NCBI RefSeq assembly: GCF_025685605.1
Contig: NZ_JAGTUT010000001.1
Location: 2,356,001-2,420,000 of the forward strand
Length of the DNA stretch: 64,000 nucleotides
Source of the DNA: Granulicella arctica
GTDB taxonomy: Bacteria; Acidobacteriota; Terriglobia; Terriglobales; Acidobacteriaceae
Direction of reading: 5' to 3'
Shown here: in pieces, positions 1 through 64,000 of the stretch
How the letters are laid out: each line of letters starts with the position of its first letter
How positions within the stretch are numbered: the first letter of the stretch is position 1
Made by a program: the position numbers and the translations under genes
Notes under the pieces: generated by a model
The model's input: the letters and a program-made list of their open reading frames with translations, nothing else
Told to the model about the DNA's origin: nothing
Database searches by the model: none

Positions 1-1
1 A

Positions 2-583
2 GGGCGTCTCAAGTCGATCCCTATGGAGAAGCGCAATAGCTGGCGATTCCATGTAGTGCGCCCCGGAGAGTCGCTCGATGCAATCGCGACAACTCTTCAT
101 GCGCATGCGAGCGACGTTGCGGATGCAAATGGCCTGAAGGCTGGAGAGGCAGTGGCCGAGGGCGATGAACTCGTGGTGCCGGTTACGCTAGTGACCGCCA
201 GCAAACACCAACAACGCTATGTAGCGCGGCGTGGCGATACGCTGATCACCATTGCGGATCGCTTCAATGTTTCCGTCGAAGATCTTCGGGCGTGGAACCA
301 TATTTCATCGGGTGCGTTGAGAACAGGTGCTTCATTGAATGTTGCTGAGCCCGTGCGATTCGGCCCGTCGATGCGAAGCCGTCGTGTCGCAACACGCGGC
401 GGAAGATCAGGTCGCGGTGGTGGTGCGAAGACATCTCGGCGAGGTGCGGTTGAGAGTGTGGCGCGAGGCTCGACGCACACAAATACGCATGCTTCTACAC
501 GAGGAATACCGAAGAGCGCACTTGTCTCTTCCGCCGCTTCGCGTGGAGCAGTATCGAAAACGAAACATAAAGCTGCACGATAA
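2..583 (+). CDS. LysM-repeat protein, probable C-terminus of an MltD-like lytic transglycosylase (5' end outside window)
   Basis: The reading frame is open to the first base of the window. The codons before the first ATG (position 23) read GRLKSIP and lead into MEKRNSWRFH, which resembles the linker before the LysM domains of MltD-type periplasmic lytic transglycosylases, so the gene very likely starts upstream. Two LysM modules are visible: FHVVRPGESLDAIATTLHAH and RYVARRGDTLITIADRFNVS, each with the usual GD/E-(S/T)-L core and a following Asn-containing segment. LysM binds N-acetylglucosamine in peptidoglycan. The last 70 residues are Arg/Gly/Ser/Thr-rich, low complexity and basic. The catalytic domain is not in the window, so the enzymatic assignment is inference; the LysM assignment is strong. 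Confidence 0.8.
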   Translation, partial: GRLKSIPMEKRNSWRFHVVRPGESLDAIATTLHAHASDVADANGLKAGEAVAEGDELVVPVTLVTASKHQQRYVARRGDTLITIADRFNVSVEDLRAWNHISSGALRTGASLNVAEPVRFGPSMRSRRVATRGGRSGRGGGAKTSRRGAVESVARGSTHTNTHASTRGIPKSALVSSAASRGAVSKTKHKAAR

Positions 584-739
584 GCTTCCTCACAAAAAAG
601 ATTGCTTGCTATCGCTAGCGCATGGATGCAATCTATTGCTAGAATCCGTGATCGATACGAGTTACGTTAGCTCGCATCGTGCTTCGTGAATGACTCGCAT
701 CCAACATGTGAGGAACAGTACAGCAGGTAGGGGAAAACG

Positions 740-1750
740 ATGACGATGTTCGATGGATTCGATGAAGTGTTCAAGCAGCACGCAGCGGCTGACCAGGACG
801 AGCATGATGCGGATAACGATACAGAGGATGATCGTCATGGCTCCAGCTTCGATGAGGATGACGAAGAGGAAGAGGTCACGTTGACGTCAGATGATGATGA
901 TGACGACAGCGACGAAGATGATGATGAGCTTGAGGGAGATCTTCCGGAGAAGGGTTCTCCGGATGCATCCGCTAATGAGGATGTTCGTCACCCCCACGCG
1001 GAAGATGCCACTCTGTATGCCCCATCGCCAACACCAGGTGATGTGTATACGCCAGCGACGAAGTTATCGAAACAGCCTGAACGGAACGAGGCTGCCAGCG
1101 TTCCTCCGGTGAGTGGTGTCAGCAAGCGACCGGTGGCGAAGACGGCTTCTAAGCCTGTCGCAGTGAAGGCTGCTTCGGCAGTAAAGGCAGCTGCCAAAAA
1201 GGTACCTGCGAAGAAGACCCCGGCGAAGAAAACTGTACCCGCAAAGAAAACCGCACCAGCAAAGAAGACCTTGGCCAAAAAGGCGGTAGCGAAGAAAGCG
1301 CCTGCGAAGAAGGCGGCAGCGAAGAAGGCTGTACCGGCCAAGAAAGCACCAGCCAAGAAGGTGTCCGCAAAGAAGCTTATTGCGAAGAAGGCGCTTCCAC
1401 TCAAGACAACGGCTAAGAAGAGTGCCGGAAAGTTTATACAAGTATCTGCCGCGAAGAAGTCCAGTGCTCAACGCGGCGGTAAGCCTGCTCTTAAAAAAGC
1501 GGCTGGCAACAAGAGCACTGGGAGCAGCAAAAAAACCATCACGAGAGGTACTACCTTGGCAACGAAGAAAGCAGCAAAGAAGGTCGTAGCAAAGAAGGCG
1601 GCGACTAAGGCTCCTGCAAAGAAAGCCGTAGCGAAGAAGGCTGTACCAGCGAAGAAGGTACCAGCAAAGAAGACCGTAGCAAAGAAGGCACCAGCAAAGA
1701 AGACCGCTGCAAAGAAGACGGTAGCAAAGAAGGCAACGGCAAAGAAGTAA
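740..1750 (+). CDS. Histone H1-like lysine/alanine-rich protein with acidic N-terminus
   Basis: The protein has 336 residues and two opposite halves. Residues about 15-75 are very acidic, with runs of Asp/Glu. From about residue 125 to the end it is made of AKKAPAKKA/VPAKKT-type pentapeptide repeats, as in eukaryotic H1 tails and bacterial H1-like proteins (HctB/AlgP type). It has no globular domain and no signal peptide. The basic tail is expected to bind DNA or RNA non-specifically and compact the nucleoid; the acidic head may act as a shield or interaction surface, which is inference. An AGGTAGGGGAAA stretch precedes the ATG at 740; a second in-frame ATG lies at 746. It ends at a strong bidirectional terminator. 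The repetitive tail is prone to length variation. Confidence 0.8.
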   Translation: MTMFDGFDEVFKQHAAADQDEHDADNDTEDDRHGSSFDEDDEEEEVTLTSDDDDDDSDEDDDELEGDLPEKGSPDASANEDVRHPHAEDATLYAPSPTPGDVYTPATKLSKQPERNEAASVPPVSGVSKRPVAKTASKPVAVKAASAVKAAAKKVPAKKTPAKKTVPAKKTAPAKKTLAKKAVAKKAPAKKAAAKKAVPAKKAPAKKVSAKKLIAKKALPLKTTAKKSAGKFIQVSAAKKSSAQRGGKPALKKAAGNKSTGSSKKTITRGTTLATKKAAKKVVAKKAATKAPAKKAVAKKAVPAKKVPAKKTVAKKAPAKKTAAKKTVAKKATAKK

Positions 1751-1785
1751 GCTTCTGATGTGAGCAGCAAACTGTCCTAAGGCAA

Positions 1786-1830
1786 GCAAAAAGGCCCGGA
1801 CTCCTCATCATGAGGGCCGGGCCTTTTTGC
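1786..1830. terminator. Bidirectional intrinsic terminator
   Basis: There is a perfect 14-bp inverted repeat, GCAAAAAGGCCCGG (1786-1799) and CCGGGCCTTTTTGC (1817-1830), with extra pairing inside (CCTCAT/ATGAGG). The A-tract on the left and T-tract on the right allow termination in both directions. It separates the converging H1-like gene and the peroxiredoxin gene. Confidence 0.9.
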
Positions 1831-1838
1831 GTCTGTTG

Positions 1839-2381
1839 CTATTTCTTGTCTGCGGAAATTTCAGCGAGGACATCTTCGCTATGGGTGTTTGGGTTGACCT
1901 TCTTCCAGGCTTTGACAACCTTGCCATTCGGGTCGATCAGAAAGGAATCGCGCTCGGCGAACTTCATAGGACCTGCGCCCATGATGTTGACGCCATAGGC
2001 ATCGACGACCTTATGTTCAGGATCGGCGAGAAGCTTGAAGGTCAAGCTCTCTTGCGTGCAGAAGCTTTTGTGGCTGTCTGCTGTGTCGAGGCTTACGCCA
2101 AGGACGACGGCGTTGAGCGCCTTGTACTTGTCGAGATCGCGCTGAAAGTTGTGGGCCTCGATCGTGCAGCCCTGGGTCTTATCCTTCGGGTAAAAGTAGA
2201 GGACTACCCACTTGCCCTTGTAATCCGTAAGGCTGATGGGGGTGTTGTCCTGCGAGGGCAGGGTGAAGTTTGGGGCTGCGGTTCCTGGCTGGAGAATGTC
2301 GGCTGCGTGGGCGTTCACGCCAACGGCCGTTGCCGTCACGATGCCCGCGATCACTGCGATAAGTAGTCCCTTGCGCTTCAT
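1839..2381 (-). CDS. Periplasmic peroxiredoxin (AhpC/TSA, BCP-like)
   Basis: This thiol peroxidase of 180 residues reduces hydroperoxides. An N-terminal signal peptide (MKRKGLLIAVIAGIVTATAVG, cleavage near AHA-A) points to the periplasm. The thioredoxin fold carries the peroxidatic cysteine in PKDKTQGCTIEAHNF, close to the BCP motif GCTxEAxxF. A second cysteine (KSFCTQES, about 48 residues later) could be the resolving one, as in 2-Cys types. The motif DPEHKVVDAYGV near residue 126 is typical of BCP proteins. It is monocistronic and faces the H1-like gene across the terminator at 1786-1830. The substrate is unknown. Confidence 0.9.
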   Translation of the reverse strand: MKRKGLLIAVIAGIVTATAVGVNAHAADILQPGTAAPNFTLPSQDNTPISLTDYKGKWVVLYFYPKDKTQGCTIEAHNFQRDLDKYKALNAVVLGVSLDTADSHKSFCTQESLTFKLLADPEHKVVDAYGVNIMGAGPMKFAERDSFLIDPNGKVVKAWKKVNPNTHSEDVLAEISADKK

Positions 2382-2483
2382 GTAGTTCTCCTGTGTTCAG
2401 CAAGGCTGCAGCGATCTGACGTAAGGCGCGCAGCTCTGAGGATAATAGTACGCGGGGAACGACTTTCAGATGTCATGAGAATG

Positions 2484-3350
2484 TCAGACGCGGGGCAAGG
2501 CAATCATGGCGATGCCAGCGGCATCGCTAGCTGCGACAATCGCTTCGGGATCGAAGAGCAGGGTTCGGCCAGCCTCTACGCAAAGGCACGTAGCGCCTGC
2601 CTGTTGCATCGCCGCAATCGTTGCGACGCCGATTACAGGGACATCGAAGCGCATATCCTGGTTGGGTTTGGCTACCTTGACCACAGTCAGCGACGGCTCT
2701 AGAAGCCTGCTTTCACCTTGATCGATGCTGCGCATCAGTTCGCCAGCACGAGCAATCGTAGCGTCTGTACCCTCCATGGCTTCAATGGCGACGCAGGCTC
2801 GTGCCGCGATGACCACGGTTTGACCGAGGTCGAAGGCAGCGATCGCGGTTGCGATCGTACGGCCGTACAGAACATCCTTGTGCTCTTCTTCGGTCGGAGA
2901 TCGCCGGGTCAGCACGCCCGTTTTGGCTAGAAGCGGTTCAAGGTAGGCGGTCGAAGAGATGAGTTCGATGCCTTCATCGCCTAGAACTTTGGCAATGGCT
3001 CCGAGCAGCATGTCGGTAGAGCGGGTGCGGAGGCTGAGGAGAAGCTTGGCTAGCCGCCAGTCCGGACGGATGCTCGAGAAGATTTGCTTGTGACGAACCT
3101 GTCCGGCCATGACCGCTCGCGTGACGCCCTCCGCCTGGAAGGTTTCGATGAGGCGGGAGAGTTCGCCGAGCGAGAGCCAGTGAACCCGGATGCCGATGTC
3201 CGTTGCGGCACGCGTGTCCATCTCGGGATCAGTCTCCTCCTTGATGGCGGCGACGACCACCTCGAGACCATGGGCGCGTGCTGCGTCGACGAGGAGAAAG
3301 GGAAAGCGCCCGTTGCCGGCGATGAGACCAAGTTTTCCGGTTGTCGTCAT
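2484..3350 (-). CDS. lpxI: UDP-2,3-diacylglucosamine pyrophosphatase LpxI
   Basis: It hydrolyses UDP-2,3-diacylglucosamine to lipid X and UMP, the fourth step of lipid A synthesis, at the inner face of the cytoplasmic membrane. LpxI replaces LpxH in many non-enteric bacteria. The N-terminal KLGLIAGNGRFPFLLVDAAR and the central GQVRHKQIFSSIRPDW and LLLSLRTRSTDMLLGAIAK segments are typical of the family (former DUF1009). The ATG at 3350 (MTTTGKLGL) fits the family start and lies 4 bases after the lpxA stop; an upstream in-frame start at 3398 would overlap lpxA by 44 bases. It is the last gene of the lipid A operon. Confidence 0.92.
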   Translation of the reverse strand: MTTTGKLGLIAGNGRFPFLLVDAARAHGLEVVVAAIKEETDPEMDTRAATDIGIRVHWLSLGELSRLIETFQAEGVTRAVMAGQVRHKQIFSSIRPDWRLAKLLLSLRTRSTDMLLGAIAKVLGDEGIELISSTAYLEPLLAKTGVLTRRSPTEEEHKDVLYGRTIATAIAAFDLGQTVVIAARACVAIEAMEGTDATIARAGELMRSIDQGESRLLEPSLTVVKVAKPNQDMRFDVPVIGVATIAAMQQAGATCLCVEAGRTLLFDPEAIVAASDAAGIAMIALPRV

Positions 3351-3354
3351 CAGC

Positions 3355-4146
3355 CTACTTGATAAGACCACGATGACTGTTGGCGACGAAGTCAGCAAGG
3401 TAGGCCACGTGTTCAGCGGGACCCTCTGTGTCGGCTGCGAGCATCTCGCGTATGGCGGTGAGCGCGTCGGAGGTGTTGCGTTTCGAGTTCAGGAGCAGGC
3501 GATAAGCTTGTCGAAGCTGCTTGATCTGTTCGGGAGTAAAGCCGCGCCGTTCGAGGCCGACCTTGTTGAGGCCGTAGGCGTGATTATTCCGTTCGATGGA
3601 GGTAAGCGAGTAGGGGAGCACGTCCTGCGTAATAGTGGTGCCCCCGCCGATGTAGGCATAGCGCCCGATGCGACAGAACTGATGCACGGGGCAAAGGGCC
3701 CCGACTACAGCGTAGTCCTCCACGATGACGTGACCGGCGAGCGTGGCGGAGTTGGCGAGGATGCATCCGTTGCCGATGGTGGAGTCATGACCGATGTGGG
3801 TATACGCCATGATGAGGCAATCGTCACCGACCTGTGTTAGCCCGCCGCCACCTGCAGTCCCCCTGGAGATGGTGACGTACTCGCGTATGGTGTTGCCATT
3901 GCCGATTGTGACTCGGGTGGGTTCGCCCGCGTATTTCAGATCCTGCGGAGCTATGCCGATGCAGGCGAAGGAAAAAATGCGATTGGCAGTGCCGAAGGTG
4001 GTGTGGCCATCGAGGATGACGTGCGAGACGAGCTCGCAATCTTCTCCGAGGATGACGTCTGCACCGACGGTGCAGTAGGGACCGATGGTGCACGAAGCAG
4101 GAATTACTGCACCGGGAGCAATGATGGCGGTTGGATGAGTGGGCAC
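3355..4146 (-). CDS. lpxA: Acyl-[ACP]-UDP-N-acetylglucosamine O-acyltransferase LpxA
   Basis: It transfers a 3-hydroxyacyl chain from ACP to UDP-GlcNAc, the first step of lipid A synthesis. The protein has 263 residues, the usual length. The N-terminal two thirds are a left-handed beta-helix of hexapeptide repeats (IGPYCTVGADVILGE and following). The catalytic His lies in AYTHIGHDSTIGN, matching the NAHIAHDC region of E. coli LpxA. The C-terminal helical domain begins near RNNHAYGLNKVGLERRGF, the conserved LpxA signature. It lies 3 bases after fabZ and 4 bases before lpxI, so translational coupling is likely. Confidence 0.96.
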   Translation of the reverse strand: MPTHPTAIIAPGAVIPASCTIGPYCTVGADVILGEDCELVSHVILDGHTTFGTANRIFSFACIGIAPQDLKYAGEPTRVTIGNGNTIREYVTISRGTAGGGGLTQVGDDCLIMAYTHIGHDSTIGNGCILANSATLAGHVIVEDYAVVGALCPVHQFCRIGRYAYIGGGTTITQDVLPYSLTSIERNNHAYGLNKVGLERRGFTPEQIKQLRQAYRLLLNSKRNTSDALTAIREMLAADTEGPAEHVAYLADFVANSHRGLIK

Positions 4147-4149
4147 GGT

Positions 4150-4713
4150 CTACTCAGCGTTCGGAGTGACGCCTGGCTTTGCCGCGGGCGTCACGCTGCG
4201 GCTGGTGAGAGCACACATGACTGTGGCTTCGCAGGCGATCTTGCCATCCACTGTGGCTACGCCGCGCATCTTGACTGCAGAACTGCGCCAGTTGAGAACA
4301 GTCACTTCGATGCGAAGCTGGTCACCCGGCACAACGGGGCGGCGGAATTTGGCACTATCGATGCTCGTGAACACCATGAGCTTCTCGGCCCTGTTCGTAT
4401 ATTCGCTTAGCAGAAGTGCGCCACCGGCTTGAGCGATCGCCTCAACCATTAACACGCCGGGCATGATCGGGTAGTCAGGAAAGTGACCTTGAAAGTGAGG
4501 TTCATTGATGGATACGTTCTTAATGGCAACGACTCGCTTCCTGCTCTCCATTTCGATGATGCGATCAATCAAAAGGAGAGGGTAGCGATGCGGCAGGATG
4601 GACATGATCTCGACAATGTCCATCGTTCGCGTCACTGGCGGAGTCTCGGGGGCAACGGATGTGGGTTCTGCAAGGGTGATCTGTTCCGGTTCGGTGATTG
4701 TAGAGTTGCTCAT
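4150..4713 (-). CDS. fabZ: 3-hydroxyacyl-[ACP] dehydratase FabZ
   Basis: This hot-dog-fold dehydratase of fatty acid elongation removes water from 3-hydroxyacyl-ACP and so competes with LpxA for the same acyl-ACP. The family core starts at MDIVEIMSILPHRYPLLLID and continues with FQGHFPDYPIMPGVLMVEA, which holds the catalytic His (GHFP) and Glu (VEA). About 30 extra Ser/Thr/Pro-rich residues precede the core, so an internal start at Met-31 is possible. The fabZ-lpxA-lpxI order is a common lipid A operon arrangement. Confidence 0.95.
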   Translation of the reverse strand: MSNSTITEPEQITLAEPTSVAPETPPVTRTMDIVEIMSILPHRYPLLLIDRIIEMESRKRVVAIKNVSINEPHFQGHFPDYPIMPGVLMVEAIAQAGGALLLSEYTNRAEKLMVFTSIDSAKFRRPVVPGDQLRIEVTVLNWRSSAVKMRGVATVDGKIACEATVMCALTSRSVTPAAKPGVTPNAE

Positions 4714-4745
4714 AGCACACCCGAGTATAAACTGCGGCGCCGTGC

Positions 4746-5582
4746 CTAGCTGAGATTATGAACCTTCTTTACAGGGCGATCAGGGTCAAAAAGCTCTGGG
4801 GAGAGCGGATTCCCATACTCGATCTTCTTGAGGAAGAGCTGTGAGGCCATATCACCATTGCGGTACCGGGTAATTGCAAAGGCAGTCGGAAAGCCTTGGA
4901 CAGTGTGATAGTCGTCGTACTCCTCGGCGTCTTCGTCATGGTCTTTGAAGGTGTCATTGCGCCACTCGAAGGTACGGCGGAGAGGGAGGTGCGTGGTGAC
5001 GTCAAGTTCGATCGTGACCGCATCATTGTTGGCGCCGAGAACAGTGACCTTATCGACCATGCGGCGCTCGACCATGGCGGTTCCTTCGGCCAGAATAATG
5101 ACTCCGGGCTGCTTGAGCCAGGTGTGGACGACCTCTTCGATCGAATGGGCGTGCCGCCGAATTTCATCGTCGACCTGGAGTTTTGGCAGGGTGGTCTTCC
5201 CCTTGTAGGTGATTTCGTAGCCAGTGTCCTTTGTCCAGATGTGGACGACCTCGCGTTTTTTGGTGTACTCAATGCGCTCAACATCGGGCTGGCCTGCGTA
5301 AGGAAGCTGACGGAAGGACCAGAAGTCGGTGACGCTGCCGGTGGGTGCTCCGCGGAAGAATGCAGCGGTGTGACCCTCCTGCTCGATGGTGCGGCGATCG
5401 AGCCAGAGTTGACCGCCCAGGGCGGTGACCATCTGGTCGAGAAGGAGTCGTCCGCGCTCTTCCTGTGTCTTGCCTGCGACCTGCGTCGGCGCAGCACTGG
5501 GAATGTCTCGGGCCTGGGCAAGGAGGTTAGAGCACAAGAGGCTTGCTGCGAGTGCCGTGGTCAGGACCGACTTTTTTCTCAA
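4746..5582 (-). CDS. Secreted hypothetical protein, LolA/outer-membrane-lipoprotein-sorting-like
   Basis: This 278-residue protein has a clear signal peptide (MRKKSVLTTALAASLLCSNLLAQA). The mature part opens with ERGRLLLDQMVTALGGQLWL and is rich in beta strands with alternating charged residues (IEYTKKREVVHIWTKDTGYE, TIELDVTTHLPLRRTFEWRN). This recalls the half-barrel of LolA-type outer-membrane-lipoprotein-sorting proteins; the similarity is by pattern only. It lies 32 bases upstream of fabZ and 10 bases after the SDR gene, so it is probably part of the envelope-lipid operon. A role in lipid or lipoprotein transport is inference from context. Confidence 0.65.
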   Translation of the reverse strand: MRKKSVLTTALAASLLCSNLLAQARDIPSAAPTQVAGKTQEERGRLLLDQMVTALGGQLWLDRRTIEQEGHTAAFFRGAPTGSVTDFWSFRQLPYAGQPDVERIEYTKKREVVHIWTKDTGYEITYKGKTTLPKLQVDDEIRRHAHSIEEVVHTWLKQPGVIILAEGTAMVERRMVDKVTVLGANNDAVTIELDVTTHLPLRRTFEWRNDTFKDHDEDAEEYDDYHTVQGFPTAFAITRYRNGDMASQLFLKKIEYGNPLSPELFDPDRPVKKVHNLS

Positions 5583-5592
5583 GGGAGCCTCA

Positions 5593-6405
5593 TCAACCTA
5601 CGAGCACTGCGCCACCGTTTACGTTGAAGATCTCGCCGGAGATGAAGCCGGCCAGCGGGGTACATAGAAAGAGGATTGGCCCGGCGATCTCGTCGACGTG
5701 GGCGACGCGGCCGAGTGGGATCGTGTTCATCACCTTCTTGGACGTTTCCGGATGGTTGAGGGCAGCGGCGGACATCTCTGTGGCTACCCAGCCCGGAGCG
5801 ACACAGTTGCAGTAGATGCCCTGACCGGCCAATTCGCTGGACAGGCTCTTTGTCAGGCTGACGAGGGCACCCTTGCTGGCGGCATAGTCGGCGTGGAAGG
5901 CCTCGCCGCGCTGGGCGGCGGTGGAACTGACCAGGACGACGTGTCCGCGGGTCGTGCCAGTTTGAGGCTGAGCCTTCATCTGGGCTACGGCGGCTTGCAC
6001 GAGACCAAAGGAGCTGTCCAGATTGATGCCCATGGTCTCTCGCCACTGGGTCGTGGTCATCTCGGCTATGGGGGCGTCGTGGGAGGGCCAGATGCCGTGA
6101 TTGACGATCAGGCAGTCGAGGCGGCCGTAGATCTCCCTGGCGGCATGGACGAGCGCCTGGCCATCGTCAGCGCTTGCGAGTTCCTGCTTGATCGCGTGAC
6201 AGTGCTCGGGGCCACCGCACTCTTGAACGAGGGCTTCAGCTTGAGTTGCTGCCGAGCGATAGCTGAAGATGACCTTTGCCCCTGCCTTGCGAAAGAGACG
6301 GACGGTCGCTGCGCCTATGCCGCGAGAGCCGCCTGTGATGAGGGCTACACGGCCGTCGAGGGATAGTGTGACGGCGGAGGTTTGGGGACTTAGCATCCTC
6401 CCCAC
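5593..6405 (-). CDS. Short-chain dehydrogenase/reductase (FabG-like SDR)
   Basis: NAD(P)H-dependent oxidoreductase of the classical SDR family, 270 residues. The cofactor motif is TGGSRGIGAA (TGxxxGIG), followed by NHGIW (variant of NNAG). The catalytic Ser-Tyr-Lys is visible in VLVSSTAAQRGEAFHADYAASKGA, and the C-terminal GEIFNVNGGAVL matches the SDR consensus. As the first gene of a run ending in fabZ-lpxA-lpxI, a 3-oxoacyl-ACP reductase function is plausible but unproven. NHG instead of NAG and a C-terminal VLVG leave the substrate open. The first ATG at 6405 is used; a second in-frame ATG lies at 6396. Confidence 0.85.
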   Translation of the reverse strand: MGRMLSPQTSAVTLSLDGRVALITGGSRGIGAATVRLFRKAGAKVIFSYRSAATQAEALVQECGGPEHCHAIKQELASADDGQALVHAAREIYGRLDCLIVNHGIWPSHDAPIAEMTTTQWRETMGINLDSSFGLVQAAVAQMKAQPQTGTTRGHVVLVSSTAAQRGEAFHADYAASKGALVSLTKSLSSELAGQGIYCNCVAPGWVATEMSAAALNHPETSKKVMNTIPLGRVAHVDEIAGPILFLCTPLAGFISGEIFNVNGGAVLVG

Positions 6406-6451
6406 GCTATCGGAGCACTGTGGCTTTGTGCAACATGGGGGCCGCGCGACG

Positions 6452-6886
6452 TCAGGCCCTGGGTTGTTTGCTGTCGAGGAGGGCTCTGCGCGCTGCGATC
6501 AGCTTCTGCTGTTCTTCCGGGGGAAGAGCCAGAATCTTTCGTGTCTTTGGAGGCAGCTTGCCGAGGGTGATGTCGTAGGCGCCGCGAAGTTCGTGCTCCC
6601 ATTCCTTTGGACGAAATACGTCCCAGCGATGAGCGGCAATCCAGTGGATTCGCGCAAGGTAGGGTGCGGGAAAGAGTCCTTCGATTTCGACCAGTTCCGC
6701 AAAGCGCGTCGGACCTGCGGAGTAGGAGATGACTCCCTTGCTGTCTGCCTCGAGATTGGCGAGGACGAACATCTTGCCGCCGATCGCCTTGTCGCCTACC
6801 CAGAAGACGAGATTATCTCCCCACTGAAGGGTCTCGACGACGTGGGGCAGCTTCAATAGGAAGGCGCGAACTCTCTCTGCATCCAT
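6452..6886 (-). CDS. MmcQ/YjbR family protein
   Basis: This is a small cytoplasmic alpha/beta protein of 144 residues with the double-wing DNA-binding-like fold of the MmcQ/YjbR (DUF419) family. Family features are the N-terminal VRAFLLKLPHVVETLQWGDN, the central FRLGDKMF-like segment (here WVGDKAIGGKMFVLANLE) and the C-terminal WEHELRGAYDITLGKLPPK. The molecular function of the family is not established. It is a single gene with 46 bases to the SDR and a 250-base gap upstream. Confidence 0.85.
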   Translation of the reverse strand: MDAERVRAFLLKLPHVVETLQWGDNLVFWVGDKAIGGKMFVLANLEADSKGVISYSAGPTRFAELVEIEGLFPAPYLARIHWIAAHRWDVFRPKEWEHELRGAYDITLGKLPPKTRKILALPPEEQQKLIAARRALLDSKQPRA

Positions 6887-7136
6887 GTGCCAAAGTATAA
6901 GGACTCAAACGCAGCTTTTCTTCAGAATGATGGACCTGAGGCGCTTTAAAGTTTTTCCGTTTAGGTCCTAAAGTCTTGTAAACAAAGACCCTAAGTCTGG
7001 ACCAGTCTAACGGGTCAGCAGGGCCGTGGAGCAAATCCTGGGGTGTGGAGGACGCACATTTGTCAAATATCTCCGCTCGGGAAGAAAGGCGTGAAGGTAG
7101 TCAAAGCCGAGGCTTCTATTCTGACGCTGCCTGGTG

Positions 7137-7400
7137 CTACTTGCCACGTTTCTCGAGCTTGCTCGCTGCCGCTGCCTTCTGATCGGCCTTCTTGGTTGCC
7201 GCGCTCTTCTTCCCCGCTTTCGGCTTGCAGCTCCCCTTGGCTCCCGGTGTTGAACCTGGCGTAGGTTCAAAGCCTGGCCAGCAGCGGCTTGTCTGACTGC
7301 TCTTCTTCGCAGGCTTCTTGGAGGAGGTCTTTTTTCCTGGAGTTTTTTTTGCTGAGGTCTTTGCCGACGTCTTGCTTGCTGACTTCTTCGCTGTGGTCAT
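7137..7400 (-). CDS. Small lysine-rich basic protein
   Basis: This 87-residue protein has Lys/Ala/Ser-rich tails on both sides of a short less basic centre, RCWPGFEPTPG followed by GSCKPK. The central Cys-Trp-Pro-Gly and Gly-Ser-Cys-Lys-Pro elements look conserved, while the flanks are AKKSxxKTSAKK low complexity. It is probably a small nucleic-acid-binding protein; that is inference from charge. It lies 54 bases downstream of the DUF2256/DUF3253 gene on the same strand, so the two may be cotranscribed. Confidence 0.65.
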   Translation of the reverse strand: MTTAKKSASKTSAKTSAKKTPGKKTSSKKPAKKSSQTSRCWPGFEPTPGSTPGAKGSCKPKAGKKSAATKKADQKAAAASKLEKRGK

Positions 7401-7454
7401 GTCGATTTGAGACGCAATTCTCTGTCGTCAGGTCGTGTCATCGGGTGGTGATAT

Positions 7455-7865
7455 TTAGCGCAGTCGTAAACGGATCGGTCCTTTTGCAGTAGAAGGGTCG
7501 ACGATCTGGCTGTGCTGAGTGATGACGATCCTGCCTGCGGCCACAAGACGGCGAGCCGCGGACCGGGCTGGTTCCATCAGGCTCTCCCAATCGCCTCGAT
7601 CTTCCTGGCCGCCGACGATCTTTGCTGCCTCCGAGGGGCAGATGGTCTTGTCCCGTCCGCGCTCGGCAAGAAGGCTGAGGATGGCGGCTTCGAGAGCGTG
7701 ATCTGTGTTGTCCGGTTTGTGGCCCTTGCAGGCGTCGCTACAGTAGTTGATTACGTCCCAGTCGCGCTCCCATTTCTTGCGCCATGAGAAAGCGCGGCCG
7801 CAGGCCTTGCAGACCTTGTCGCGGTGCGGTGTGGTTCGATCTGGTTTGGGCTTTCTATCCGGCAT
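7455..7865 (-). CDS. DUF2256-DUF3253 fusion protein
   Basis: This 136-residue protein combines two small domains. Residues about 5-50 are a DUF2256-like zinc motif: [20 protein letters not shown] followed by NYCSDAC, giving C-x2-C...C-x3-C. Residues about 55-136 are DUF3253-like, with [12 protein letters not shown], a conserved Trp, [28 protein letters not shown] and the end motif KGPIRLRLR, which suggest a winged-helix-like nucleic acid binder. Both domains also occur as separate genes in other bacteria; function is unknown. It is divergent from tyrS with about 40 bases between starts. Confidence 0.8.
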
Positions 7866-7906
7866 GACTTTGTTCTGCTCCCGACTCTTTATACTTGGAT
7901 GCGACT

Positions 7907-9157
7907 ATGTCTAATTTTCCGAGCCTTGAAGACCAACTGGACCTTATAACGAAGGGCACTGCGGAGATCATCCCGCTCGAAGCCTTGAAGGAACGTATTA
8001 CGAAGTCGATTGCTTCGGGCAAGCCGATGCGGATCAAGGCTGGTTTCGATCCGACCGCTCCCGACCTGCATCTAGGGCATACGGTGCTGATCCGCAAGCT
8101 GCGGCATTTCCAGCAGCTAGGCCATACGGTGATTTTCCTGATTGGCGATAGTACGGCGCTGATCGGCGACCCAACGGGGCGCAACGTGACCCGTAAACCG
8201 CTGACACCGGAGCAGATTGCGGCGAATGCGGAGACGTACAAGGAGCAGGTCTTCAAGATTCTGGACCGTGAGAAGACCGAGGTTCGCAACAACTCCGAGT
8301 GGCTGGACAAGCTGAGCTACTACGACATGGTGAAGCTGATGGCGCAATTTACCGTGTCGCAGATGCTGGAGCGTGAGGACTTTCATAAACGGTTTCAGGC
8401 AGAGCAGCCGATTGCCCTGCACGAACTGATATACCCGATTGCGCAGGGATACGATTCCGTCGCCCTGGAGTGCGATGTGGAGCTTGGTGGAACCGACCAG
8501 AAGTTCAACCTGATGCGGGGACGGGATCTGCAGAAGCATTTTGGGCAGCCGCAGCAAAGCATCCTGATGGTGCCGATCCTCGAGGGCCTCGATGGCGTGC
8601 AGAAGATGTCCAAGTCACTGAACAATGCGATTGGGGTGCATGACGCGCCGAGCGATATGTACGGGAAGCTGATGTCGATTTCTGACGAATTGATGTGGAA
8701 ATACTGGACGCTGCTGACGGATCTGCGTCAATCGGAGATCGTGCAGATGCAGGCGGATGTGATGAGCGGGACGCTGCATCCGATGCAGGCTAAGAAGAAT
8801 CTGGCACACGCGATCACGAGTGATTTTCATTCGCGTGAAGAGGCGGATGGAGCGGCGATAAACTGGGCCAAGCAGTTCCAGCAAGGTGAGACGGCAAGTG
8901 ATCTTGAGCAGGTTGAGATTGCTTACGACAGCATTGCCGGGCAGGCAGAGGGAACAGGAAACAGTCTTCGACTTGGTAAATTGCTGGTGCAGGCTAGGCT
9001 CGTCGCTTCGGGAAGCGAGGCTACCCGGAAGATTGCGGAGGGTGCCGTTCGCATCGACAATGAAGTTCGAAAAGATGCGAGCTTTTCCGTGGAGACTCTG
9101 CCAGCAACGCTTACATTGCGCCTTGGTAAGAAGGCGAAGGTTGTAGTCATTTCATAG
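7907..9157 (+). CDS. tyrS: Tyrosyl-tRNA synthetase
   Basis: Class I aminoacyl-tRNA synthetase charging tRNA-Tyr. The HIGH-type motif is [14 protein letters not shown] and the KMSKS motif is exact ([14 protein letters not shown]). The middle contains [14 protein letters not shown] and [20 protein letters not shown]. The C-terminal S4 RNA-binding domain covers roughly the last 65 residues ([20 protein letters not shown]). The ATG at 7907 ([10 protein letters not shown]) is preferred; an upstream in-frame TTG at 7895 would add four residues without family support. Confidence 0.96.
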
Positions 9158-9160
9158 GTG

Positions 9161-10036
9161 ATGGACATCCTCATCCAGCGGCATCGTGTCTCAACTCGGG
9201 TGAAGAGCGGTTGTGTACGGTCGGTGGGCTTCCTTGGGTGCGCAGTCCTCATTGCGGGACCCCTGTTTGGGCAGACTCCAAAGGAGATCGTGCAGCAGGC
9301 CGTTCAGACGGAGATTGCGGCCAGTCGCAACGATCATTCGCTTTGGCGTTATCGGCAGGAAGAGAAGGTTCCGGCTTACACCGTTTCGATTGTGGTTGAG
9401 ACGTCTCATGGGTCGATTAAGCAGAAGGTTGAGCAGGATGGTCATCCGCTTGCGCCAGAGCAGACGGTGGCGGAGATGAAGCGCATCCAGAGCTTTATCC
9501 ACGACGCTGGCCAGCAGCAGAAGCAGAAACGTGACGGCGAGCATGATGATGAGAGTGCCGCCAAACTGCTCCAGATTCTCCCAGAAGCTTTCACGTGGCG
9601 GGTGGCCAGCCAGACTCCCGAGGTAATTATCCTGAAATTCGAGCCCGATCCGGGGTTTCACCCTCCAGATATGGAGAGTCACGTGATGAGCACGATGGGC
9701 GGTCAACTCATTGTCGATCGTGTGCAGCATCGGATCAGGTCAATTCGCGGAACACTCTCTCAAGACGTAAACATCGGCTATGGGCTGCTGGGCAAGCTCC
9801 GGCAAGGGGGTACCTTCGATGTGGAGCGGCGCGAGCTTACTCCCGGACTGTGGCAGATTGTCGAGACCCATGTGCATATCGATGGCCGCGCGTTGTTGTT
9901 CAAGACGATTGGGCAGCAGCAGGATGAGGTAAACAGCGGCTTCACCCGGGTTCCCGACTCGACGACGCTCGAACAGGCAGTTGCCTTATTGTCGGATCAT
10001 AAGGACAGGGCCTGTAGCTCCTGCATGATCCATTAG
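9161..10036 (+). CDS. Secreted hypothetical protein
   Basis: I do not recognise a named family. A hydrophobic N-terminal stretch (VGFLGCAVLIAGPLFGQ) preceded by basic residues looks like a signal peptide. The mature part has an Ala/Gln-rich helix, then HSLWRYRQEEKVPAYTVSIV, a Gln/Asp/Glu-rich hydrophilic segment near residue 125, and a beta-rich second half ending in FTRVPDSTTLEQAVALL. The region around LWRYRQEE is a pattern I associate with acidobacterial secreted proteins of unknown role. The ATG at 9161 sits directly after the tyrS stop; a GTG at 9158 is alternative. It may be cotranscribed with tyrS. Confidence 0.55.
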   Translation: MDILIQRHRVSTRVKSGCVRSVGFLGCAVLIAGPLFGQTPKEIVQQAVQTEIAASRNDHSLWRYRQEEKVPAYTVSIVVETSHGSIKQKVEQDGHPLAPEQTVAEMKRIQSFIHDAGQQQKQKRDGEHDDESAAKLLQILPEAFTWRVASQTPEVIILKFEPDPGFHPPDMESHVMSTMGGQLIVDRVQHRIRSIRGTLSQDVNIGYGLLGKLRQGGTFDVERRELTPGLWQIVETHVHIDGRALLFKTIGQQQDEVNSGFTRVPDSTTLEQAVALLSDHKDRACSSCMIH

Positions 10037-10078
10037 GTGCCGACGGTGGAGAGGCTGACGCGGTATTCTCTTCCATAG

Positions 10079-12772
10079 ATGGCGCACACCCCTTACCCGC
10101 AGTCGGACCGCGAGCTGATTCGATTGATCGAGCGCTCAAGTGGTCATCGTGCCGGATATAAGCAGCTGATCCGTGAGCTTGGGCTGGGTGGCGGCCGTGA
10201 GCGGCGGCTGTTGCTCGAGCAGTTGGCGCGGATTACGCTCCGCGGCGATCTGGTCAAGACTGAGTTTGAGCAATGGGCGTTGCCGCACGCGACGCTGGCG
10301 AAGACGGCCCGTCCGCCGCGAGGGAGTGGGCAGGCGGGAGCGCTTCCGGTGGAGCATCGTGCAACCAGAGATCACCTGATTGCGGGAAAGCTCGATCTGC
10401 ATCGCGATGGCTACGGCTTTGTGCGGCCGAACCAGAGTACGAGCCGAGAAGATGATCTCTTTATTCCGCCGAATGAGTTGAATGGTGCGATGCAGGGCGA
10501 CGAGGTGCTTGTGGATGAGGCACCTCCGGGACGCGATGGACGGCGATCCGGGCGCGTGGCCCGGGTGCTTACACGGCGTAATCCTACGGTGGTTGGCATC
10601 TTCCATTATGCTCGGCCGCAGGGACGCTCGACGTGGGACCACGCTCCGCTTATTCATGGGAACTACGTGACCCCGCTGGATGAGCGGATGACGCAGCCGA
10701 TCCTGATTCCGGATGGCTTCGAAGTTCCAGCGACACCGAAGGACACGCCGCATCGTGTGCTGGGCGAAGAGGCGCAGGTGCAGCAGAGCTGGGCTGATCC
10801 GGAGCGGGAGGGAAGCCACAATCCGCTTGAGGGATTGGCGGTCGATGTTGAGATCACGGACTTCCCGACAACCGGCAGGCCGGCAAAAGGTAGGGTGCTT
10901 GAGATGCTTGGACCGCCGGATGCGTTCGGCGTGGATGTTGAGATCATCATCCGGAAGCACCACCTGCCGCATACCTTTCCGACGAACGTGCTGGCGGAGG
11001 CGAGTGCGTCCGCAGGACAGACGGTAGACACGCTTCCGGCGGAGGAACTTGGGCGACGTCGGGACTTTCGCGGATTGCCGATCGTGACGATTGACGGGGA
11101 GACGGCGCGGGACTTTGACGATGCGGTGCTGGTGACGCCGCTGCCGAATGGCAACTGGGAACTCCAGGTGCATATTGCGGATGTGAGCTACTACGTTCGT
11201 CCGGGGACGGCGCTCGATCTGGAGGCTCGGCTTCGGGGGACCTCGGTTTACTTCCCGGATCGTGCGATTCCGATGCTGCCTCCACAGCTCTCAAGCGGGA
11301 TGTGTTCGCTGCGGCCGGATGAGGATCGCCTGGTTCTGAGCTGCCTGATGGAGGTGGATGGTCGAGGCGAGATCCTCGGGTATGAGGTGTGTGAGGGGAT
11401 CATCCGCAGCGCGAGGCGGATGACTTATACGCAGATTCAGGCAGTGCTTGATGGTGAGGAGGAGGTTCGCGCGGAGTTCGCCTCGTTGGTTCCTGCATTC
11501 GAACAGATGTATGAGCTAGCTCTGAAGCTGAACACGAAACGGCATCGACGTGGGTCCATTGATTTTGATCTTCCAGAGCCGGTGATCCTTTTCAATCCAG
11601 ACGGCAATATGCGGTCGATTGTGCGATCGCAGCGAGGCTGGTCGCATCGGCTTATCGAGGAGTTCATGCTCTCGGCGAATGAGTGCGTGGCGACATGGAT
11701 CGAGCACCAGGCCGTTCCGAGTGTCTATCGAATACACGAGATGCCTGATCCGAAACGGATCATGGATTTTGAGGAGACGGCAGGTGCGTTTGGCTATTCG
11801 CTCGGCTTCTCCAGCCTGCCGGTGAAGCGGCTACAGACGAAAGGCGACCGCCGGGATGTGCGGGGGACGGATCGTAAGGCGAAGGTGCACGAAGTTGCGG
11901 AGTCGATTCCGGTAACGCCGCAGATGTATCAACGGCTTACGGCCAAGATTGCGGGAAAGCCGGAAGAGCGGATTCTTGCCTACCTGATGCTGCGCTCGCT
12001 GAAGCAGGCTCGGTACAGCGAGAAAAATGTCGGACACTTCGCATTGGCCAGCCCGAGTTATACGCATTTCACTTCGCCGATTCGGCGCTATCCGGATCTG
12101 ATTGTGCATCGACTTCTGCGGGATCTGCTGGAGGCTGGTGCTGATCCGGATGGCGCGGCAATTTTGAGCACTGATCCGCAGCCATGGTCGAGCAAAGGGG
12201 ATGCGCTGTCGCGTCGACCGGAGTTCGATGAGGCGAAGGCTCCCCTTCCAGAGACCGAGCTGGCGGCTATCGCGAGTGAGTCGAGCCAGTCCGAACGACG
12301 CGCCGACGATGCCGAACGGGAGTTGATGGAGTGGAAGAAGATCAAGTTCATGCAGGATCGGGTCGGCGAGGACTTTCACGCGATTATCCTGTCGGTGACG
12401 AAATACGGCTTCTTTGTCGAACTCGATGATCTATTTATAGAGGGGCTGGTTCCGCTGGCGAGTCTGGGGAACTTCGGTGGCGAAGATCGATTCTTCTTCC
12501 GCGATACCGACCGGCAGATCGTTGGATCGCACTCAGGTAAGGTGTTCCGGATGGGAATGCGCGTGCACGTGCTGCTGGACCGGATTGACCGGCAGCAGCG
12601 ACGATTGCAGTTTGCGCTCCTGCCTGATCCGGCAGACACGACAGGGGTGAGGCCGAAACGTTCGAAGACGGCGGCGACTGCTGGCGGGGAGCGGCCGCAT
12701 TCAAGCCCCAAGCGGACGGGCAAGAAGAAGGTCAGGGCTAAAGTGAAAAAGTCCAAGGGCAAGCGTAAGTGA
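10079..12772 (+). CDS. rnr: Ribonuclease R (RNase II/VacB family 3'-5' exoribonuclease)
   Basis: Processive 3'-5' exoribonuclease acting in RNA turnover and quality control, 897 residues. It has an N-terminal winged-helix-like region (GHRAGYKQLIRELGLGGGRE), then cold-shock domains (HRDGYGFVRPN). The RNB catalytic domain opens with LPIVTIDGETARDFDDAVLV, holding the metal-binding Asp cluster, and contains PDRAIPMLPPQLSSGMCSL and HFTSPIRRYPDLIVHRLL. The S1 domain is AIILSVTKYGFFVELDDLFI. A Lys/Arg-rich tail (KRTGKKKVRAKVKKSKGKRK) is typical of RNase R. A roughly 50-residue insertion rich in Asp/Glu/Ser precedes RADDAERELMEWKK. Confidence 0.95.
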   Translation: MAHTPYPQSDRELIRLIERSSGHRAGYKQLIRELGLGGGRERRLLLEQLARITLRGDLVKTEFEQWALPHATLAKTARPPRGSGQAGALPVEHRATRDHLIAGKLDLHRDGYGFVRPNQSTSREDDLFIPPNELNGAMQGDEVLVDEAPPGRDGRRSGRVARVLTRRNPTVVGIFHYARPQGRSTWDHAPLIHGNYVTPLDERMTQPILIPDGFEVPATPKDTPHRVLGEEAQVQQSWADPEREGSHNPLEGLAVDVEITDFPTTGRPAKGRVLEMLGPPDAFGVDVEIIIRKHHLPHTFPTNVLAEASASAGQTVDTLPAEELGRRRDFRGLPIVTIDGETARDFDDAVLVTPLPNGNWELQVHIADVSYYVRPGTALDLEARLRGTSVYFPDRAIPMLPPQLSSGMCSLRPDEDRLVLSCLMEVDGRGEILGYEVCEGIIRSARRMTYTQIQAVLDGEEEVRAEFASLVPAFEQMYELALKLNTKRHRRGSIDFDLPEPVILFNPDGNMRSIVRSQRGWSHRLIEEFMLSANECVATWIEHQAVPSVYRIHEMPDPKRIMDFEETAGAFGYSLGFSSLPVKRLQTKGDRRDVRGTDRKAKVHEVAESIPVTPQMYQRLTAKIAGKPEERILAYLMLRSLKQARYSEKNVGHFALASPSYTHFTSPIRRYPDLIVHRLLRDLLEAGADPDGAAILSTDPQPWSSKGDALSRRPEFDEAKAPLPETELAAIASESSQSERRADDAERELMEWKKIKFMQDRVGEDFHAIILSVTKYGFFVELDDLFIEGLVPLASLGNFGGEDRFFFRDTDRQIVGSHSGKVFRMGMRVHVLLDRIDRQQRRLQFALLPDPADTTGVRPKRSKTAATAGGERPHSSPKRTGKKKVRAKVKKSKGKRK

Positions 12773-12818
12773 AGGCTGCACCGCTACAATGGAGTTACGA
12801 CATAGGAGAACAGAATCA

Positions 12819-13097
12819 ATGCCGCACATGGTTTACTGCGTAAAGTACAAGGCTGAGCTTGAAGGACTGGATGAGCCGCCGTTCGACTCTGACTTCGGTC
12901 AGAAGATCTACAAAAGCGTTTCGAAGAAGGCCTGGGGCGAGTGGGTTGAGCGTCAAAAGATGCTGCTGAACGAGTACAGATTGCAGCCGTGGACGCGCGA
13001 GGCGCAGGATTTCCTCGTAGAGCAGATGAATGGTTTCTTCTTCAGTGAGGGCGATGGCGGAGCGCTGCCGAAGGAATTCGTGGCGCCGACGCACTAA
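12819..13097 (+). CDS. YggX-like Fe(II)-trafficking / oxidative damage protection protein
   Basis: This small cytoplasmic protein has 92 residues from the chosen ATG at 12819 (MPHMVYCVKYKAELEGLDEP), which has AGGAGA about 10 bases upstream. Family hallmarks are VYCVK with the conserved cysteine, EGLDEPPF, FGQKIYKSVSKKAWGEW, and QKMLLNEYRLQP. YggX protects Fe-S clusters from oxidants and is proposed to handle labile iron; whether it carries iron directly is debated. It lies directly downstream of rnr and ends before a small hairpin and tRNA-Pro. Confidence 0.92.
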   Translation: MPHMVYCVKYKAELEGLDEPPFDSDFGQKIYKSVSKKAWGEWVERQKMLLNEYRLQPWTREAQDFLVEQMNGFFFSEGDGGALPKEFVAPTH

Positions 13098-13145
13098 ACA
13101 GGTGTAGTGCCTCGTGTACACTTGAACCTGCAGGATACCCCGCCG

Positions 13146-13161
13146 CGACTCTCCTGAGTCG
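13146..13161 (+). terminator. Small hairpin after yggX
   Basis: There is a perfect 6-bp stem CGACTC / GAGTCG with a TCCT loop, 49 bases after the yggX stop and just upstream of tRNA-Pro. It lacks a T-tract, so termination is only a possibility. Confidence 0.35.
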
Positions 13162-13174
13162 ACGTGCATATAGT

Positions 13175-13251
13175 CGGGACGTGGCTCAGCCTGGTAGAGC
13201 GCACCCTTGGGGTGGGTGAGGTCGCTAGTTCGAATCTAGTCGTCCCGACCA
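13175..13251 (+). tRNA. tRNA-Pro(GGG)
   Basis: A full cloverleaf of 77 bases: acceptor CGGGACG/CGTCCCG, D-stem GCTC/GAGC, anticodon stem CACCC/GGGTG with loop TTGGGGT (anticodon GGG), T-arm GCTAG-TTCGAAT-CTAGT (one G-T pair), discriminator A and an encoded CCA end. It reads proline CCC/CCU codons. Confidence 0.95.
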
Positions 13252-13393
13252 TTTACTTCTAGTTCAATTGAATTCCTCGACAATGGGTTCAACGAGTTCC
13301 GATTAGAGTCCAGTTGCGCTTTGAACTGGCAGTCGACAATTACATTACACAATTGTGACAGGGGCCAGCAGCCTACGCCATGAGAATGGAAGT

Positions 13394-14362
13394 ATGTCTT
13401 CCCTTCTGGAACAAAACGGCGCTTCTCGAATTGCTGATGTTTTGGATCATCGCAGTTCTAAAGATTCAGCTCTAAATATGCAAACTGAACCTTCGGTAGA
13501 AGCGCTCACGCTTACCCGGGGTGGACAAAAACTCGCGCTGAACTGGCTTGTCCTCAGTTTCATGATTCTGTTCCATGTGGCGGCTCTTGCGGCTTTGTTC
13601 TTCTTCAGTTGGACTGCGCTTGCTGTCGCCGTCTTCCTGCACGTGATTGCTATCAACGTCGGCATCGGTATGGGCTACCACCGCCTGCTGACACACCGTG
13701 GTTATAAGGTGCCTCGCTGGCTTGAGCATGTGCTCGCTGTCTGTGCAACCCTGAGTCTTGAGGGAGGGCCGCTCGTTTGGGTCGCTACGCATCGACTACA
13801 TCATCAGCACACTGACAAGGCCGGCGACCCTCACTCGCCATTCGAAGGTGGTTGGTGGTCTCACGCCGGATGGGTCATTTATGGTGCTGGCGCAAGTGGA
13901 GAGCCCGCTTTGCTGGCGCGGTATACGCCCGACCTCGTCAAAGATCCATTCTATGTATGGCTCAATCGATATCATTGGGTCCCCCTCACACTCGTTGCAC
14001 TTGGCTTACTCGCGGCAGGTGGGTGGTCGTGGGTACTCTGGGGGATTTTTCTACGGGTGACCTTTGGACTGCATGCTACGTGGCTCGTCAATTCAGCCAC
14101 CCACATGTGGGGCTCACGACGCTTCGCGACTCGGGATGAGTCTCGCAACAACTGGTGGGTCGCTTTGCTTACGGGTGGGGAAGGTTGGCATAACAATCAT
14201 CACGCCCATCCCGTCTCGGCGCGTCATGGCTTGGCATGGTACGAATTTGATCTGAACTACTACGGTATCTGGCTGCTGGGTAAGTTAGGCGTTGCCAGAA
14301 ATATCAATGCGCCATCGTTAGGGCAAGCGCTGAAGACATCTCATCCTGATCTCACCCAATAA
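13394..14362 (+). CDS. Membrane fatty acid desaturase (delta-9 type)
   Basis: A di-iron integral-membrane desaturase introducing a cis double bond into acyl chains, relevant to membrane fluidity. All three His boxes are present: YHRLLTHRGYK (HxxxxH), THRLHHQHTD (HxxHH) and GEGWHNNHHAHP (HxxHH). Four hydrophobic segments surround them (LVLSFMILFHVAALAALFFF, AVAVFLHVIAINVGIGMGY and others). The start is uncertain: a GTG at 13355, ATG at 13394 and ATG at 13478 are all in frame; 13394 is used here. A NADH- or ferredoxin-linked electron donor is not encoded nearby. Confidence 0.92.
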   Translation: MSSLLEQNGASRIADVLDHRSSKDSALNMQTEPSVEALTLTRGGQKLALNWLVLSFMILFHVAALAALFFFSWTALAVAVFLHVIAINVGIGMGYHRLLTHRGYKVPRWLEHVLAVCATLSLEGGPLVWVATHRLHHQHTDKAGDPHSPFEGGWWSHAGWVIYGAGASGEPALLARYTPDLVKDPFYVWLNRYHWVPLTLVALGLLAAGGWSWVLWGIFLRVTFGLHATWLVNSATHMWGSRRFATRDESRNNWWVALLTGGEGWHNNHHAHPVSARHGLAWYEFDLNYYGIWLLGKLGVARNINAPSLGQALKTSHPDLTQ

Positions 14363-14541
14363 GTTGTGTCACCAACTGATCGATGGGCGTCACTGGATCG
14401 GGGGTTTGAGGCCTGGCAATAGTTTTACGCGATTCAGTAGATGCTGTTGGGGTCCCGACTTTACGAAACCGATAGTGCTGTTGCCACCGAAGTCGAAAGG
14501 CGGGTTTGCGCGATGGCAACCTCGGCATACAGCAATATAGA

Positions 14542-14922
14542 TCAGCCTCTGCCGTTGAAGCTGTGAATGAGACGACGGTCACGTTTTGTTGGGCGCGCGC
14601 TATGCGTGTATGCGTCGGGACCTAAAAGCTTGCGCTCCTCTGCAACTTTACGTCTTTGCTCCATGCTTGCCGCAGTCTCTCGGTAGTAGGTCTGAGCGAT
14701 AGCTGCCGCAGCGCGTTGCTCGCTAAGCGTTAGAACCTCTACTTCGAAGTCGCCAGCCTCGTTTTTGATTTCCAGCATGTCACCCAGTCGAACTTCGCGG
14801 GAAGGCTTAGCGCGTTGCTTATTGGAAGAGATGCGGCTCATTTCGCAGGCTTTTGAGGCCTGCTCGCGAGTTTTGAAGAACCGTGCGGCCCAGAGCCACT
14901 TGTCGATGCGGATGCCAGTCAT
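14542..14922 (-). CDS. hslR: S4-domain heat shock RNA-binding protein (Hsp15/HslR-like)
   Basis: A 126-residue S4 RNA-binding protein. The N-terminal IRIDKWLWAARFFKTREQAS is the Hsp15 signature, followed by VRLGDMLEIKN and a basic C-terminal extension (RPTKRDRRLIHSFNGRG). E. coli Hsp15 binds stalled 50S subunits carrying nascent chains and helps recycle them. It is a single gene; the facing desaturase gene ends 179 bases away. Confidence 0.88.
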   Translation of the reverse strand: MTGIRIDKWLWAARFFKTREQASKACEMSRISSNKQRAKPSREVRLGDMLEIKNEAGDFEVEVLTLSEQRAAAAIAQTYYRETAASMEQRRKVAEERKLLGPDAYTHSARPTKRDRRLIHSFNGRG

Positions 14923-15038
14923 CGTTCTATTTTCTTACTAAAGGCCTTTGCGTGAACAGCCCGCTGCGAGGTCGCGCTCTATGACCCAGAAATTTGTTGC
15001 AACCTCGGGCAAGGTTTAGTCTGTCTATGGATAGCATC

Positions 15039-15257
15039 ATGACCGCACCCAAAGCTCTTTTTTGCCCTACATGTCGCAAAGTAGTTCCCGTGGCGAGCGA
15101 AGACTTTCCATTCTGCTCAGACCGCTGCCGTATTCTGGACCTTGGTAAATGGGCTAGTGGCGACTATAAAATCTCGTCGCCGATCCAGGATCCCGATCTC
15201 CTAGAAGAGTTGGCTCGCTCAAATGCGAACCGACATCCGCACGAGACCGAAGACTAG
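15039..15257 (+). CDS. yacG: YacG-type zinc protein (DNA gyrase inhibitor family)
   Basis: A small zinc-binding protein with the motif FCPTCRKVV ... FPFCSDRCRILDLGKWASGDY (C-x2-C and C-x3-C), diagnostic of YacG. In E. coli YacG binds GyrB and inhibits supercoiling. The ATG at 15039 (MTAPKALFCP) matches the family start; ATG at 15027 would add four residues. It ends 39 bases before glmS. Confidence 0.88.
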   Translation: MTAPKALFCPTCRKVVPVASEDFPFCSDRCRILDLGKWASGDYKISSPIQDPDLLEELARSNANRHPHETED

Positions 15258-15296
15258 CCCAACCACAATCGCTTCTGCACCATCTACACTGTCATC

Positions 15297-17237
15297 ATGT
15301 GCGGAATCGTCGGTTATATCGGTCCTAATGCTCCTGTTCCCATCATTATTGAGGGTCTGCGCCGCCTCGAGTACCGCGGCTACGACTCCGCCGGAATTGC
15401 CGTTGCCGGTGGGCCGGAAGGTCTTTCGCTGCGCCGCGCACCCGGCAAACTTCGGAATCTTGAGGCGGTTATCGCAGCTTCCCCCATTGAAGGAAGCTTT
15501 GGAATCGGGCACACACGCTGGGCGACCCACGGACGTCCGACTGAAGAGAACGCGCACCCCCATCGCGACGGGACGGGAACTCTGGTCGTTGTCCACAATG
15601 GCATTGTCGAAAACTATCTTGCACTCAAGCAAGAGCTGATTGCCAAGGGTCACACCTTCTTCTCGCAAACCGATACCGAAATAATCGCTCACATTATCCA
15701 GGACGAGCTTGAACTTGCCGGGTCACCTGAGCCGCAGGGGAAGCGCACCGCTGATATCAACACGTCGGAAGCAGTAATCAACTCGCAGATTCCGACGATC
15801 CCTCTTGAGGAGGCTGTTCGCCGGGCTGTAAAGCGCCTCTCTGGAGCGTTTGCGATCGGTGTCCTTTCGGCCCATGAGCCGAACAAGCTTGTCGCTGCAC
15901 GGATGGGACCGCCAGCTGTTATCGGCATCGGTGAAGGAGAGTATTTTCTCGCTTCCGATGTGCCGGGCATCCTTCACCATACCCGTAACATTCATTTTCT
16001 TGCTGATGGTGAAGTGGCTATTCTCACTCGCGAGGGTGTGACCCTTACCGACTTCACTGGTGCTCCTATCCCCCTGAAGGTGCAGCGGATTCTCTGGGAT
16101 CCGATTATGGCCGAGAAAGCCGGCTATAAGCACTTCATGCTCAAGGAGATCAACGAGCAGCCACGTTCGATCCGCGACACGACGCTCGGGCGTGTTTCGC
16201 TCGATACCGGCAGGGTGTTTCTGCAGGAAATGCAGGTGACCGCGGACGATTTTCGCAATGCGAGCCAAATCACCATTGCCGCCTGTGGAACGAGTTGGCA
16301 CGCAGGGCTGGCGGGCAAATTTATGATCGAGCGCCTTGCGCGGTTGCCCGTTGAGGTTGATTACGCCAGCGAATATCGCTATCGGGATCCCATCGCCGAT
16401 CCGCGCGCAATTGGTCTGCTCATCACGCAATCTGGCGAGACGGCGGATACGATTGCCGCCCAACGTGAGTTGATCGCCAAAGGCTCAAAGACACTGGCGA
16501 TCTGTAACGTCATTGGTGCGGCCGTTACCCGTGAGGCACAGGGAACCATCACAACCAATGCTGGCCCGGAGATTGGCGTAGCCAGCACAAAAGCGTTCAC
16601 TGCTCAACTGACTGCTCTTTTCGTGTTCGCTCTGCATCTCGCGCAAGTTAGAGGCACTATTACGCAGGAAGAGTCGATCCACCTGGTGACGGAATTAAGC
16701 AAAATTCCGGGCAAAGTTGAGGAGATCCTTCGATCTGTTGACGATCAGTGCTGCCAACTTGCAAAGATTTTTTCAACCTCCCAGGATTTCCTCTTTCTGG
16801 GTCGAGGCATTCACTATCCGATCGCTCTTGAGGGCGCGCTGAAGCTGAAAGAGATCAGCTACATCCACGCTGAAGGCTATCCCGCTGGCGAGATGAAGCA
16901 TGGACCGAATGCACTGATCGACGAGACGCTTCCAGTCGTCTGCATCGCTACAAAAGACCCAAACGATCCGAGCAGCGTGCTGAAGTACGAGAAGACCCTC
17001 AGTAATATTCAGGAAGTGACGGCGCGTAGTGGCCGCGTCATCGCCATTGCCATTGAAGGTGATGAAGAGATTGCGCAGCTTGTGGAACACACGATCCACA
17101 TACCGCAGGCGCCGGAGTTGCTGCTACCCGTGCTTGAGGTAGTTCCACTACAACTGCTTGCTTATCACATCGCCGTTCGTCGCGGTTGTGATGTGGACCA
17201 ACCAAGAAATCTTGCGAAGTCCGTTACGGTCGAGTAA
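15297..17237 (+). CDS. glmS: Glutamine-fructose-6-phosphate aminotransferase (isomerizing)
   Basis: It makes glucosamine-6-phosphate from fructose-6-phosphate and glutamine, the entry step for peptidoglycan and lipid A amino sugars. The class II glutaminase domain begins MCGIVGYIG with catalytic Cys2; [19 protein letters not shown] is the conserved glutamine site. Two SIS domains follow ([20 protein letters not shown], and [20 protein letters not shown]), ending [11 protein letters not shown]. At 646 residues it is longer than the usual about 610 because of a roughly 30-residue insertion (after HIIQDELE, before [13 protein letters not shown]) in the glutaminase domain. No glmS ribozyme-like leader was seen. 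Confidence 0.97.
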
Positions 17238-17640
17238 AGCCCATGCTGGACTGAATGTTTGTCGGTCACGCAGGAACCTCCACGTGCGTTTGACGCGAGC
17301 CGAATGCAGTAGCACTTCTGTGAACACGATCCGGTGGCACTATCCCGCTGTCTGTTTGGCTAAGTACGCATGCTGCCACGGCGAGGTCATGACACTCCTT
17401 TGGAGGAGTGCGGGCCCCGGCAGCGGGATCCCTTCATTTAGGGGTCTGTCCGTTTTATTTGCACTCCAATGACAAGCGAAGCCCTCTATAGAGCGTGATG
17501 CCGACGTTCCGCCCCTACATGCAGATTGCTTATACGAGATTCTATAAATTGACTATCACCTTAGAAACCAAAGTGAACTTTTGTTTCATATTAATAAATG
17601 CTTAAGTAACATATTTTTATTGCATGAAGGGTACCTTCGG
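17238..17640. other. Non-coding stretch after glmS with hairpins and an AT-rich end
   Basis: No supported conventional gene. It contains a perfect 6-bp hairpin ACTCCT-TTGG-AGGAGT (17394-17409), enclosed by a 9-bp long-range inverted repeat ATCCCGCTG (17342-17350) / CAGCGGGAT (17421-17429), so a folded RNA of about 90 bases is possible. From about 17520 the sequence becomes unusually AT-rich for this genome, as expected for a promoter region feeding the small ORFs downstream. The GAAGGGTACCTTC palindrome near 17625 may be an operator. Confidence 0.4.
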
Positions 17641-17703
17641 ATGTATGTTCGCTATGTCAGTCAATGTCTTTGGACGTCTTCAAGGAGAAAGGTGGACCCT
17701 CAA

Positions 17704-17772
17704 ATGATCACGATCTCTATCGCAGTCGCAACTCTTCTCTCTGCTCTTCTGGGCCTCATCACCATCAAATAG
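17704..17772 (+). CDS. Tiny hydrophobic peptide ORF A (22 residues)
   Basis: ATG to TAG ORF of 22 codons, opening MITISIAVATLL and ending GLITIK. It is almost wholly hydrophobic with a single C-terminal Lys, long enough for one membrane helix. It is preceded by a very strong Shine-Dalgarno region (AAGGAGAAAGGTGG, spacer about 10 bases), which is the main support for translation. A second ORF of the same style lies 232 bases downstream. Candidate roles, all inference: type I toxin-like membrane peptide, secreted signal, or leader peptide. Confidence 0.45.
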   Translation: MITISIAVATLLSALLGLITIK

Positions 17773-17873
17773 CTTTCCTGGAGGGCCGGCTTTCTTGTTT
17801 TCATTGGGAAGCAGAACCTCCAGAAATCTTGGTGGATCTCAATAAGGCTTGCCACTGATATGGTTTGTCTTCG

Positions 17874-17905
17874 GTGCGGCTTCTACACTTTGTGTGAGGC
17901 CGCAC
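17874..17905 (+). repeat. Hairpin between the two tiny ORFs
   Basis: Outer 7-bp stem GTGCGGC / GCCGCAC and an inner ACAC-TTT-GTGT stem. It lies about 100 bases after ORF A and upstream of ORF B. There is no T-tract; it may be a processing or regulatory element. Confidence 0.4.
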
Positions 17906-18004
17906 ACCATGAACTTTCAACTGATCTTCTTCTGAATGAGCGGTTTACCTGCATAAGCTCCTTGCCTAAGAGATCATCCTGCTTTGTCAGGAGAAGGGCC
18001 ACAC

Positions 18005-18088
18005 ATGATCGTTCTCAGCGTTTCCATCCTTGGCTTGCTTGCGTTCCTGAACAGCATTCTTCCCACCGTCTCCCTTGGTATCAAGTAG
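18005..18088 (+). CDS. Tiny hydrophobic peptide ORF B (27 residues)
   Basis: ATG to TAG ORF of 27 codons, opening MIVLSVSILGLLAF and ending VSLGIK. Like ORF A (17704-17772) it begins Met-Ile, has Ser near position 5, is hydrophobic throughout and ends Ile-Lys, and it has a strong ribosome binding site (CAGGAGAAGGG, about 6 bases upstream). The parallel architecture of two adjacent ORFs argues against chance. It is followed by a stem-loop. It converges on the LytTR regulator gene. Confidence 0.45.
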   Translation: MIVLSVSILGLLAFLNSILPTVSLGIK

Positions 18089-18096
18089 TTTTGAGA

Positions 18097-18145
18097 GCGA
18101 CCGCCGAAACTGATAATCAGCGAAGCGGTCGCCTCTTACCCTTTT
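18097..18145 (+). terminator. Stem-loop after tiny ORF B
   Basis: A perfect 8-bp stem GCGACCGC (18097-18104) / GCGGTCGC (18125-18132) with an inner CTGAT/ATCAG stem, followed by TTACCCTTTT. It is a plausible but not ideal rho-independent terminator 8 bases after ORF B. Confidence 0.5.
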
Positions 18146-18325
18146 GGGTGCCGTGGGGGAAGGTGGTAGATGCTTTTCCCGACCAAGCTGCGAGATCAAT
18201 TACAAGCCGTTTGTACTACGATATTATTATGTTACTTAAGTACATAATCGCGAAGGCGATTTCTCCCGCTACGAAATAGCGTTTGCTAATAACCTTTCAG
18301 TTCGCCTGACCTGGCCAATAAAAAT

Positions 18326-19126
18326 CTAGAGATTAAATAGTTCGCGTAGCCGCTTGGTTTGGGAGCGGCTCACAGGAATCTCCGTTTGTTTGCGGTCGTC
18401 CATCCTAAGCTGATAGCTCGAGTTGAACCACGGCACAACTTCCCGAATGTGCTTCAAATTGACGATAAATGAGCGGTGGGCTCGCCAGAATGTCTCGGGA
18501 TTGAGTTGTTCGGTCAACTCTTCCAGGGTGCGGCAGTTTGACTGCCCTTCGATCGCGGATGTCATGACATGGATTGCCCCTTCTTCGATCGAGGCGAAGC
18601 ATATTTCGCTCTGATCGACGAGAAGAAGCCGGCTCTGTGCGCGTACCACCACCTTGCCAAAGATTTTCGTGACAGCAGGCTTTGGACCCTGCACCTGCTC
18701 TTCCACAAGCCGCAACAGAGCGTCAAGCTTCGCATTGCTGGAGGAGTCTGCCGGTACGGCCTTTCGCGCCAACGCCTTCTCTACCGTCTGTTTCACTCGC
18801 TTGCGATCAAAAGGCTTGAGAAGGTAGTCCGCCGCGTTTACCTCAAATGCACGAACAGCGTAACGATCAAACGCAGTTGCAAACACGATCTGCGGTAGGG
18901 CAATCTTCTTCTCCAACAGCTTCTTCAGAACAGCAAAGCCATCAAGACCTGGCATTTGGACATCCAGAAAAACCACATCGGGATGATGAAGGCGAATCAG
19001 GTCAACCGCTTCGATGCCGTTGGTACCTTGCGCGAGCAGGTCGATGCCACCGATCGCCTCAAGCAGATACTGCAACTCCTGGCGAGCCAGTGGTTCGTCA
19101 TCGATGATTAGAGCGGTGAGTGCCAT
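18326..19126 (-). CDS. LytTR-family response regulator
   Basis: This 266-residue DNA-binding response regulator has a receiver domain at residues 1-120 with IIDDEP, the phosphoacceptor in VVFLDVQMPG, and the Thr/Lys switch residues (FATAFDRYAV, YLLKPFD). A linker leads to a C-terminal LytTR domain (about 160-266) with the typical FWRAHRSFIVNLKHIREVVPW and end motif IPVSRSQTKRLRELF. No histidine kinase is adjacent; it lies 36 bases after the zinc-ribbon membrane protein gene, as the last gene of an ECF-sigma operon. LytTR regulators often control extracellular or quorum functions; the target here is unknown. Confidence 0.93.
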   Translation of the reverse strand: MALTALIIDDEPLARQELQYLLEAIGGIDLLAQGTNGIEAVDLIRLHHPDVVFLDVQMPGLDGFAVLKKLLEKKIALPQIVFATAFDRYAVRAFEVNAADYLLKPFDRKRVKQTVEKALARKAVPADSSSNAKLDALLRLVEEQVQGPKPAVTKIFGKVVVRAQSRLLLVDQSEICFASIEEGAIHVMTSAIEGQSNCRTLEELTEQLNPETFWRAHRSFIVNLKHIREVVPWFNSSYQLRMDDRKQTEIPVSRSQTKRLRELFNL

Positions 19127-19162
19127 CGATAACCATGTTAGTCGCAGTAAGGAGGTTCGGTG

Positions 19163-19702
19163 CTAGTCACTGTAGGCGCGTAGCCGTGCGGGTGCGTGAT
19201 CCTCGGCGAGATCGTGTCCGCATTGGGTGCAATACACATCTGTGATCTGCACACCGCGGAAACATTGCCCGCACACAGGGGCCATCTGGAACTGACATTG
19301 CGGACAGAAGTGGTAGGTAGAGGTGATCTCTGTGCTGCAATGCGGACAACGCGACAGGATCGGCTGCCGCAGCAGGAAATATACAACTCCTCCGATTCCA
19401 CCGGGCATCAGGATGACGATGAGCAGCCAAAGACCGGCGGACATGTTTCTACGTTTGACGTCGCGGCTGACGTAGCCCACCAGCAGAACATAGCTTGCGA
19501 AGGCTGTTCCCGACGAATAGCCCATGAGCAGTCGCCACGGTAGCAATTCTGCCTTGTGGTGGGGAAGTATGCCGTGAAAGAGATATTGTGTCGCGGCGAA
19601 GACGATGATCGCCAAAATAATTGACCATTTTGGAATCATGGCAAGTTCAGCGTCACCTGCCTTCGGTGAACCATCCGTCTCTTTGTTCCAGAAGCCAGTC
19701 AT
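19163..19702 (-). CDS. Membrane protein with C-terminal double zinc ribbon
   Basis: A 179-residue protein with three predicted membrane helices (WSIILAIIVFAATQYLFHGI, a central ASYVLLVGYV, LWLLIVILMPGGIGGVVYFL). Four Cys-x2-Cys pairs follow: RCPHCSTE, FCPQCQ, VCGQCFRG, YCTQCGHD, forming two zinc ribbons on one side of the membrane. No named family recognised. Its start overlaps the stop of the upstream two-TM gene by four bases (ATGA). It could act as a membrane sensor or tether for the co-encoded sigma factor; this is inference. Confidence 0.75.
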   Translation of the reverse strand: MTGFWNKETDGSPKAGDAELAMIPKWSIILAIIVFAATQYLFHGILPHHKAELLPWRLLMGYSSGTAFASYVLLVGYVSRDVKRRNMSAGLWLLIVILMPGGIGGVVYFLLRQPILSRCPHCSTEITSTYHFCPQCQFQMAPVCGQCFRGVQITDVYCTQCGHDLAEDHAPARLRAYSD

Positions 19703-20106
19703 CGGATCGCCTCAGCGTCCGTCTGATTGCGTCCGCGACGAAACCAGACCATGGCGAGCAAAGCGCCGGAGACGGGCACAAACCATAAGAGAAGGAGGAA
19801 AAGATGATGGCTCTGCGCCGGCGTGTCCGAGGAGAGCAATTCGTACTGCTCGAGAACCATCCAGAAGGCCGAGAAGAGCAGGATCATGAAGATCGAGCAG
19901 ACGAGCAGCGGGAGCAGCAGGCTCCGAATCCTGCTTCGATTCGCCTGCATCGACCGAGCGCGCTCCCGAACCACGCGGTGAGTTCGATTGACCATGCTGG
20001 CTTTTGCGGCAGAGTTCAGACCTGTTATGGACGAGCGGCTCAGGACATTCGGCACTGGCAGCTCTGTTTCCAGCAGTCTGGGATGTACAGCGTTCATCGA
20101 CTTCAT
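19699..20106 (-). CDS. Small two-TM membrane protein in the ECF sigma operon
   Basis: A 135-residue protein with a basic N-terminal cytoplasmic part (RVVRERARSMQANRSRIRS) and two hydrophobic helices (LLLPLLVCSIFMILLFSAFW; LFLLLLWFVPVSGALLAMVW) separated by a short loop. It overlaps four bases with the sigma factor upstream and four with the zinc-ribbon gene downstream, implying translational coupling. Its position directly behind the sigma factor is that of an anti-sigma factor, but no ZAS or other anti-sigma motif is visible. Confidence 0.7.
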   Translation of the reverse strand: MKSMNAVHPRLLETELPVPNVLSRSSITGLNSAAKASMVNRTHRVVRERARSMQANRSRIRSLLLPLLVCSIFMILLFSAFWMVLEQYELLSSDTPAQSHHLFLLLLWFVPVSGALLAMVWFRRGRNQTDAEAIR

Positions 20107-20816
20107 CGGAGAGTCTCCGCCTGAGGCCTCGAACTGCGTAGGCGCTGCATTTCTGGCTTCAAAGCAGCCAGCCCGCGATAGAGGCGGGATTTCACCGTGG
20201 AAAGAGGAGCCTTGGTTACCCCTGCGATTTCCTCGAGCGAGAGTTCCTCGTGGAAACGAAGGACGAGTACCTCTCGATAATTGGGCTCGAGGGTCAGCAA
20301 AACTTCTGCAACTTCGGCGCTATTTTCACGAGTCTGAAATTGCTCGAGCGGGGAAGGCTCGTCAATTGCGATCTGGAATGGACGCTCATCGTCACCCGCC
20401 TCGTGCATCTCGTCGAGACTTGCCATGGTGCGCTTGCGGGAGAGATCGATGACCAGGTTGCGAGCGATGGTGAAGAGCCAGGTGTCGAAACGTGCCTTGC
20501 CGTTGTACTGCGCGCCACGCAGGAGGACGCGCATCCAGGTCTCTTGAAACAGATCTTCCGCTACTTCACGCTTGCCCGTAAGAAAAAGCAGGTAGCGTAG
20601 CAGGCGATGCTGGTAGAGCTCGATCAGATGATCGAGAACGTCTGGGTCTTGACGCTTCAGGCCACGCGCAATGACAGAGTTCTCTCGTTCTGTCTCAGCC
20701 GCGAGAGCGACGGAAGCCGCAAGTGACCGTGTCTGCACACCTGTAGAGACGGAGGAGCTGATTGAAAAGACGCCATGGGCAACGGATTCCTCGCGCTTCA
20801 CTGTGGGCACCCTCAA
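20103..20816 (-). CDS. ECF-type RNA polymerase sigma factor
   Basis: A 237-residue sigma-70 family ECF factor. Region 2 has YQHRLLRYLLFLTGKREVAE, LFQETWMRVLLRG and FDTWLFTIARNLVIDLSR; region 4 has LLTLEPNYREVLVLRFHEEL and SLEEIAGVTKAPLSTVKSRL. There is an unusually long N-terminal extension of about 50 residues. The start is uncertain: TTG at 20816 or GTG further in; no clear ATG is available. First gene of a four-gene operon (sigma, two-TM, zinc ribbon, LytTR). Confidence 0.9.
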   Translation of the reverse strand: MRVPTVKREESVAHGVFSISSSVSTGVQTRSLAASVALAAETERENSVIARGLKRQDPDVLDHLIELYQHRLLRYLLFLTGKREVAEDLFQETWMRVLLRGAQYNGKARFDTWLFTIARNLVIDLSRKRTMASLDEMHEAGDDERPFQIAIDEPSPLEQFQTRENSAEVAEVLLTLEPNYREVLVLRFHEELSLEEIAGVTKAPLSTVKSRLYRGLAALKPEMQRLRSSRPQAETLR

Positions 20817-20913
20817 AGCTTCATTTGAAATACTTATTTGTGGATATTTCTATGTAATTGTAAACGCAGTTCGCGCTTAAACCCCGTATAACTTTGAGCG
20901 GTAAACTGCAGAT

Positions 20914-21699
20914 ATGGAAGTTTTGTACGGTATTCATCCTGTTGAGGAGGCAATTCGTTCGGGCGCACGGCAGCTCGACCATGTCAGCGTTGCTCGAGAG
21001 CGGCGCGACGAAAAACTGGATCGCCTGCTCGAACTCTGCCGCTCTGCTGGAATCCGCGTCACCCACGAATCAAAAGACACGCTGACGAAGCTTGCGCGGT
21101 CGGAGATGCATCAGGGTGTTCTGGCCGTGGTCCGCGAACGCAAGTTCCTGGCGATCGAAGATTTGATGGCTGGCGAGAAGGAGGGGTATCGGTTCTTCCT
21201 CGCACTCGATGGCGTAGAGGATCCCCATAACCTGGGCGCGCTTCTTAGAACTGCTGAGGGCGCAGGCGTGGACGGCGTCATCATTCCGGAACGGCGCTCA
21301 GCTCCAATCACTGCTACCGTGGCGAAGACCTCAGCCGGAGCGTCCGAGCACGTAAAGGTCGCCCGCGTTACGAATCTTGTTCGTTCGCTGGAGCAGTTGA
21401 AGCAGAAGAATGTCTGGGTGCTGGGCCTCGATGAGCGTGGCTCGCCGGATTACATGGATTTCAATTTTAATACGGATTGCGTTCTGGTCTTAGGTCGCGA
21501 GGGAGCAGGCCTGCACGACCTTGTTAAGAAGACCTGTGATCACCTCTTACGCATACCGATGGCTGGCCAAGTCTCTTCGCTCAACGTGTCTGTCGCGGGA
21601 GCAGTAGTCATGTATGAGGCAATGCGGCAGCGTCGGCAGCCGGTTGCGCCACCTGCCGCTCCGGTGGTGCTTAAGAAGCGTAAGGGGCTCGGATCTTGA
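20914..21699 (+). CDS. rlmB: 23S rRNA (guanosine-2'-O-)-methyltransferase, TrmH/SpoU family
   Basis: A 261-residue SPOUT methyltransferase. The N-terminal substrate-binding domain opens VLYGIHPVEEAI; the knotted SAM-binding domain has ALDGVEDPHNLGALLRTAEG (motif 1), VLVLGREGAGL (motif 2) and IPMAGQVSSLNVSVAGAVVM (motif 3). The family modifies G2251 (E. coli numbering) in 23S rRNA. A Pro/Lys tail follows. Its TGA overlaps the TTG start of the next gene. Confidence 0.92.
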   Translation: MEVLYGIHPVEEAIRSGARQLDHVSVARERRDEKLDRLLELCRSAGIRVTHESKDTLTKLARSEMHQGVLAVVRERKFLAIEDLMAGEKEGYRFFLALDGVEDPHNLGALLRTAEGAGVDGVIIPERRSAPITATVAKTSAGASEHVKVARVTNLVRSLEQLKQKNVWVLGLDERGSPDYMDFNFNTDCVLVLGREGAGLHDLVKKTCDHLLRIPMAGQVSSLNVSVAGAVVMYEAMRQRRQPVAPPAAPVVLKKRKGLGS

Positions 21700-23564
21700 G
21701 GAAATTTGCAACGGCTCTATTTGGCCTGGCATTGTTGCCCGCAGGGTTCGCCCAGGAGATACCACAAAGCCAGAGTGGAACTGTTCTTTTCTCCACCGAG
21801 AAGAAAGAGCCATCCCAAGCCGTCCATCCGAGCGTAACCGATGCGCTTCCCGAGATGACCGCGGCTGGCCGTGATGCTCCTACCTTTATCAACTACGACC
21901 TTGACGTGCATCTTGCCCCTGCAAAGTCACAGATTACAGTGCGATCCAGTCTGGATGTGCGCAATGACGGCACCGAGCCGCTGCGGTACCTTGCGCTCCA
22001 GATCTCGTCGACGTTGATGTGGGAGAGCTTTGCCATCAGCGGTGCCGAGAAGAACACGCCAGTGATCTTCGGTCAGCACGAGATCGACACCGATGCGGAC
22101 CACACGGGTAAGGCCAATGAGGCAATTATCACGCTGCCACAGCCTCTCGCGCCGGGCGCGGTGGTCTCCCTGACAGCGTTTTACTCCGGCGAGATTCGCC
22201 CCAGCGCCGAGCGACTTGAGCGGATTGGAGCACCTGTCGATCAAGCTGCTTCTGCGGATTGGGACCAGATCTCTGCTGAGTCGACCGCAATTCGCGGCTT
22301 TGGCGATGTGCTCTGGTATCCGGTTGCTGCTGAGCCGGTCTTTCTCGGTGATGGGGCAAAGCTCTTTCAGGCTGTTGGAAAAAACCGATTGCGGCAGGCA
22401 CAAACGAAGATCCACCTGCGCCTCACGGTCCAGTACGTTGGGGACCCTCCCGATGCGGCTTTCTTTTGTGGGCGCCGCGAGCAGTTCGTGGCTACCAGCG
22501 AGAATCAGGATGTTCCCGTCGTTGAGTCGCCCGGTATCGCTACGGCTGATTTTGAAGCTGAAAAGCTAGGCTTCCGATCGCCAAGCCTCTTTCTGACAGA
22601 TCGAGCGGCAACTGTCACGAGTGACACGCTGATTGCCGCTGTCACGGACCATTACGATGCACTACCTCAGTATGGTGCGGGCGCGGCACTCGTGAAGCCA
22701 CTGCTTACGGAATGGTTAGGGACGGTGCCCCTTAGCCAGTTGATGATTCTTGATCACTCCGGGCAGCCGTTTGAAGATGGAGCCTTTCTGGTGCTCCCGA
22801 TGCGCGCCAGCAGTGCGGCGACGCTCGCTCCTTCGCTTGTTCATACACTTGCTCATGCCTGGTTCCGCTCGACGCATCCCTGGCTCGATGAGGGCGTCTC
22901 GCAATTTATGTCCTTGCTTTGGACGGAACAGAACCAGGGCAGAGCGGCGGCAGTGGAGATGCTGCAGCAGCAGGCGAATGCGCTTGCCCTGGTTGAGCCC
23001 GAGATTGTTCCTGGAAATGACAACGTAGGGCAGAGCCTTATTCACGCAAGTGATGATGTCTACTACCGTACGAAGGCATCTGCCGTTCTGTGGATGTTGC
23101 GTTCAGCGGCGGGCGATGATGCTCTCAAGCAGACTCTGATCGCTTATCGCAAGGATCGCAAGCAGGACAGTGATCCGGTCGGGTTTGAGCTTGCTCTAGA
23201 GAAGAATTCTCACAAGGACTTGCGCTGGTTCTTCGATGACTGGGTGTACCGGGATCGAGGGCTACCTGACCTTACCATCGTGAATGTCACCCCAAGGGCG
23301 CTGCCTCCGCAAGGTGGTAAACCGGCAGGCTGGCTGGTATCCGCTGAAGTGAGAAACGATGGAGATGCGGTTGCTGATGTGCCGGTGACGGTGCGCTCTG
23401 GAACACTATCGGCGACGGAACGACTGCGAATACCGGGGCATTCCAGCACCTCGACGCGCATTCTTTTTGAAGGGACGCCAGATGAGGTCCAGGTAAACGA
23501 TGGGACTGTCCCGGAGATGCGCAACTCGGTGCATACCATTCAGGTCAGGGTACGAACGCAGTAG
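21696..23564 (+). CDS. M1-peptidase-like secreted protein lacking the catalytic Glu
   Basis: A 622-residue protein starting with TTG at 21696, overlapping the rlmB stop (TTGA); a signal peptide (MRKFATALFGLALLPAGFAQ) supports this start. The N-terminal beta domain (INYDLDVHLAPAKSQITVRS) resembles the M1 aminopeptidase saddle. In the zinc region HTLAHAWF ... WLDEGVSQF aligns with HExxHxWF ... WLNEGFA: the two His ligands and the third ligand Glu remain, but the general-base Glu of HExxH is Thr. Hydrolysis by the usual mechanism is therefore not expected. The C-terminal part has a Gluzincin-like helical region ending in FFDDWVYRDRGLPDLTIVNV and a beta domain. Role unknown; perhaps a binding protein. 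Confidence 0.82.
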   Translation: MRKFATALFGLALLPAGFAQEIPQSQSGTVLFSTEKKEPSQAVHPSVTDALPEMTAAGRDAPTFINYDLDVHLAPAKSQITVRSSLDVRNDGTEPLRYLALQISSTLMWESFAISGAEKNTPVIFGQHEIDTDADHTGKANEAIITLPQPLAPGAVVSLTAFYSGEIRPSAERLERIGAPVDQAASADWDQISAESTAIRGFGDVLWYPVAAEPVFLGDGAKLFQAVGKNRLRQAQTKIHLRLTVQYVGDPPDAAFFCGRREQFVATSENQDVPVVESPGIATADFEAEKLGFRSPSLFLTDRAATVTSDTLIAAVTDHYDALPQYGAGAALVKPLLTEWLGTVPLSQLMILDHSGQPFEDGAFLVLPMRASSAATLAPSLVHTLAHAWFRSTHPWLDEGVSQFMSLLWTEQNQGRAAAVEMLQQQANALALVEPEIVPGNDNVGQSLIHASDDVYYRTKASAVLWMLRSAAGDDALKQTLIAYRKDRKQDSDPVGFELALEKNSHKDLRWFFDDWVYRDRGLPDLTIVNVTPRALPPQGGKPAGWLVSAEVRNDGDAVADVPVTVRSGTLSATERLRIPGHSSTSTRILFEGTPDEVQVNDGTVPEMRNSVHTIQVRVRTQ

Positions 23565-23566
23565 CT

Positions 23567-25228
23567 TTAACGATGCATGAAGTGTCGCGGCACTGCCGCA
23601 GCGGCTCTACTGCCCTGCCAGAACTGCGCACCACCCCAGTTTCGGGTTGAGGTGAGATCGAAGCGAAATGGTGTGGATGTGGCGACCGTTGGCAGGACGC
23701 TGGAAAGTCCGTCACCAAGCTGCGGCACGGCCGCTCCAAGGGCGAGAAGCTTCGAGGGAAGCGCTGTTCCAGTCAGGTGAAGCGTGTATCCAAACTGGTC
23801 GAGGCGACCTTCGACGGTGGCAAAGTCGCGGCCTCCGAGCATCAGCGGAACTGGCGCAAGAACGAATACTGGACGCTGCCTTTGATTGCCTGGTAGCGAG
23901 ATGACGCGACCGCTCACAGTGCCCGAAATAATAGGAAGATCCGCGACTGACGGCACAATGAGTGAGGCGTCTGCGAGTGTAAACTGACCTCCCCATTGCG
24001 CGGAAGGCGTTGCTTCCGGCCTTAGAAAGACGCTGCCTGCAAGGGTTCCCGTTGCCGAGATATCCGGGCTGAGTCGGGAACTTGCAACATGCATCCAGTC
24101 CAGCAGGGCTGCAGCGGGAATTCCAGGGGTTCCAAAGTCCGCAGATGATTTGGACATGGCGTGAGTGTCTGGGATCGACGCCGTGAGCGCGAAGGTCTTT
24201 GGGGCGGCCGTCAAGGCTTGTGGCCAACTACAGCTGATATCCGTGACTGACCGGAAGGCCGAGGTCTGAATAGCCTGACACTCGGCATCGATCGACACGG
24301 TATGCAAGGGGACAAAGTCTGCTCGGCGCATGTCCGTGAAGTGGAGCGCGGCCTGCACGGAACTTCTGCCAACAGTGCCTTGGGCAGAGGCGGAGAGAAG
24401 CATGGAGCCGCGGACTCCGGCGTCGTGCCCGAGTACGACGCGGCTTGCTTCGCCAAGGGGCGCGTTGCGCCACTCTGCGTGGAGATCAATCGGTACATCG
24501 TTCAAGGCGGCAGCGCGTCCGAGGGTACCTTCGAGGCGGATCGTTCCCGTGTCGGAGGCGCTTGTATCGGTGCGAACCGGCTTACCGCTCAGGCGAAGTT
24601 GCCACTGCTGCGGGGTGTTGAGCCAGAGAGCGACCTCTGCCTCGGTGAGCGAGATCGGTGTCTTCTCCTGATCGAGCTTCAGGTTGAGGCGAGCGCCTGT
24701 CGCCTCGATGTATGGGAAGCGTGGCGCTGCGCTGGAGCGTGTCTGCGCTGTGGGCGCGGCGTTGATCCGGGCTGCCTGAAGGAGAATACCTTCGAGGTTC
24801 CACTTGCCTGCGCTGGTTCTTACAAGATTGATGCTGGGATCGGTGAAGCTGATGCGCGTGAACTCGATGCGACGACGCCAGAGAGAGCTGATGCGGAGTG
24901 TGGCGCGGACTTCGCTGGCGCGGACGAAAGGCTCCGCGCCGAACGCAGGATCATCGGCTATGACGAAGTTCTCGATGGTCAGACCGGGAAGCGGGAAGAC
25001 GGTAAGCGAGATACGATCCAGGTGAATCGGTCGCCCAAGGCTCTCGCTCAAGCTGGTGACGATTCGTCGCTGGAACCGGTTGACGTTGAGTAGCGGAAGA
25101 GCGAAGCCGATCAAGATCAGCAGGAGCAACAGACCGAAGATGGGCAGGAGTCTGCGAGACAGCGGACGCTTTCGCTGCCTCGCACTGTGGCTTCGCTCGT
25201 AGGTGGAGTCAATTTCCTGCATCTGCAT
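23567..25228 (-). CDS. AsmA-family protein
   Basis: A 553-residue inner-membrane-anchored protein. After a basic cytoplasmic N-terminus, one TM helix (LLPIFGLLLLLILIGFALPL) leads into the AsmA N-terminal repeat: NRFQRRIVTSLSESLGRPIH, LDRISLTVFPLPGLTIENFV and FTDPSINLVRTSAGKWNLEG. These are diagnostic of AsmA/TamB-like bridge proteins that move phospholipid between membranes. It stops 2 bases from the facing M1-like gene. It lies downstream of two lepB genes, probably the same transcript. Confidence 0.88.
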   Translation of the reverse strand: MQMQEIDSTYERSHSARQRKRPLSRRLLPIFGLLLLLILIGFALPLLNVNRFQRRIVTSLSESLGRPIHLDRISLTVFPLPGLTIENFVIADDPAFGAEPFVRASEVRATLRISSLWRRRIEFTRISFTDPSINLVRTSAGKWNLEGILLQAARINAAPTAQTRSSAAPRFPYIEATGARLNLKLDQEKTPISLTEAEVALWLNTPQQWQLRLSGKPVRTDTSASDTGTIRLEGTLGRAAALNDVPIDLHAEWRNAPLGEASRVVLGHDAGVRGSMLLSASAQGTVGRSSVQAALHFTDMRRADFVPLHTVSIDAECQAIQTSAFRSVTDISCSWPQALTAAPKTFALTASIPDTHAMSKSSADFGTPGIPAAALLDWMHVASSRLSPDISATGTLAGSVFLRPEATPSAQWGGQFTLADASLIVPSVADLPIISGTVSGRVISLPGNQRQRPVFVLAPVPLMLGGRDFATVEGRLDQFGYTLHLTGTALPSKLLALGAAVPQLGDGLSSVLPTVATSTPFRFDLTSTRNWGGAQFWQGSRAAAAVPRHFMHR

Positions 25229-25255
25229 TATCCATGGTCTTCTGGCTGCTCTGGT

Positions 25256-26080
25256 TTAAAGGATACGATGCAGCGTTCGATTCCAGCGGGTCTGATCGAA
25301 CATGTGAAAGAGAACATGGCCGATGAAGCTGATCCGATCGCCTGCGCTCTGTTTGTCGATCTGGTCTGCTGGCGTCTGGAATGACCAGTAGACGAAGAGC
25401 GGTCGACCTACGATGTTCTCGCGCGGGACGAAGCCCCAATAACGACCGTCGAGACTTTCGGTCCGGTTATCTCCCAGGGCGAAGATCTTGCCGGGCGGAA
25501 CAAGCAGATCGCCATCCTGAACGTTGCGGGGAAGCTCAGCGGCCCATTGTTCGGTGACCTCTTCGTATGGCCCTGGCTTGGTGGAAGGGAAGTTGTCGCG
25601 ATAGGCGTTGAAGGCGTGCTGTGGGTTGTCATCGTCAGCAGGCTTTCCGGCCTGCGACTCATTCTGCGCAACGCCGTTCAGGTAAACGATGCCTTTGTGG
25701 AGGTGGATTCGGTCTCCCGGAATCGCGATGGCGCGCTTTACGAGGTAGAGATCCGGTTCGCCTGGCTTGAGGAAGACGATTACGTCGCCGCGATGAACAT
25801 CGCGATAGCCCATGAAGAAGGCCCAGGGAGTTGGCGGCGCGAGCGTGACACGATCGACGACAACGTGATCGCCGATGAGAAGCGTTCCAACCATCGAGGC
25901 TGAAGGGATCTCAAAGTTCTGGAAGACAAAGGTCATCACGAAGAGACCGATGATCAGGACGCCGCAGATGGAGGCGAGCGATTCGAGGAGTGTCTCCGAC
26001 TCGCTTGATGGCGTAGCAGGAGCTTCGTCAATGGACGCTGGTTCGTCGCTGATGGTCACGATTGTGGTCTCTGCAGGCAC
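25256..26080 (-). CDS. lepB: Signal peptidase I (first of two paralogs)
   Basis: Membrane-bound Ser-Lys protease cleaving signal peptides after export, 274 residues. A single N-terminal TM helix (ICGVLIIGLFVMTFVFQNFE) is followed by the catalytic Ser in IPSASMVGTL, the catalytic Lys in LVKRAIAIPGDRIH, and the conserved FALGDNRTESLDGRYWGFV. The likely start is GTG at 26080. It is arranged in tandem with a second lepB (26120-26896), sharing the same motifs but with diverged sequence. Confidence 0.95.
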   Translation of the reverse strand: MPAETTIVTISDEPASIDEAPATPSSESETLLESLASICGVLIIGLFVMTFVFQNFEIPSASMVGTLLIGDHVVVDRVTLAPPTPWAFFMGYRDVHRGDVIVFLKPGEPDLYLVKRAIAIPGDRIHLHKGIVYLNGVAQNESQAGKPADDDNPQHAFNAYRDNFPSTKPGPYEEVTEQWAAELPRNVQDGDLLVPPGKIFALGDNRTESLDGRYWGFVPRENIVGRPLFVYWSFQTPADQIDKQSAGDRISFIGHVLFHMFDQTRWNRTLHRIL

Positions 26081-26119
26081 AGGTGACAGTGTATCGCCGA
26101 TGACGGTTCGTGCAGCCTG

Positions 26120-26896
26120 TTAGTAGATGACGCGGAGGGTTCTGTCCCATCGCGCGAGATCGACCAGATGACCGAGGAAGCTCTGCCTGATGCGGGAAGA
26201 ACGCAACGGTGCTTTGAGTTGCGGCGCGGCGGAAGGGTCATTACGCTCTATTCGCCGGAGGGAGAAGTAGATGAGGAAGGGCTTTCCCACGATTGCCGAC
26301 CTCGGGACAAAACCCCAGTAACGGCTGTCCTCGCTGTTGTTGCGGTTGTCGCCGAGAACGAAGTACTTATTGGGTGGAACGACCAGGTTATCGTGGTCGA
26401 TGCGATGACGCATCTCGATCCACCAATTGGCGTCAATGCCTGGTTCCGCAGTCTCCATGCGGGGGAAGTTATCCCGGAAGCTATCTGGTCCAGCGGCTCG
26501 ATAGACCGCGTAAGGTTCGTCGAGCCGCTGATCATTGATATAGACATGACCTTCGCGGAGTCGTACGCGATCGCCCGGAAGACCGATCACGCGCTTGACG
26601 AGGTGAAGCGATGGTTCGACGGGGTAGTGGAAGACGACGATATCGCCGCGATGAATACTGGTTGGCGGAAGAGGATCGTGGGCTTCTGTGGGGACAAGTT
26701 GCTTATTAACGAGCAGGAAGTCTCCGACCAGAAGAGTTGGCTCCATCGAGCCTGAGGGGATCTGAAATGGCTGGGCTGAGAAGGCGATGATGAAGATGGC
26801 AATGACGATCAGGTAAAGGACCGACTGAACCGCTGCGAGCGGACCGCTGGGATGATGATGGTGCGCGATGTGCTGCGCGGAAGGCGGGGAATTCAT
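26120..26896 (-). CDS. lepB: Signal peptidase I (second paralog)
   Basis: A 258-residue type I signal peptidase: TM helix near VLYLIVIAIFIIAFSAQPFQ, catalytic Ser in IPSGSMEPTLL, catalytic Lys in LVKRVIGLPGDRVR, and YFVLGDNRNNSEDSRYWGFV. The N-terminus is His-rich (HIAHHHHPSG). It starts inside the last codon of rnc (ATGA overlap) and is followed 39 bases later by the first lepB. Two adjacent copies suggest division of labour among secreted substrates, which is inference. Confidence 0.95.
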   Translation of the reverse strand: MNSPPSAQHIAHHHHPSGPLAAVQSVLYLIVIAIFIIAFSAQPFQIPSGSMEPTLLVGDFLLVNKQLVPTEAHDPLPPTSIHRGDIVVFHYPVEPSLHLVKRVIGLPGDRVRLREGHVYINDQRLDEPYAVYRAAGPDSFRDNFPRMETAEPGIDANWWIEMRHRIDHDNLVVPPNKYFVLGDNRNNSEDSRYWGFVPRSAIVGKPFLIYFSLRRIERNDPSAAPQLKAPLRSSRIRQSFLGHLVDLARWDRTLRVIY

Positions 26897-27687
26897 CCCG
26901 CGGCTTCCGCTGCTGCGGGTTGAGGCAAGAGACTTGCTTCGGTGCGCAGACGTGTCAGCGCGAGACGTGCAGCTTCCTGCTGAGCCAGTTTCTTGGTCGT
27001 TCCGACGGATTCGGCAAGCGAGATACCGCTTTCGATGCGGACTTCAACGCGGAAGGACTTCTGGTGATCGGGTCCTGTTTGATCGGTGAGGACATATTGC
27101 GGCTGACCTGCACCTGCGGCCTGCAGAAACTCCTGGAGGGCGGATTTGTGGTCGCCGATAGCTCCGCTGAAGGTGCTTCCTCCGCTGAGGGCGAGGTTTA
27201 GATCGGGAAGCGTTGGCTCGATCACGTGCTGCTCGATGAATTGCTGGGCCGCCGCGAGACCGCCGTCGAGGTAAAGCGCTGCGATTACGGCTTCCATGGC
27301 GTTTGCGAGGAGAGCTGGTTTTCTGCGACCTCCGCTTTGCTCTTCGCCTTTGCCGAGGCGCAGAGAACGACCCAGGTCGATGCGAGCAGCTACATCGGCG
27401 AGGTGTTTTCGGCTCACGAGGGAGGCGCGAAGACGGGTCAATTCTCCCTCGCGTGAGCCGGGAAAACGACGGTAGAGCGATTCAGCTACGACGAGGCCGA
27501 GAACGGCATCACCTACAAATTCAAGCTGCTCATTGTCGCCTTCGGGATCCTGCAGCGCTTCTGGATTTGTCTCGTAGGAGAGGGAGCGATGGGTTAGAGC
27601 GCGCGTCAGGAGATCGGGCCTGCGGAAGGTGTGGCCGAAGTTCGACTCCGGCTGGATTTTAATTGTCTTCCGAGGACGTGTGCTCAT
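26893..27687 (-). CDS. rnc: Ribonuclease III
   Basis: Double-strand-specific endoribonuclease for rRNA processing and mRNA decay, 264 residues. The catalytic signature is NEQLEFVGDAVLGLVVAESL, with the second acidic cluster in LLANAMEAVIAALYLDGG. The C-terminal dsRNA-binding domain runs from about residue 175 (DHKSALQEFLQAAG ... KKLAQQEAARLALTRLR). First gene of rnc-lepB-lepB-asmA; rnc next to lep is a widespread arrangement. Confidence 0.96.
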   Translation of the reverse strand: MSTRPRKTIKIQPESNFGHTFRRPDLLTRALTHRSLSYETNPEALQDPEGDNEQLEFVGDAVLGLVVAESLYRRFPGSREGELTRLRASLVSRKHLADVAARIDLGRSLRLGKGEEQSGGRRKPALLANAMEAVIAALYLDGGLAAAQQFIEQHVIEPTLPDLNLALSGGSTFSGAIGDHKSALQEFLQAAGAGQPQYVLTDQTGPDHQKSFRVEVRIESGISLAESVGTTKKLAQQEAARLALTRLRTEASLLPQPAAAEAAG

Positions 27688-27907
27688 ACTGCTCCTGCAC
27701 TCTACTGTATCGAATGCTCTTTTGGGTGGTCTGGAACGCTTCTGCGAGGGGTACCCCCCTCCCCCCTACCTAAGTACGAAAGTCTTCAAAACAAGGGAGT
27801 TAGAGGGGTACCTCAACGTAGTTCAGTGCAGGGTGCGTCGCAATTGCGGGAACAAGGAGGGCTTGCGGAGGTCGAAGTTGTCAAGTTTGTGAGGAGCGGT
27901 TTGGAGG

Positions 27908-29785
27908 CTAGGGGTGCGGTGTGACCGGCGGCACCGGTGGCTTGTAGGCTTCTTTTTCGGCCTTGCCTGAGGGGTCGAACGGCGCGTCGTCCTTATCATC
28001 CTTATCGGCAGGTTTGCCGGTGGTGCCGTTGCGCATCGCCTCGCGCTGGGGGAGAGCGAAGGGCTGTTTGAGGCCGACTTCGGCTGCGGTCTTGGTGTCT
28101 GGAAGGCTGTCGCGGGTGGACAGGGCGGCCTTGTACTCGTCGAGTGCCTTGGGACGGTTCGACTGGATATCGTAGAGGCGGCCAAGATAGATGTGAGACC
28201 AGGCCAGCGTGCGAGGGTCCTTCGAGGTCTTGAGAGCCTCCGAGAAGTGGGAGATGGCCTCGTCGGGCTGACGGTCCATGAGGTCGAGACGGGCGAGGAG
28301 ATAGTGGGCGCGAGGGTGATCGCCTGTCGGGTCGGCCAGAGCTTTTTCAGCAAGTTCGTGGGCGGTGGCGGTATCGCCCTGCATCATCTTCAACTCGGCG
28401 AGACGGAGACCAACGGGCTGCTGAGGGACGCGGCGAACGACATCGTGACCATCGAGGAGATCGCGGCTACCGGGTGGGAAGAAGGTGATCTGCTCCTCGT
28501 GATGGCGCTGCCGGTCCACGTCCATGCCGTAGACCATTTCACCGATGTACTCCTTGAGGCTGACGTTGTCCTTCTCCATGATGCCGAGCCTGTCGTAGAA
28601 GTAGTCGACGAGGACCCATCCCTGGCGGACATTGCGCTCGACGAGTTTGCGTCGGGTGCCCTCGGCCTGCCGATCGTAGACGACCATCTCGGCGTCGTAG
28701 TGTTCCATGTCAGTCCGCGTTTTGACGGCGTTGGGTTTCACTGGCTTCGGAATACCGACGTCCATGGTTCGCGCTTCGACTGCCTTGATGAGGCACTCGG
28801 TGAGGAGGGCAACGATGTCAGAGCGGTGGGCGAAGTCGAGCGGGGAATCCTCAATCTGGACGGGCTTGAGGAGGGGAAGGAGCCTGTCCATAGAGGCGGC
28901 GCGGGCGTAGACGAGCGGCTCTACCTCGTAGTGCAGATAGGTATGGCGGATCTGGTCCATGCGCACGGTGGCTTTTCCGTTTGCGGCTGAGCTTGCGATC
29001 GGTGATGTGACGACGATGGAGTCGTTCGAGTAGATGCGAGCGTTGGTCGCGGACGGGGCCAGCATCGGCTCAAGCAGGACGAGGAAGCGGCGACCGTCGT
29101 AGCTGCTGACGGGAAGACCGAGATAGATGTTGGTATCCAGAATCATGCGCGTCAGGGGATCGTGGATCTGGGTGACAAGCGCCTCGTACTGAGGTCGATG
29201 CTCGATCCAGAGGGCGTGCAGGTGGACGGTCTCACTGAAGGTTCTGAGGAGCGGAAGAATGTTGACGACCTGGGTGGAATCGGGCGGCAGGTCTGTCTCG
29301 GGTACGGAGGGGGTCAGTTCCGGGTTCGGCGTGACGTAGAGGGCGAGCGAGACGTACTGGGCAAGATTAAGACCGGCATCGTTCAGGGTGTGTTGGCGAA
29401 TGTAGGCGCAGAGGGCGTCCCGACTATCGCGGGCGGGGGCCGAACCGGTGAGGGCGTCGTTCACTTCCTGCCGAATCTCGAGCCGCACGGGATTGGAGGC
29501 GGCCAGATCGGTGTCATAGCCGCAGGCGTTGAGGCCGACGGCGATGTCGAAGAGGGGCTCGCTGGTCTCGAGGGTGATCGCGGAGCCGCCAGCCTCGGGT
29601 TGCGCGATGCGGGCTACACGCGAGGTTGAGGTGCTCTGCGTCGGAGCGGGCTGCTCGCTGGAGCTGCTACTGCCGGAACTCTGCGTCTGTGAGGGGGTCT
29701 GGCCGGCGGCGGCAAGGGTGAGGAGAGTGCCGAGGCTGGTGACGAGGAGTCTGCGGGAGAGAACGGTAGTAGGGGATAGGACCAC
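27908..29785 (-). CDS. Secreted TPR-containing protein of unknown function
   Basis: About 625 residues. A GTG at 29785 gives a good signal peptide (SRRLLVTSLGTLLTLAAAGQ); the frame is open to a TTG at 29830, so the start is uncertain. After a Ser/Gln/Pro-rich linker comes a domain with two conserved-looking Cys (LNACGYDTDL, RDALCAYIRQ) and a long mixed region. The C-terminal third has TPR-like helices: LRLAELKMMQGDTATAHELA, HYLLARLDLMDRQPDEAISH and IYLGRLYDIQSNRPKALDEY. It ends in a Lys/Asp/Pro-rich tail. The architecture is typical of acidobacterial secreted TPR proteins. The 220 bases between it and rnc hold no gene. Confidence 0.75.
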   Translation of the reverse strand: MVLSPTTVLSRRLLVTSLGTLLTLAAAGQTPSQTQSSGSSSSSEQPAPTQSTSTSRVARIAQPEAGGSAITLETSEPLFDIAVGLNACGYDTDLAASNPVRLEIRQEVNDALTGSAPARDSRDALCAYIRQHTLNDAGLNLAQYVSLALYVTPNPELTPSVPETDLPPDSTQVVNILPLLRTFSETVHLHALWIEHRPQYEALVTQIHDPLTRMILDTNIYLGLPVSSYDGRRFLVLLEPMLAPSATNARIYSNDSIVVTSPIASSAANGKATVRMDQIRHTYLHYEVEPLVYARAASMDRLLPLLKPVQIEDSPLDFAHRSDIVALLTECLIKAVEARTMDVGIPKPVKPNAVKTRTDMEHYDAEMVVYDRQAEGTRRKLVERNVRQGWVLVDYFYDRLGIMEKDNVSLKEYIGEMVYGMDVDRQRHHEEQITFFPPGSRDLLDGHDVVRRVPQQPVGLRLAELKMMQGDTATAHELAEKALADPTGDHPRAHYLLARLDLMDRQPDEAISHFSEALKTSKDPRTLAWSHIYLGRLYDIQSNRPKALDEYKAALSTRDSLPDTKTAAEVGLKQPFALPQREAMRNGTTGKPADKDDKDDAPFDPSGKAEKEAYKPPVPPVTPHP

Positions 29786-29843
29786 GATAGATTCGACGCT
29801 CGCTTCTAGCTTATGGGAGCCGCAGAGCAACTAGCAAGGGAGC

Positions 29844-30533
29844 TTAGCCGTGGACGGAGACACCGTCGTAGGTGAGAAGCATGTGGCTGCGCACGGGGGT
29901 GCCGAAGACGCTGGCTGGCTGAAAGACACTGAGGAGAAGTTGATCCTCGATCTGGGCGCGGACGGCGGGAGATTGAGGGTCGGAGATGATGGTGTAATCG
30001 TAGACCCGACCCTGGGAATTGATCCGCGCTTCGACGACGATGGTGGTGTCGTGGGCGGTCAGAATAGGACGGGGTTCATCTGTCGAGTAGAGATAATGAG
30101 GTGCAGTCATGGCGCCGAGGGGCTCATCGTCGGCTCGAACTGCGGATGGAACCGCGACCGAGCCGCAGAGGAAGACGATGGCACCGAGCAGCACGACGGC
30201 CATGGCAAAGCCTGCGGAGACCTGGACGAGCATGGGGCGGGCAGTGTTGTCCCAATACAAGCTGATGGTGTCGAAGACGCTGGACATGCGCTTTGACTTC
30301 TCGCGGGAGATGGCGAGGCGGAGCTTGAGGCCGAGGTCCTGGGGCGCTTTGGCCGTGCGGAGCATGGAAAGGGTGTCCTGCATGGAGCGCCAGGCGGTGA
30401 ATTCACGGGCGCAGTCAGAGCAGGAGTCGAGATGAGAGGCGATCTGCTGCATGTCGGCTCCGTTGACGGCACCATCAAGGTAAGCAGAGAACGAGGCCTG
30501 GGTAAATTCGCAGGTCGAAGGTGGAGTCATCAA
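29844..30533 (-). CDS. Anti-sigma factor with zinc-finger head and TonB-like periplasmic tail
   Basis: A 229-residue single-pass membrane protein overlapping the sigma factor gene by four bases. The cytoplasmic N-terminus carries a ZAS/zf-HC2 motif (SAYLDG ... HLDSCSDCAREF: H-x3-C-x2-C), which binds ECF sigma factors. The TM helix is VSAGFAMAVVLLGAIVFLCG. The periplasmic tail (VVEARINSQGRVYDYTII ... LLLSVFQPASVFGTPV) resembles a TonB C-terminal domain, in which a x-G-x-V turn and a final F-x-P-A element are typical. A periplasmic or outer-membrane signal passed through this tail is plausible. Confidence 0.88.
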   Translation of the reverse strand: MMTPPSTCEFTQASFSAYLDGAVNGADMQQIASHLDSCSDCAREFTAWRSMQDTLSMLRTAKAPQDLGLKLRLAISREKSKRMSSVFDTISLYWDNTARPMLVQVSAGFAMAVVLLGAIVFLCGSVAVPSAVRADDEPLGAMTAPHYLYSTDEPRPILTAHDTTIVVEARINSQGRVYDYTIISDPQSPAVRAQIEDQLLLSVFQPASVFGTPVRSHMLLTYDGVSVHG

Positions 30534-31231
30534 ACGCTCCCTGTGGAGGACAGCGCGACGGCGTGCGCGGTGGCGGCGCGGCGGCCGTTTGCTTCTGCGG
30601 CCTCTGCGTCGATCAGGACGGTGCGGAGTGCGGCACGGCCACGGGTGAGGCGAGACTTGACGGTGCCGAGATTGACGTCGAGGATTTCGGCGATCTCCTC
30701 GTAAGCGAATCCTTCGATCTCGCGCAGGATGACCACGGTGCGGTAGGCCTCAGGAAGCTGCTGCAGGGCGGCTTCGACACGCTGGCGGACCTGGGTCTGG
30801 ACGGCGTGATCGTAGGGGGATTCGCGCCGGTCGGCGAGTGTGGCGGAGAGGAGGGGAATGTCCCCATCGTCGTCGGGCTCGGTGGCGGAGGAGTCGATGG
30901 TGAGCTCCTGACGCTTGTGGCGGGACCACCAGCGGCGCTGGTTTGAGGCTTCGTGGAGGGCAATGCGGTAGAGCCAGGTGCGGAGGCTGGATTCGCCGTG
31001 GAAGCCGCGGATGTTGCGGAAGACCTTGATGAAGACTTCCTGCGTGATGTCGGCAGCGTCTGCGGGATCCTGAATACTGCGGGCGATAAGGGAGTAAAGG
31101 GGCTGATGGTACTGGGCGATGAGCAGGGCGAACGCATTCTCGGATCCGGCCTTGAGGTCGGCAACGAGGGTCGCGTCTTCCGATCGGAGTTCGATCGTGC
31201 CAGCCAGATTCATGATGATGCCCGCCTGCAT
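30530..31231 (-). CDS. ECF RNA polymerase sigma factor (RpoE-like)
   Basis: A 233-residue ECF sigma factor. Region 2: LIAQYHQPLYSLIARSI, DITQEVFIKVFRNIRGFHGE, LRTWLYRIALHEASNQRRWW; region 4: ALQQLPEAYRTVVILREIEG and YEEIAEILDVNLGTVKSRLT. Regions are joined by an acidic linker (SATEPDDDGD). Met-7 (31213, MNLAGTIELR) is an equally likely start. It is followed by its own anti-sigma factor (30533). The upstream 187 bases run to tRNA-Ala and hold no gene. Confidence 0.93.
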   Translation of the reverse strand: MQAGIIMNLAGTIELRSEDATLVADLKAGSENAFALLIAQYHQPLYSLIARSIQDPADAADITQEVFIKVFRNIRGFHGESSLRTWLYRIALHEASNQRRWWSRHKRQELTIDSSATEPDDDGDIPLLSATLADRRESPYDHAVQTQVRQRVEAALQQLPEAYRTVVILREIEGFAYEEIAEILDVNLGTVKSRLTRGRAALRTVLIDAEAAEANGRRAATAHAVALSSTGSV

Positions 31232-31418
31232 ATCGGGTGCCCTCTACATTACGATTTCGTGACTGTGTGTGCAACTGTGCTGCAAGAAAGTGCGCCGCCG
31301 GCGGCCGAGTGCTCGCTCACTCTACCTACTTAGACACCGATGATGGGGCGATTAGTTCCCATAAGTTTGACGAATATCGTTGTGTCGGCCAAAATAGAAT
31401 CAGTCCTTCCGCACGAGT

Positions 31419-31494
31419 GGGCCTGTGGCGCAGCTGGGAGCGCGCTTCCATGGCATGGAAGAGGTCATCGGTTCGATCCCGATCAGGTCCACCA
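31419..31494 (+). tRNA. tRNA-Ala(GGC), integration site of a genomic island
   Basis: A 76-base cloverleaf: acceptor GGGCCTG/CAGGTCC (one G-T pair), D-stem GCGC/GCGC, anticodon stem CTTCC/GGAAG with loop ATGGCAT (anticodon GGC), T-arm ATCGG-TTCGATC-CCGAT, discriminator A and encoded CCA. It reads GCC/GCU. A TTGACG -35-like element lies at 31377. From the anticodon arm onward its 3' half is duplicated at 34800-34846, the mark of integration by a tyrosine recombinase that restores the tRNA. Confidence 0.96.
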
Positions 31495-31495
31495 A
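31449..31495 (+). repeat. attL: direct repeat within tRNA-Ala
   Basis: 47 bases beginning CATGGCATGGAAGAGGTCAT in the anticodon arm and ending one base after the CCA. It is identical to the right copy except for C in place of T in the T-loop. It contains the anticodon-loop region where tyrosine integrases usually cross over. Confidence 0.9.
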
Positions 31496-32707
31496 TTACT
31501 TCAACAACTTAGCGGAACCCCTCCCAAACGTTTGGCAGCAAATGGCAGCAAATTTCAAATTGCCGTGCAGCCAAGCCATGTCAGTCGTTTCCATCTCCTC
31601 TCTGAAGCGCCACGCTTCGGCTGACTTTCTCTCAAAATTTCTATCCATCAATGCACCACCGCCACAGATTCGGGAATGGCTGGCGGTCGCATCTTGCCCT
31701 TCGCCCCCAGCTTCTTCATCGTGCCCTGCAGCTCCCGGTGAATGGAGTCCACAATGGCGCGAACGCCCTCCGGCATCTCCTGCATAGACGTCGGTCGTCG
31801 TCGCCACATGCGAGTGCCGCATCATCCCCTGCACGTCCTTCACTGTGCCCTTCTTCTGGGCCAGCGTTGCGATCGTGCGTCGGATGACCTGGAACGTGAG
31901 CTTCGGTAGACCGAGCTCGGTTGCCAGTTTGTGCAGGACCCGCTTGCGGTAGTTGCTCGGGTCCATGAAGGAGCCGTCCCGATTCGGAAACAGAAACGCT
32001 TCCTCATCCGATGGCGGCGGGCCATGTTTCTTCTTTTTCTTGTCGTACTGCTCTTGGCTGACTTCCCGCCAGGCGACGAGATCGTCGGAGAGGTCCTTCG
32101 CAATCGGTACTTCGGTGAGACTACCTTTCGTCTTTCCGTAGGACCGAATCTTCCCCTTGTAGACCGTCTCCACAATGGTAAGCGAAACCGCTTCAACGCG
32201 ATGACACTTCCACCGGAACGCAAACAACTCGCTCGGCCGAAGTGCATTCGTCATATCGAGCTTGAGCAGAATCCGGTCGCGCAGGCCGAGCCTGGCCAAG
32301 GCCGCTGCGAGTTGTTCCCAACTCAGCACCGTCTTGTCCGTCTCCCGCAGGTTCGCGGGAGTCTTCAGCGTGCGCGCAGGGTCTTTCGGGAGAAAGTCCT
32401 GGTCAACCGCTTCAGCGAAGATCGCCTTGATGTATGCCCGAATCTGCAAGACCCTGTCTCTCGACCGCGTCTTGGCTAGCTTGTTGAGGTGAGTCTGAAG
32501 CGTGAACTTGTCGAAGTTCTCCAGCCGCACATCCCCGAACTCGTCAACGAGATCAGCCTGGATGAGGTGCTTCTTTACTTTGGCAGTTTCATCGCGCCAG
32601 TCCGCCTCTTTCAGCGGCAAGTAGCGGTGGAGTACGAACCATCCGAAGGTGACAGCTCCATTGACCATGGACTTGTCACCGTTGAGTGGCTGTTTTCCCA
32701 GCTTCAC
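31496..32707 (-). CDS. Tyrosine-recombinase integrase, C-terminus frameshifted
   Basis: Phage/island integrase next to its tRNA target. A core-binding region (LQTHLNKLAKTRSRDRVLQI) is followed by the catalytic domain with Arg I (NALRPSELFAFRW), Arg II in a variant box (FQVIRRTIAT, His replaced by Gln), the box-III His (MMRHSHVATTTDVY) and the nucleophile Tyr in DVY. Directly after that Tyr (codon at 31784-31786) the frame is lost: one base later the sequence reads QEMPEGVRAIVDSIHREL ... to a natural stop at 31648, as expected for this family. The actual frame runs through unrelated residues to 31496. The start is GTG at 32707 or ATG at 32668. Possibly inactive. Confidence 0.85.
   Translation of the reverse strand: MKLGKQPLNGDKSMVNGAVTFGWFVLHRYLPLKEADWRDETAKVKKHLIQADLVDEFGDVRLENFDKFTLQTHLNKLAKTRSRDRVLQIRAYIKAIFAEAVDQDFLPKDPARTLKTPANLRETDKTVLSWEQLAAALARLGLRDRILLKLDMTNALRPSELFAFRWKCHRVEAVSLTIVETVYKGKIRSYGKTKGSLTEVPIAKDLSDDLVAWREVSQEQYDKKKKKHGPPPSDEEAFLFPNRDGSFMDPSNYRKRVLHKLATELGLPKLTFQVIRRTIATLAQKKGTVKDVQGMMRHSHVATTTDVYAGDAGGRSRHCGLHSPGAAGHDEEAGGEGQDATASHSRICGGGALMDRNFERKSAEAWRFREEMETTDMAWLHGNLKFAAICCQTFGRGSAKLLK
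31531..31553 (+). repeat. GGCAGCAAAT tandem repeat at left end of island (putative integrase arm sites)
   Basis: TTTGGCAGCAAAT followed at once by GGCAGCAAAT. The same word, TTTGGCAGCAAATG, recurs at 34709-34722 inside the right-end palindrome. A pair of identical short words just inside attL and attR fits arm-type integrase binding sites; binding is inferred. Confidence 0.5.
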
Positions 32708-32719
32708 GACGGAGTCAGT

Positions 32720-33631
32720 TCAAGACAATACTGCGTCAAGCTCACGAAGCAGGGTTTGATACTTCCCCGGATTCTCAGTTTGTAACCGTTCCAAATTCAT
32801 AAGCTTCCATCGAATCGCCGGAAGATTACGAATGGCCGGTGACCCGATGAGGTTCCAGTCCGGCCTGAATGTATGAAAGGACTTAAGAAAGAGCTTAGAT
32901 GTTTCATCCAGGCGGGAGCTAATCTCCGCAACCAATTGCTCTCGGGTTGCGAGGAGCATCTCCAAGGAGGTATCGCTAACCGTCATTCCGACAAATTCTC
33001 TCTCGAAGGCTTGCCTTATGTCCTTCAATCGGGGTTGCAGGAGTTCGTGCACTGGACGATTGTGGCTCAGAATGTATGCGAGAAATGTCTGGTAGAGAGT
33101 TTTGTCGATCCCTTCATTGGCAAGCAGATGTCGAACATCGAATAGATCCCGAGGATGCTGGCGGTCGAGTGCAGCTACCAGTTTCCCTGCATAGAGATCG
33201 GCAAACGAAACGACTTGGATTTCAGCGAAGCCGAATTGCTCCTCTACGATGGGCCGGACTGTTTTCAACTCCGTGGGATGAACAGTGCCCCGAAGTACGG
33301 GAGTGACTTCAATCTTGATTTGGGCGTTTCTTTGACGAACAAGGACGAGGGTGCCGTCCGCGTTAGCGCTGTCGGTGACGACGCCATCTGGGATCGCTTT
33401 ACGAATCTTCTGGGCAATACGGCCCAGGGCAGATCGTATCCCGATAAGCGATGTCTCTCGGTCCTCAATCGACAGATAAACCAGGTCGATGTCCACCGAA
33501 AGGCGAGGCATGTCGCGAACGAAAAGATTGATTGCTGTTCCGCCCTTGAGAGCAAAGCAAGTCTCGGTCGCCACATAGGGCAATACACGGACGAGTAAGG
33601 CTACTTGTGCCTTGAAAACCTCACTGGCCAT
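32720..33631 (-). CDS. abiEii: AbiEii nucleotidyltransferase toxin
   Basis: Type IV toxin of the AbiE abortive-infection system, a DNA-polymerase-beta-like nucleotidyltransferase. From ATG 33631 (MASEVFKAQVALLVRVLPYV) it has 303 residues. The core is CFALKGGTAINLFVRDMPRL then SVDIDLVYL: the GG(S/T) loop and the DxD metal pair. The conserved AbiEii segment DLYAGKLVAALDRQHPRDLFDV follows. The frame is open upstream to 33775, but that part overlaps abiEi and lacks family similarity. The chosen start overlaps abiEi by 11 bases, the usual antitoxin-first coupling. Confidence 0.9.
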   Translation of the reverse strand: MASEVFKAQVALLVRVLPYVATETCFALKGGTAINLFVRDMPRLSVDIDLVYLSIEDRETSLIGIRSALGRIAQKIRKAIPDGVVTDSANADGTLVLVRQRNAQIKIEVTPVLRGTVHPTELKTVRPIVEEQFGFAEIQVVSFADLYAGKLVAALDRQHPRDLFDVRHLLANEGIDKTLYQTFLAYILSHNRPVHELLQPRLKDIRQAFEREFVGMTVSDTSLEMLLATREQLVAEISSRLDETSKLFLKSFHTFRPDWNLIGSPAIRNLPAIRWKLMNLERLQTENPGKYQTLLRELDAVLS

Positions 33632-34490
33632 CGTTGCTGCCTCCAGGGTGAAATAGTTCCATTGGAAGCGTGATCTGATAGCGCGAGTCGAAGTGGCCTT
33701 GGGGAACCAGTTGACGCTTTCCTTTCCCGAGATCGACGGCAGACAGATCCAGATGTTTGAACCAGGCATGTCCATGTCTGTCTGCGTACCAGAGGAAGAG
33801 CCGCTTTACCTTTACACTCTTGCATTCCCGCAGGAGCTTCCCCAGCAGTTGAGGACGGAGATTGGCCAGACCTTCCATGACGACATCGACTTGATGAAAG
33901 CTCTCGTGATGCGGGAGTTCATCGATCGTCTCCAGGATTGCTCGTTCGGGAGCTGACATGGTCAGCGACCATTCCCAGGGGCTCGTGGATTCCGCATCCT
34001 TTAGCGATCCTGATGCTTCGCCGGAACGCAGATCGTAACGCTTCGCTTCAACGCCGCTATTGGAGTTTGCAAACAGTCCAAAAGAGCGGGTTTCAAACTG
34101 AGCGGATATCGGGAGCTTGGCAAGCCAGGATGGAAGCCCCGACCCGTACAAGTAAACTCGCGAAGTGTCGCCAGCTTCGATGTAATGAGCATAGCCAGAC
34201 AGTTCGACTGCCGTTCGTCCGCCGACGTGAAGTGGCTTGTGCATGACCTGCTGGAGGGAGAGCACAACAACATCCCATCGCAGCGAGGCCTTGGTAAGTT
34301 GGCTTGGCCGCCGGTAAACGCGGGGACCTATTCTTTCGAGCCAACCCCGGTCCACATAGTCTCGTATCGATGAGCGGGATATCCCCTGGGTTTGGAGCCA
34401 GGCGCTATCCGCCAAAAAGCCCTCCGGCAGACTCAGGAGTAGGTGGTTTAGTCGAGATGATCTTTGTGCGTCCATGACGCACATATTCAT
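33621..34490 (-). CDS. abiEi: AbiEi antitoxin / autorepressor
   Basis: Antitoxin of AbiE with an N-terminal winged helix (LADSAWLQTQGISRSSIRDY followed by VDRGWLERIGPRVYRR) and a C-terminal antitoxin domain (LHVGGRTAVELSGYAHYI, WSLTMSAPERAILETIDELP). AbiEi neutralises AbiEii without stable complex formation in known systems and represses its own promoter through inverted repeats; two such repeats are seen here. The start is uncertain among ATGs at 34490, 34484 and 34475; a predicted -10 box at 34486-34491 would favour 34475 and a nearly leaderless message. Confidence 0.88.
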   Translation of the reverse strand: MNMCVMDAQRSSRLNHLLLSLPEGFLADSAWLQTQGISRSSIRDYVDRGWLERIGPRVYRRPSQLTKASLRWDVVVLSLQQVMHKPLHVGGRTAVELSGYAHYIEAGDTSRVYLYGSGLPSWLAKLPISAQFETRSFGLFANSNSGVEAKRYDLRSGEASGSLKDAESTSPWEWSLTMSAPERAILETIDELPHHESFHQVDVVMEGLANLRPQLLGKLLRECKSVKVKRLFLWYADRHGHAWFKHLDLSAVDLGKGKRQLVPQGHFDSRYQITLPMELFHPGGSNDGQ

Positions 34491-34550
34491 ACATGCATAA
34501 ACCCCATGTCAAGTTCACAAGATCCCATGATTGTGCGCCATGAACGCACA
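34465..34550 (-). promoter_or_regulatory. abiE promoter with two operator-like inverted repeats
   Basis: Two copies of TGTGCG-N7-CGCACA: TGTGCGTCCATGACGCACA (34465-34483) and TGTGCGCCATGAACGCACA (34532-34550), 67 bases apart centre to centre, both containing CCATGA. Between them on the minus strand lies TTGACA (34512-34507) and TATGAA (34491-34486), spacer 15 bases. The downstream operator covers the predicted start region, fitting repression by AbiEi. Confidence 0.7.
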
Positions 34551-34702
34551 CAAGGGGCCATACAGCAAACCCAACCTCCCAAAGCCATCTAGCTGGAATG
34601 GGCGATCTACAGTCCTAAGCCAACTACCTCGGCAAGACTGTTGACACAATCAATCGGGCTGTCCGCCCACGGATCAGCCCGATTACCCGATGATGAATTT
34701 GG

Positions 34703-34736
34703 CAGCATTTTGGCAGCAAATGCTGCCAAAATGCTG
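34703..34736. repeat. 34-bp near-perfect palindrome close to attR
   Basis: Arms CAGCATTTTGGCAGCA (34703-34718) and TGCTGCCAAAATGCTG (34721-34736) with a 2-base centre. Contains the TTTGGCAGCAAATG word also found just inside attL, so integrase or excisionase binding is likelier than termination. The rest of 34551-34799 shows no gene. Confidence 0.7.
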
Positions 34737-34799
34737 GTTTTACCGGTTTAACCAACTCATAACCACTGTATCGTCAATAGCTTAGGTTCCGACCCACAT

Positions 34800-34846
34800 C
34801 ATGGCATGGAAGAGGTCATCGGTTTGATCCCGATCAGGTCCACCAA
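34800..34846 (+). repeat. attR: partial tRNA-Ala copy
   Basis: 47-base copy of the tRNA-Ala 3' half including CCA, with TTTGATC in place of TTCGATC in the T-loop. It lacks the 5' half and cannot be a tRNA. It marks the right boundary of the island. Confidence 0.9.
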
Positions 34847-34892
34847 ACAACCCCATCAAAATGAACAACTTCCAAACTCAGACCTCTTCTTT

Positions 34893-35172
34893 TTAGAGGG
34901 GCAAAGGTGCAAAAGGGTGTTGAGACTTTAACACCCTTCCCGGAAGCAGTAGTTCAACCAGCTTCGTGTTGGCGTCTCGCTTCGTCTGCGAGACGGCGTG
35001 AGTGTATGTCTCACGCGTGGTGCGACTATTCGCATGCCGCAGCAACTCCTGGGCCACTTTTATATCCGTCCCGAGAACTCGTACCAGGGATCCGAGCGTA
35101 TGCCGCAGTTTGTGCCAGCCGATGATCTTGCCTGTGATCCCAGCACGTTCGAGCGTTCGATGTTTACGCTGG
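34893..35172 (-). pseudogene. C-terminal fragment of a second tyrosine integrase
   Basis: Reading the minus strand from about 35172 gives an open frame containing LERAGITGKIIGWHKLRHTL, VAQELLRHANSRTTRETYTH and VELLLPGR to a TAA at 34893. HKLRHT (H-x-x-R), LLRHAN and the Tyr of TRETYTH are the box II, box III and nucleophile motifs of phage integrases. The N-terminal two thirds are absent: the sequence changes abruptly into an Oar receptor reading the other way near 35170. It differs from the island integrase, whose box II lacks the His. Hairpin AAGGGTGTT/AACACCCTT lies at 34913-34938 in its 3' end. Confidence 0.8.
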
Positions 35173-36664
35173 AGACGACTACAAGGTCAGCAACCGTCTC
35201 ACGCTGAACTATGGCGTGCGTTGGAGCTACCCTGGCACTGTAAACGATGATCGCAACTCGATCTACAACTTCACGCCACAGCGCGGCTACTTCAAGGCTC
35301 CGCTGTATGACAAGAACCTGGGCAATGTCGCACCACGCGTCGGCTTTGCCTTTACGCCGTTCAATAACTCCACGGCAACTGTCATTCGCGGCGCCTACGG
35401 CTGGTTCTACGATCAGCCTACGGTAGGCCAGTTTGTTTACAACAGCGTCGGTAATGGTGCCAGCGCCGGCATCTTCGGCAGCCCAGGTGATGCGAATGCT
35501 GCCATCAACGTCTCCAGCAGCACCTATACCCTCGGCACCTCGACCTTCCCGGCCGGCGTGAGCTTTGGAGCGAATGGTCAGCCCACCACGTCGCTGGGCA
35601 TTCTTGCCATCAACCCCAACTACCGTGCTGCGTACATGCAGAACTACAACGTGAACGTCGAGCAGCAGCTAGCGCCGAACACTCTCCTGACCGTTGCGTA
35701 TGTGGGCAGTGGTGGTCGCCGTCTGGCGTACGTCGCCGATCTGAACCAGATCCCGGTTACAACGAACGCAGCAGCCCGAGTTCGACCGTACGCCGCACAG
35801 TATCCCTACCTGACGGCCATCAACCAAGTGAACAGCGGAGCTACCTCGAACTACAACTCGCTGCAGTTCTCGCTGAAGCAGGCACAGTGGCATGGTCTTT
35901 CGGCTACGGTGTATTACACGTGGTCCAAGTCGATGGATGATTCGTCAAGCGCCACCACGCCTATGAACAGCCTAAACCTTCGCCAGGACTGGGGCCTGTC
36001 GACCTTCGACGTGCGCAACAATGTGTCTGGCTTCGCCAGCTACGCTGTTCCGCACTTCACAAGCCGCGCTCCTCGCCTGACGCAGGGCTACCAGGTAAAC
36101 GCGCTCTACTCGTTCGCAGGTGGTACACCGGTCAATATCCTTGCCGGGACCAACACCAGTGGATCGGGCGAGGCCAGCCGTGATCGTCCGAACCGCACCG
36201 GAGGCGTGCTCCCTTATGTGACTCGCGTCACCACGTCGACTGCTACCTCGCGTTCGTACTCTTACCTGAATAAGGCGGCATGGACCGCTGCTCCAGCCGG
36301 TACCTTCGGCAACGAGCGTCGCGACAGCATCGAGGGTCCCGGCTTCGGCGATGTCGACATGTCGTTCTTCAAGCGCACACCGATCACGGAGCGTATCAGC
36401 ACGGAACTTCGTGCCGAGATCTTCAACGTCGCCAACCAGTCGAACTTTGCCAACCCCAGCGGTACGCTCACGTCATCGGCCTTCGGTGTTCTGTCTGCAA
36501 CGCGTAACTCCTCCTCGGCCCCTGGCCTGGGAGCGGGCGAGCCACGCAACATGCAGTTCGCCTTCAAGGTCAATCGCATGTCAGCTAAGACCTGCAGATT
36601 GCAGGAAACGGCTGTCACTCAGCACGGCCAGCCTCGTTCATACCTTTCGCGAGAACCTCGATGA
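35171..36664 (+). pseudogene. Headless Oar-type TonB-dependent receptor remnant
   Basis: Only the C-terminal third of an acidobacterial Oar/CarboxypepD_reg-type outer membrane receptor. The frame is recognisable from GDDYKVSNRLTLNYGVRWSY (35171) and continues through NYNVNVEQQLAPNTLLTVAY, SNYNSLQFSLKQAQ, TVYYTWSKSMDDSS and EIFNVANQSNFANPSG, family landmarks of the beta-barrel. Full receptors have about 1100 residues; the signal peptide, regulatory domain and plug are missing. The 3' end is also altered: MQFAFKVN, normally followed by Phe-stop, runs on for about 30 unrelated residues into a dispersed repeat. The first internal start codon is GTG at 35216. Confidence 0.82.
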
Positions 36665-36703
36665 GTGCATCGGCCTGTCTTCGTCATTTGAGAACGTCAG
36701 GGG
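36660..36703 (+). repeat. Dispersed intergenic repeat, copy 1
   Basis: GATGAGTGCATCGGCCTGTC followed by TTCGTCATTTGAGAACGTCA. It is related to the copies at 38691, 39506, 42872 and 52222. The similarity to the 38691 copy continues downstream (TTTCCAGAAGCTGACTTAA vs TTTCTGAAAAGCCGATTTCTAA). The 240 bases up to the next gene hold no other recognisable feature. Confidence 0.6.
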
Positions 36704-36942
36704 AGTTTTGCTTTCCAGAAGCTGACTTAATCGAAGGGCGGAGGCGGGCCGGCGGTTGATGAGACTGCACGTTGTGCGGTTACTGAAAAATCGGGTTAGC
36801 TAATTCGTGTGCGGCGGTTGAGCTCACTCAACTGATGATGGCGCTGCGGGATGACATGGAATGCACAGGCCTGGAAGATTAGCTGGCGGAGGAAGTCCAC
36901 GGGATGTTGCTGTTGTGCGTCGAGACGAATAAGCTTCCCCAC

Positions 36943-38646
36943 ATGCGCTCAAATTATCTGCTCCTGCTCGCCGTTGCTCTCTTTCCCCTTGCTTGTTTTG
37001 CTCAGGATATGCCGGGCATGAGCGGAATGGAACATCATCACCACCACGACGCCGCGGAGCTGGGCAAGCTGGGAGAGGTGCACTTCCCGATTTCGTGTCT
37101 GAAGACGACGCAAGCTCCGTTCGAGCGTGGCATCGCGCTGTTGCATTCCTTTGGTTATACCGAAGCGGAACAGCAGTTCACCGAACTCACCCTGAGTGAT
37201 CCGAAATGCTCCATGGCTTACTGGGGCGTCGCGATGACGCACTACCAGGAGATTTGGGGACGTCCCGATGAGAAGGCATTGAAGCAGGGTACCGAAGCGA
37301 TGACCAAGGCGGGATCTCTTGCAGTTACGGAAAAAGTGACACCCCGCGAAAGGGCCTACATCGACGCACTCAACGGCTTTTTCGTGGCAGTACCCAACGG
37401 CTTCCAGACGGCGGCCGACGGTTACGCCGCGAGTATGAAGGCTCTTCACGCGACCTACCCCGACGACATTGAAGCAGCCGCCTTCTATGCGCTCGCCGTG
37501 CTTGCCAGCGAAGCCCCCGACGACACCTCGCTCGACAAGGAGCGCACCGCACTCGCCGTCCTGCTGCCCCTTTTCCAGACTCATCCTGAGCACCCTGGAC
37601 TTGCCCACTACATCATTCATACCTGCGATACGCCGAAGCTCGCAGCGCAAGGTCTTGATGCAGCAAAGGTCTACGCCAAAATCGCACCTTCCAGTGCCCA
37701 TGCCCTGCACATGCCCGGGCACATCTTCGCCCGTCTCGGCATGTGGCCCGAGGACATCGATTCCAACGAGAAATCGGTGGCCGCTTCCAATAAGGCGATT
37801 GCAGAAGGGCAGCCCGGCGGCGCGCATCAGATGCACGCGGAAGAGTTCCTTATCTATGCCTACCTTCAGGTAGGAGAAGACGAGAAAGCCCGCTTACTCA
37901 CATCGAACATGCAAGGTGTCGGCGAACGCATGGCGGCCATGCCAGGCATGGATGACATGAAGACCGGCGGCCGCCACTTCACCAACGAGATGAACGGTAT
38001 CTTCGCGCTTGAACTGCACGACTGGAAAGGCGCGGGAAAGCTGGAGCCGCAATCCGGGTCCAACGGGATGGAGTCGGCCACGACGTGGTGGGCCAACTGC
38101 ATTGGTGCAGCTCGTTCCGGCGATAAAGAAGCGGCACGCAAAGCTTTGGAGAAGATCGACACGCTGCTGGAAGAGATGAAGAAAAGCCCACGAGCCTACA
38201 TGGTCGAAGGTGCATTCGTTCCGCGAAACGAAATGGCAGCGTGGTCTGCCTACGCGGATGGCAGCAGGGAAGAAGCGATTACGCTCATGCGGAAAGCCGC
38301 TGATCGCCAGGACCTGACAGGTCAGAATGAAGTCGACATCCCCGCGCGGGAGATGCTGGGTGACCTGCTGATGCTCGAGAACGAACCGCATCAGGCCATT
38401 GTGGAGTATAAGACTGCACTGATGCTGAGCCCGAATCGACTGAACGGTTTGCTGAGTGCAGGCGAGGCGGAAGAAAGTGTCGGCAATAAGCCGGAAGCGG
38501 AGAGATATTACGCAGTGGCTGCAATAAACACTCACGCGGGGGTGGACAGCAAACGGCAAGACTTGCAGCATGCGGTCAGCTTTGCGCCAAAGGCCTCGCA
38601 TCTGGGGATAGGAGACCACGCAGCCCAACCTGCCGGCGCAGATTAG
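36943..38646 (+). CDS. Secreted TPR protein with N-terminal Met/His cluster
   Basis: 567 residues from ATG 36943 (signal peptide MRSNYLLLLAVALFPLACFA); the frame is open to 36904. The mature N-terminus is DMPGMSGMEHHHHHDAAELG, a Met/His-rich stretch of the kind that binds copper or other soft metals. The rest is helical repeats: FERGIALLHSFGYTEAEQQF, SMAYWGVAMTHYQEIW, HPGLAHYIIHTCDTP, ALHMPGHIFARLGMWPEDID, and MLGDLLMLENEPHQAIVEYK. Several His-rich elements (ALHMPGH, GGAHQMHAEEF) may be a metal site. Acidobacteria carry many homologue-like TPR proteins of unknown function; metal handling is inference. Confidence 0.8.
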   Translation: MRSNYLLLLAVALFPLACFAQDMPGMSGMEHHHHHDAAELGKLGEVHFPISCLKTTQAPFERGIALLHSFGYTEAEQQFTELTLSDPKCSMAYWGVAMTHYQEIWGRPDEKALKQGTEAMTKAGSLAVTEKVTPRERAYIDALNGFFVAVPNGFQTAADGYAASMKALHATYPDDIEAAAFYALAVLASEAPDDTSLDKERTALAVLLPLFQTHPEHPGLAHYIIHTCDTPKLAAQGLDAAKVYAKIAPSSAHALHMPGHIFARLGMWPEDIDSNEKSVAASNKAIAEGQPGGAHQMHAEEFLIYAYLQVGEDEKARLLTSNMQGVGERMAAMPGMDDMKTGGRHFTNEMNGIFALELHDWKGAGKLEPQSGSNGMESATTWWANCIGAARSGDKEAARKALEKIDTLLEEMKKSPRAYMVEGAFVPRNEMAAWSAYADGSREEAITLMRKAADRQDLTGQNEVDIPAREMLGDLLMLENEPHQAIVEYKTALMLSPNRLNGLLSAGEAEESVGNKPEAERYYAVAAINTHAGVDSKRQDLQHAVSFAPKASHLGIGDHAAQPAGAD

Positions 38647-38690
38647 GATCAGTCCCGGTGGTACGCGCTTCTCGTCAGTGTGATCTCAGT

Positions 38691-38768
38691 GAGTGCTAAT
38701 CGCCAATGCACTCATCGAGCCGCTTGTTCTGGATGAGTGACTCGGCCTGATCTCGCCAGTTGAAAATG
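38691..38768 (+). repeat. Dispersed intergenic repeat, copy 2
   Basis: Begins GAGTGCTAATCGCCAATGCA and contains CTCGGCCTGATCTCGCCAGT then TGAAAATG. Its first half matches the 42872 copy (GAGTGCTAAATCGC) and its second half matches all copies. It lies 45 bases after a stop codon. Confidence 0.6.
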
Positions 38769-38824
38769 TCTGGGTTGGATGTTTCTGAAAAGCCGATTTC
38801 TAAGTGCCCATCCGTGTAGGGCGT

Positions 38825-39520
38825 ATGATCGGCGCTGTGAAAAGGCTCAAACTTTATCACTTCTTTTTGGTCAGCCTTGTCCTCTTGGCACTAGCTGTGC
38901 TTTTCACGCGCGAGCGGCTTGAACGGGCGTTTATCGCGGCCTCGATCTATCACGCCCACATCATAACGCCACCGAGTGCCCTGGCCGGTTCTTCCCGAGC
39001 GCACCGCTTGAAAGAGAGCGCTCAACTTTACTGGGACTTCGCCGAGATCCCGATGGCTCGTGCAAAACGGCTACAACTGCTGGATCCGACGCTGAAGCCT
39101 CTTGTCCGCGAGATGAGCAGACGGGAAGCCGCGGGAGAAGATATGCAGATCCCCCTGCATACGTACCGCGAAATCCGGTGGCGAGAGAACTTTACGCCTG
39201 ATCTCACAGCGACCCGGACAAAAATCGACGCACTTCAGCGCAGCCTTGCCACTACGGAACCTCAAAGGCTTACCGTAAGCGACCAACAGGACGCGGATGG
39301 CAGTTGGGCGCAAGGTATTGATGTTTGGTATCTCAAGCTCTACTACTCGGTAAATAAATTAGAGGCTTGTCGAGAGGCGCCACCGCACCCGCTACTCTAC
39401 ATGAACCGGATCAGCTCTCCGAGCGGACTGTGTCGATTAGTAACGATGAACGCGCCTTTCGTTAGAAACATTCCCAGGACTGGCGCTAAATTGGCAATGC
39501 GCTTTAGTGAGCGAGCTTAG
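38825..39520 (+). CDS. Small membrane-anchored hypothetical protein
   Basis: 231 residues from ATG 38825 (MIGAVKRLKLYHFFLVSLVL); GTG at 38804 would add seven. One N-terminal TM helix, then a mostly helical soluble part with many Arg (LKESAQLYWDFAEIPMARAK, REIRWRENFTPDLTATRTKI) and two Cys near the end (LEACREAPP, SGLCRLV). I do not recognise a family. Its last codons (RFSERA-stop) lie inside a dispersed repeat, so the original C-terminus may have been replaced. Flanking sequence is full of remnants; it may be a decaying gene. Confidence 0.5.
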   Translation: MIGAVKRLKLYHFFLVSLVLLALAVLFTRERLERAFIAASIYHAHIITPPSALAGSSRAHRLKESAQLYWDFAEIPMARAKRLQLLDPTLKPLVREMSRREAAGEDMQIPLHTYREIRWRENFTPDLTATRTKIDALQRSLATTEPQRLTVSDQQDADGSWAQGIDVWYLKLYYSVNKLEACREAPPHPLLYMNRISSPSGLCRLVTMNAPFVRNIPRTGAKLAMRFSERA

Positions 39521-39560
39521 GGGGTGAAAATGTGCATCGGCCTGTTCTCGCCAATTGGGA
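39506..39560 (+). repeat. Dispersed intergenic repeat, copy 3
   Basis: AGTGAGCGAGCTTAGGGGGT ... CATCGGCCTGTTCTCGCCA. It matches the 52222 copy at 46 of 55 positions without gaps. It spans the stop codon of the preceding gene. Confidence 0.7.
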
Positions 39561-39592
39561 CCAATACGTTGACACTGATCATTTTGGCTGTC

Positions 39593-40519
39593 CTAGTCGA
39601 CTGCCTGTATCGGGCTTTCCGAAGTGAGTGCATCCACTCGCGACAAGAACAGCTTCAAGATAGACGAGCTGTTTCCCTTGCGATAACCAACGGAAAGATC
39701 GATTGTCGGTCCCGCACATTCAAGTGGACGCGTTGTCACAGCAGCGGGAAGAAAAGTCTTTGCATAGTGCGGTAAGAGCGCCACACCACCCGTCGAAGCA
39801 ATGAGGGACATGACGCCGCCCAGGTTGTCCACTTCGTAGCTTGGTTTGATCTCGATCCCGTTGTCATGCAGAAATCTGTCAATCGTGCGGCGCAACGCGG
39901 GTTGTTTTCCTGAGATGCTGAGAGCAGTTCCGGAAACACTGATGAATCTTTCGCAGGCGATCTCCTGAAGGGTGATCGTCTCTTTGGCGGCAAGTGGATG
40001 TTGCGATGGCAGGAAGACCTTAAAATGCTCCTCGATCAAGGTCCGGAAGACTATGTCATCGGTTCCATCTTCTCTACGGAGAAAGGCGATGTCTATGCCT
40101 CCGTGTAGTAAAGCGACGGCGAGTTGGGGGGAGTTTTGCGTAGAAATGACGACGTGAATATTTGGCAACTCATCGCGGATGAGCTTAAGGGCTGCCGGGA
40201 GCCAGGTCGTATCATGGCCGATCATGAAGCCCATAGAGAGTGAGGGGATCGTGGGATAGGCGATCTGCCGAGCCGACTGTACCGCCGCTTCGGCTTGCGA
40301 CAGCATGACCCGTGCGTGGTCGAGAAATACCCGACCTGCAGGTGTCAGCTCAACACCCTTCGCGCCCCGGATGAAAAGCGGGGTGCCTACCTCGTCCTCG
40401 AGATCACGAATCTGGCGGCTCAGGGAGGGCTGCGTTGTATTTAGCTTTTCTTCTGCCGCGAGCTTCAAGCTTCGCGCTTCGGCGACCGCAACGAAGTAAC
40501 GGAGATGTCTGAGTTCCAC
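39593..40519 (-). CDS. LysR-family transcriptional regulator
   Basis: A 308-residue LTTR. The N-terminal winged helix-turn-helix is MELRHLRYFVAVAEARSLKL followed by TTQPSLSRQIRDLEDEVGTP and ELTPAGRVFLDHAR. The C-terminal effector domain has two lobes (LSMGFMIGHDTTWLPAALKL, LLHGGIDIAFLRRE, SLIASTGGVALLPHY). It is divergently arranged with two SDR genes starting 130 bases away, which it most likely controls. The intergenic region has TCGGATTCGA near 40571 as a possible operator half. Confidence 0.93.
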   Translation of the reverse strand: MELRHLRYFVAVAEARSLKLAAEEKLNTTQPSLSRQIRDLEDEVGTPLFIRGAKGVELTPAGRVFLDHARVMLSQAEAAVQSARQIAYPTIPSLSMGFMIGHDTTWLPAALKLIRDELPNIHVVISTQNSPQLAVALLHGGIDIAFLRREDGTDDIVFRTLIEEHFKVFLPSQHPLAAKETITLQEIACERFISVSGTALSISGKQPALRRTIDRFLHDNGIEIKPSYEVDNLGGVMSLIASTGGVALLPHYAKTFLPAAVTTRPLECAGPTIDLSVGYRKGNSSSILKLFLSRVDALTSESPIQAVD

Positions 40520-40648
40520 GTGTCACCTCTGCCTGAAAAGCATACCCCCTGAGCTTACAAAGCAATGTTATCGGATTCGATTGGCGAGTATGTTTTGAGC
40601 AAGTTCTTCTCTTTTCGGGGAACAATTCGCCAAAAGGAAACGAAACAC

Positions 40649-41392
40649 ATGGCTCAGTCACTCAAGGGAAAGGTTGCGCTCGTCACGGGAGGTTCGCGTG
40701 GAATCGGTGCAGCCATTGCAAAGCGTCTAGCAGCCGATGGAGCCAGAGTGGCGATTACTTATGCTAAGGACGCCAACTCGGCAACGGATGTGGTTAAGGC
40801 AATCGAAGCGGCGGGAGGAAAAGCACTCGCAATCCAGGCAGACGCCGCAGAGCCTGAAGCTGTGCAAGCCGCTGTCGAGAAAGCTGTCGCCGCGCTGGGC
40901 AAACTTGATGTGCTTGTAAATAACGCGGGCACGGCCATTCCAAAGCCGTTCGTGGACACAACGCTAGAAGAGATGGATCACGTCATCAACCTGAACATAC
41001 GCGGCATGTTCGTCACCACCAAGGTAGCGCTGCAACACATGAACGATAACGGCCGGATCATCATGATCGGTTCGTGCGTTGGCGAACGAAATTTGACGCC
41101 TGGGCTGGCCGCGTATGCTGCGACCAAGGGCGCTGTGAAGATGTTTGCGCAAAGCTTGTCCAGAGAAGTAGGCAGCCGCGGCATTACGGTGAACAATGTG
41201 CAGCCAGGCCCGATCGATACGGATCTCAATCCTGCTTCCGGTGACTGGGCGACTCCTCAGAAAGCGGTAACAGCACTGAACCGGTATGGTCATGTCGATG
41301 AGGTCGCTGCTCTGGTGGCTTTTGTCGCCAGCCCTGAAGCGGCATACATCACCGGCGCAAATCTCACAGTTGATGGCGGGACAAATGCCTGA
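40649..41392 (+). CDS. SDR family oxidoreductase
   Basis: 247 residues from ATG 40649 (MAQSLKGKVALVTGGSRGIG), with AAAGGAAA about 10 bases upstream; the frame is open to 40565. Cofactor motif TGGSRGIGAAIAK and NNAGTA; the catalytic Ser is in IIMIGSCVGE, the Tyr-Lys in AYAATKGAVKMF. The end ITGANLTVDGGTNA is the SDR consensus. It overlaps the next SDR gene by 8 bases. The substrate is unknown; the LysR neighbour suggests an inducible detoxification role. Confidence 0.9.
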   Translation: MAQSLKGKVALVTGGSRGIGAAIAKRLAADGARVAITYAKDANSATDVVKAIEAAGGKALAIQADAAEPEAVQAAVEKAVAALGKLDVLVNNAGTAIPKPFVDTTLEEMDHVINLNIRGMFVTTKVALQHMNDNGRIIMIGSCVGERNLTPGLAAYAATKGAVKMFAQSLSREVGSRGITVNNVQPGPIDTDLNPASGDWATPQKAVTALNRYGHVDEVAALVAFVASPEAAYITGANLTVDGGTNA

Positions 41393-42161
41393 GCCGATGC
41401 CACTTCAAGGGAAGATTGCTCTCGTCACTGGTGCTTCGAGAGGGATCGGCCGCGCGACGGCGGTCGCGCTTTCAGAGGCTGGGGCACACGTTCTGATCCA
41501 CTATGGCCGGTCGGCCCGAGAAGCAGAGTCGCTTGTTGCCGAAATCAAGGCTAAAGGAGGGCGGGCAGATGCCGTGTCCGCCGATCTGGCGACCCCTGAC
41601 GGACCGGCTTCGCTCGCACAACAGGTGCGGTCCCTCGCCAGTGACCGGTTGGATGTGCTGGTGCTTAACGCAGGAGTCAGTAAGGCGGCCCGCATTCCGG
41701 ACTATACAGCCGAAGACCTCGATCTACTCTTTGCGACCAACGTGCGAGGCCCGTTCCTGCTGGTACAACAACTCCTGCCCATCCTGGGTGATGGCTCAAA
41801 CGTTACCGTGATCACTTCGATCGGTGCCCGTTCTGTTGTTGGCCAACCCGGAGTCGATAACCCCTCAATACTTGCCTACGCGTCTACCAAAGGTGCGCTT
41901 GAAACCCTGGTGAGGAACTGGGCTGCGATCCTCGGGCCGGGAGGTATCCGCGTTAACGCAGTTGCGCCTGGTGTCATCGACACCGACATGTCGAACTTTA
42001 CAAAGACCGAGGCAGGACGTGAAATCGCGCTTGGAATGCAAGCGCTCAAACGGATCGGCAAGCCTGAAGATGTCGCCGATGTTGTCGCGTTTCTTGCGTC
42101 TGATGGAGCACGCTGGATTACAGGAGCGAGTATTCCAGTTGATGGCGGCACGAAGCTATAG
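41385..42161 (+). CDS. SDR family oxidoreductase (second of pair)
   Basis: 258 residues from ATG 41385 (MPEPMPLQGKIALVTGASRG); ATG at 41397 is also possible. TGASRGIGRA cofactor motif, LNAGVS (NAG), catalytic Ser in VITSIGARSV, Tyr-Lys in LAYASTKGALET, C-terminal ITGASIPVDGGTKL. It is a diverged paralog of the upstream SDR (shared family motifs, different lengths between them). Coupled translation with SDR 1 is likely. Confidence 0.9.
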   Translation: MPEPMPLQGKIALVTGASRGIGRATAVALSEAGAHVLIHYGRSAREAESLVAEIKAKGGRADAVSADLATPDGPASLAQQVRSLASDRLDVLVLNAGVSKAARIPDYTAEDLDLLFATNVRGPFLLVQQLLPILGDGSNVTVITSIGARSVVGQPGVDNPSILAYASTKGALETLVRNWAAILGPGGIRVNAVAPGVIDTDMSNFTKTEAGREIALGMQALKRIGKPEDVADVVAFLASDGARWITGASIPVDGGTKL

Positions 42162-42279
42162 CCGTTCAAGCGAGACGCGAGTATTTTCCCAGATGACGAC
42201 ACATCGCCAATGCGCATTTCGAGGCTGCTTGGCTCTGGAAACGCACACCGCCCTGTAGACTTCGAATGGCAACGCGCGG

Positions 42280-42456
42280 TCACGCGGCCCATTCATCGAA
42301 TTGGCGAATGACTTGTATGAGCTTGCATCCCAACAGGATGAGAGAGCCCCACAATATGAAGGGGACCCCATAGAGTAGAAGGCGCTTGCGTGAATGGTCT
42401 GCCTCAAACACTCGTACCTTCACGACGGCGTATACATATGCAATCACGTATGGAGC
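42280..42456 (-). pseudogene. Fragment of a small membrane protein
   Basis: The minus-strand frame ending at TGA 42280 reads ILGAPYVIAYVYAVVKVRVF ... LLLYGVPFILWGSLILLGCK ... QFDEWAA, two clear hydrophobic helices. No start codon with a ribosome binding site is visible and the frame stops making sense near 42456, where the TetR remnant on the other strand begins. Likely a truncated gene. Confidence 0.4.
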
Positions 42457-42463
42457 TCCCAGA

Positions 42464-42838
42464 ATGACCGCATTTCAAGCGGAGGCGGATATACACAAAG
42501 CCGTGACTGCCTTTTGCGAGGCTACGGTCAACATCGCTTCAGAGAAGGCTAACGGCGGTTGCATGATGGCCGCCGCTGCGCTTGGACAGTCGGAACGAGT
42601 AACGGAGATCCGTTCTTACACAGCGAAGGGCCTGACCACAACCGCTGATCTCTTCGCGAAACGTTTCGAAAAGGAGATGAAGGCGGGACACCTGACTCGC
42701 ACTCCATCTGCCAGGGTGCGAGGCCGTTTGCTCGTTGACTTGCTGCAAGGTTTGCAGCTTCGCGCCAAGATTGATATCGCGCGCGAACAATTGCTGGAAG
42801 ATATCCGAAGCTATGTGCCGCTGATTCTTGGCGGATAA
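42464..42838 (+). pseudogene. TetR-family regulator remnant (C-terminal domain only)
   Basis: 125 residues from ATG 42464 that match the ligand-binding half of TetR regulators: CEATVNIASEKANGGCMMAA, VTEIRSYTAKGLTTTADLFA, KEMKAGHLTRTPSARVRGRL and LLQGLQLRAKIDIAREQLLE. The N-terminal helix-turn-helix (about 50-60 residues) is absent; the open frame extends to 42386 but shows no HTH. Without DNA-binding it cannot be a normal repressor. It lies between the SDR pair and a dispersed repeat. Confidence 0.65.
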
Positions 42839-42871
42839 AGCTACGCACTTCTTGCGGGAATAGTTCTGAAC

Positions 42872-42940
42872 GAGTGCTAAATCGCTAGTCACTCTCCGAC
42901 GTGTGCTGGCCTCAAAACGTGCGATGGCCTGTTCTCGCCA
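42872..42940 (+). repeat. Dispersed intergenic repeat, copy 4
   Basis: GAGTGCTAAATCGCTAGTCA ... AAAACGTGCGATGGCCTGTT CTCGCCA. Its start matches copy 2, its end copies 2, 3 and 5. It lies 33 bases after the TetR remnant. Confidence 0.6.
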
Positions 42941-43075
42941 TGCCACCTCGTTCTTTGAGTTGTTAGGTACTGCTCTACCTCATCGTTTGTCAGGAGGCAT
43001 ACGGAACGTGACCCATTCGATATCAAGGGAGGGAAGCCGCGGTTATGCGGAATGCTCCTCGTCTTAAGCGCCTTG

Positions 43076-43528
43076 TCAAAATTTTGCGATGAGACTGATA
43101 CCGCCCACCAACAGGATTCCGCCTATGATGCGACCCGAGTTCAGTGGGTGAGGTTGCATCCTGAACCAGCCGAAATGGTCGATGAGCAGCGAGGTGATTA
43201 GCGCAGCAGTGACGGTGAAGCCTACGAACGGCCCAGCGCCCACTCTGTTGACCAGCGTAAGGCCGGCGTAGACCTGCACGGCTCCCACTAGGCCTCCAAC
43301 GACTGCCCACCAGGGCAGTTCAGCCAGGTCTTTCTGGGTGGGTAGCGGGTGCGGATGGATCAACGAAGCGCCCGCGAAGAAGAAGGTAATCAGAGCGAAT
43401 GAGATGGCGGACGCAAGCCACGGGTTCACGACATGCTTGTTGAGTTGGCCGTTCATGGCCGCCCCGCAACTCTGGAGCGCACCTCCGATGATGATGAATG
43501 GGATGATCCATCCGGCGTTCGCATTCAT
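43076..43528 (-). CDS. YdcZ-like (DUF606) DMT-superfamily membrane protein
   Basis: 150 residues, starting at ATG 43528 (MNANAGWIIPFIIIGGALQS); the upstream open frame to 43933 is a shadow of the permease gene. Five hydrophobic helices; family features GAAMNGQLNKHV, LPWWAVVGGLVGAVQVYAGL, FVGFTVTAALITSLLIDHFG and RIIGGILLVGGISLIA. YdcZ proteins are five-TM members of the drug/metabolite transporter superfamily that often work as pairs; substrate unknown. Last gene of a five-gene operon, 17 bases after the ArsB-like permease. Confidence 0.88.
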   Translation of the reverse strand: MNANAGWIIPFIIIGGALQSCGAAMNGQLNKHVVNPWLASAISFALITFFFAGASLIHPHPLPTQKDLAELPWWAVVGGLVGAVQVYAGLTLVNRVGAGPFVGFTVTAALITSLLIDHFGWFRMQPHPLNSGRIIGGILLVGGISLIAKF

Positions 43529-43545
43529 GAGACTCTCCTCTATGT

Positions 43546-44850
43546 TTAGTGTTTTGCAACCAGCACGTTCATTAGGATGGCTCCACCGAGAGCGGCAAAG
43601 AGTGCCACAGGCATCGCGACCGCACCCACTTTCAAAAACTTCCAGAAGCTCACCTCGAGCTTTTCTCCGCCTGCTTCTTCGCCCGAGTCCTTGCGAAGCG
43701 CGAGCAGCCACAGAATGGTAGCGAGAGACCCAGTGACCGAAAGATTGGGGCCAAGGTCCACGCCGATTAGAACGGCATTGGCGATCAGCCCCTTCGTATG
43801 AGCCGCTTGAATCGTGCCGCCTGCGATAAGACCTAGAGGGAGATTGTTCACGATGTTGTTCGCAGCCCCTACGACGAAGCCGACGACGAGCGCGCCCAGG
43901 TTCTGACCCGAGTGCGATGCCCAAGCGAGCCACTGTTGTGTGAGGTTCAAAGCCCCCTGACTCTCGACAGCATCGACCATGACAAAAAGGCCAGCGACTA
44001 ACAGAAGTGTTGACCAGCTAATCTCGCGAGCAAGCTTGGTGGGATTACTTTTTGCCTTGATGGAGACGACAGCGGTAATCACAAAAGCAGCAAGGCACGT
44101 AGGCAGTCCCAAGTCCTTCTTGAGTGCAGAAGCCGTCAGAAGCACGGCAATCATCAGGGCAAGACCGGCTAGGACCAGCTTGCCGTTTACGCTGAGTTCC
44201 ACACTGTCAACTTTGCACTCGATACTCTTCGAGAGATCATCGCGGAAAAGAAAGCGCATGATGAAAAAGGTTGCGATGATTGACAGCAGGGACGGAACTC
44301 CGAAGTCTGCCAGCCACGTACCAAGCGGGGGCATCCTTGCATGGAAAACCACGAGATTCGCCGGATTTGAGATCGGGAGCACGAAGCTCGCGGCGTTCGC
44401 AATCAAGGCGCAGACGAACAGGTACGGAAGCGGTGAGACCTTTGCCTTGCGTACCGCTGTCAAAATGGCGGGCGTCAACACAACCGCGGTCGCGTCATTC
44501 GACATAAAGATGGTCACGAGCGTTCCCACCCCATAGACCAGCAGGAACAGACGCGAGCAACTCCCTTTGGCTCCGCGCACCGCCACAGACGCCAACCAAT
44601 CGAAGACACCGTGCTCCCGCGCCAACTCGCTGAGCAGCATCATGCCAATCAGAAACAAATAAACATCACTGCCTTTGGCAACGGCTTGCCCCGCCAACTT
44701 CAGCGGGACGAGCCGCAGTACGATGAGAAGAAGTGCTCCGCCAGAGATCCACCAGACCTCGGGGATTCCACGCGGGCGCGTCAGCATAAGGGCAATGCTG
44801 ACGGCGACGATCAGAGGCAGAAGTACGTGTGCCATGTCCGTCGGAATCAT
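43546..44850 (-). CDS. ArsB/SLC13-type anion permease
   Basis: About 434 residues with 10-12 TM helices. The motif FMSNDATAVVLTPAILTAVR matches the conserved NDxxA(L)xLTP loop of ArsB, and NIVNNLPLGLIAG the second half-repeat; LGPNLSVTGSLATILWL is the conserved C-terminal G-x-N-x-T(G)S element. The ATG at 44850 overlaps the stop of the metallophosphoesterase (TGATG). No arsR, arsC or arsA is near, so the substrate may be another anion. Confidence 0.85.
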   Translation of the reverse strand: MIPTDMAHVLLPLIVAVSIALMLTRPRGIPEVWWISGGALLLIVLRLVPLKLAGQAVAKGSDVYLFLIGMMLLSELAREHGVFDWLASVAVRGAKGSCSRLFLLVYGVGTLVTIFMSNDATAVVLTPAILTAVRKAKVSPLPYLFVCALIANAASFVLPISNPANLVVFHARMPPLGTWLADFGVPSLLSIIATFFIMRFLFRDDLSKSIECKVDSVELSVNGKLVLAGLALMIAVLLTASALKKDLGLPTCLAAFVITAVVSIKAKSNPTKLAREISWSTLLLVAGLFVMVDAVESQGALNLTQQWLAWASHSGQNLGALVVGFVVGAANNIVNNLPLGLIAGGTIQAAHTKGLIANAVLIGVDLGPNLSVTGSLATILWLLALRKDSGEEAGGEKLEVSFWKFLKVGAVAMPVALFAALGGAILMNVLVAKH

Positions 44851-45992
44851 CACCACTTCTGCCCGTTCTTATTGGGTCCGAGTTGAGTTCCGAGAAGACC
44901 ATGCTCAGGCCACGCCTCAAGTGCATTGTCCTGATCGCACTCCTGGGACTTCCGTTCCGTGCGCTGACCGACGGCGAGCCGAATCTCGTCGCTCGCCACT
45001 TTTCCGTGCGCATCCTTGAACGACACCTTCAAAGGATGAGTTCCTTCACTCGGAGTCGGCAAGTCCGCCTCCCAAACATGGCTGTCGCCTACGCGCGTCA
45101 TTGCCTGCGTCTGGCCGCCCAGATCGGCGGTCGCCTCCAGTGCCTCCGCTTCGCTCCAGAACTTCGCTCGAACTTTCATGATTTGTTGCGGGACCTCACT
45201 GGACTCTGTCAGAAGCCGTTCGTCACTCGGCGAGGTGATGATGGTGATGGGCAGTTTGCCCAACTCTACGAATCGCCAGCTTACGATGTTGCCGTCAAGA
45301 TTGGTGACTGAAAAGCCGACTGGCCCCTCTTCAATTTGTCCCGTAGAGCGCGTGGCAGAGTAGAGTGTCCGGCCATCGTTGGCTATCTCGTTGTAGTGGG
45401 TGTGGCCCATATCGACCAAGCGAACATCATAGTCGCGGACGAGACGGCTTACCTCGCGTCCACCGATTTTAAGATCACTCGGGTAGCAGTGCAACAGGAG
45501 GACCTTAGCCTGCTCCTTCTTCGTCGCCAGTACCAACTCATCTTCCACCCAATTCAGTTGTTCCTTCGACACAGTGAACGAGGGAGGCTCAGGCACGTCG
45601 AAGGCGTTCATTGCCAGAAATCGTGTGTCTCCCACCGTGAAGGCATAGTGAGTTTCTTCCGACATCGCTTCCTTGAAGTTTGCGAAGCTCTTTTGATGAA
45701 CATCATGATCGCCGATGATGGCGCACCAGGGTACTGCGAGACGGTCCAGTTCGCCACGGACGACTGCGTAGGCGGTGCGGCTACCGTCGTCGGCTACGTC
45801 TCCGGGCAAGAAGACGAAGCTCACAGAATCAGCGAAGTCTCGATTGACCTCATTCACGATCTCCGCCAGGTCGAGGTGGTTCTGCTCGCCGGCCTTGGTC
45901 ATGTGAAGATCGCCAAGGTGAATCCAGCTAACTACACCGGCAGCGTCGGGCGAGTTTGGTTGGAATGGACGTTTCGATGCGAGAGTGCTCAT
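44850..45992 (-). CDS. Calcineurin-like metallophosphoesterase with C-terminal Ig-like domain
   Basis: 380 residues from ATG 45992 (MSTLASKRPFQPNSP), overlapping the MFS stop by 4 bases. Metal-site motifs: HLGDLHM (D-x-H), FLPGDVADDG (GD-x-x-D), IIGDHDVH (GNHD variant with Asp for Asn), LLHCYPSD and MGHTHYNE (GHxH). The C-terminal about 100 residues (VRAKFWSEAEALEATADLGG ... HPLKVSFKDAHGKVASDEIR) form a beta-sandwich. It has no signal peptide. Coupled to MFS upstream and permease downstream; the phosphoester substrate is unknown. Confidence 0.88.
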   Translation of the reverse strand: MSTLASKRPFQPNSPDAAGVVSWIHLGDLHMTKAGEQNHLDLAEIVNEVNRDFADSVSFVFLPGDVADDGSRTAYAVVRGELDRLAVPWCAIIGDHDVHQKSFANFKEAMSEETHYAFTVGDTRFLAMNAFDVPEPPSFTVSKEQLNWVEDELVLATKKEQAKVLLLHCYPSDLKIGGREVSRLVRDYDVRLVDMGHTHYNEIANDGRTLYSATRSTGQIEEGPVGFSVTNLDGNIVSWRFVELGKLPITIITSPSDERLLTESSEVPQQIMKVRAKFWSEAEALEATADLGGQTQAMTRVGDSHVWEADLPTPSEGTHPLKVSFKDAHGKVASDEIRLAVGQRTERKSQECDQDNALEAWPEHGLLGTQLGPNKNGQKW

Positions 45993-47272
45993 GCTGGAAT
46001 CTCCTGGGTATCGAGTGGGGGGGATGCGTTCTTGTCTGGTTCGTTCTCGTCCGTCAGAGTCTCGGGAATCGCCGTCCACAGCAATGCAAACGCCAGGACG
46101 GCGATGGCTCCCAAAGACAAGAAAGAGACTCGGTAGCTGAAGTGCTGGATCAGCTTCCCGCCAAACGTCGTGCTGAGAGCTGCGCCGAGCCCGACTGCTG
46201 TTGCGAGACTGCCTTGAACGAGATTGAAGCGTCCCGTGGCACGAGTTCTGTCCGCCACTACGAGGATAGAGACAACACCAAAGACTGCGTTTGCGACGCC
46301 GTCGAGCAGTTGGATTGCGATTAGGCTCTCCGTTTTGTGAGTGAGGGTATAGAGAAGTGCGCGGATCGGAAGCACTCCGAAGCCGACCAACAGCAATGGC
46401 TTCCGGCCATGCAGGTTAGCGAATCGTCCAATGGCTGGGGCGAAGCACATGATGACTGCCTGAGTCACGATGATGCAGGCTGACATAAACGGAGCTGCAG
46501 AAGCCCGCGAAGTATGCGAAAGCATTTCGCCTAATTGCGGCAACATCGCCGCATTTGCAAAGTGGAAGAGGAAAGCACAGGCAAGAAAGACCAGCAAAGC
46601 CCGGTCTCTAAGCAGCGTATTCATCACGGAGACTCTCGCAGCGACTTCCTTCCCTTCTACCTGAATAGCTCCTCCACGGGCGAGGTCATAGTCAATGTCC
46701 TTGCTCCTGATCGCCCAGATGGCGAGCACCGTTGGAATAGTCAGCACAGCAGCCGTGATGAAGATAGCTCGGTTTCCGAAGAAGAGACTCATGCCAGCAA
46801 CCAGAAGCGCGCACGCCACGTTACCAGCCGAGTTGAAGGATTGATTTTTCCCAAACTGACGATCGAAGAAGGACACGCCGACAATTCCCATGGTGACGGC
46901 AGCAAGTGTCGGTCCCAGAAATGGCCCAGCACCTCCGATGAGCACTTGAGAGGTATACACCGCCCAAGGCGCAGCGGTGATGCTCAGCAGGATAGCTCCT
47001 ACGGCGAGAACGGCTGAGGCCAATATGAGAATCAGTCTCTTCGATCTGAGTTGATCGACAATCGCGCCAGCCGGAGCCTGTAGAACAACAGTGATGATAC
47101 CGCCGATGGTCAACGCCATGCCGACTCGTCCCGGCTCCCAACCGGCTCCCGCAAGGTAGGCAGCGAGAAACGGCCCGAGGCCGGTCTGCACGTCGGCGAG
47201 AAAGAAGTTCGTCGCCTCAAAGGCGTGGATGCTTCGTTTCTTGCTGGGATCGATTTCCGTAGCGTTGACCAT
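45989..47272 (-). CDS. MFS transporter
   Basis: 427 residues with about 12 TM helices. The first loop motif is GGIITVVLQAPAGAIVDQLR followed by SKRLILILASAVLAVGAI, and the symmetrical APAIGRFANLHGRKPLLLVG in the second half (G-R-x-x-x-x-x-G-R-K/R). NKNQSFNSAGN-like FGKNQSFNSAGNVACALLVA is characteristic of a bacterial MFS subgroup. The ATG at 47272 is preferred to the TTG at 47281. A long acidic C-terminal tail follows. It lies 20 bases after the helical protein gene. Confidence 0.9.
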   Translation of the reverse strand: MVNATEIDPSKKRSIHAFEATNFFLADVQTGLGPFLAAYLAGAGWEPGRVGMALTIGGIITVVLQAPAGAIVDQLRSKRLILILASAVLAVGAILLSITAAPWAVYTSQVLIGGAGPFLGPTLAAVTMGIVGVSFFDRQFGKNQSFNSAGNVACALLVAGMSLFFGNRAIFITAAVLTIPTVLAIWAIRSKDIDYDLARGGAIQVEGKEVAARVSVMNTLLRDRALLVFLACAFLFHFANAAMLPQLGEMLSHTSRASAAPFMSACIIVTQAVIMCFAPAIGRFANLHGRKPLLLVGFGVLPIRALLYTLTHKTESLIAIQLLDGVANAVFGVVSILVVADRTRATGRFNLVQGSLATAVGLGAALSTTFGGKLIQHFSYRVSFLSLGAIAVLAFALLWTAIPETLTDENEPDKNASPPLDTQEIPA

Positions 47273-47292
47273 CGGTGACAACTTTCCAGAAA

Positions 47293-47880
47293 TTAAGCAC
47301 TTTTGAGTTGCAGGTTCTTGTGGCCACTCTCAAGCTTGAGGGAACCATGTTGCTTCACATGAGCGAGAGCTTCCGCAGCTCGTGCAAATTCAAGGGCCTG
47401 ATGATAAGCGCGAGTTTTGAACGTCTTGGTGGCGCTATTGCGTGCGCTTTGATAGATCCCGGTCAAAATGCTGGAGTGCTCCTCTTCTTCTCCCCAGTGC
47501 TCATTCGCCCTTCGTGTCAGTTCGTCGAACTGCTCAGTGATCGACTCTTTGAGTTCGGCAGAGACGCGTACGATGCCAGAGACCTCGCCAGCCAAGACCG
47601 CGAAGCTGAGATGCTCCGATGCTCGGAGAAGATCGGCAGCGTCTTTGGTGTGTCCGTCTTTGATCGCTCGCTGAGCTAACGCGGTAAGTTCGGGAACTGC
47701 ATCCGTCGCAGACGACTTTGAGCTGTGGCGGAGCACTGCTATGCGCCCCATGTGTTCATAGGCACGGCGCAGATCTTTCGCTTGGTGATGCTTTTCGTGG
47801 TGATGGCTGGCGGCCTTCTTAGCGGCCTTCTTGGCGGCCTTCTTTGCAGCCTTCTCGGCTGACTTCTTCGGAGGTGGCAT
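47293..47880 (-). CDS. Lys/Ala/His-rich helical protein of unknown function
   Basis: 195 residues from ATG 47880 (MPPPKKSAEKAAKKAAKK), with AGAAGGAACTACTTT upstream; the open frame reaches 47937. The N-terminus is a KKAA helix of H1 type followed by ASHHHEKHHQAKDL, a His cluster. The remaining 150 residues are predicted helical (AVPELTALAQRAIKDGHTKD, LLRASEHLSFAVLAGE, AYHQALEFARAAEALAHVKQ). I recognise no family. First gene of the operon with MFS, metallophosphoesterase, ArsB-like permease and YdcZ. His clusters suggest metal binding (inference). Confidence 0.7.
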   Translation of the reverse strand: MPPPKKSAEKAAKKAAKKAAKKAASHHHEKHHQAKDLRRAYEHMGRIAVLRHSSKSSATDAVPELTALAQRAIKDGHTKDAADLLRASEHLSFAVLAGEVSGIVRVSAELKESITEQFDELTRRANEHWGEEEEHSSILTGIYQSARNSATKTFKTRAYHQALEFARAAEALAHVKQHGSLKLESGHKNLQLKSA

Positions 47881-48053
47881 AAAGTAGTTCCTTCTTTCTC
47901 TTGATAAAGGGTTCGATGCCGTTGCAATTCGGCCCATTGAACAGGCGGCCTGATTGCCACAAGCTGGTCTGTCATAGCTCCGTTCGGATGCGTGGCCATA
48001 AAGGTCGCGCGCATCCGGTCAGGATTGGGATACAGCGGGAATCGGAGGCAGTC

Positions 48054-48716
48054 TCAGTTTTGAGGTGGCGGTGGAGGGGCCATTCCGTCCGGCGGCGGGG
48101 GTGGTGCTGCTCCGCTCGGAGGCGGAGAAGGAGGCCCAGCTTCGAACCCGGGCGGCGGCGGTGGAAGTCCGTCTGGGCCTGTCGGTGGAGGGGGCGCATC
48201 AAGAGTCGCTCCACACGGCGCGGGTGCGGCGCCTCTGTTTCTGCGTCGTTGCGCGGGTGCGGGAGGTGCCTGTGGCGCGCCCGGTGGCGGTGGTGTCGCC
48301 CCTTCAGCCAGAGGCCCCGGAGCGGACGCATTTGCTGCAAAGGTTTGATCGTTAAGCCGGACGGTTGCCGCTTCGACTAAAGACTGTCCCTTGATCTCTG
48401 ACTTCGTGCCGGTCACTGTTATCTTTTGGCCCTTGCGAACGGCGGGGCCAAGTTGCCCACCGAGTCCGGGCTCCAGATCAACGACGCTGCCATTCTGGAG
48501 GTACAAGCTGCGTACCTCTCCGCCCGGACCGGCATTGAATGCACGGACGCGAGAGGATTGAGTGACGGTGGGGAGTTGCTGCAAAGTAAGCGCTGTCGCG
48601 GCATTTGGCGGAACAGCGGGAGGCGCTGGTGGCGTGGAAGCTGGACTCTGTGCAAATGCCACAGAGCTTAGTGCAAGCCCGATTGCGGTGATTTTAAGGG
48701 AAGATGGAATGTTCAT
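48054..48716 (-). CDS. Secreted proline-rich protein with OB-like domain, sigma-54 controlled
   Basis: 220 residues from ATG 48716 with a signal peptide (MNIPSSLKITAIGLALSSVA, cleavage near AFA-Q). The middle (VRAFNAGPGGEVRSLYLQNG ... VRKGQKITVTGTKSEIKGQS) looks like a small DUF5666/OB-type beta domain. The last 90 residues are Pro/Gly/Ala with runs of up to five or six Pro (PPPPPPDGMAPPPPPQN). A perfect sigma-54 promoter lies just upstream. It is divergent from a histidine kinase that itself has a polyproline loop, and an NtrC-type activator follows, so it is the prime target of that system. Confidence 0.75.
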   Translation of the reverse strand: MNIPSSLKITAIGLALSSVAFAQSPASTPPAPPAVPPNAATALTLQQLPTVTQSSRVRAFNAGPGGEVRSLYLQNGSVVDLEPGLGGQLGPAVRKGQKITVTGTKSEIKGQSLVEAATVRLNDQTFAANASAPGPLAEGATPPPPGAPQAPPAPAQRRRNRGAAPAPCGATLDAPPPPTGPDGLPPPPPGFEAGPPSPPPSGAAPPPPPDGMAPPPPPQN

Positions 48717-48741
48717 CGGCAATACCTCTACCTGTCATAGG

Positions 48742-48757
48742 GCAAGCGGCGTGCCAA
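48742..48757 (-). promoter_or_regulatory. Sigma-54 (-24/-12) promoter
   Basis: Minus strand reads TTGGCACG-CCGC-TTGC, an exact match to the TGGCACG-N4-TTGC consensus of RpoN promoters. The transcript would start near 48731, 15 bases before ATG 48716, with an AGGTAGAGG ribosome binding site between. The NtrC-type activator encoded 2 kb away has the GAFTGA loop needed to activate it. Confidence 0.85.
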
Positions 48758-48795
48758 TTCTCCTAACCGCCGAAGTCCTGCAATAACTGCACATT

Positions 48796-48824
48796 TGGGG
48801 GTGCCGAGACTTCGGAAGCCCCCA
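48796..48824. repeat. Hairpin in the divergent control region
   Basis: TGGGGG / CCCCCA outer stem and inner CCGA-GACT-TCGG stem. It lies about 45-65 bases upstream of the sigma-54 promoter on the minus strand, a position where activator sites occur. Apart from this, the 292 bases between the two genes show no gene. Confidence 0.4.
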
Positions 48825-49014
48825 GTGTATGACCACAATTCGCTCACCTGCTGTGCGGATTACGTACAGATCGTTCTCAATCGCAGAGGCTCTGAGCATC
48901 TGATCTTCGTAACAGCCACCGAAAACAGGCACGATACCGATGGTGGCCAAGTTGCATACCATAACAACAGGTGCTCGATAGAGGTTCCAAAAAGCAGGAC
49001 AAGAGAGGAGCAGA

Positions 49015-50685
49015 ATGCCGAAGACATTTTGGAGAAGCCTTCGTTCACGCATCTTGTTGCTCGTCGTTCTGACGTTTCTCTTCCTCGCAGCCGCCGCCAT
49101 TAGTTTGTTTACGTTTCTCCGCAATCGCCATGCAGAAACGCTCTCCCTGACCGAGCATCATCTTGTCAGCGTGGCGGCCAGTCTCGCACGCAACTACGCC
49201 GACCATCGGACGGCAGATAATTCACTGCTATTGATTGAACCGGGGCCCCCTCCTCCGCCTCCACCACCCATGGGCGCACCTCCGCCTCCCGGTCCCCCTC
49301 AACGTAAAGGACGCCCCTTTCCCAAGCCCGATCCTCTCAAGGAGATCTCGACAGAAACCTTGGAGCGCGAGGACGGCGTCGAAGGAGGGTTTTACGCCGC
49401 CAGAGCAGATGCTCTTATTGGCTATGCCTTCCCAACACACGAGGGACCAGGTGCGGAGAAGGGTATGCCGGAGAGAGAACGGCCCACCATTGAGAATCTC
49501 GCGCGTGAAGCGGTAGCGGCAAACGCTATCAAGACCTTTCGCTTTGAGGGGCCGCACGACGCCATCCTATTCGTAGCGGCTCCGATCCATGAGCCGTCAC
49601 AGACGGGTCAACCCGCCGAGACTACCGATGAAGTTACTGGCGCTGCCTGGCTTATGGAGCGTCTGCCCGGGATCGAGGGGGGCAAGAACCGAGAACTCTT
49701 ATTTGGAAGTGTCGGCTTCGGCATCGCCGCGCTGATGACCGCGCTGCTCGCGGTATTCGTTACAACTGAGATTCGCAGCGGAGTGAACATTGTCCTTCAA
49801 CGATTGGGTTCAATGGAGGGCGGCTTGCCGGCAGCTCGTGAGCAGTTGCAGGGCCGTCCGCCGCTCGAAGAATTCGACCGCGTTCTCCACGGTATCGACT
49901 CGCTGGCTTTCGCCCTGCAAGAGAAGATCGAGAACGAGCGGACGTTGGAATCTCAGGTGCGTCACAACGAACGGCTCTCCGCGTTGGGGCAGTTTGCCGC
50001 TGGTATCGCGCATGAGCTTCGCAATCCACTGGGAACGATCAGAATGCGGACGCAGATGTGGCAGAGATCTACTGACGCGGAAGCAGCCAAGCGGAGCAGC
50101 GCGGTGATCCTCGAAGAGATTGACCGCCTAGATACAATCATCAGCCGTCTCCTTTATTTCGCCAGACCGATCCAACTCCAACTCCAGACTGTCTCGCTCG
50201 ATGACCTATGCGCGGTCACTGCCTCGACATGGGCGGACAAAGAAGCGGCTAAAGGTGTCCAGATTATCTGTAAGCCAACAGACCAAGTTGTCGTCACGGC
50301 AGACCGAGGGCGGCTATTGCAGGTATTCGACAACCTCATGGAGAACGCCGTTTATTCGGCATTGCATTCCGCCGAGGAGGGCGGAACCGTAACGATCAGC
50401 ACAACCCTTGATGCTGAATTTGCCCGGATCGACTTTGCGGACGACGGGCGGGGGTTCACGCCAGCAGTTCTAAGTCATGCGATGGACCCGTTCTACACCA
50501 CTAAAGACACAGGAACCGGACTTGGTCTTTCCATCTCCTTTGAGATTGTGCAGGCTCACGGAGGCGAGTTACTTCTTGCCAACCGCGATGGTGGAGGAGC
50601 CGTAGCCTCAGTCCGGCTTCCTCTGAATAAAGATGATCGCGATACGCTAAGACAGGCGGATGAAGAGGCAGGACAAGATGTCTGA
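49015..50685 (+). CDS. Sensor histidine kinase with polyproline periplasmic loop
   Basis: 556 residues, inner membrane. TM1 is ILLLVVLTFLFLAAAAISLF, TM2 FGIAALMTALLAVFVTTEIR; between them is a 200-residue sensor region with an unusual Pro-rich insert (PGPPPPPPPPMGAPPPPGPP). The kinase core has the H-box FAAGIAHELRNPLGTIRMRT (phosphoaccepting His), N-box DNLMENAVYSAL, G1 FADDGRGF, F-box DPFYTTK and G2 TGTGLGLSISFEIV. A GAGAGG-AGCAG ribosome binding site precedes the ATG. It overlaps the response regulator gene by 8 bases and is divergent from a proline-rich secreted protein. Confidence 0.93.
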   Translation: MPKTFWRSLRSRILLLVVLTFLFLAAAAISLFTFLRNRHAETLSLTEHHLVSVAASLARNYADHRTADNSLLLIEPGPPPPPPPPMGAPPPPGPPQRKGRPFPKPDPLKEISTETLEREDGVEGGFYAARADALIGYAFPTHEGPGAEKGMPERERPTIENLAREAVAANAIKTFRFEGPHDAILFVAAPIHEPSQTGQPAETTDEVTGAAWLMERLPGIEGGKNRELLFGSVGFGIAALMTALLAVFVTTEIRSGVNIVLQRLGSMEGGLPAAREQLQGRPPLEEFDRVLHGIDSLAFALQEKIENERTLESQVRHNERLSALGQFAAGIAHELRNPLGTIRMRTQMWQRSTDAEAAKRSSAVILEEIDRLDTIISRLLYFARPIQLQLQTVSLDDLCAVTASTWADKEAAKGVQIICKPTDQVVVTADRGRLLQVFDNLMENAVYSALHSAEEGGTVTISTTLDAEFARIDFADDGRGFTPAVLSHAMDPFYTTKDTGTGLGLSISFEIVQAHGGELLLANRDGGGAVASVRLPLNKDDRDTLRQADEEAGQDV

Positions 50686-52099
50686 AGTGCTCATCGTCGA
50701 CGACGATCACAACTTTCGTGAAACGCTGCGGGAACTGCTGTCGGATGCCGGATATCAGACACGCATCGCAACGAATGCTGAAGAAGGGATCGCCTTGCTT
50801 CAGACGACGACCCCCGACCTTACGCTCTGCGATTGGAAGATGCCCGGTGGAGGAGGAGAGCAGTTTCTCAAGAGTCTCCAGTCCGAAGGGCTGCTGACCA
50901 CGATGCCTGTCATCATTCTCACCGCCCATGGCACCGGGCCGAACGCGATGCAGGCGATGCAGCTTGGCGCCTATGACTTCATTACAAAGCCTCTCGACAT
51001 CGACTTGGCCCTCGCCACCGTCGCACGCGCAGTCCGTCACATGGAATTGCAGCGCGAGGTTGAAGTCTTAAGACAGCAACGGTTCAGAGACAGCTCTCTC
51101 GAAGACCTTATTGAATCTGACGAAGGGTCGAAGCCTCAGCTCATCGGCAACTCGCCGGCATGGATTGAAGTCTTCAAGAATATCGGCAGAGTCGCCGCCA
51201 CCGACGTTGGAGTCCTGCTGCTGGGAGAATCTGGCACAGGAAAGGAAGTCGTTGCACGCGCGATTCACCAAAACAGCGCTAGAAGCCGTCGTTCGTTCAT
51301 CATCCTCAACTGTGCAGCCTTGCCTCCCGAGTTGCTGGAGTCCGAACTCTTCGGACATGAACGCGGTGCCTTCACCGGCGCAGTCGCGCAGAAGCGCGGA
51401 AAGTTTGAAGCCGCAGATGGCGGAACGATCTTCCTGGATGAGATCGGAGAATTGCCGCTGTCGCTTCAGCCCAAGCTCTTGCGCGTGCTGCAGGAGCACA
51501 CCTTCGAGCGGGTCGGCGGAACGGCTTCCATACATGCAGCTGTCAGGGTCATTGCCGCAACGAATCGTCCGCTGGAGGATGATGTCGAGCAGAAGAGCTT
51601 CCGTGCTGATCTGTTCTATCGCCTGAACGCCTTTACGGTTCGGCTCCCGCCACTGCGAGAACGCCAATCCGACATCCTTCCATTAGCAGAGTATTTTCTT
51701 GCGCGCTACGCTCAACGAAATCAACTCGCCGCGACTGGCCTAGCTGCCGATACGGTTGTGGCCTTGCAAAACTACTCTTTCCCCGGGAATGTGCGGGAAC
51801 TAGAGCATTTGATCGAACGAGCTGCCGTCAAGGCCGGGGGCCGGGCAATCACAGCCGAGCTCATACAGGAAGAACTAGCGAGAGAGAAGAGTGCCGCGCC
51901 GGGCATTTTCGACGCTCAGGCTGCCGAAGCACTGCCTTTCCACGAGGCGGTCGCCAGGTGGGAACGCCATCTTCTTGAACAAGCATTGAAGGCATCCCAC
52001 GGTAACAAGTCGGATGCCGCGCGCAGGTTGGGAATCCACCGGCGGTTGCTCTATGAAAAGCTCACTCAACTGGGAATGCTTTCGTCTTCGGCATTTTGA
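50678..52099 (+). CDS. NtrC-family sigma-54-dependent response regulator
   Basis: 473 residues from ATG 50678 (MSEVLIVDDDHNFRETLREL). The receiver has VDDD and the phosphoacceptor in LTLCDWKMPG, with AYDFITKPL. The AAA+ domain has Walker A GESGTGKE, the sigma-54 contact loop GAFTGA (ERGAFTGAVAQ), Walker B GTIFLDEIGEL, and RADLFYRLNAFTVRLPPLRE. The C-terminal Fis-type HTH is ALKASHGNKSDAARRLGIHR. It forms the two-component partner of the overlapping kinase gene; the likely target is the sigma-54 promoter at 48742-48757. Confidence 0.95.
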   Translation: MSEVLIVDDDHNFRETLRELLSDAGYQTRIATNAEEGIALLQTTTPDLTLCDWKMPGGGGEQFLKSLQSEGLLTTMPVIILTAHGTGPNAMQAMQLGAYDFITKPLDIDLALATVARAVRHMELQREVEVLRQQRFRDSSLEDLIESDEGSKPQLIGNSPAWIEVFKNIGRVAATDVGVLLLGESGTGKEVVARAIHQNSARSRRSFIILNCAALPPELLESELFGHERGAFTGAVAQKRGKFEAADGGTIFLDEIGELPLSLQPKLLRVLQEHTFERVGGTASIHAAVRVIAATNRPLEDDVEQKSFRADLFYRLNAFTVRLPPLRERQSDILPLAEYFLARYAQRNQLAATGLAADTVVALQNYSFPGNVRELEHLIERAAVKAGGRAITAELIQEELAREKSAAPGIFDAQAAEALPFHEAVARWERHLLEQALKASHGNKSDAARRLGIHRRLLYEKLTQLGMLSSSAF

Positions 52100-52161
52100 G
52101 GTCAAAAGGTCGTCTGAAATAAAGTGCCTTGAGATTGATAAATAGTAAAAAGCTGTCTAGT

Positions 52162-52190
52162 AGCCTCCGAATCGTGCGATTAGGCTCCCC
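52162..52190 (+). terminator. Stem-loop after the NtrC-type gene
   Basis: Outer stem AGCCT (52162-52166) / AGGCT (52182-52186), inner perfect stem AATCG-TG-CGATT (52170-52181), followed by CCCCTTATT. A plausible terminator 63 bases after the stop. Confidence 0.5.
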
Positions 52191-52221
52191 TTATTAAGGA
52201 GTGATAATGGCCGATGCACTA

Positions 52222-52276
52222 AGTGAGCGAGCTTAGGGGCTGGAAACGTGCAACTTCCTATTCTCGCCAGTTGAGA
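52222..52276 (+). repeat. Dispersed intergenic repeat, copy 5
   Basis: AGTGAGCGAGCTTAGGGGCT ... CTATTCTCGCCAGTTGAGA, 46/55 identical to the 39506 copy. Downstream AAGCCGACTT also resembles the tails of copies 1 and 2. Confidence 0.7.
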
Positions 52277-52396
52277 TCGGCATTGTTAAACTCAAGCCGA
52301 CTTGTTAGGATTGCTCCGGCCACATCTTAGGTCTACTGGGTCGGCCTGCGCCGAAGACGACCGCGCAGAGCCCTTCTGGGCTGCAGCGATTTTGAG

Positions 52397-54112
52397 CTAC
52401 TTTGCCGCATCCGGATAGAGGCCTTCGAGTGGCTTATCGGGGACGATACCGACGGGGAGGCTTGGGCGGGGAAGCATGTCGTCGCGCATGGCGGTGTTGT
52501 AGAGAAAGATGGCTTCGACCACTGCGGCCTGCTTAAGGTCCGGCTCGCTGAGATGCTCGTACGTATCGAGATTCGAGTGATGGGTGCGGCTCTGGTAGTC
52601 GCGTTGCACTTGCACAAAGCCGAAGCCGGGAAGGCCCGCCATCTGGAAGGACGCATCATCAGAGCCCGCGCCTGACTGCATGGAGATGGAGGTGACGCCG
52701 AGGTCGGCGAGAGGTTTCATCCACTCCGCAAAGATCGTGGCGGCTCCCTGGTTTCCTTGTGTACCTACGCCGGTAATTCGTCCGGAGCCAGAGTCCAGGT
52801 TGAAGTACGCATCAAGGCCGGCTGCCTCGGGCTTGAGGGTGGGCGGAGCGCTCGTGGGGCGCATGGCTTGCGGTAGGTTGGCATCTCCCTTGCTGTCGGA
52901 GGTATGCAGGGTCGCGAAGTGGCGTTGGACGTAGCCCAGCGAGCCAAGGATTCCCTGTTCCTCGCCGCTCCAGAGCGCGATGCGAATGCTGCGGCGTGGC
53001 TGTATGTGCAGCGTGCTGAGAATGCGCATGGCTTCCATGGCGACGATGGCGCCAGCGCCGTTGTCAGTGGCGCCGGTGCCGGCGATCCAGCTATCGAGGT
53101 GGCCGCCGACCATGACAACCTGGTCTCTAAAACCAGGGTCGATGCCAGAGATCTCCGCGATGGTGTTGTAGCCTTTGGTGTGTTCGTCGCCGAAGCGCGT
53201 GTTTACGTCGATCGTCACACTTGTCGGTACATGCTGGTCGAGGAGCCGTCCCATGCGGTCGTAGGCTTCGTCGGAGATGACCTCTTCGGGGATGGGCTGT
53301 TTGTGGTCGGGTAGGTACACAAACCATCCCATGGAGTAGTTGGAATCGTCGTGGAGAGTGCCGCCGGACCCGCCTGGCTCTAGAAGAGCGACAGCGCCTT
53401 CTGCAGCAAAGAAGTGAGCGGCTTTTTCGAGGAAGGTTTTGTGGGTGAAGATCGGTTCAATTGGTCCATACGAGGAGTTGGCGAGACGATCCGGCTTTAG
53501 GAGGGAATACGGAAGAACAGGAGGACTGCCGGGTTTATAGAGCTCCATCGCCGGGACGTTGTCTGGGTCGACAGAAGGATTCTCGGGTGCTTCTCCATAG
53601 AGGATGACTTTGCCCTTGAGCTTGCCTTTCCACTGCGCGAAATCGGCTTCGCTGTTCAAGCCGGAAACCATAATTACGTCTGCAGTGACAGGGCCAGGAG
53701 TGGCGGGCGACCAAGGGGTGGCCTGAGCTAGAAGAATGGATGCGGAGGGCTTCACCAGCGTGAGCGAGGCGTTCTGTTGGGTCCAAGCCATACCGAACTC
53801 GCCCCAGCTTTCGAGGTGGGCGTCGCTCAAGCCCATGGCTGCGAGTTGACTCCGGGTCCACTCGTTGGCGCGTGCCATGGCGGGCGAACCGGTGAGGCGG
53901 GGGCCTATGTCATCGAACAGGGCGCCGGCATACTCCATGACATGAGAGTGATTGAAGCCTTCGTCGCGGATGCGGGAATACATGTCGAGGTCGAGGTGCT
54001 CGGGTTCAGCCGGGGCGATGACTGCGGCTGATTTCCCTCTATGCTGGCCTCGCGCTGCGATAGGTGCAGCCAGTATCAAGGCAAAGGTGAGCACAAACCG
54101 GCGAGAGCACAT
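52397..54112 (-). CDS. Secreted M28-family zinc peptidase with PA domain
   Basis: 571 residues from ATG 54112 (MCSRRFVLTFALILAAPIAA, signal peptide); the frame is open to 54190. The metal-ligand motifs of M28 are all present: GGHLDSW (His, Asp), GATDNGAG (bridging Asp), WSGEEQGILGS (catalytic Glu and Glu ligand), YFNLDSGSGR (Asp) and THHSNLDTYEHL (His). An inserted PA-like segment precedes it (GKLKGKVILYGEAP, AAEGAVALLEPGGS). These enzymes are aminopeptidases or carboxypeptidases; substrate unknown. It is monocistronic. Confidence 0.93.
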   Translation of the reverse strand: MCSRRFVLTFALILAAPIAARGQHRGKSAAVIAPAEPEHLDLDMYSRIRDEGFNHSHVMEYAGALFDDIGPRLTGSPAMARANEWTRSQLAAMGLSDAHLESWGEFGMAWTQQNASLTLVKPSASILLAQATPWSPATPGPVTADVIMVSGLNSEADFAQWKGKLKGKVILYGEAPENPSVDPDNVPAMELYKPGSPPVLPYSLLKPDRLANSSYGPIEPIFTHKTFLEKAAHFFAAEGAVALLEPGGSGGTLHDDSNYSMGWFVYLPDHKQPIPEEVISDEAYDRMGRLLDQHVPTSVTIDVNTRFGDEHTKGYNTIAEISGIDPGFRDQVVMVGGHLDSWIAGTGATDNGAGAIVAMEAMRILSTLHIQPRRSIRIALWSGEEQGILGSLGYVQRHFATLHTSDSKGDANLPQAMRPTSAPPTLKPEAAGLDAYFNLDSGSGRITGVGTQGNQGAATIFAEWMKPLADLGVTSISMQSGAGSDDASFQMAGLPGFGFVQVQRDYQSRTHHSNLDTYEHLSEPDLKQAAVVEAIFLYNTAMRDDMLPRPSLPVGIVPDKPLEGLYPDAAK

Positions 54113-54254
54113 GCATAAAATTGTAAGTCTTGTAGCAGAGCAGAGGGCCGAAGATCGTCGCGAGATCGTCCGCGCCAGCAGTCGACACACTTAGCTTCCC
54201 GTGCGCACATTGCCGAGACTTTAGTTTGTCCGAGTCGCCAGTCCTTAAGAGTTG

Positions 54255-54923
54255 TCAGAGGCTGTCGAAGAGAGTGGCTTCATTAGCTGCGACTGCGGTC
54301 CCTGGATCAACACAGGTTGCCGTCATGGCTTCAGGGTTGAATGGCCTTAGGAGGTCGATCGGCACTCGATCTTCAGTGAGCCATCGTGCGTACTCGCTGG
54401 ATTTGAGAATCACCGGCATTCGATTGTGATATTGCTCCAGTAAGGAATTCGGATCGGTCGTGATGATGGTGAAGCTGTGCAGCTCGGTCTTATCGATGGG
54501 GTTCGTCCAGCCGCTCCAGAGACCGGCAAAGGCGAACGGCGTACTTCCTCCTACTAAGAACTCGTACTTGGGATTACCCTTCTTCGCGATGTGCTTCCAC
54601 TCGAAAAACGAGTCGGCCGGTACCAGGCATCGTTTCGCCTCAAGAGAATGCCGCCACATGGGAGCCTTCTCGACGCCTTCGGCTCGCGCGTTGAACGTGA
54701 TCGGCGGAAACTTGTCGCCCTTGTGAAAGAAGGGAATGAAGCCCCACCGGGCGAGCTCCATCGATGAAGCGCCTTCTTCGTCTGCTCGGATGATCGGTTG
54801 AAAGGTCGTCGGTCGAATGTCATCGTTGGGCTCAAGGATGAGCGAGTCTAAGCCCGGACCGTTGACGTGAAAGGCTTCCGCAATCTTCTGTTTGTCCGAC
54901 TTACGTCGATAGCGACCGCACAT
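54255..54923 (-). CDS. SRAP-domain abasic-site protection protein (YedK/HMCES)
   Basis: 222 residues from ATG 54923, giving the invariant MCGRY start in which Cys2 forms a thiazolidine crosslink with abasic sites in single-stranded DNA. Other family marks: RPTTFQPII, ARWGFIPFF, FNARAEGVEKAPMWRHSL, RCLVPADSFFEWK (Glu), FAGLWSGW, ITTDPNSLLEQYHNRMPVIL (His). The catalytic Cys, Asn, Glu and His are all present. It is 64 bases downstream of the Ku gene; both act on damaged DNA. Confidence 0.94.
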   Translation of the reverse strand: MCGRYRRKSDKQKIAEAFHVNGPGLDSLILEPNDDIRPTTFQPIIRADEEGASSMELARWGFIPFFHKGDKFPPITFNARAEGVEKAPMWRHSLEAKRCLVPADSFFEWKHIAKKGNPKYEFLVGGSTPFAFAGLWSGWTNPIDKTELHSFTIITTDPNSLLEQYHNRMPVILKSSEYARWLTEDRVPIDLLRPFNPEAMTATCVDPGTAVAANEATLFDSL

Positions 54924-54987
54924 CGCGTACTCTCCCATGCCGTAGAGAGTTGCTGGACCGAATGTGTAAATTGTACGATTGATCGTT

Positions 54988-55743
54988 TCAGGCGGACTTC
55001 TTTCTGGGTGCGGCTTTTGCGGGAGTCTTGACGAGATCCATGCCCTTCTTAGCCTCGGACTTTACGCTTGCGACTGGCTTCTTCTTTGCGCCTTCGTCCT
55101 CGCCGATGCTCTTCTTGAGTGCATCCATCAGGTTGATGACCTTACCACGTGTTGGCTGCTGAACTTCGTCGGTCGGAACTGGCAGGTGATGGATCTTGGT
55201 CTCGACCAGTTCCTCGACGGCGACCTCGTATCCATCTTGGAACTTATTCATGTCAAGCTTGCTTGATCGCTTAGCAATGAGAGCTTCAGCGAGTTCGAGC
55301 GAATCTTCGTCGATCTCCACGTCCTTGATGTCGCGGAAGTAGTCGCTCTGGCTGCGCAGCTCGCTTGAATACCGCAAGGTGTAGGCCATGAGCCCGCCGC
55401 GATCTCCCTCGTCCGCTGCAGCAATCGCCAGCACGTGCTCGCGCCCGGAGGAGGCGATTTTGCCGATGGCCACACGCCCAGTCTTTTGGAGCGCTTTGCG
55501 GACGACGGCAAAAGACTCGGCCTGGCTGGCATCCTGCGGCGTCCCGAAGTAGGGTTTCTCCACCCACTCGGGGATGAGGTCGCTCAGTCCTACGAACTGC
55601 GTGACCTCGATGACGTGCTTGGAGGGAACGCGTAGATTGGCGAGCTCCGACGGCTCGATCAGGATGTACTGACCTTTCTCGTACTCGTAGCCCTTGAAAC
55701 AAAAGAACTCTCGTCGCGGCTCCAGTTCGTGTTGTGATGCCAT
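54988..55743 (-). CDS. Ku-family protein, short N-terminus
   Basis: Homodimeric DNA-end-binding protein of bacterial non-homologous end joining. Recognisable Ku segments run from KGYEYEKGQYILIEPSEL (residue 17), YFGTPQDASQAESFAVVRKA, GKIASSGREHVLAIAAADEG, to SKLDMNKFQDGYEVAVEELV, then a Lys-rich tail. Typical Ku proteins have 45-60 more residues before this first motif, including the initial strands of the beta-barrel; none of the three upstream frames encodes them. No ligD is nearby. Either a variant or a truncated, perhaps inactive, gene. Confidence 0.82.
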   Translation of the reverse strand: MASQHELEPRREFFCFKGYEYEKGQYILIEPSELANLRVPSKHVIEVTQFVGLSDLIPEWVEKPYFGTPQDASQAESFAVVRKALQKTGRVAIGKIASSGREHVLAIAAADEGDRGGLMAYTLRYSSELRSQSDYFRDIKDVEIDEDSLELAEALIAKRSSKLDMNKFQDGYEVAVEELVETKIHHLPVPTDEVQQPTRGKVINLMDALKKSIGEDEGAKKKPVASVKSEAKKGMDLVKTPAKAAPRKKSA

Positions 55744-55890
55744 GTCATCTCAAATCGATCGCACATCGGATTGCTACGAACGGAATGGTCCTTCGAAGCA
55801 ACGGAGCTCCCTGCTGCTGATGCTTGCTGCGTCGCTTCTAGCCTGGACCGCCTGGCGAGCGCGAGCGCTTCTCAAAGTAGCTGTGGTTTG

Positions 55891-56188
55891 CTATTGCGAA
55901 GGAGATGCATGATGCTGATGGATGAGACGCAGATCGCCAACCGAGGCAAAGGTTGCAAACAGGTAGACATTTGCACTATCGATCAACTCTCGCTGGACTT
56001 CGGGATAGTAGTTTCTGGTGATGGAGTCACCTACCAAAAGCACATTTGGGAGGGTCTTATCTACGTGTGCGGGCGAACCTCCCAAGTCCATTCAATCTCT
56101 TCAGGGCGGGAGCGCTACTCGTAGCCTCTGACTGCGCCCGCATAAAAGGTATTAGCAGGATGCAAGCCAACGCGATACGATAAGACAC
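55891..56188 (-). pseudogene. Broken SGNH/GDSL hydrolase (frameshifted, truncated)
   Basis: A GTG at 56188 opens a signal peptide (SYRIALACILLIPFMRAQSE) that runs into LKRLNGLG and then out of frame; the adjacent frame continues GGSPAHVDKTLPNVLLVGDS then ITRNYYPEVQRELIDSANVY and FATFASVGD. VLLVGDSIT is block I of SGNH hydrolases with the nucleophile Ser. The sequence ends at GDLRLIHQHH and lacks the other blocks. Frameshift near 56075 and loss of the 3' end next to the truncated Ku gene suggest a deletion between the two. Confidence 0.65.
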
Positions 56189-56237
56189 TCTATATGTTTG
56201 TGATCTCAACTGAGTACCCCATACTATTTTGACGGCG

Positions 56238-58631
56238 TTAGTGTGTGCGGAACTGATCGGGGTACAGATCCATGCTGTAACCTCGGGGAAGCTTTATGGA
56301 AGCAGTGCCGCTTCCATAACGAACCAAGCAGTTCTGGTTCCGTGTGCTTGTGAGGGACGCAGTGATCATCTTGCCTTTCGCCCATACGATAGCCACCTCT
56401 ATCCCTCCTCGTGCACGCAATCCTCGAATGCTTCCGCTGGGCCACGTGGCAGGAAGGGCTGGGAGAAGATGAATCTCCCCAGCGTGCGATTGAAGGAGCA
56501 TCTCCGCAATTCCTGCTGCGCCCGCGGTATTTCCATCAAGAGAGAAGATGTTACTCGTTGCGCCGGCAACACCACCTCGGGAATAGGTCAGCAACGAGTC
56601 CTCTGTGGCATGCGCGATCAAGCCGAGAAGCTGTTGGTGCGCTGCATTTCCATTCAATAGCCGGGCGTAGTAGTTGATGAGATTCGCTCGACTCCATTCC
56701 GAATCCTCCCAGTCCGGCTGAGTGATCCTCCTCTCGATCGTGACACGTGCTGCCTTAGCAAGGGCCGGCGTAGCAGAAATCGATATCTGGTGTTCAGGAT
56801 AGAGGGCGATGAGATGGCTGGTATGACGATGGCCGGGCTGCGCCTCGTCGAAGTCTTCCAGCCATTCCTGCAATTGACCATGTTTCCCAATCTGCAATGG
56901 CGGAAGACTGTCTCGCACTGTTTTCACCTTTGCTTGAAACTCGTGGTCAATATCAAGAACTATTGACGCCTCAAGGTAGTTCGTCAGCAGCGAAAAAACC
57001 AGCACACGATCGCAGGTAGGTCCCATCGATTCAGAGCAGTGTTCGCCGTCAGGAGCAATGAAGGAGTTTTCTGGAGAGACGGACGGTCCAGTCACTAACC
57101 ATCCGTGCCGGGGATGCACAACCATGTACGCCAGAAAGAATTCAGCAGCTTCCTTGAGGATGGGATACAGGCGCTGTCGCAAGAAGTCCTTGTCGAGACT
57201 AAAGCGATAGTGCTCCCATAGCTGCAGTGAAATCCATAGGCCAGCCGTGACAAAGAGACCCCAACCAAGTCCCCACCCGGGGGCGGTGAATCCCCAAGGA
57301 TTGGTGACGACATGGCACACCCAGCCTGGCATGCCGTATAACTCGCGTGCGGTGGTTCGCCCGGCAACGCGGAGATTGTCGACAAAGTCGAACAGTGGCG
57401 TCTGGCACTCGGAGAGATTGCCCACCTCGGCAAGCCAGTAGTTCTGCTGTGTGTTGATATCGAGGTGAAAGTCGTCGGTCCATCCCATGCTCGAGGCCAG
57501 TCCGTCGTTCCAGATACCTTGCAAAGCAAGCGGCAGGGGAGAAGTGTGACGAGAACCGGCGATGGTTAGATATCGCCCATACTGAAAGAAAAGCGCCGAA
57601 AGTCCCGGATCAACTTCGCCGGCTTGAACGGCTTTTCGTCTTTGGTCTGTCGGCTTCATCTCCGCTCTTGGGTTAGTACCTAGATCGATAGTGACTCGAT
57701 TGAAGAGGGCCCGGTGGTCGGCGATATGAGCTGCCCGAAGGCGCTTAAAGGTCATCCCGCGACAATCGTCTAAAGTCTTCTCGCAGCGAGTCGAAACATC
57801 AGCCCGGCGGTAGTTCGTCGCAATGGCGATCAGAAGCGTAATCGAATCGGCGTTCTTAAAATGAAGGACGCTGCCGTCCGTGGCAATCTGGCCTCCATCG
57901 GCAAGAAGGCGGACGCGAGTTTCAAAGGAAACGCCTTGTTGCCCGTTGCTATGCAAATGTTCCAATGCACGTCCTTTGAGGACAAGCGTGTTGCTAACAG
58001 GTGAACTTACGGCGCCGGGCAGGATGAGCGGCGCGAACGATATGACGCCGCTCATCGACTTCGGTCGGTCACACGTGAGATGAGCGACTAGAACATCTGC
58101 AGGATTGGAGGAGAAAAACTCTCGTCGAAACATACGACGATCCTGCACATACTGGACATCGGCAATCGCATCTGAAAGGTTCAGAGACCTACGGTAGTTC
58201 TCAACCGCTGCTTGCCCTTCGAGGGCGACTTGGAGCGTAGCCATCGGAAGGTGGGTCCCAAATGACTCGGCGCGTCCCAGGAGATGTTCTTGACATAGCC
58301 GGGCGGCCTCACCGTAGCGGCCCGCGAACTCGAGAGCGCGTATGGCAGCGAGGTTCTCAAGCCCGCTAGGGCTAACGTTCGCGTTGCTTGGAGCGCCGGA
58401 CCATACAGTCGACTCGGTAAGATCAATCCGCTCTGCATCGAGTTCGCCGTAGATCATGGCACCGATCCGGCCATTACCGAGTGGAAGAGCTTCCATCCAG
58501 CGGGTAGCGGGCTTGGAATACCAGAATTCCGACGGAACACTCTTAGCCGCTATAGCCGCTTTGCCGAATCGTGGGGGGCACGCGGCGATAGCAGCAGAAC
58601 CCAATACGAAGTTGCGTCTTGAGGTTGTCAA
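56238..58631 (-). CDS. GH95 alpha-L-fucosidase/galactosidase
   Basis: 797 residues, TTG start at 58631 with GAGGAGA upstream. The N-terminus MTTSRRNFVLGSAAIAACPP is a Tat-type signal (SRRNF). The N-domain has WMEALPLGNGRIGAMIYGEL and LTESTVWSG; the (alpha/alpha)6 barrel has LALQGIWNDGLASSMGWTDD, FHLDINTQQNYWLAEVGNL (the Asn pair of GH95), ITGPSVSPENSF-like VTGPSVSPENSFIAP, LQEWLEDFDEAQPGHRHTSH (catalytic Glu) and SLDGNTAGAAGIAEMLLQSH. It probably cleaves terminal fucose or galactose from plant xyloglucan-type glycans in the periplasm. It is divergent from the DUF5107 gene and shares its operator region. Confidence 0.95.
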   Translation of the reverse strand: MTTSRRNFVLGSAAIAACPPRFGKAAIAAKSVPSEFWYSKPATRWMEALPLGNGRIGAMIYGELDAERIDLTESTVWSGAPSNANVSPSGLENLAAIRALEFAGRYGEAARLCQEHLLGRAESFGTHLPMATLQVALEGQAAVENYRRSLNLSDAIADVQYVQDRRMFRREFFSSNPADVLVAHLTCDRPKSMSGVISFAPLILPGAVSSPVSNTLVLKGRALEHLHSNGQQGVSFETRVRLLADGGQIATDGSVLHFKNADSITLLIAIATNYRRADVSTRCEKTLDDCRGMTFKRLRAAHIADHRALFNRVTIDLGTNPRAEMKPTDQRRKAVQAGEVDPGLSALFFQYGRYLTIAGSRHTSPLPLALQGIWNDGLASSMGWTDDFHLDINTQQNYWLAEVGNLSECQTPLFDFVDNLRVAGRTTARELYGMPGWVCHVVTNPWGFTAPGWGLGWGLFVTAGLWISLQLWEHYRFSLDKDFLRQRLYPILKEAAEFFLAYMVVHPRHGWLVTGPSVSPENSFIAPDGEHCSESMGPTCDRVLVFSLLTNYLEASIVLDIDHEFQAKVKTVRDSLPPLQIGKHGQLQEWLEDFDEAQPGHRHTSHLIALYPEHQISISATPALAKAARVTIERRITQPDWEDSEWSRANLINYYARLLNGNAAHQQLLGLIAHATEDSLLTYSRGGVAGATSNIFSLDGNTAGAAGIAEMLLQSHAGEIHLLPALPATWPSGSIRGLRARGGIEVAIVWAKGKMITASLTSTRNQNCLVRYGSGTASIKLPRGYSMDLYPDQFRTH

Positions 58632-58652
58632 CGTGCTCTCCTCGTTGTGCTC

Positions 58653-58705
58653 TTGACAAGATCACTTACCCTTTCTACAGTTTATACACGGTAACGTACA
58701 CGTTC
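58653..58705 (+). promoter_or_regulatory. Promoter and operator of the GH95/DUF5107 divergent pair
   Basis: TTGACA (58653-58658), 17-base spacer, TACAGT (58676-58681) on the plus strand. Just downstream is CACGGTAACGTACACGTTC (58687-58705), containing palindrome AACGT-AC-ACGTT (58693-58704). On the minus strand TATAAA near 58684 may be a -10 for GH95. The word ACG-N4-CGTACACG recurs at 63685-63698 on the same strand before the GH27-like gene. Confidence 0.6.
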
Positions 58706-58779
58706 TATTTCGAAGGGCAGGCTTCCGTCAAAGGTGATGCCTGTCCTGTCGACTTGAAGCGGCAGAAAAAGAGGGTTGG

Positions 58780-61700
58780 GTGAAAAAACATCGGGTTGAA
58801 CCAAGTTCAACGCTGAAATTGCCGCCCGCCCCGATCTCCGAGGCGGGCGCGGTCAAGGTATGGAGTGAGCCTGTGACGATGCTTACGTACAGCCCGGCTA
58901 CGGCAGATATAAACCCGCTATTTCTCGAACAGCGCGTTTATCAGGGAAGCAGCGGCCGAGTGTACCCGCTGCCGGTCGTCGATGCGATTGAGACTGAGCC
59001 TCGCTTGAAGCGTTGGGAGGCCGTGCACCTGGAGAATGAATCCTTGCGTTTGATGGTAATGCCGGAGATTGGAGGTCGCATCCATGTGGGGTTGGACAAG
59101 CGGACGGGCTATGACTTCTTCTATCGCCAGAACGTGATCAAGCCGGCGCTGGTGGGACTTGCCGGCCCATGGATTTCAGGCGGTGTGGAGTTCAATTGGC
59201 CGCAGCATCATCGCCCGGCGACCTACATGCCGGTAGAGATCGCAATTGAACGTGAGCCGGATGGTGCGGTGACAGTGTGGTGCAGTGACCATGATCCGAT
59301 GACGCGCATGAAGGGAATGCACGGAATTCGACTGCGACCCGGCTCGGCAACGCTGGAGGTGCGGGTGCGTCTCTATAACCGTACAGAAGACACACAGACG
59401 TTTTTGTGGTGGGCGAATGTGGCTACACGCGTCCATGAGCAGTACCAGTCGTTCTTTCCTCATGATGTGCACTTTGCTGCAGACCACGCGAAGCGGGCGG
59501 TGACCGAGTATCCGCTCAGTAAGGAGACCTACTACGGCATCGATTACAGCGAGAGGGCGCGTGTAGGAGTAGCTGCGGACGAGATGCCTGCAGAGTTTGT
59601 GCCGGACGGATCGTACGCGGCGAACGATCTTGGCTGGTATGCGAATATTCCGGTTCCTACGAGTTACATGATCGTCGGTTCGCAAGGTGATTTTTTTGGT
59701 GGCTACGATCACAAGGCTGACGCGGGAACGGTGGCCGTGGCCAGTCATCATATCTCACCTGGGAAGAAACAATGGACTTGGGGCAATCATGAGTTTGGCT
59801 ACGCGTGGGATCGTAGTTTGACGGATGGCGATGGACCGTACGTTGAATTGATGTCAGGTGTATATACGGATAATCAGCCTGATTTTTCGTTTCTTGCGCC
59901 GGGAGAGACCAAGACGTTCAGCCAATTCTGGTATCCCATCTTCGAGATTGGTGTACCGGACGTTGCGAATCTATATGGCGCGGTGCGGGTGGAAAGAGTC
60001 GCTGCGGGAGTTCGAGTTCATGTGCAGACTACGGCTGACTACGACTTGTGTACCTTGCGATTGCTGGCAGGTGATACTCAGTTTGCTTCAGCGACTGTTG
60101 ACATGCAGAGTGGGGTTCCACAGCATCTTGACTTTTCTTTGCCGGAGACTTCTAACGTTGCCCTGGAGAGCGTTGAAATTCTGCTGATGGCCGCTGATGC
60201 GGTGCTCTTGCATTACACGCCAACTGCCATTGAGCCAACTGAACTGCCTGAGTTGGCGACCGAACCTCCACTGCCTGAGGACGTTGGAAGCAATGACGAA
60301 CTCTACCTGATTGGGTTGCATCTTGAGCAGTATCGGCATCCGACTCGCGTTCCGGAGCTGTATTGGCTAGAAGCGGTTCGGCGCGATTCGGAGGATAGTC
60401 GATCGAACCATGTGCTGGGTCGGTGGCACCTTCGACGAGGAGAGTTTGCGAAGGCTGAAATGTACTTGCGTACCGCCATTGAACGGCTTACGCGGCGCAA
60501 TCCAAATCCTTACGATGGCGAACCGCACTACAACCTTGGGCTGACGCTGCGTTATCTCGAGCGCCCGGAGGAGGCCTATGATGCGTTTTACAAGAGCACA
60601 TGGAATGCAGCCTGGCGTGGGCCTGCTTATCAGCGGCTTGCGGAGATGGATTGCGGCCTGAAGGACTGGAACGCCGCGCTCGATCATATCGATCGCTCGC
60701 TCAGGGCCGAAGCGGATAACCTGAATGCACGAAATTTGAAGGTGACCGTCTTACGTGCTTTGAAGCGGAGTGATGAGGCTGAGGAGTTGCTGCAAGAGAC
60801 GCGCGGGCTTGATCCACTCGACATCGGGAGTCGTTGGCTGGCTGACGGCGAGGTGCCGGAGGATGGGCAGCGCCGACTGGACCTGGGCCTTGACCTCCGA
60901 CGTGCGGGCTTGTTTGATGAGGCGTTAGCGGTGCTGAATGCAGACATGCCTCCGGTAAACGATGGCAGTGACGCGATGCTGCAGTATGCTGCAGCCGATG
61001 TGCTGTCGCGATGTGGCAAGGATGAAGAGAGCGCTGGTAGGTATCGGGCGGCAGCGGCGGCAAGTGCGGACTATGTATTTCCGGTGCGGCTTGATGAGTT
61101 AGTTTTGCTGAAAGGCGCGATGGCCAAGCAGTCGGCGGACGCGCGCGCGCCCTACTATCTTGGGAATCTGCTCTACGACCGCCGGCGCCATGACGAGGCA
61201 ATCGAAGCGTGGGAGCGTGCCGTAGAACTGGATCCAAAGTTCCCAACGGCGTGGCGGAATCTTGGTTTTGCTTACTTCAATGTTCGCGGGGATGAGAGGC
61301 GTGCGCTTGCAGCGTTTGCGAAGGCTCGGGAACTCTCGCCGCATGATGCGCGCATTCTGTACGAACAGGATCAGTTGCTGAAGAGGACGGGAGCGTCTTC
61401 TGACGAGCGGCTGTGCATGCTCGAGGATGAGGGGGAGCTTGTCCCATGTCGCGATGATCTTTCGTATGAGCTGATCCTCTTGCTGAATAGCAAGGGGAGG
61501 CCGGCGGCGGCATTGAAGGTGCTGGAATCGCGGCAGTTTGGACCGTGGGAGGGCGGGGAAGGACTGGTGCTCGGACAGTATGTTCGGGCAAACATTTTGC
61601 TCGCACGCGAGGCGTTGACTTCGGGAGAACCGCACGCCGCGGTGGCACGCCTGCAGGCCTCACTCCATCCTCCGAAGAACCTTGGAGAGGCGCTTCACCT

Positions 61701-62172
61701 GCTCGTCAACAGAAGCCATGTGGACTTCTGGTTAGGTGTCGCGTATGCCGATGAAGGAGACACTGCGCGAGCTTTTGCACACTGGGAGCGTGCGGCGCGG
61801 CAGCGTGGCGACTTCCAGCAGATGCAGGTACAGACGATCTCCGACATGGCATATTGGAGCGCGATGGCGTTGCGCAAGCTGGGACGCGAGGATGAGGCAG
61901 TTCTTTTGTTTGAGCAGATTGGCAGCTATGGTCGTGCGCTGGAACAACAGACTCCCAAGCTGGATTATTTTGCTACTTCATTGCCTGCGATGCTTCTGTT
62001 TCGAGAGGACATGAAGCAGCGACAAACCGTGCTGGCTCGCTTTCTGCAGGCCCAGTCACTCCTTGGCCTTGGGGCGACGAGCGAAGGGCTTCAAATGCTT
62101 GGCGAGGTGCTGGAGCTCGATGGGAACTATGCTGCTGCCGTTGACCTTGCAACGATGTTGAACGGCCGATGA
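58780..62172 (+). CDS. DUF5107 domain protein with TPR repeats
   Basis: 1130 residues, GTG start at 58780, no signal peptide. Residues about 20-400 are DUF5107, a galactose-mutarotase-like beta-sandwich: VVDAIETEPRLKRWEAVHLE, LMVMPEIGGRIHVGLDKRTG, YDFFYRQNVIKPALVGLAGP, GGVEFNWPQHHRPATYMPVE and TFLWWANVATRVHEQYQSFF. The rest is TPR: HVLGRWHLRRGEFAKAEMYL, HYNLGLTLRYLERPEEAYDA, PYYLGNLLYDRRRHDEAIEA and AWRNLGFAYFNVRGDERRAL. Such proteins accompany glycan-degrading genes; a glycosidase or carbohydrate-sensing role is proposed but unproven. Coupled (4 bases) with the sugar porter. Confidence 0.88.
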   Translation: MKKHRVEPSSTLKLPPAPISEAGAVKVWSEPVTMLTYSPATADINPLFLEQRVYQGSSGRVYPLPVVDAIETEPRLKRWEAVHLENESLRLMVMPEIGGRIHVGLDKRTGYDFFYRQNVIKPALVGLAGPWISGGVEFNWPQHHRPATYMPVEIAIEREPDGAVTVWCSDHDPMTRMKGMHGIRLRPGSATLEVRVRLYNRTEDTQTFLWWANVATRVHEQYQSFFPHDVHFAADHAKRAVTEYPLSKETYYGIDYSERARVGVAADEMPAEFVPDGSYAANDLGWYANIPVPTSYMIVGSQGDFFGGYDHKADAGTVAVASHHISPGKKQWTWGNHEFGYAWDRSLTDGDGPYVELMSGVYTDNQPDFSFLAPGETKTFSQFWYPIFEIGVPDVANLYGAVRVERVAAGVRVHVQTTADYDLCTLRLLAGDTQFASATVDMQSGVPQHLDFSLPETSNVALESVEILLMAADAVLLHYTPTAIEPTELPELATEPPLPEDVGSNDELYLIGLHLEQYRHPTRVPELYWLEAVRRDSEDSRSNHVLGRWHLRRGEFAKAEMYLRTAIERLTRRNPNPYDGEPHYNLGLTLRYLERPEEAYDAFYKSTWNAAWRGPAYQRLAEMDCGLKDWNAALDHIDRSLRAEADNLNARNLKVTVLRALKRSDEAEELLQETRGLDPLDIGSRWLADGEVPEDGQRRLDLGLDLRRAGLFDEALAVLNADMPPVNDGSDAMLQYAAADVLSRCGKDEESAGRYRAAAAASADYVFPVRLDELVLLKGAMAKQSADARAPYYLGNLLYDRRRHDEAIEAWERAVELDPKFPTAWRNLGFAYFNVRGDERRALAAFAKARELSPHDARILYEQDQLLKRTGASSDERLCMLEDEGELVPCRDDLSYELILLLNSKGRPAAALKVLESRQFGPWEGGEGLVLGQYVRANILLAREALTSGEPHAAVARLQASLHPPKNLGEALHLLVNRSHVDFWLGVAYADEGDTARAFAHWERAARQRGDFQQMQVQTISDMAYWSAMALRKLGREDEAVLLFEQIGSYGRALEQQTPKLDYFATSLPAMLLFREDMKQRQTVLARFLQAQSLLGLGATSEGLQMLGEVLELDGNYAAAVDLATMLNGR

Positions 62173-62176
62173 CCTG

Positions 62177-63616
62177 ATGCAGACACCGATACTCTTCGAC
62201 GAAGGTGGGATACAGACAGAGGCAGAGCGTACAGGGTATGTGTGGGGCATCGCGTTTATCGCGGCGCTCGGCGGGTTGCTCTTCGGATATGACTGGGTGG
62301 TGATTGGAGGTGCGCGGCAATTCTACGAAGTGTACTTTCACCTGACCTCCGTCGCTATTGTGGGCTGGGCTAACAGTTGCGCGCTGGTTGGTTGTCTTAT
62401 TGGGTCGCTTACGGCGGGATACTTTGCAGAGCGATTTGGACGACGCCGCGTGCTGCTTGTTGCGGCGATTCTTTTTGCCGTGTCGTCGGCACTGACGGGC
62501 TGGGCTTACAGCTTCAACAGTTTTATTCTTTGGCGGATCGTGGGTGGAGTCGCGATCGGGTTCAGCTCGAATGTGTCGCCGCTTTATATCGCTGAGATTA
62601 GCCCGGCGGCGATTCGCGGGCGGCTGGTAAGTCTTAACCAGTTTGCGATCGTTGTCGGGATCCTGGCGGCGCAGATTGTGAATTGGCGGGTTGCTCGTCC
62701 TGTGGTTGCGGACTTAGGTGGAGAGGCCCTGTTGCAGAGCTGGAACGTGCAACTAGGCTGGCGTTGGATGTTTACCGCTGTGGTGGTGCCGGCCCTGATC
62801 TTTGTGGTCGCTTCGCTGTTTATTCCTGAAAGCCCGCGCTGGCTGCTGAGCCGTGGACGTCAACGTGAAGCGGGCGCGATACTAACGCGGATCGGCGGTC
62901 AGGGATATGCGGATGTCGAATTGACGAATATCGAGCGGGCTGTACGGGCAGAGGTGGCGACTGAGCCTGCAAGCTGGCGCGAGTTATGGCGACCGGGAGT
63001 GCGGCGGATCGTGCTGGTCGGCATAGCGCTGGCGGTGCTTCAGCAATGGACGGGGATCAACACGCTCTTCAACTACGCTGCTGAAGTGTATCGACAGGCT
63101 GGCTACGGGGCTAACGATGTGTTTCTCAACATCGTGATTACAGGAGCTATCAACCTGGTGTTTACCGTGGGAGCGATGCTGCTGGTGGATCGGGTTGGAA
63201 GACGTCCGTTAATGATCTTTGGCTGCATCGGCATCGGGGTCTCGCATCTGCTGTGTGCCTGGGCTTACCATGCCAAACTGCGAGGGGCCCCGGTGTTGAT
63301 CCTGACGCTGAGTGCGATTGCCTGCTATGCACTTACGCTTGCACCTATCGTGTGGGTGCTGATTGCGGAGATCTTTCCAAATCGTGTGCGGTCTCAGGGA
63401 GTTGCGGCTGCGGTGAGCGCGTTGTGGATTGCTTCCTTCCTGCTGACGTATACGTTCCCGATCCTGAACGCCTGGCTGGGGACTGCCGGGATATTTACCG
63501 GGTACGGCGTTGTCTGCCTGCTGGGCTGCCTGCTGGTGCTTGTGTGGGTGCCTGAGACGAAGGGTAAAACGCTGGAGCAGATTGAATTGAGTAGTGCGAA
63601 TGCGGCTTCGCTGTAG
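62177..63616 (+). CDS. Sugar porter (MFS, SP family; XylE/AraE-like)
   Basis: A 479-residue 12-TM proton-sugar symporter. SP signatures: LGGLLFGYDWVVIGGARQFY, GYFAERFGRRRVLLVAAILF, SPLYIAEISPAAIRGRLVSL (PESP-type region), FIPESPRWLLSRGR, LQQWTGINTLFNYAAEVYRQ (QQxTGxN, sugar contacts), VDRVGRRPLMIFG and VPETKGKTLEQIE. It lies 4 bases after the DUF5107 gene, so both are on one transcript; the substrate is probably a monosaccharide released by the GH95 and GH27-like enzymes. Confidence 0.95.
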   Translation: MQTPILFDEGGIQTEAERTGYVWGIAFIAALGGLLFGYDWVVIGGARQFYEVYFHLTSVAIVGWANSCALVGCLIGSLTAGYFAERFGRRRVLLVAAILFAVSSALTGWAYSFNSFILWRIVGGVAIGFSSNVSPLYIAEISPAAIRGRLVSLNQFAIVVGILAAQIVNWRVARPVVADLGGEALLQSWNVQLGWRWMFTAVVVPALIFVVASLFIPESPRWLLSRGRQREAGAILTRIGGQGYADVELTNIERAVRAEVATEPASWRELWRPGVRRIVLVGIALAVLQQWTGINTLFNYAAEVYRQAGYGANDVFLNIVITGAINLVFTVGAMLLVDRVGRRPLMIFGCIGIGVSHLLCAWAYHAKLRGAPVLILTLSAIACYALTLAPIVWVLIAEIFPNRVRSQGVAAAVSALWIASFLLTYTFPILNAWLGTAGIFTGYGVVCLLGCLLVLVWVPETKGKTLEQIELSSANAASL

Positions 63617-63676
63617 AAAGCAGATTCTGAACGTCGAGCTTACTTTGCGAAAAGAGCAATACCGTCCTAGTCCGGT

Positions 63677-63705
63677 TTGACAAACGTGTTCGTACACGGT
63701 TGAAT
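63677..63705 (+). promoter_or_regulatory. Promoter with operator motif before the GH27-like gene
   Basis: TTGACA (63677-63682), 17-base spacer, TTGAAT (63700-63705). The spacer holds AACGTGTTCGTACACGGTT (63683-63701), with inverted CGTGT / ACACG and the CGTACACG word shared with the 58687-58705 region. An operator between -35 and -10 fits a repressor. Confidence 0.55.
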
Positions 63706-63775
63706 ACTCTGCGCCGCGCGAATCGCCTCAAGATGGCGGTGATCCATGTGAACTTCGATCCTTCAGGAGCCTGTT

Positions 63776-64000
63776 ATGCCGATTGCGAATTGCCGCTTTA
63801 ACCTGCGACTTAACCTTGTTCGCTGCTGTGTGTTGTCCGCTGCTGTGTTGGCGATACTTCCTAAGGCTGCCCAAGGACAGGTAAATGGGGTAGGGCAGAA
63901 GCCGTATTTGGGGTGGAGTACGTTCAGCCAGCAAACGGTGGATGGAAGCTTTCTGACGCAGGCAAATGTGCAGGCGCAGTCGGATGCACTGAAGAGTTCC
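63776..64000 (+). CDS. Secreted glycoside hydrolase start, GH27-like (3' end outside window)
   Basis: First 75 codons only. ATG at 63776 with AGGAG 7 bases upstream. Signal peptide LVRCCVLSAAVLAILPKAAQ, then QKPYLGWSTFSQQTVDGSFL and TQANVQAQSDALKSS. P-x-LGWSxxS followed by a helix is how GH27 alpha-galactosidase-type barrels begin (usually LGWNSW). The catalytic Asp residues are beyond the window, so the family is tentative. Its control region shares an operator word with the GH95/DUF5107 region. Confidence 0.6.
   Translation, partial: MPIANCRFNLRLNLVRCCVLSAAVLAILPKAAQGQVNGVGQKPYLGWSTFSQQTVDGSFLTQANVQAQSDALKSS

Follow-up and report, generated by a model that had tools for sequence, protein, structure and literature searches.

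An island with a damaged integrase and an AbiE toxin-antitoxin pair at a tRNA-Ala gene of Granulicella arctica is probably the remnant of a collapsed ICE

Islands that combine an integrase with a toxin-antitoxin (TA) pair between two att sites raise the question of whether the two parts form one small mobile unit or are what is left of a larger element. Here, we address this question for a locus of ~3.4 kb located in a 64-kb stretch of DNA from the soil acidobacterium Granulicella arctica (this stretch is hereafter the window). The earlier note interpreted this locus as a minimal integrative element with abiEi/abiEii as its only cargo. The ends that it described were confirmed. The two 47-bp direct repeats match at 46 of 47 positions (98% identity; offset between starts = 3351), and ARAGORN, together with alignment of the repeats to tRNA bases 31-77, indicates that the tRNA-Ala(GGC) is regenerated whole at attL, while attR carries a truncated copy corresponding to its 3' part, such that the ends are site-specific. 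Domain matches (PF00589, PF08843, PF11459, and PF17194) likewise support a tyrosine integrase gene and abiEi/abiEii between the repeats (Table 1). No relaxase, coupling protein, or mating-pair genes were found within 31496-34799, and the locus is therefore classified as a relic rather than an ICE.

Table 1. Features of the tRNA-Ala(GGC) locus, with positions given in the window.
Feature	Position	Strand	Remarks
tRNA-Ala(GGC), whole	31419..31494	+	ARAGORN
attL core	31449..31495	+	47-bp direct repeat, tRNA bases 31-77
Tyrosine integrase ORF, damaged	31496..32707	-	PF00589 (E 9.1e-14)
Arm-type motif TTTGGCAGCA, integrase side	31531..31540	+
Junction of integrase and abiE module	32704..32712		integrase homology (vs L005, L006, L007, and L064) ends at 32704; abiE-block homology (to L062) begins at 32712
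abiEii toxin	32720..33631	-	DUF1814/PF08843 nucleotidyltransferase (E 2e-42); key motif residues present
abiEi antitoxin	33621..34475	-	AbiEi_3_N + AbiEi_3; ORF start possible at 34490
Operator-like palindrome 1	34465..34483		at abiEi start; identical in 5/5 module copies
Operator-like palindrome 2	34532..34550		half-sites as in palindrome 1; identical in 3/5 copies
Three arm-type motifs TTTGGCAGCA, attR side	34698..34730		two direct, one inverted
attR core	34800..34846	+	tRNA fragment, 46/47 vs attL
Remnant of a second, different integrase, outside attR	34905..35186 (approximate)	-

The two ends share their arm-type motifs, with exact copies of TTTGGCAGCA found in the 64-kb window solely at the four sites listed. 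The integrase-side copy lies 35 bp past the tRNA, at the same position as in G. rosea, T. gabretensis, and genome G028, whereas neither G001 nor four tRNA copies that have no integrase match nearby carry it. To the left of the tRNA are sigma and anti-sigma genes, which adjoin this tRNA in 17 of the 18 tRNA-bearing loci tested.

An autonomous integrase-driven island would carry an intact integrase, and the one found here is damaged at both ends. It lacks the first ~62 residues of its intact relatives (414 aa) and has a frameshift directly after the catalytic Tyr (~31785), with the missing C-terminal tail encoded in a different frame. Residues 63-369 of the full-length integrase in G028 (414 aa) correspond to residues 2-308 in the window at 97.7% identity. 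The dS values of this gene in comparisons with G028, T. gabretensis, and G. rosea (0.18-0.27) are far below those of the neighboring sigma gene (0.96-1.64), and thus point to horizontal transfer of the integrase. Its dN/dS is still low (0.06-0.09), so the gene, if dead, died recently. The truncated gene starts 12 bp past abiEii and could be expressed even now. Neither the damage at both ends nor the second integrase remnant outside attR was described in the earlier note.

To the right of the junction is a 2.1-kb right-end module that consists of abiEii, abiEi, the arm sites, and att. This module was found in five places among four genomes (the window and four places in three genomes) with 84-92.5% identity. 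Beyond the module ends, there is no similarity common to all five copies; three copies share an integrase remnant past att. Only at the window locus does the module abut an integrase or adjoin a tRNA. The two copies in G028 are on contigs other than that of its tRNA, and the T. gabretensis copy is inverted and located 1.08 Mb from the tRNA. We searched for the window AbiEii in the genomes of all 12 loci with this integrase and in a set of 61 genomes. Matches were found in four of the 61, including its own genome, one of them in decay and another reduced to 32 residues with stops, consistent with an accessory distribution. The suggested search for the same integrase-abiE pair elsewhere gave none: in the 12 integrase-locus genomes and the 61 genomes, AbiEii outside the window was nowhere beside this integrase, and we reject the two as one transferable pair. 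The apparent pairing most likely reflects a junction left by a deletion. Among viral contigs, there were no relatives of abiE. Among plasmid records, distant AbiEii relatives were present in 214 of 72,556 (207 with <60% identity), which are uninformative on this locus.

Unlike the integrase, the abiE pair is intact as judged from its sequence and passes the sequence tests for AbiE type IV; the domains, the gene overlap, and the toxin motifs all bear out the assignment made in the earlier note. AbiEi has an N-terminal wHTH and a C-terminal antitoxin domain, both above the cut-off (PF11459, 2.9e-42; PF17194, 1.1e-23), and PADLOC also calls AbiEi and AbiEii. The antitoxin gene comes first and the toxin gene overlaps it by 11 nt, as in AbiE operons. 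All five AbiEii copies have motifs I-IV, namely, GG-x15-DID with an Arg four residues before the first Asp, KLVAALDR (KLVAAIDR in G061), and RDLFD. The departures from the printed consensus are a Lys before GG, which the search pattern permitted, and the lack of an aromatic residue in motif III. The two palindromes are predicted inverted-repeat operators at the abiE promoter. Palindrome 2 has single-base changes in G028:C6 (spacer) and G061 (last base of a half-site). The palindrome pattern, picked after being seen, occurred in 0 of 2000 shuffles, and any two palindromes with one common 6-bp arm occurred in 0 of 1000. A promoter scan of 32650-34900 found no sigma-70 consensus promoter. The pairwise dN/dS of abiEi and abiEii between copies (0.11-0.23) indicates purifying selection.

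The larger relatives suggest where the two halves of the locus came from. G. rosea has the same integrase (95% nucleotide identity) beside tRNA-Ala at C7:443735-443811, and the same contig carries abiEii (C7:227390-228289) and an att (C7:226167-226213) oriented as attR, with the abiE-att module 217 kb from the integrase. Near this integrase are genes for TrwC relaxase, TrwB/VirD4, VirB4, VirB6/TrbL, VirB8, CagX/VirB9, and TrbI/VirB10. It is plausible that the abiE-att module is the attR of the G. rosea element. The interval is a mosaic with IS elements and CRISPR-like genes (judged by eye) and may represent several stacked elements. In T. gabretensis, a further att copy is located on C18, and no AbiE was recognized among the ORFs beside it. 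Its ICE may thus end there, in which case the abiE module need not be the attR of that ICE.

Based on these observations, we consider the locus a collapsed ICE, with the interior deleted and attL and the truncated integrase fused to abiE-attR (probability roughly 0.72). In this scenario, an ICE would have entered tRNA-Ala(GGC) through recombination by a tyrosine integrase within the 3' part of the gene, which restored a whole tRNA at attL. The integrase would have been located at the left end and the abiE pair at the right end, with ~310 bp beyond the pair that contain the arm sites and attR. We infer that a later internal deletion removed the part of the integrase gene encoding the N-terminus and joined the remainder to the 3' end of abiEii; the frameshift past the catalytic Tyr may have occurred before or after this deletion. 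What remains has probably lost its self-mobility. The abiE operon would have been retained whole, with AbiEi predicted to repress its own promoter at the two palindromes and to neutralize AbiEii, a putative nucleotidyltransferase toxin that would halt growth upon imbalance caused by locus loss or phage infection. Counting against this reading are the location of the four other modules away from tRNA, the mosaic interval in G. rosea, and the low dN/dS of the integrase.

It is also conceivable, although rather unlikely, that the two ends came from two elements with the same site specificity, which were inserted in tandem, with a deletion subsequently fusing them. In G001, G011, G013, and G027, one tRNA is followed on its contig by several att copies. 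The integrase remnant right of the window attR, a sign of stacked islands, has 59% amino acid identity over 95 aa to a G027 integrase adjoining an att copy, and the same family is found right of att in both G028 copies. However, the arm motifs of the two ends match each other, and the G. rosea ends bound one interval, with no further att copy in that genome at E <= 0.001.

A naturally minimal and still mobile element with abiE as its sole cargo would explain the clean att repeats, the single integrase ORF that keeps the Tyr, and the TA cargo, and G001 also has an island of 3 kb that carries a different AbiE pair. Yet the window integrase is truncated and frameshifted, the G001 integrase likewise lacks the first ~108 residues, this integrase has a relative beside conjugation genes in G. 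rosea, and the abiE-att block is present in other places where it is not accompanied by this integrase, making this original interpretation very improbable. Least probable of all is that the 2.1-kb module is itself mobile, as a satellite moved in trans by tRNA-Ala integrases and inserted beside an integrase relic: all five copies have sharp edges, and three or more of them are not at a tRNA-Ala island, but the abiEii edge of the four other copies has no convincing second core or arm site (no exact 12-mer of the core, and the sole arm match, in G028:C34, is degenerate and ~1 kb off), and the integrase remnants past att in three copies fit stacked islands instead.

The tRNA-Ala(GGC) gene is an integration hotspot across the genus, and of 36 att fragments, nine have an AbiEii gene on the island side and none has one on the outer side; these genes belong to about five unrelated lineages, and eight of the nine point away from att. 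Among 37 genomes of the genus (including that of the window), six of 30 att copies have PF08843 within 2.6 kb on the island side, against 0 of 30 on the outer side (Fisher p 0.024), the idea having been formed on the same data. After collapsing the window and two G028 copies to one, the counts were 4/28 vs 0/28 (p 0.11, not significant), and the enrichment at the island edge is suggestive. The uniform-genome expectation is 0.018 (based on 40 listed PF08843 matches), and islands are a richer background than uniform. These att copies are those among the matches listed, weak ones apart, with G065:C87:1-50 and G063:C33 left out; two sites at contig ends lack an ORF on one side, the island side in one case and the outer side in the other.

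The similar 3-kb island in G001, a second species, combines a truncated integrase with an unrelated AbiE pair. Relatives of this pair (59-70% identity) were found in five genomes of the same genus (G007, G014, G015, G029, and G036), not near any listed att copy, such that an origin from the attR edge of a larger island is unsupported. We tentatively suggest, as a possibility that is more doubtful than the collapse of the window locus, that in these Acidobacteriaceae, elements at tRNA-Ala have a dedicated TA slot at the attR edge, refilled by unrelated AbiE pairs, mostly in one orientation, that islands collapse to this slot with the TA outlasting the interior, and that TA-only islets mark former ICEs. 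The idea of an edge TA as a barrier to deletion is weak: of the two genes, that for the toxin lies further inside, and its loss first should be harmless. Persistence by benefit (defense) or chance fits as well. With such a second small island in another species, the question becomes countable across genomes.

MosT of SXT is AbiEii-like. AbiE systems have been reported to provide plasmid stabilization and phage resistance (Dy et al., 2014; PMC3985639). The pair described here resembles that family in its overlapping bicistronic operon with the antitoxin first, its wHTH antitoxin, its promoter inverted repeats, and its GG-x15-DhD, motif II Arg, motif III Lys and Arg, and +DxxD. It differs at two toxin positions, with Lys preceding GG where the family has a hydrophobic residue and Ala where the COG4849-type motif III has an aromatic one, and in its candidate operators, which are two complete palindromes, in contrast to a single long repeat divided by 27 bp (PMC3985639). 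A type IV AbiE is also carried by a Streptococcus suis ICE, which it stabilizes (PMC11062541; reviewed in PMC12548467), whereas here the ICE seems to have collapsed, leaving the TA at the attR edge. MosAT of SXT is similarly a TA pair that maintains an ICE, in a different host and element (PMC2654960). The arrangement also agrees with tRNA islands in Islander, which have a whole tRNA at the left, a fragment at the right, and a tyrosine integrase (PMC4383910), except that here the integrase is damaged. Finally, chromosomal islets that keep only a TA after losing other element genes have been suggested to represent the final state of mobile elements (PMC12548467), and the state that we infer here is the same. 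This locus allows a direct comparison between the presumed end state with its two matching termini and a large relative that has conjugation genes, such that the loss is readable from the sequence.

The tRNA-Ala gene with 47-bp repeats framing an integrase and abiE, as described in the earlier note, proved correct, and a chance origin is remote; the whole tRNA lies at the left (attL) and a 3′ fragment at the right (attR). The right repeat corresponds to the 3′ part of tRNA-Ala(GGC), and abiEii and abiEi also sit between the repeats. A search of the whole genome with the tRNA gave four matches: besides the gene and its fragment, there were two full-length places at 80-81%, probably other tRNA genes. 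Right of attR, at 34905-36664, a second-integrase remnant is followed by an N-terminally truncated outer-membrane gene of the TonB/Oar type, which covers just positions 388-838 of PF25183. By eye, two signal-peptidase-like genes stand side by side on the minus strand at 25256-26896.

Features of the tRNA-Ala locus (window coordinates)
Feature	Position	Strand	Remark
tRNA-Ala(GGC), whole	31419-31494
47-bp direct repeat, left and right copies	31449-31495, 34800-34846		46/47 identical
Integrase ORF	31496-32707	minus	between repeats
Palindrome 1	34465-34483		at abiEi start
Palindrome 2	34532-34550		upstream of abiEi start

The integrase of this supposedly mobile minimal element, with AbiE toxin-antitoxin (TA) genes as its only cargo, turned out to be damaged: its N-terminus is missing up to about residue 62 and its frame is lost after the catalytic Tyr. 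Relatives in Granulicella sp. S190 (G028, L005), Terracidiphilus gabretensis (G061, L006), and Granulicella rosea (G062, L007) have 414 residues and a common N-terminus. The alignment begins at residue 63 of the S190 integrase (97.7%), and DNA homology ends at 32704. Past TTTDVY, whose Tyr we take to be the catalytic one, the ORF departs from the family frame, and the family C-terminal tail is readable in another frame. The usual tyrosine-integrase box is HxxR; Gln replaces this His in the window integrase, which was not counted as damage because the intact relatives have Gln too. The remaining codons have a dN/dS of 0.06-0.09 against the three relatives, and the decay is therefore recent.

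The abiE genes belong to a 2.1-kb module of abiEii, abiEi, arm sites, and att. Positions 32712 to 34846-34850 match modules in S190 (contigs C34 and C6), T. gabretensis (C2), and G. rosea (C7), which are 84.5-92.5% identical to the window copy. Among the five, no similarity common to all was found beyond the abiEii stop or beyond the tRNA-like core; remnants of another integrase family past att are common to the window and both S190 copies. The module adjoins this integrase in the window only, where the integrase begins 12 bp past the abiEii stop; the other four copies are not beside it, which argues against the integrase and abiE as a unit. Both S190 modules and the T. gabretensis module stand away from tRNA-Ala, as would fit islands that were once stacked and later dispersed by rearrangement. 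A further att copy exists in T. gabretensis, and no AbiE was recognised next to it. The S190 C6 copy (L063 7043-7092 plus ~300 bp inward) lacks the TTTGGCAGCA arm sites that number three in each other copy, with one of them degenerate in some; it seems to have a different repeated motif instead, perhaps reflecting another integrase specificity.

The G. rosea integrase adjoins tRNA-Ala (C7:443735-443811), and the module lies on the same contig (C7:226167-228289) in attR-like orientation; no further att copy was found in this genome at E <= 0.001. Genes near this integrase encode TrwC relaxase, TrwB/VirD4 coupling protein, VirB4, VirB6/TrbL, VirB8, CagX, and TrbI. By eye, the rest of the interval holds transposases, CRISPR-like genes with repeats, sulfatases, and TonB-type receptors, with no obvious core genes seen; the CRISPR-Cas-like genes and a repeat-rich stretch lie at ~388-399 kb (L084). 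The arm-type motif TTTGGCAGCA occurs 35 bp past the tRNA in the window and all three relatives. In the window, S190 (C34), T. gabretensis, and G. rosea, it also stands ~100 bp before att. No other exact copy was found elsewhere in the window, nor was the motif found at four tRNA copies without a nearby integrase match, at the tRNA of another relative (G001), or at the S190 C6 att. The core-to-core distance is 3.35 kb in the window versus 217 kb in G. rosea. The window thus appears to retain both ends of a G. rosea-like element with the middle gone, and the junction suggests that a deletion may have removed it. Integrase dS is 0.18-0.27 versus 0.96-1.64 (near saturation) for the adjoining sigma-factor gene; the much lower divergence of the integrase shows horizontal transfer.

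The tRNA query matched in 60 of 61 genomes, with at least one fragment copy in 17 of 36 same-genus relatives among the matches listed. The sigma and anti-sigma genes to the left adjoin the tRNA at 17 of the 18 tRNA-bearing loci examined, all but one on a short contig; the right-flank proteins gave nothing beyond distant matches in these 18 loci. AbiEii matched in 4 of 61 genomes, namely, its own, S190 (twice), G036 (decayed, with stops), and G020 (a 32-residue fragment), and in two of seven further genomes reached through integrase matches. The window element is accessory. The decayed G036 AbiEii (C13:29193-29498) has three stops and 66% identity to the window protein, with no att copy on that contig among the matches listed.

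We scanned ORFs of at least 100 aa within 2.6 kb of 36 tRNA-fragment copies in 22 genomes (109 towards the island interior, 97 outside). PF08843 had nine island-side members (the window, S190 twice, T. gabretensis, G. rosea, G001, G011, G027, and, weakly, G005), and the antitoxin families AbiEi_4, AbiEi_3, and DUF6088 were found in eight, five, and three. None of these four was among the best 25 of 138 families on the outer side, where PF08843 was absent at 30 copies in genus genomes and in 15 ORFs of the other six. In single scans, G065 had an antitoxin of DUF6088 next to att and, behind this gene, a cut-off AbiEii-like ORF; TA-like neighbours elsewhere were HipA (G023), a Fic protein (G013), and DUF433/DUF5615 (G030). 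The HipA-domain protein and a small HTH gene adjoin the att fragment (L066 7132-9092) of an 8.5-kb island at tRNA-Ala; the Fic-domain protein and an HTH protein likewise adjoin theirs (L091 5547-6583). In G027, the toxin is on the other strand, and no antitoxin was recognised beside it among island-side ORFs. Toxins of the window group, G001, G011/G065, G027, and G005 have little or no mutual similarity (best between-group match G001/G027, 27%, E 9e-7). G001 has a 3-kb island at tRNA-Ala (L065 4402-7465) with an att fragment of 28-77, an integrase whose first ~108 residues are missing, and an AbiEii/AbiEi pair non-orthologous to the window pair. Two species thus have an AbiE pair at attR with a truncated tRNA-Ala integrase fused nearby, and two cases do not make a rule.

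At abiE, the two palindromes have common half-sites; none of 2000 dinucleotide shuffles of this stretch held one of the same pattern, and none of 1000 held any two palindromes with a shared 6-bp arm. Palindrome 1 is unchanged in all five modules, and palindrome 2 has a single-base difference in each of S190 C6 and T. gabretensis. A scan for sigma-70 consensus promoters of abiE found none. Pairwise dN/dS of abiEi and abiEii is 0.11-0.23, which mostly stems from before the presumed collapse.

Titles and abstract openings of the literature searched contained no description of this tRNA-Ala site in Acidobacteriaceae or of AbiE at an attR edge. AbiEi and AbiEii have the sequence features described by Dy et al., 2014 (PMC3985639): the genes overlap, AbiEi has a wHTH and a C-terminal domain, and AbiEii has GG-x15-DID, the motif II Arg, the motif III Lys and Arg, and RDLFD. 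In contrast to the printed consensus, Lys rather than a hydrophobic residue precedes GG, and motif III lacks an aromatic residue. AbiE stabilises plasmids (PMC3985639), and in S. suis it stabilises an ICE jointly with a type II TA (PMC11062541); islands or prophages hold roughly half of the TA systems in Serratia (PMC7725324), and TA-only islets have already been proposed (PMC12548467).
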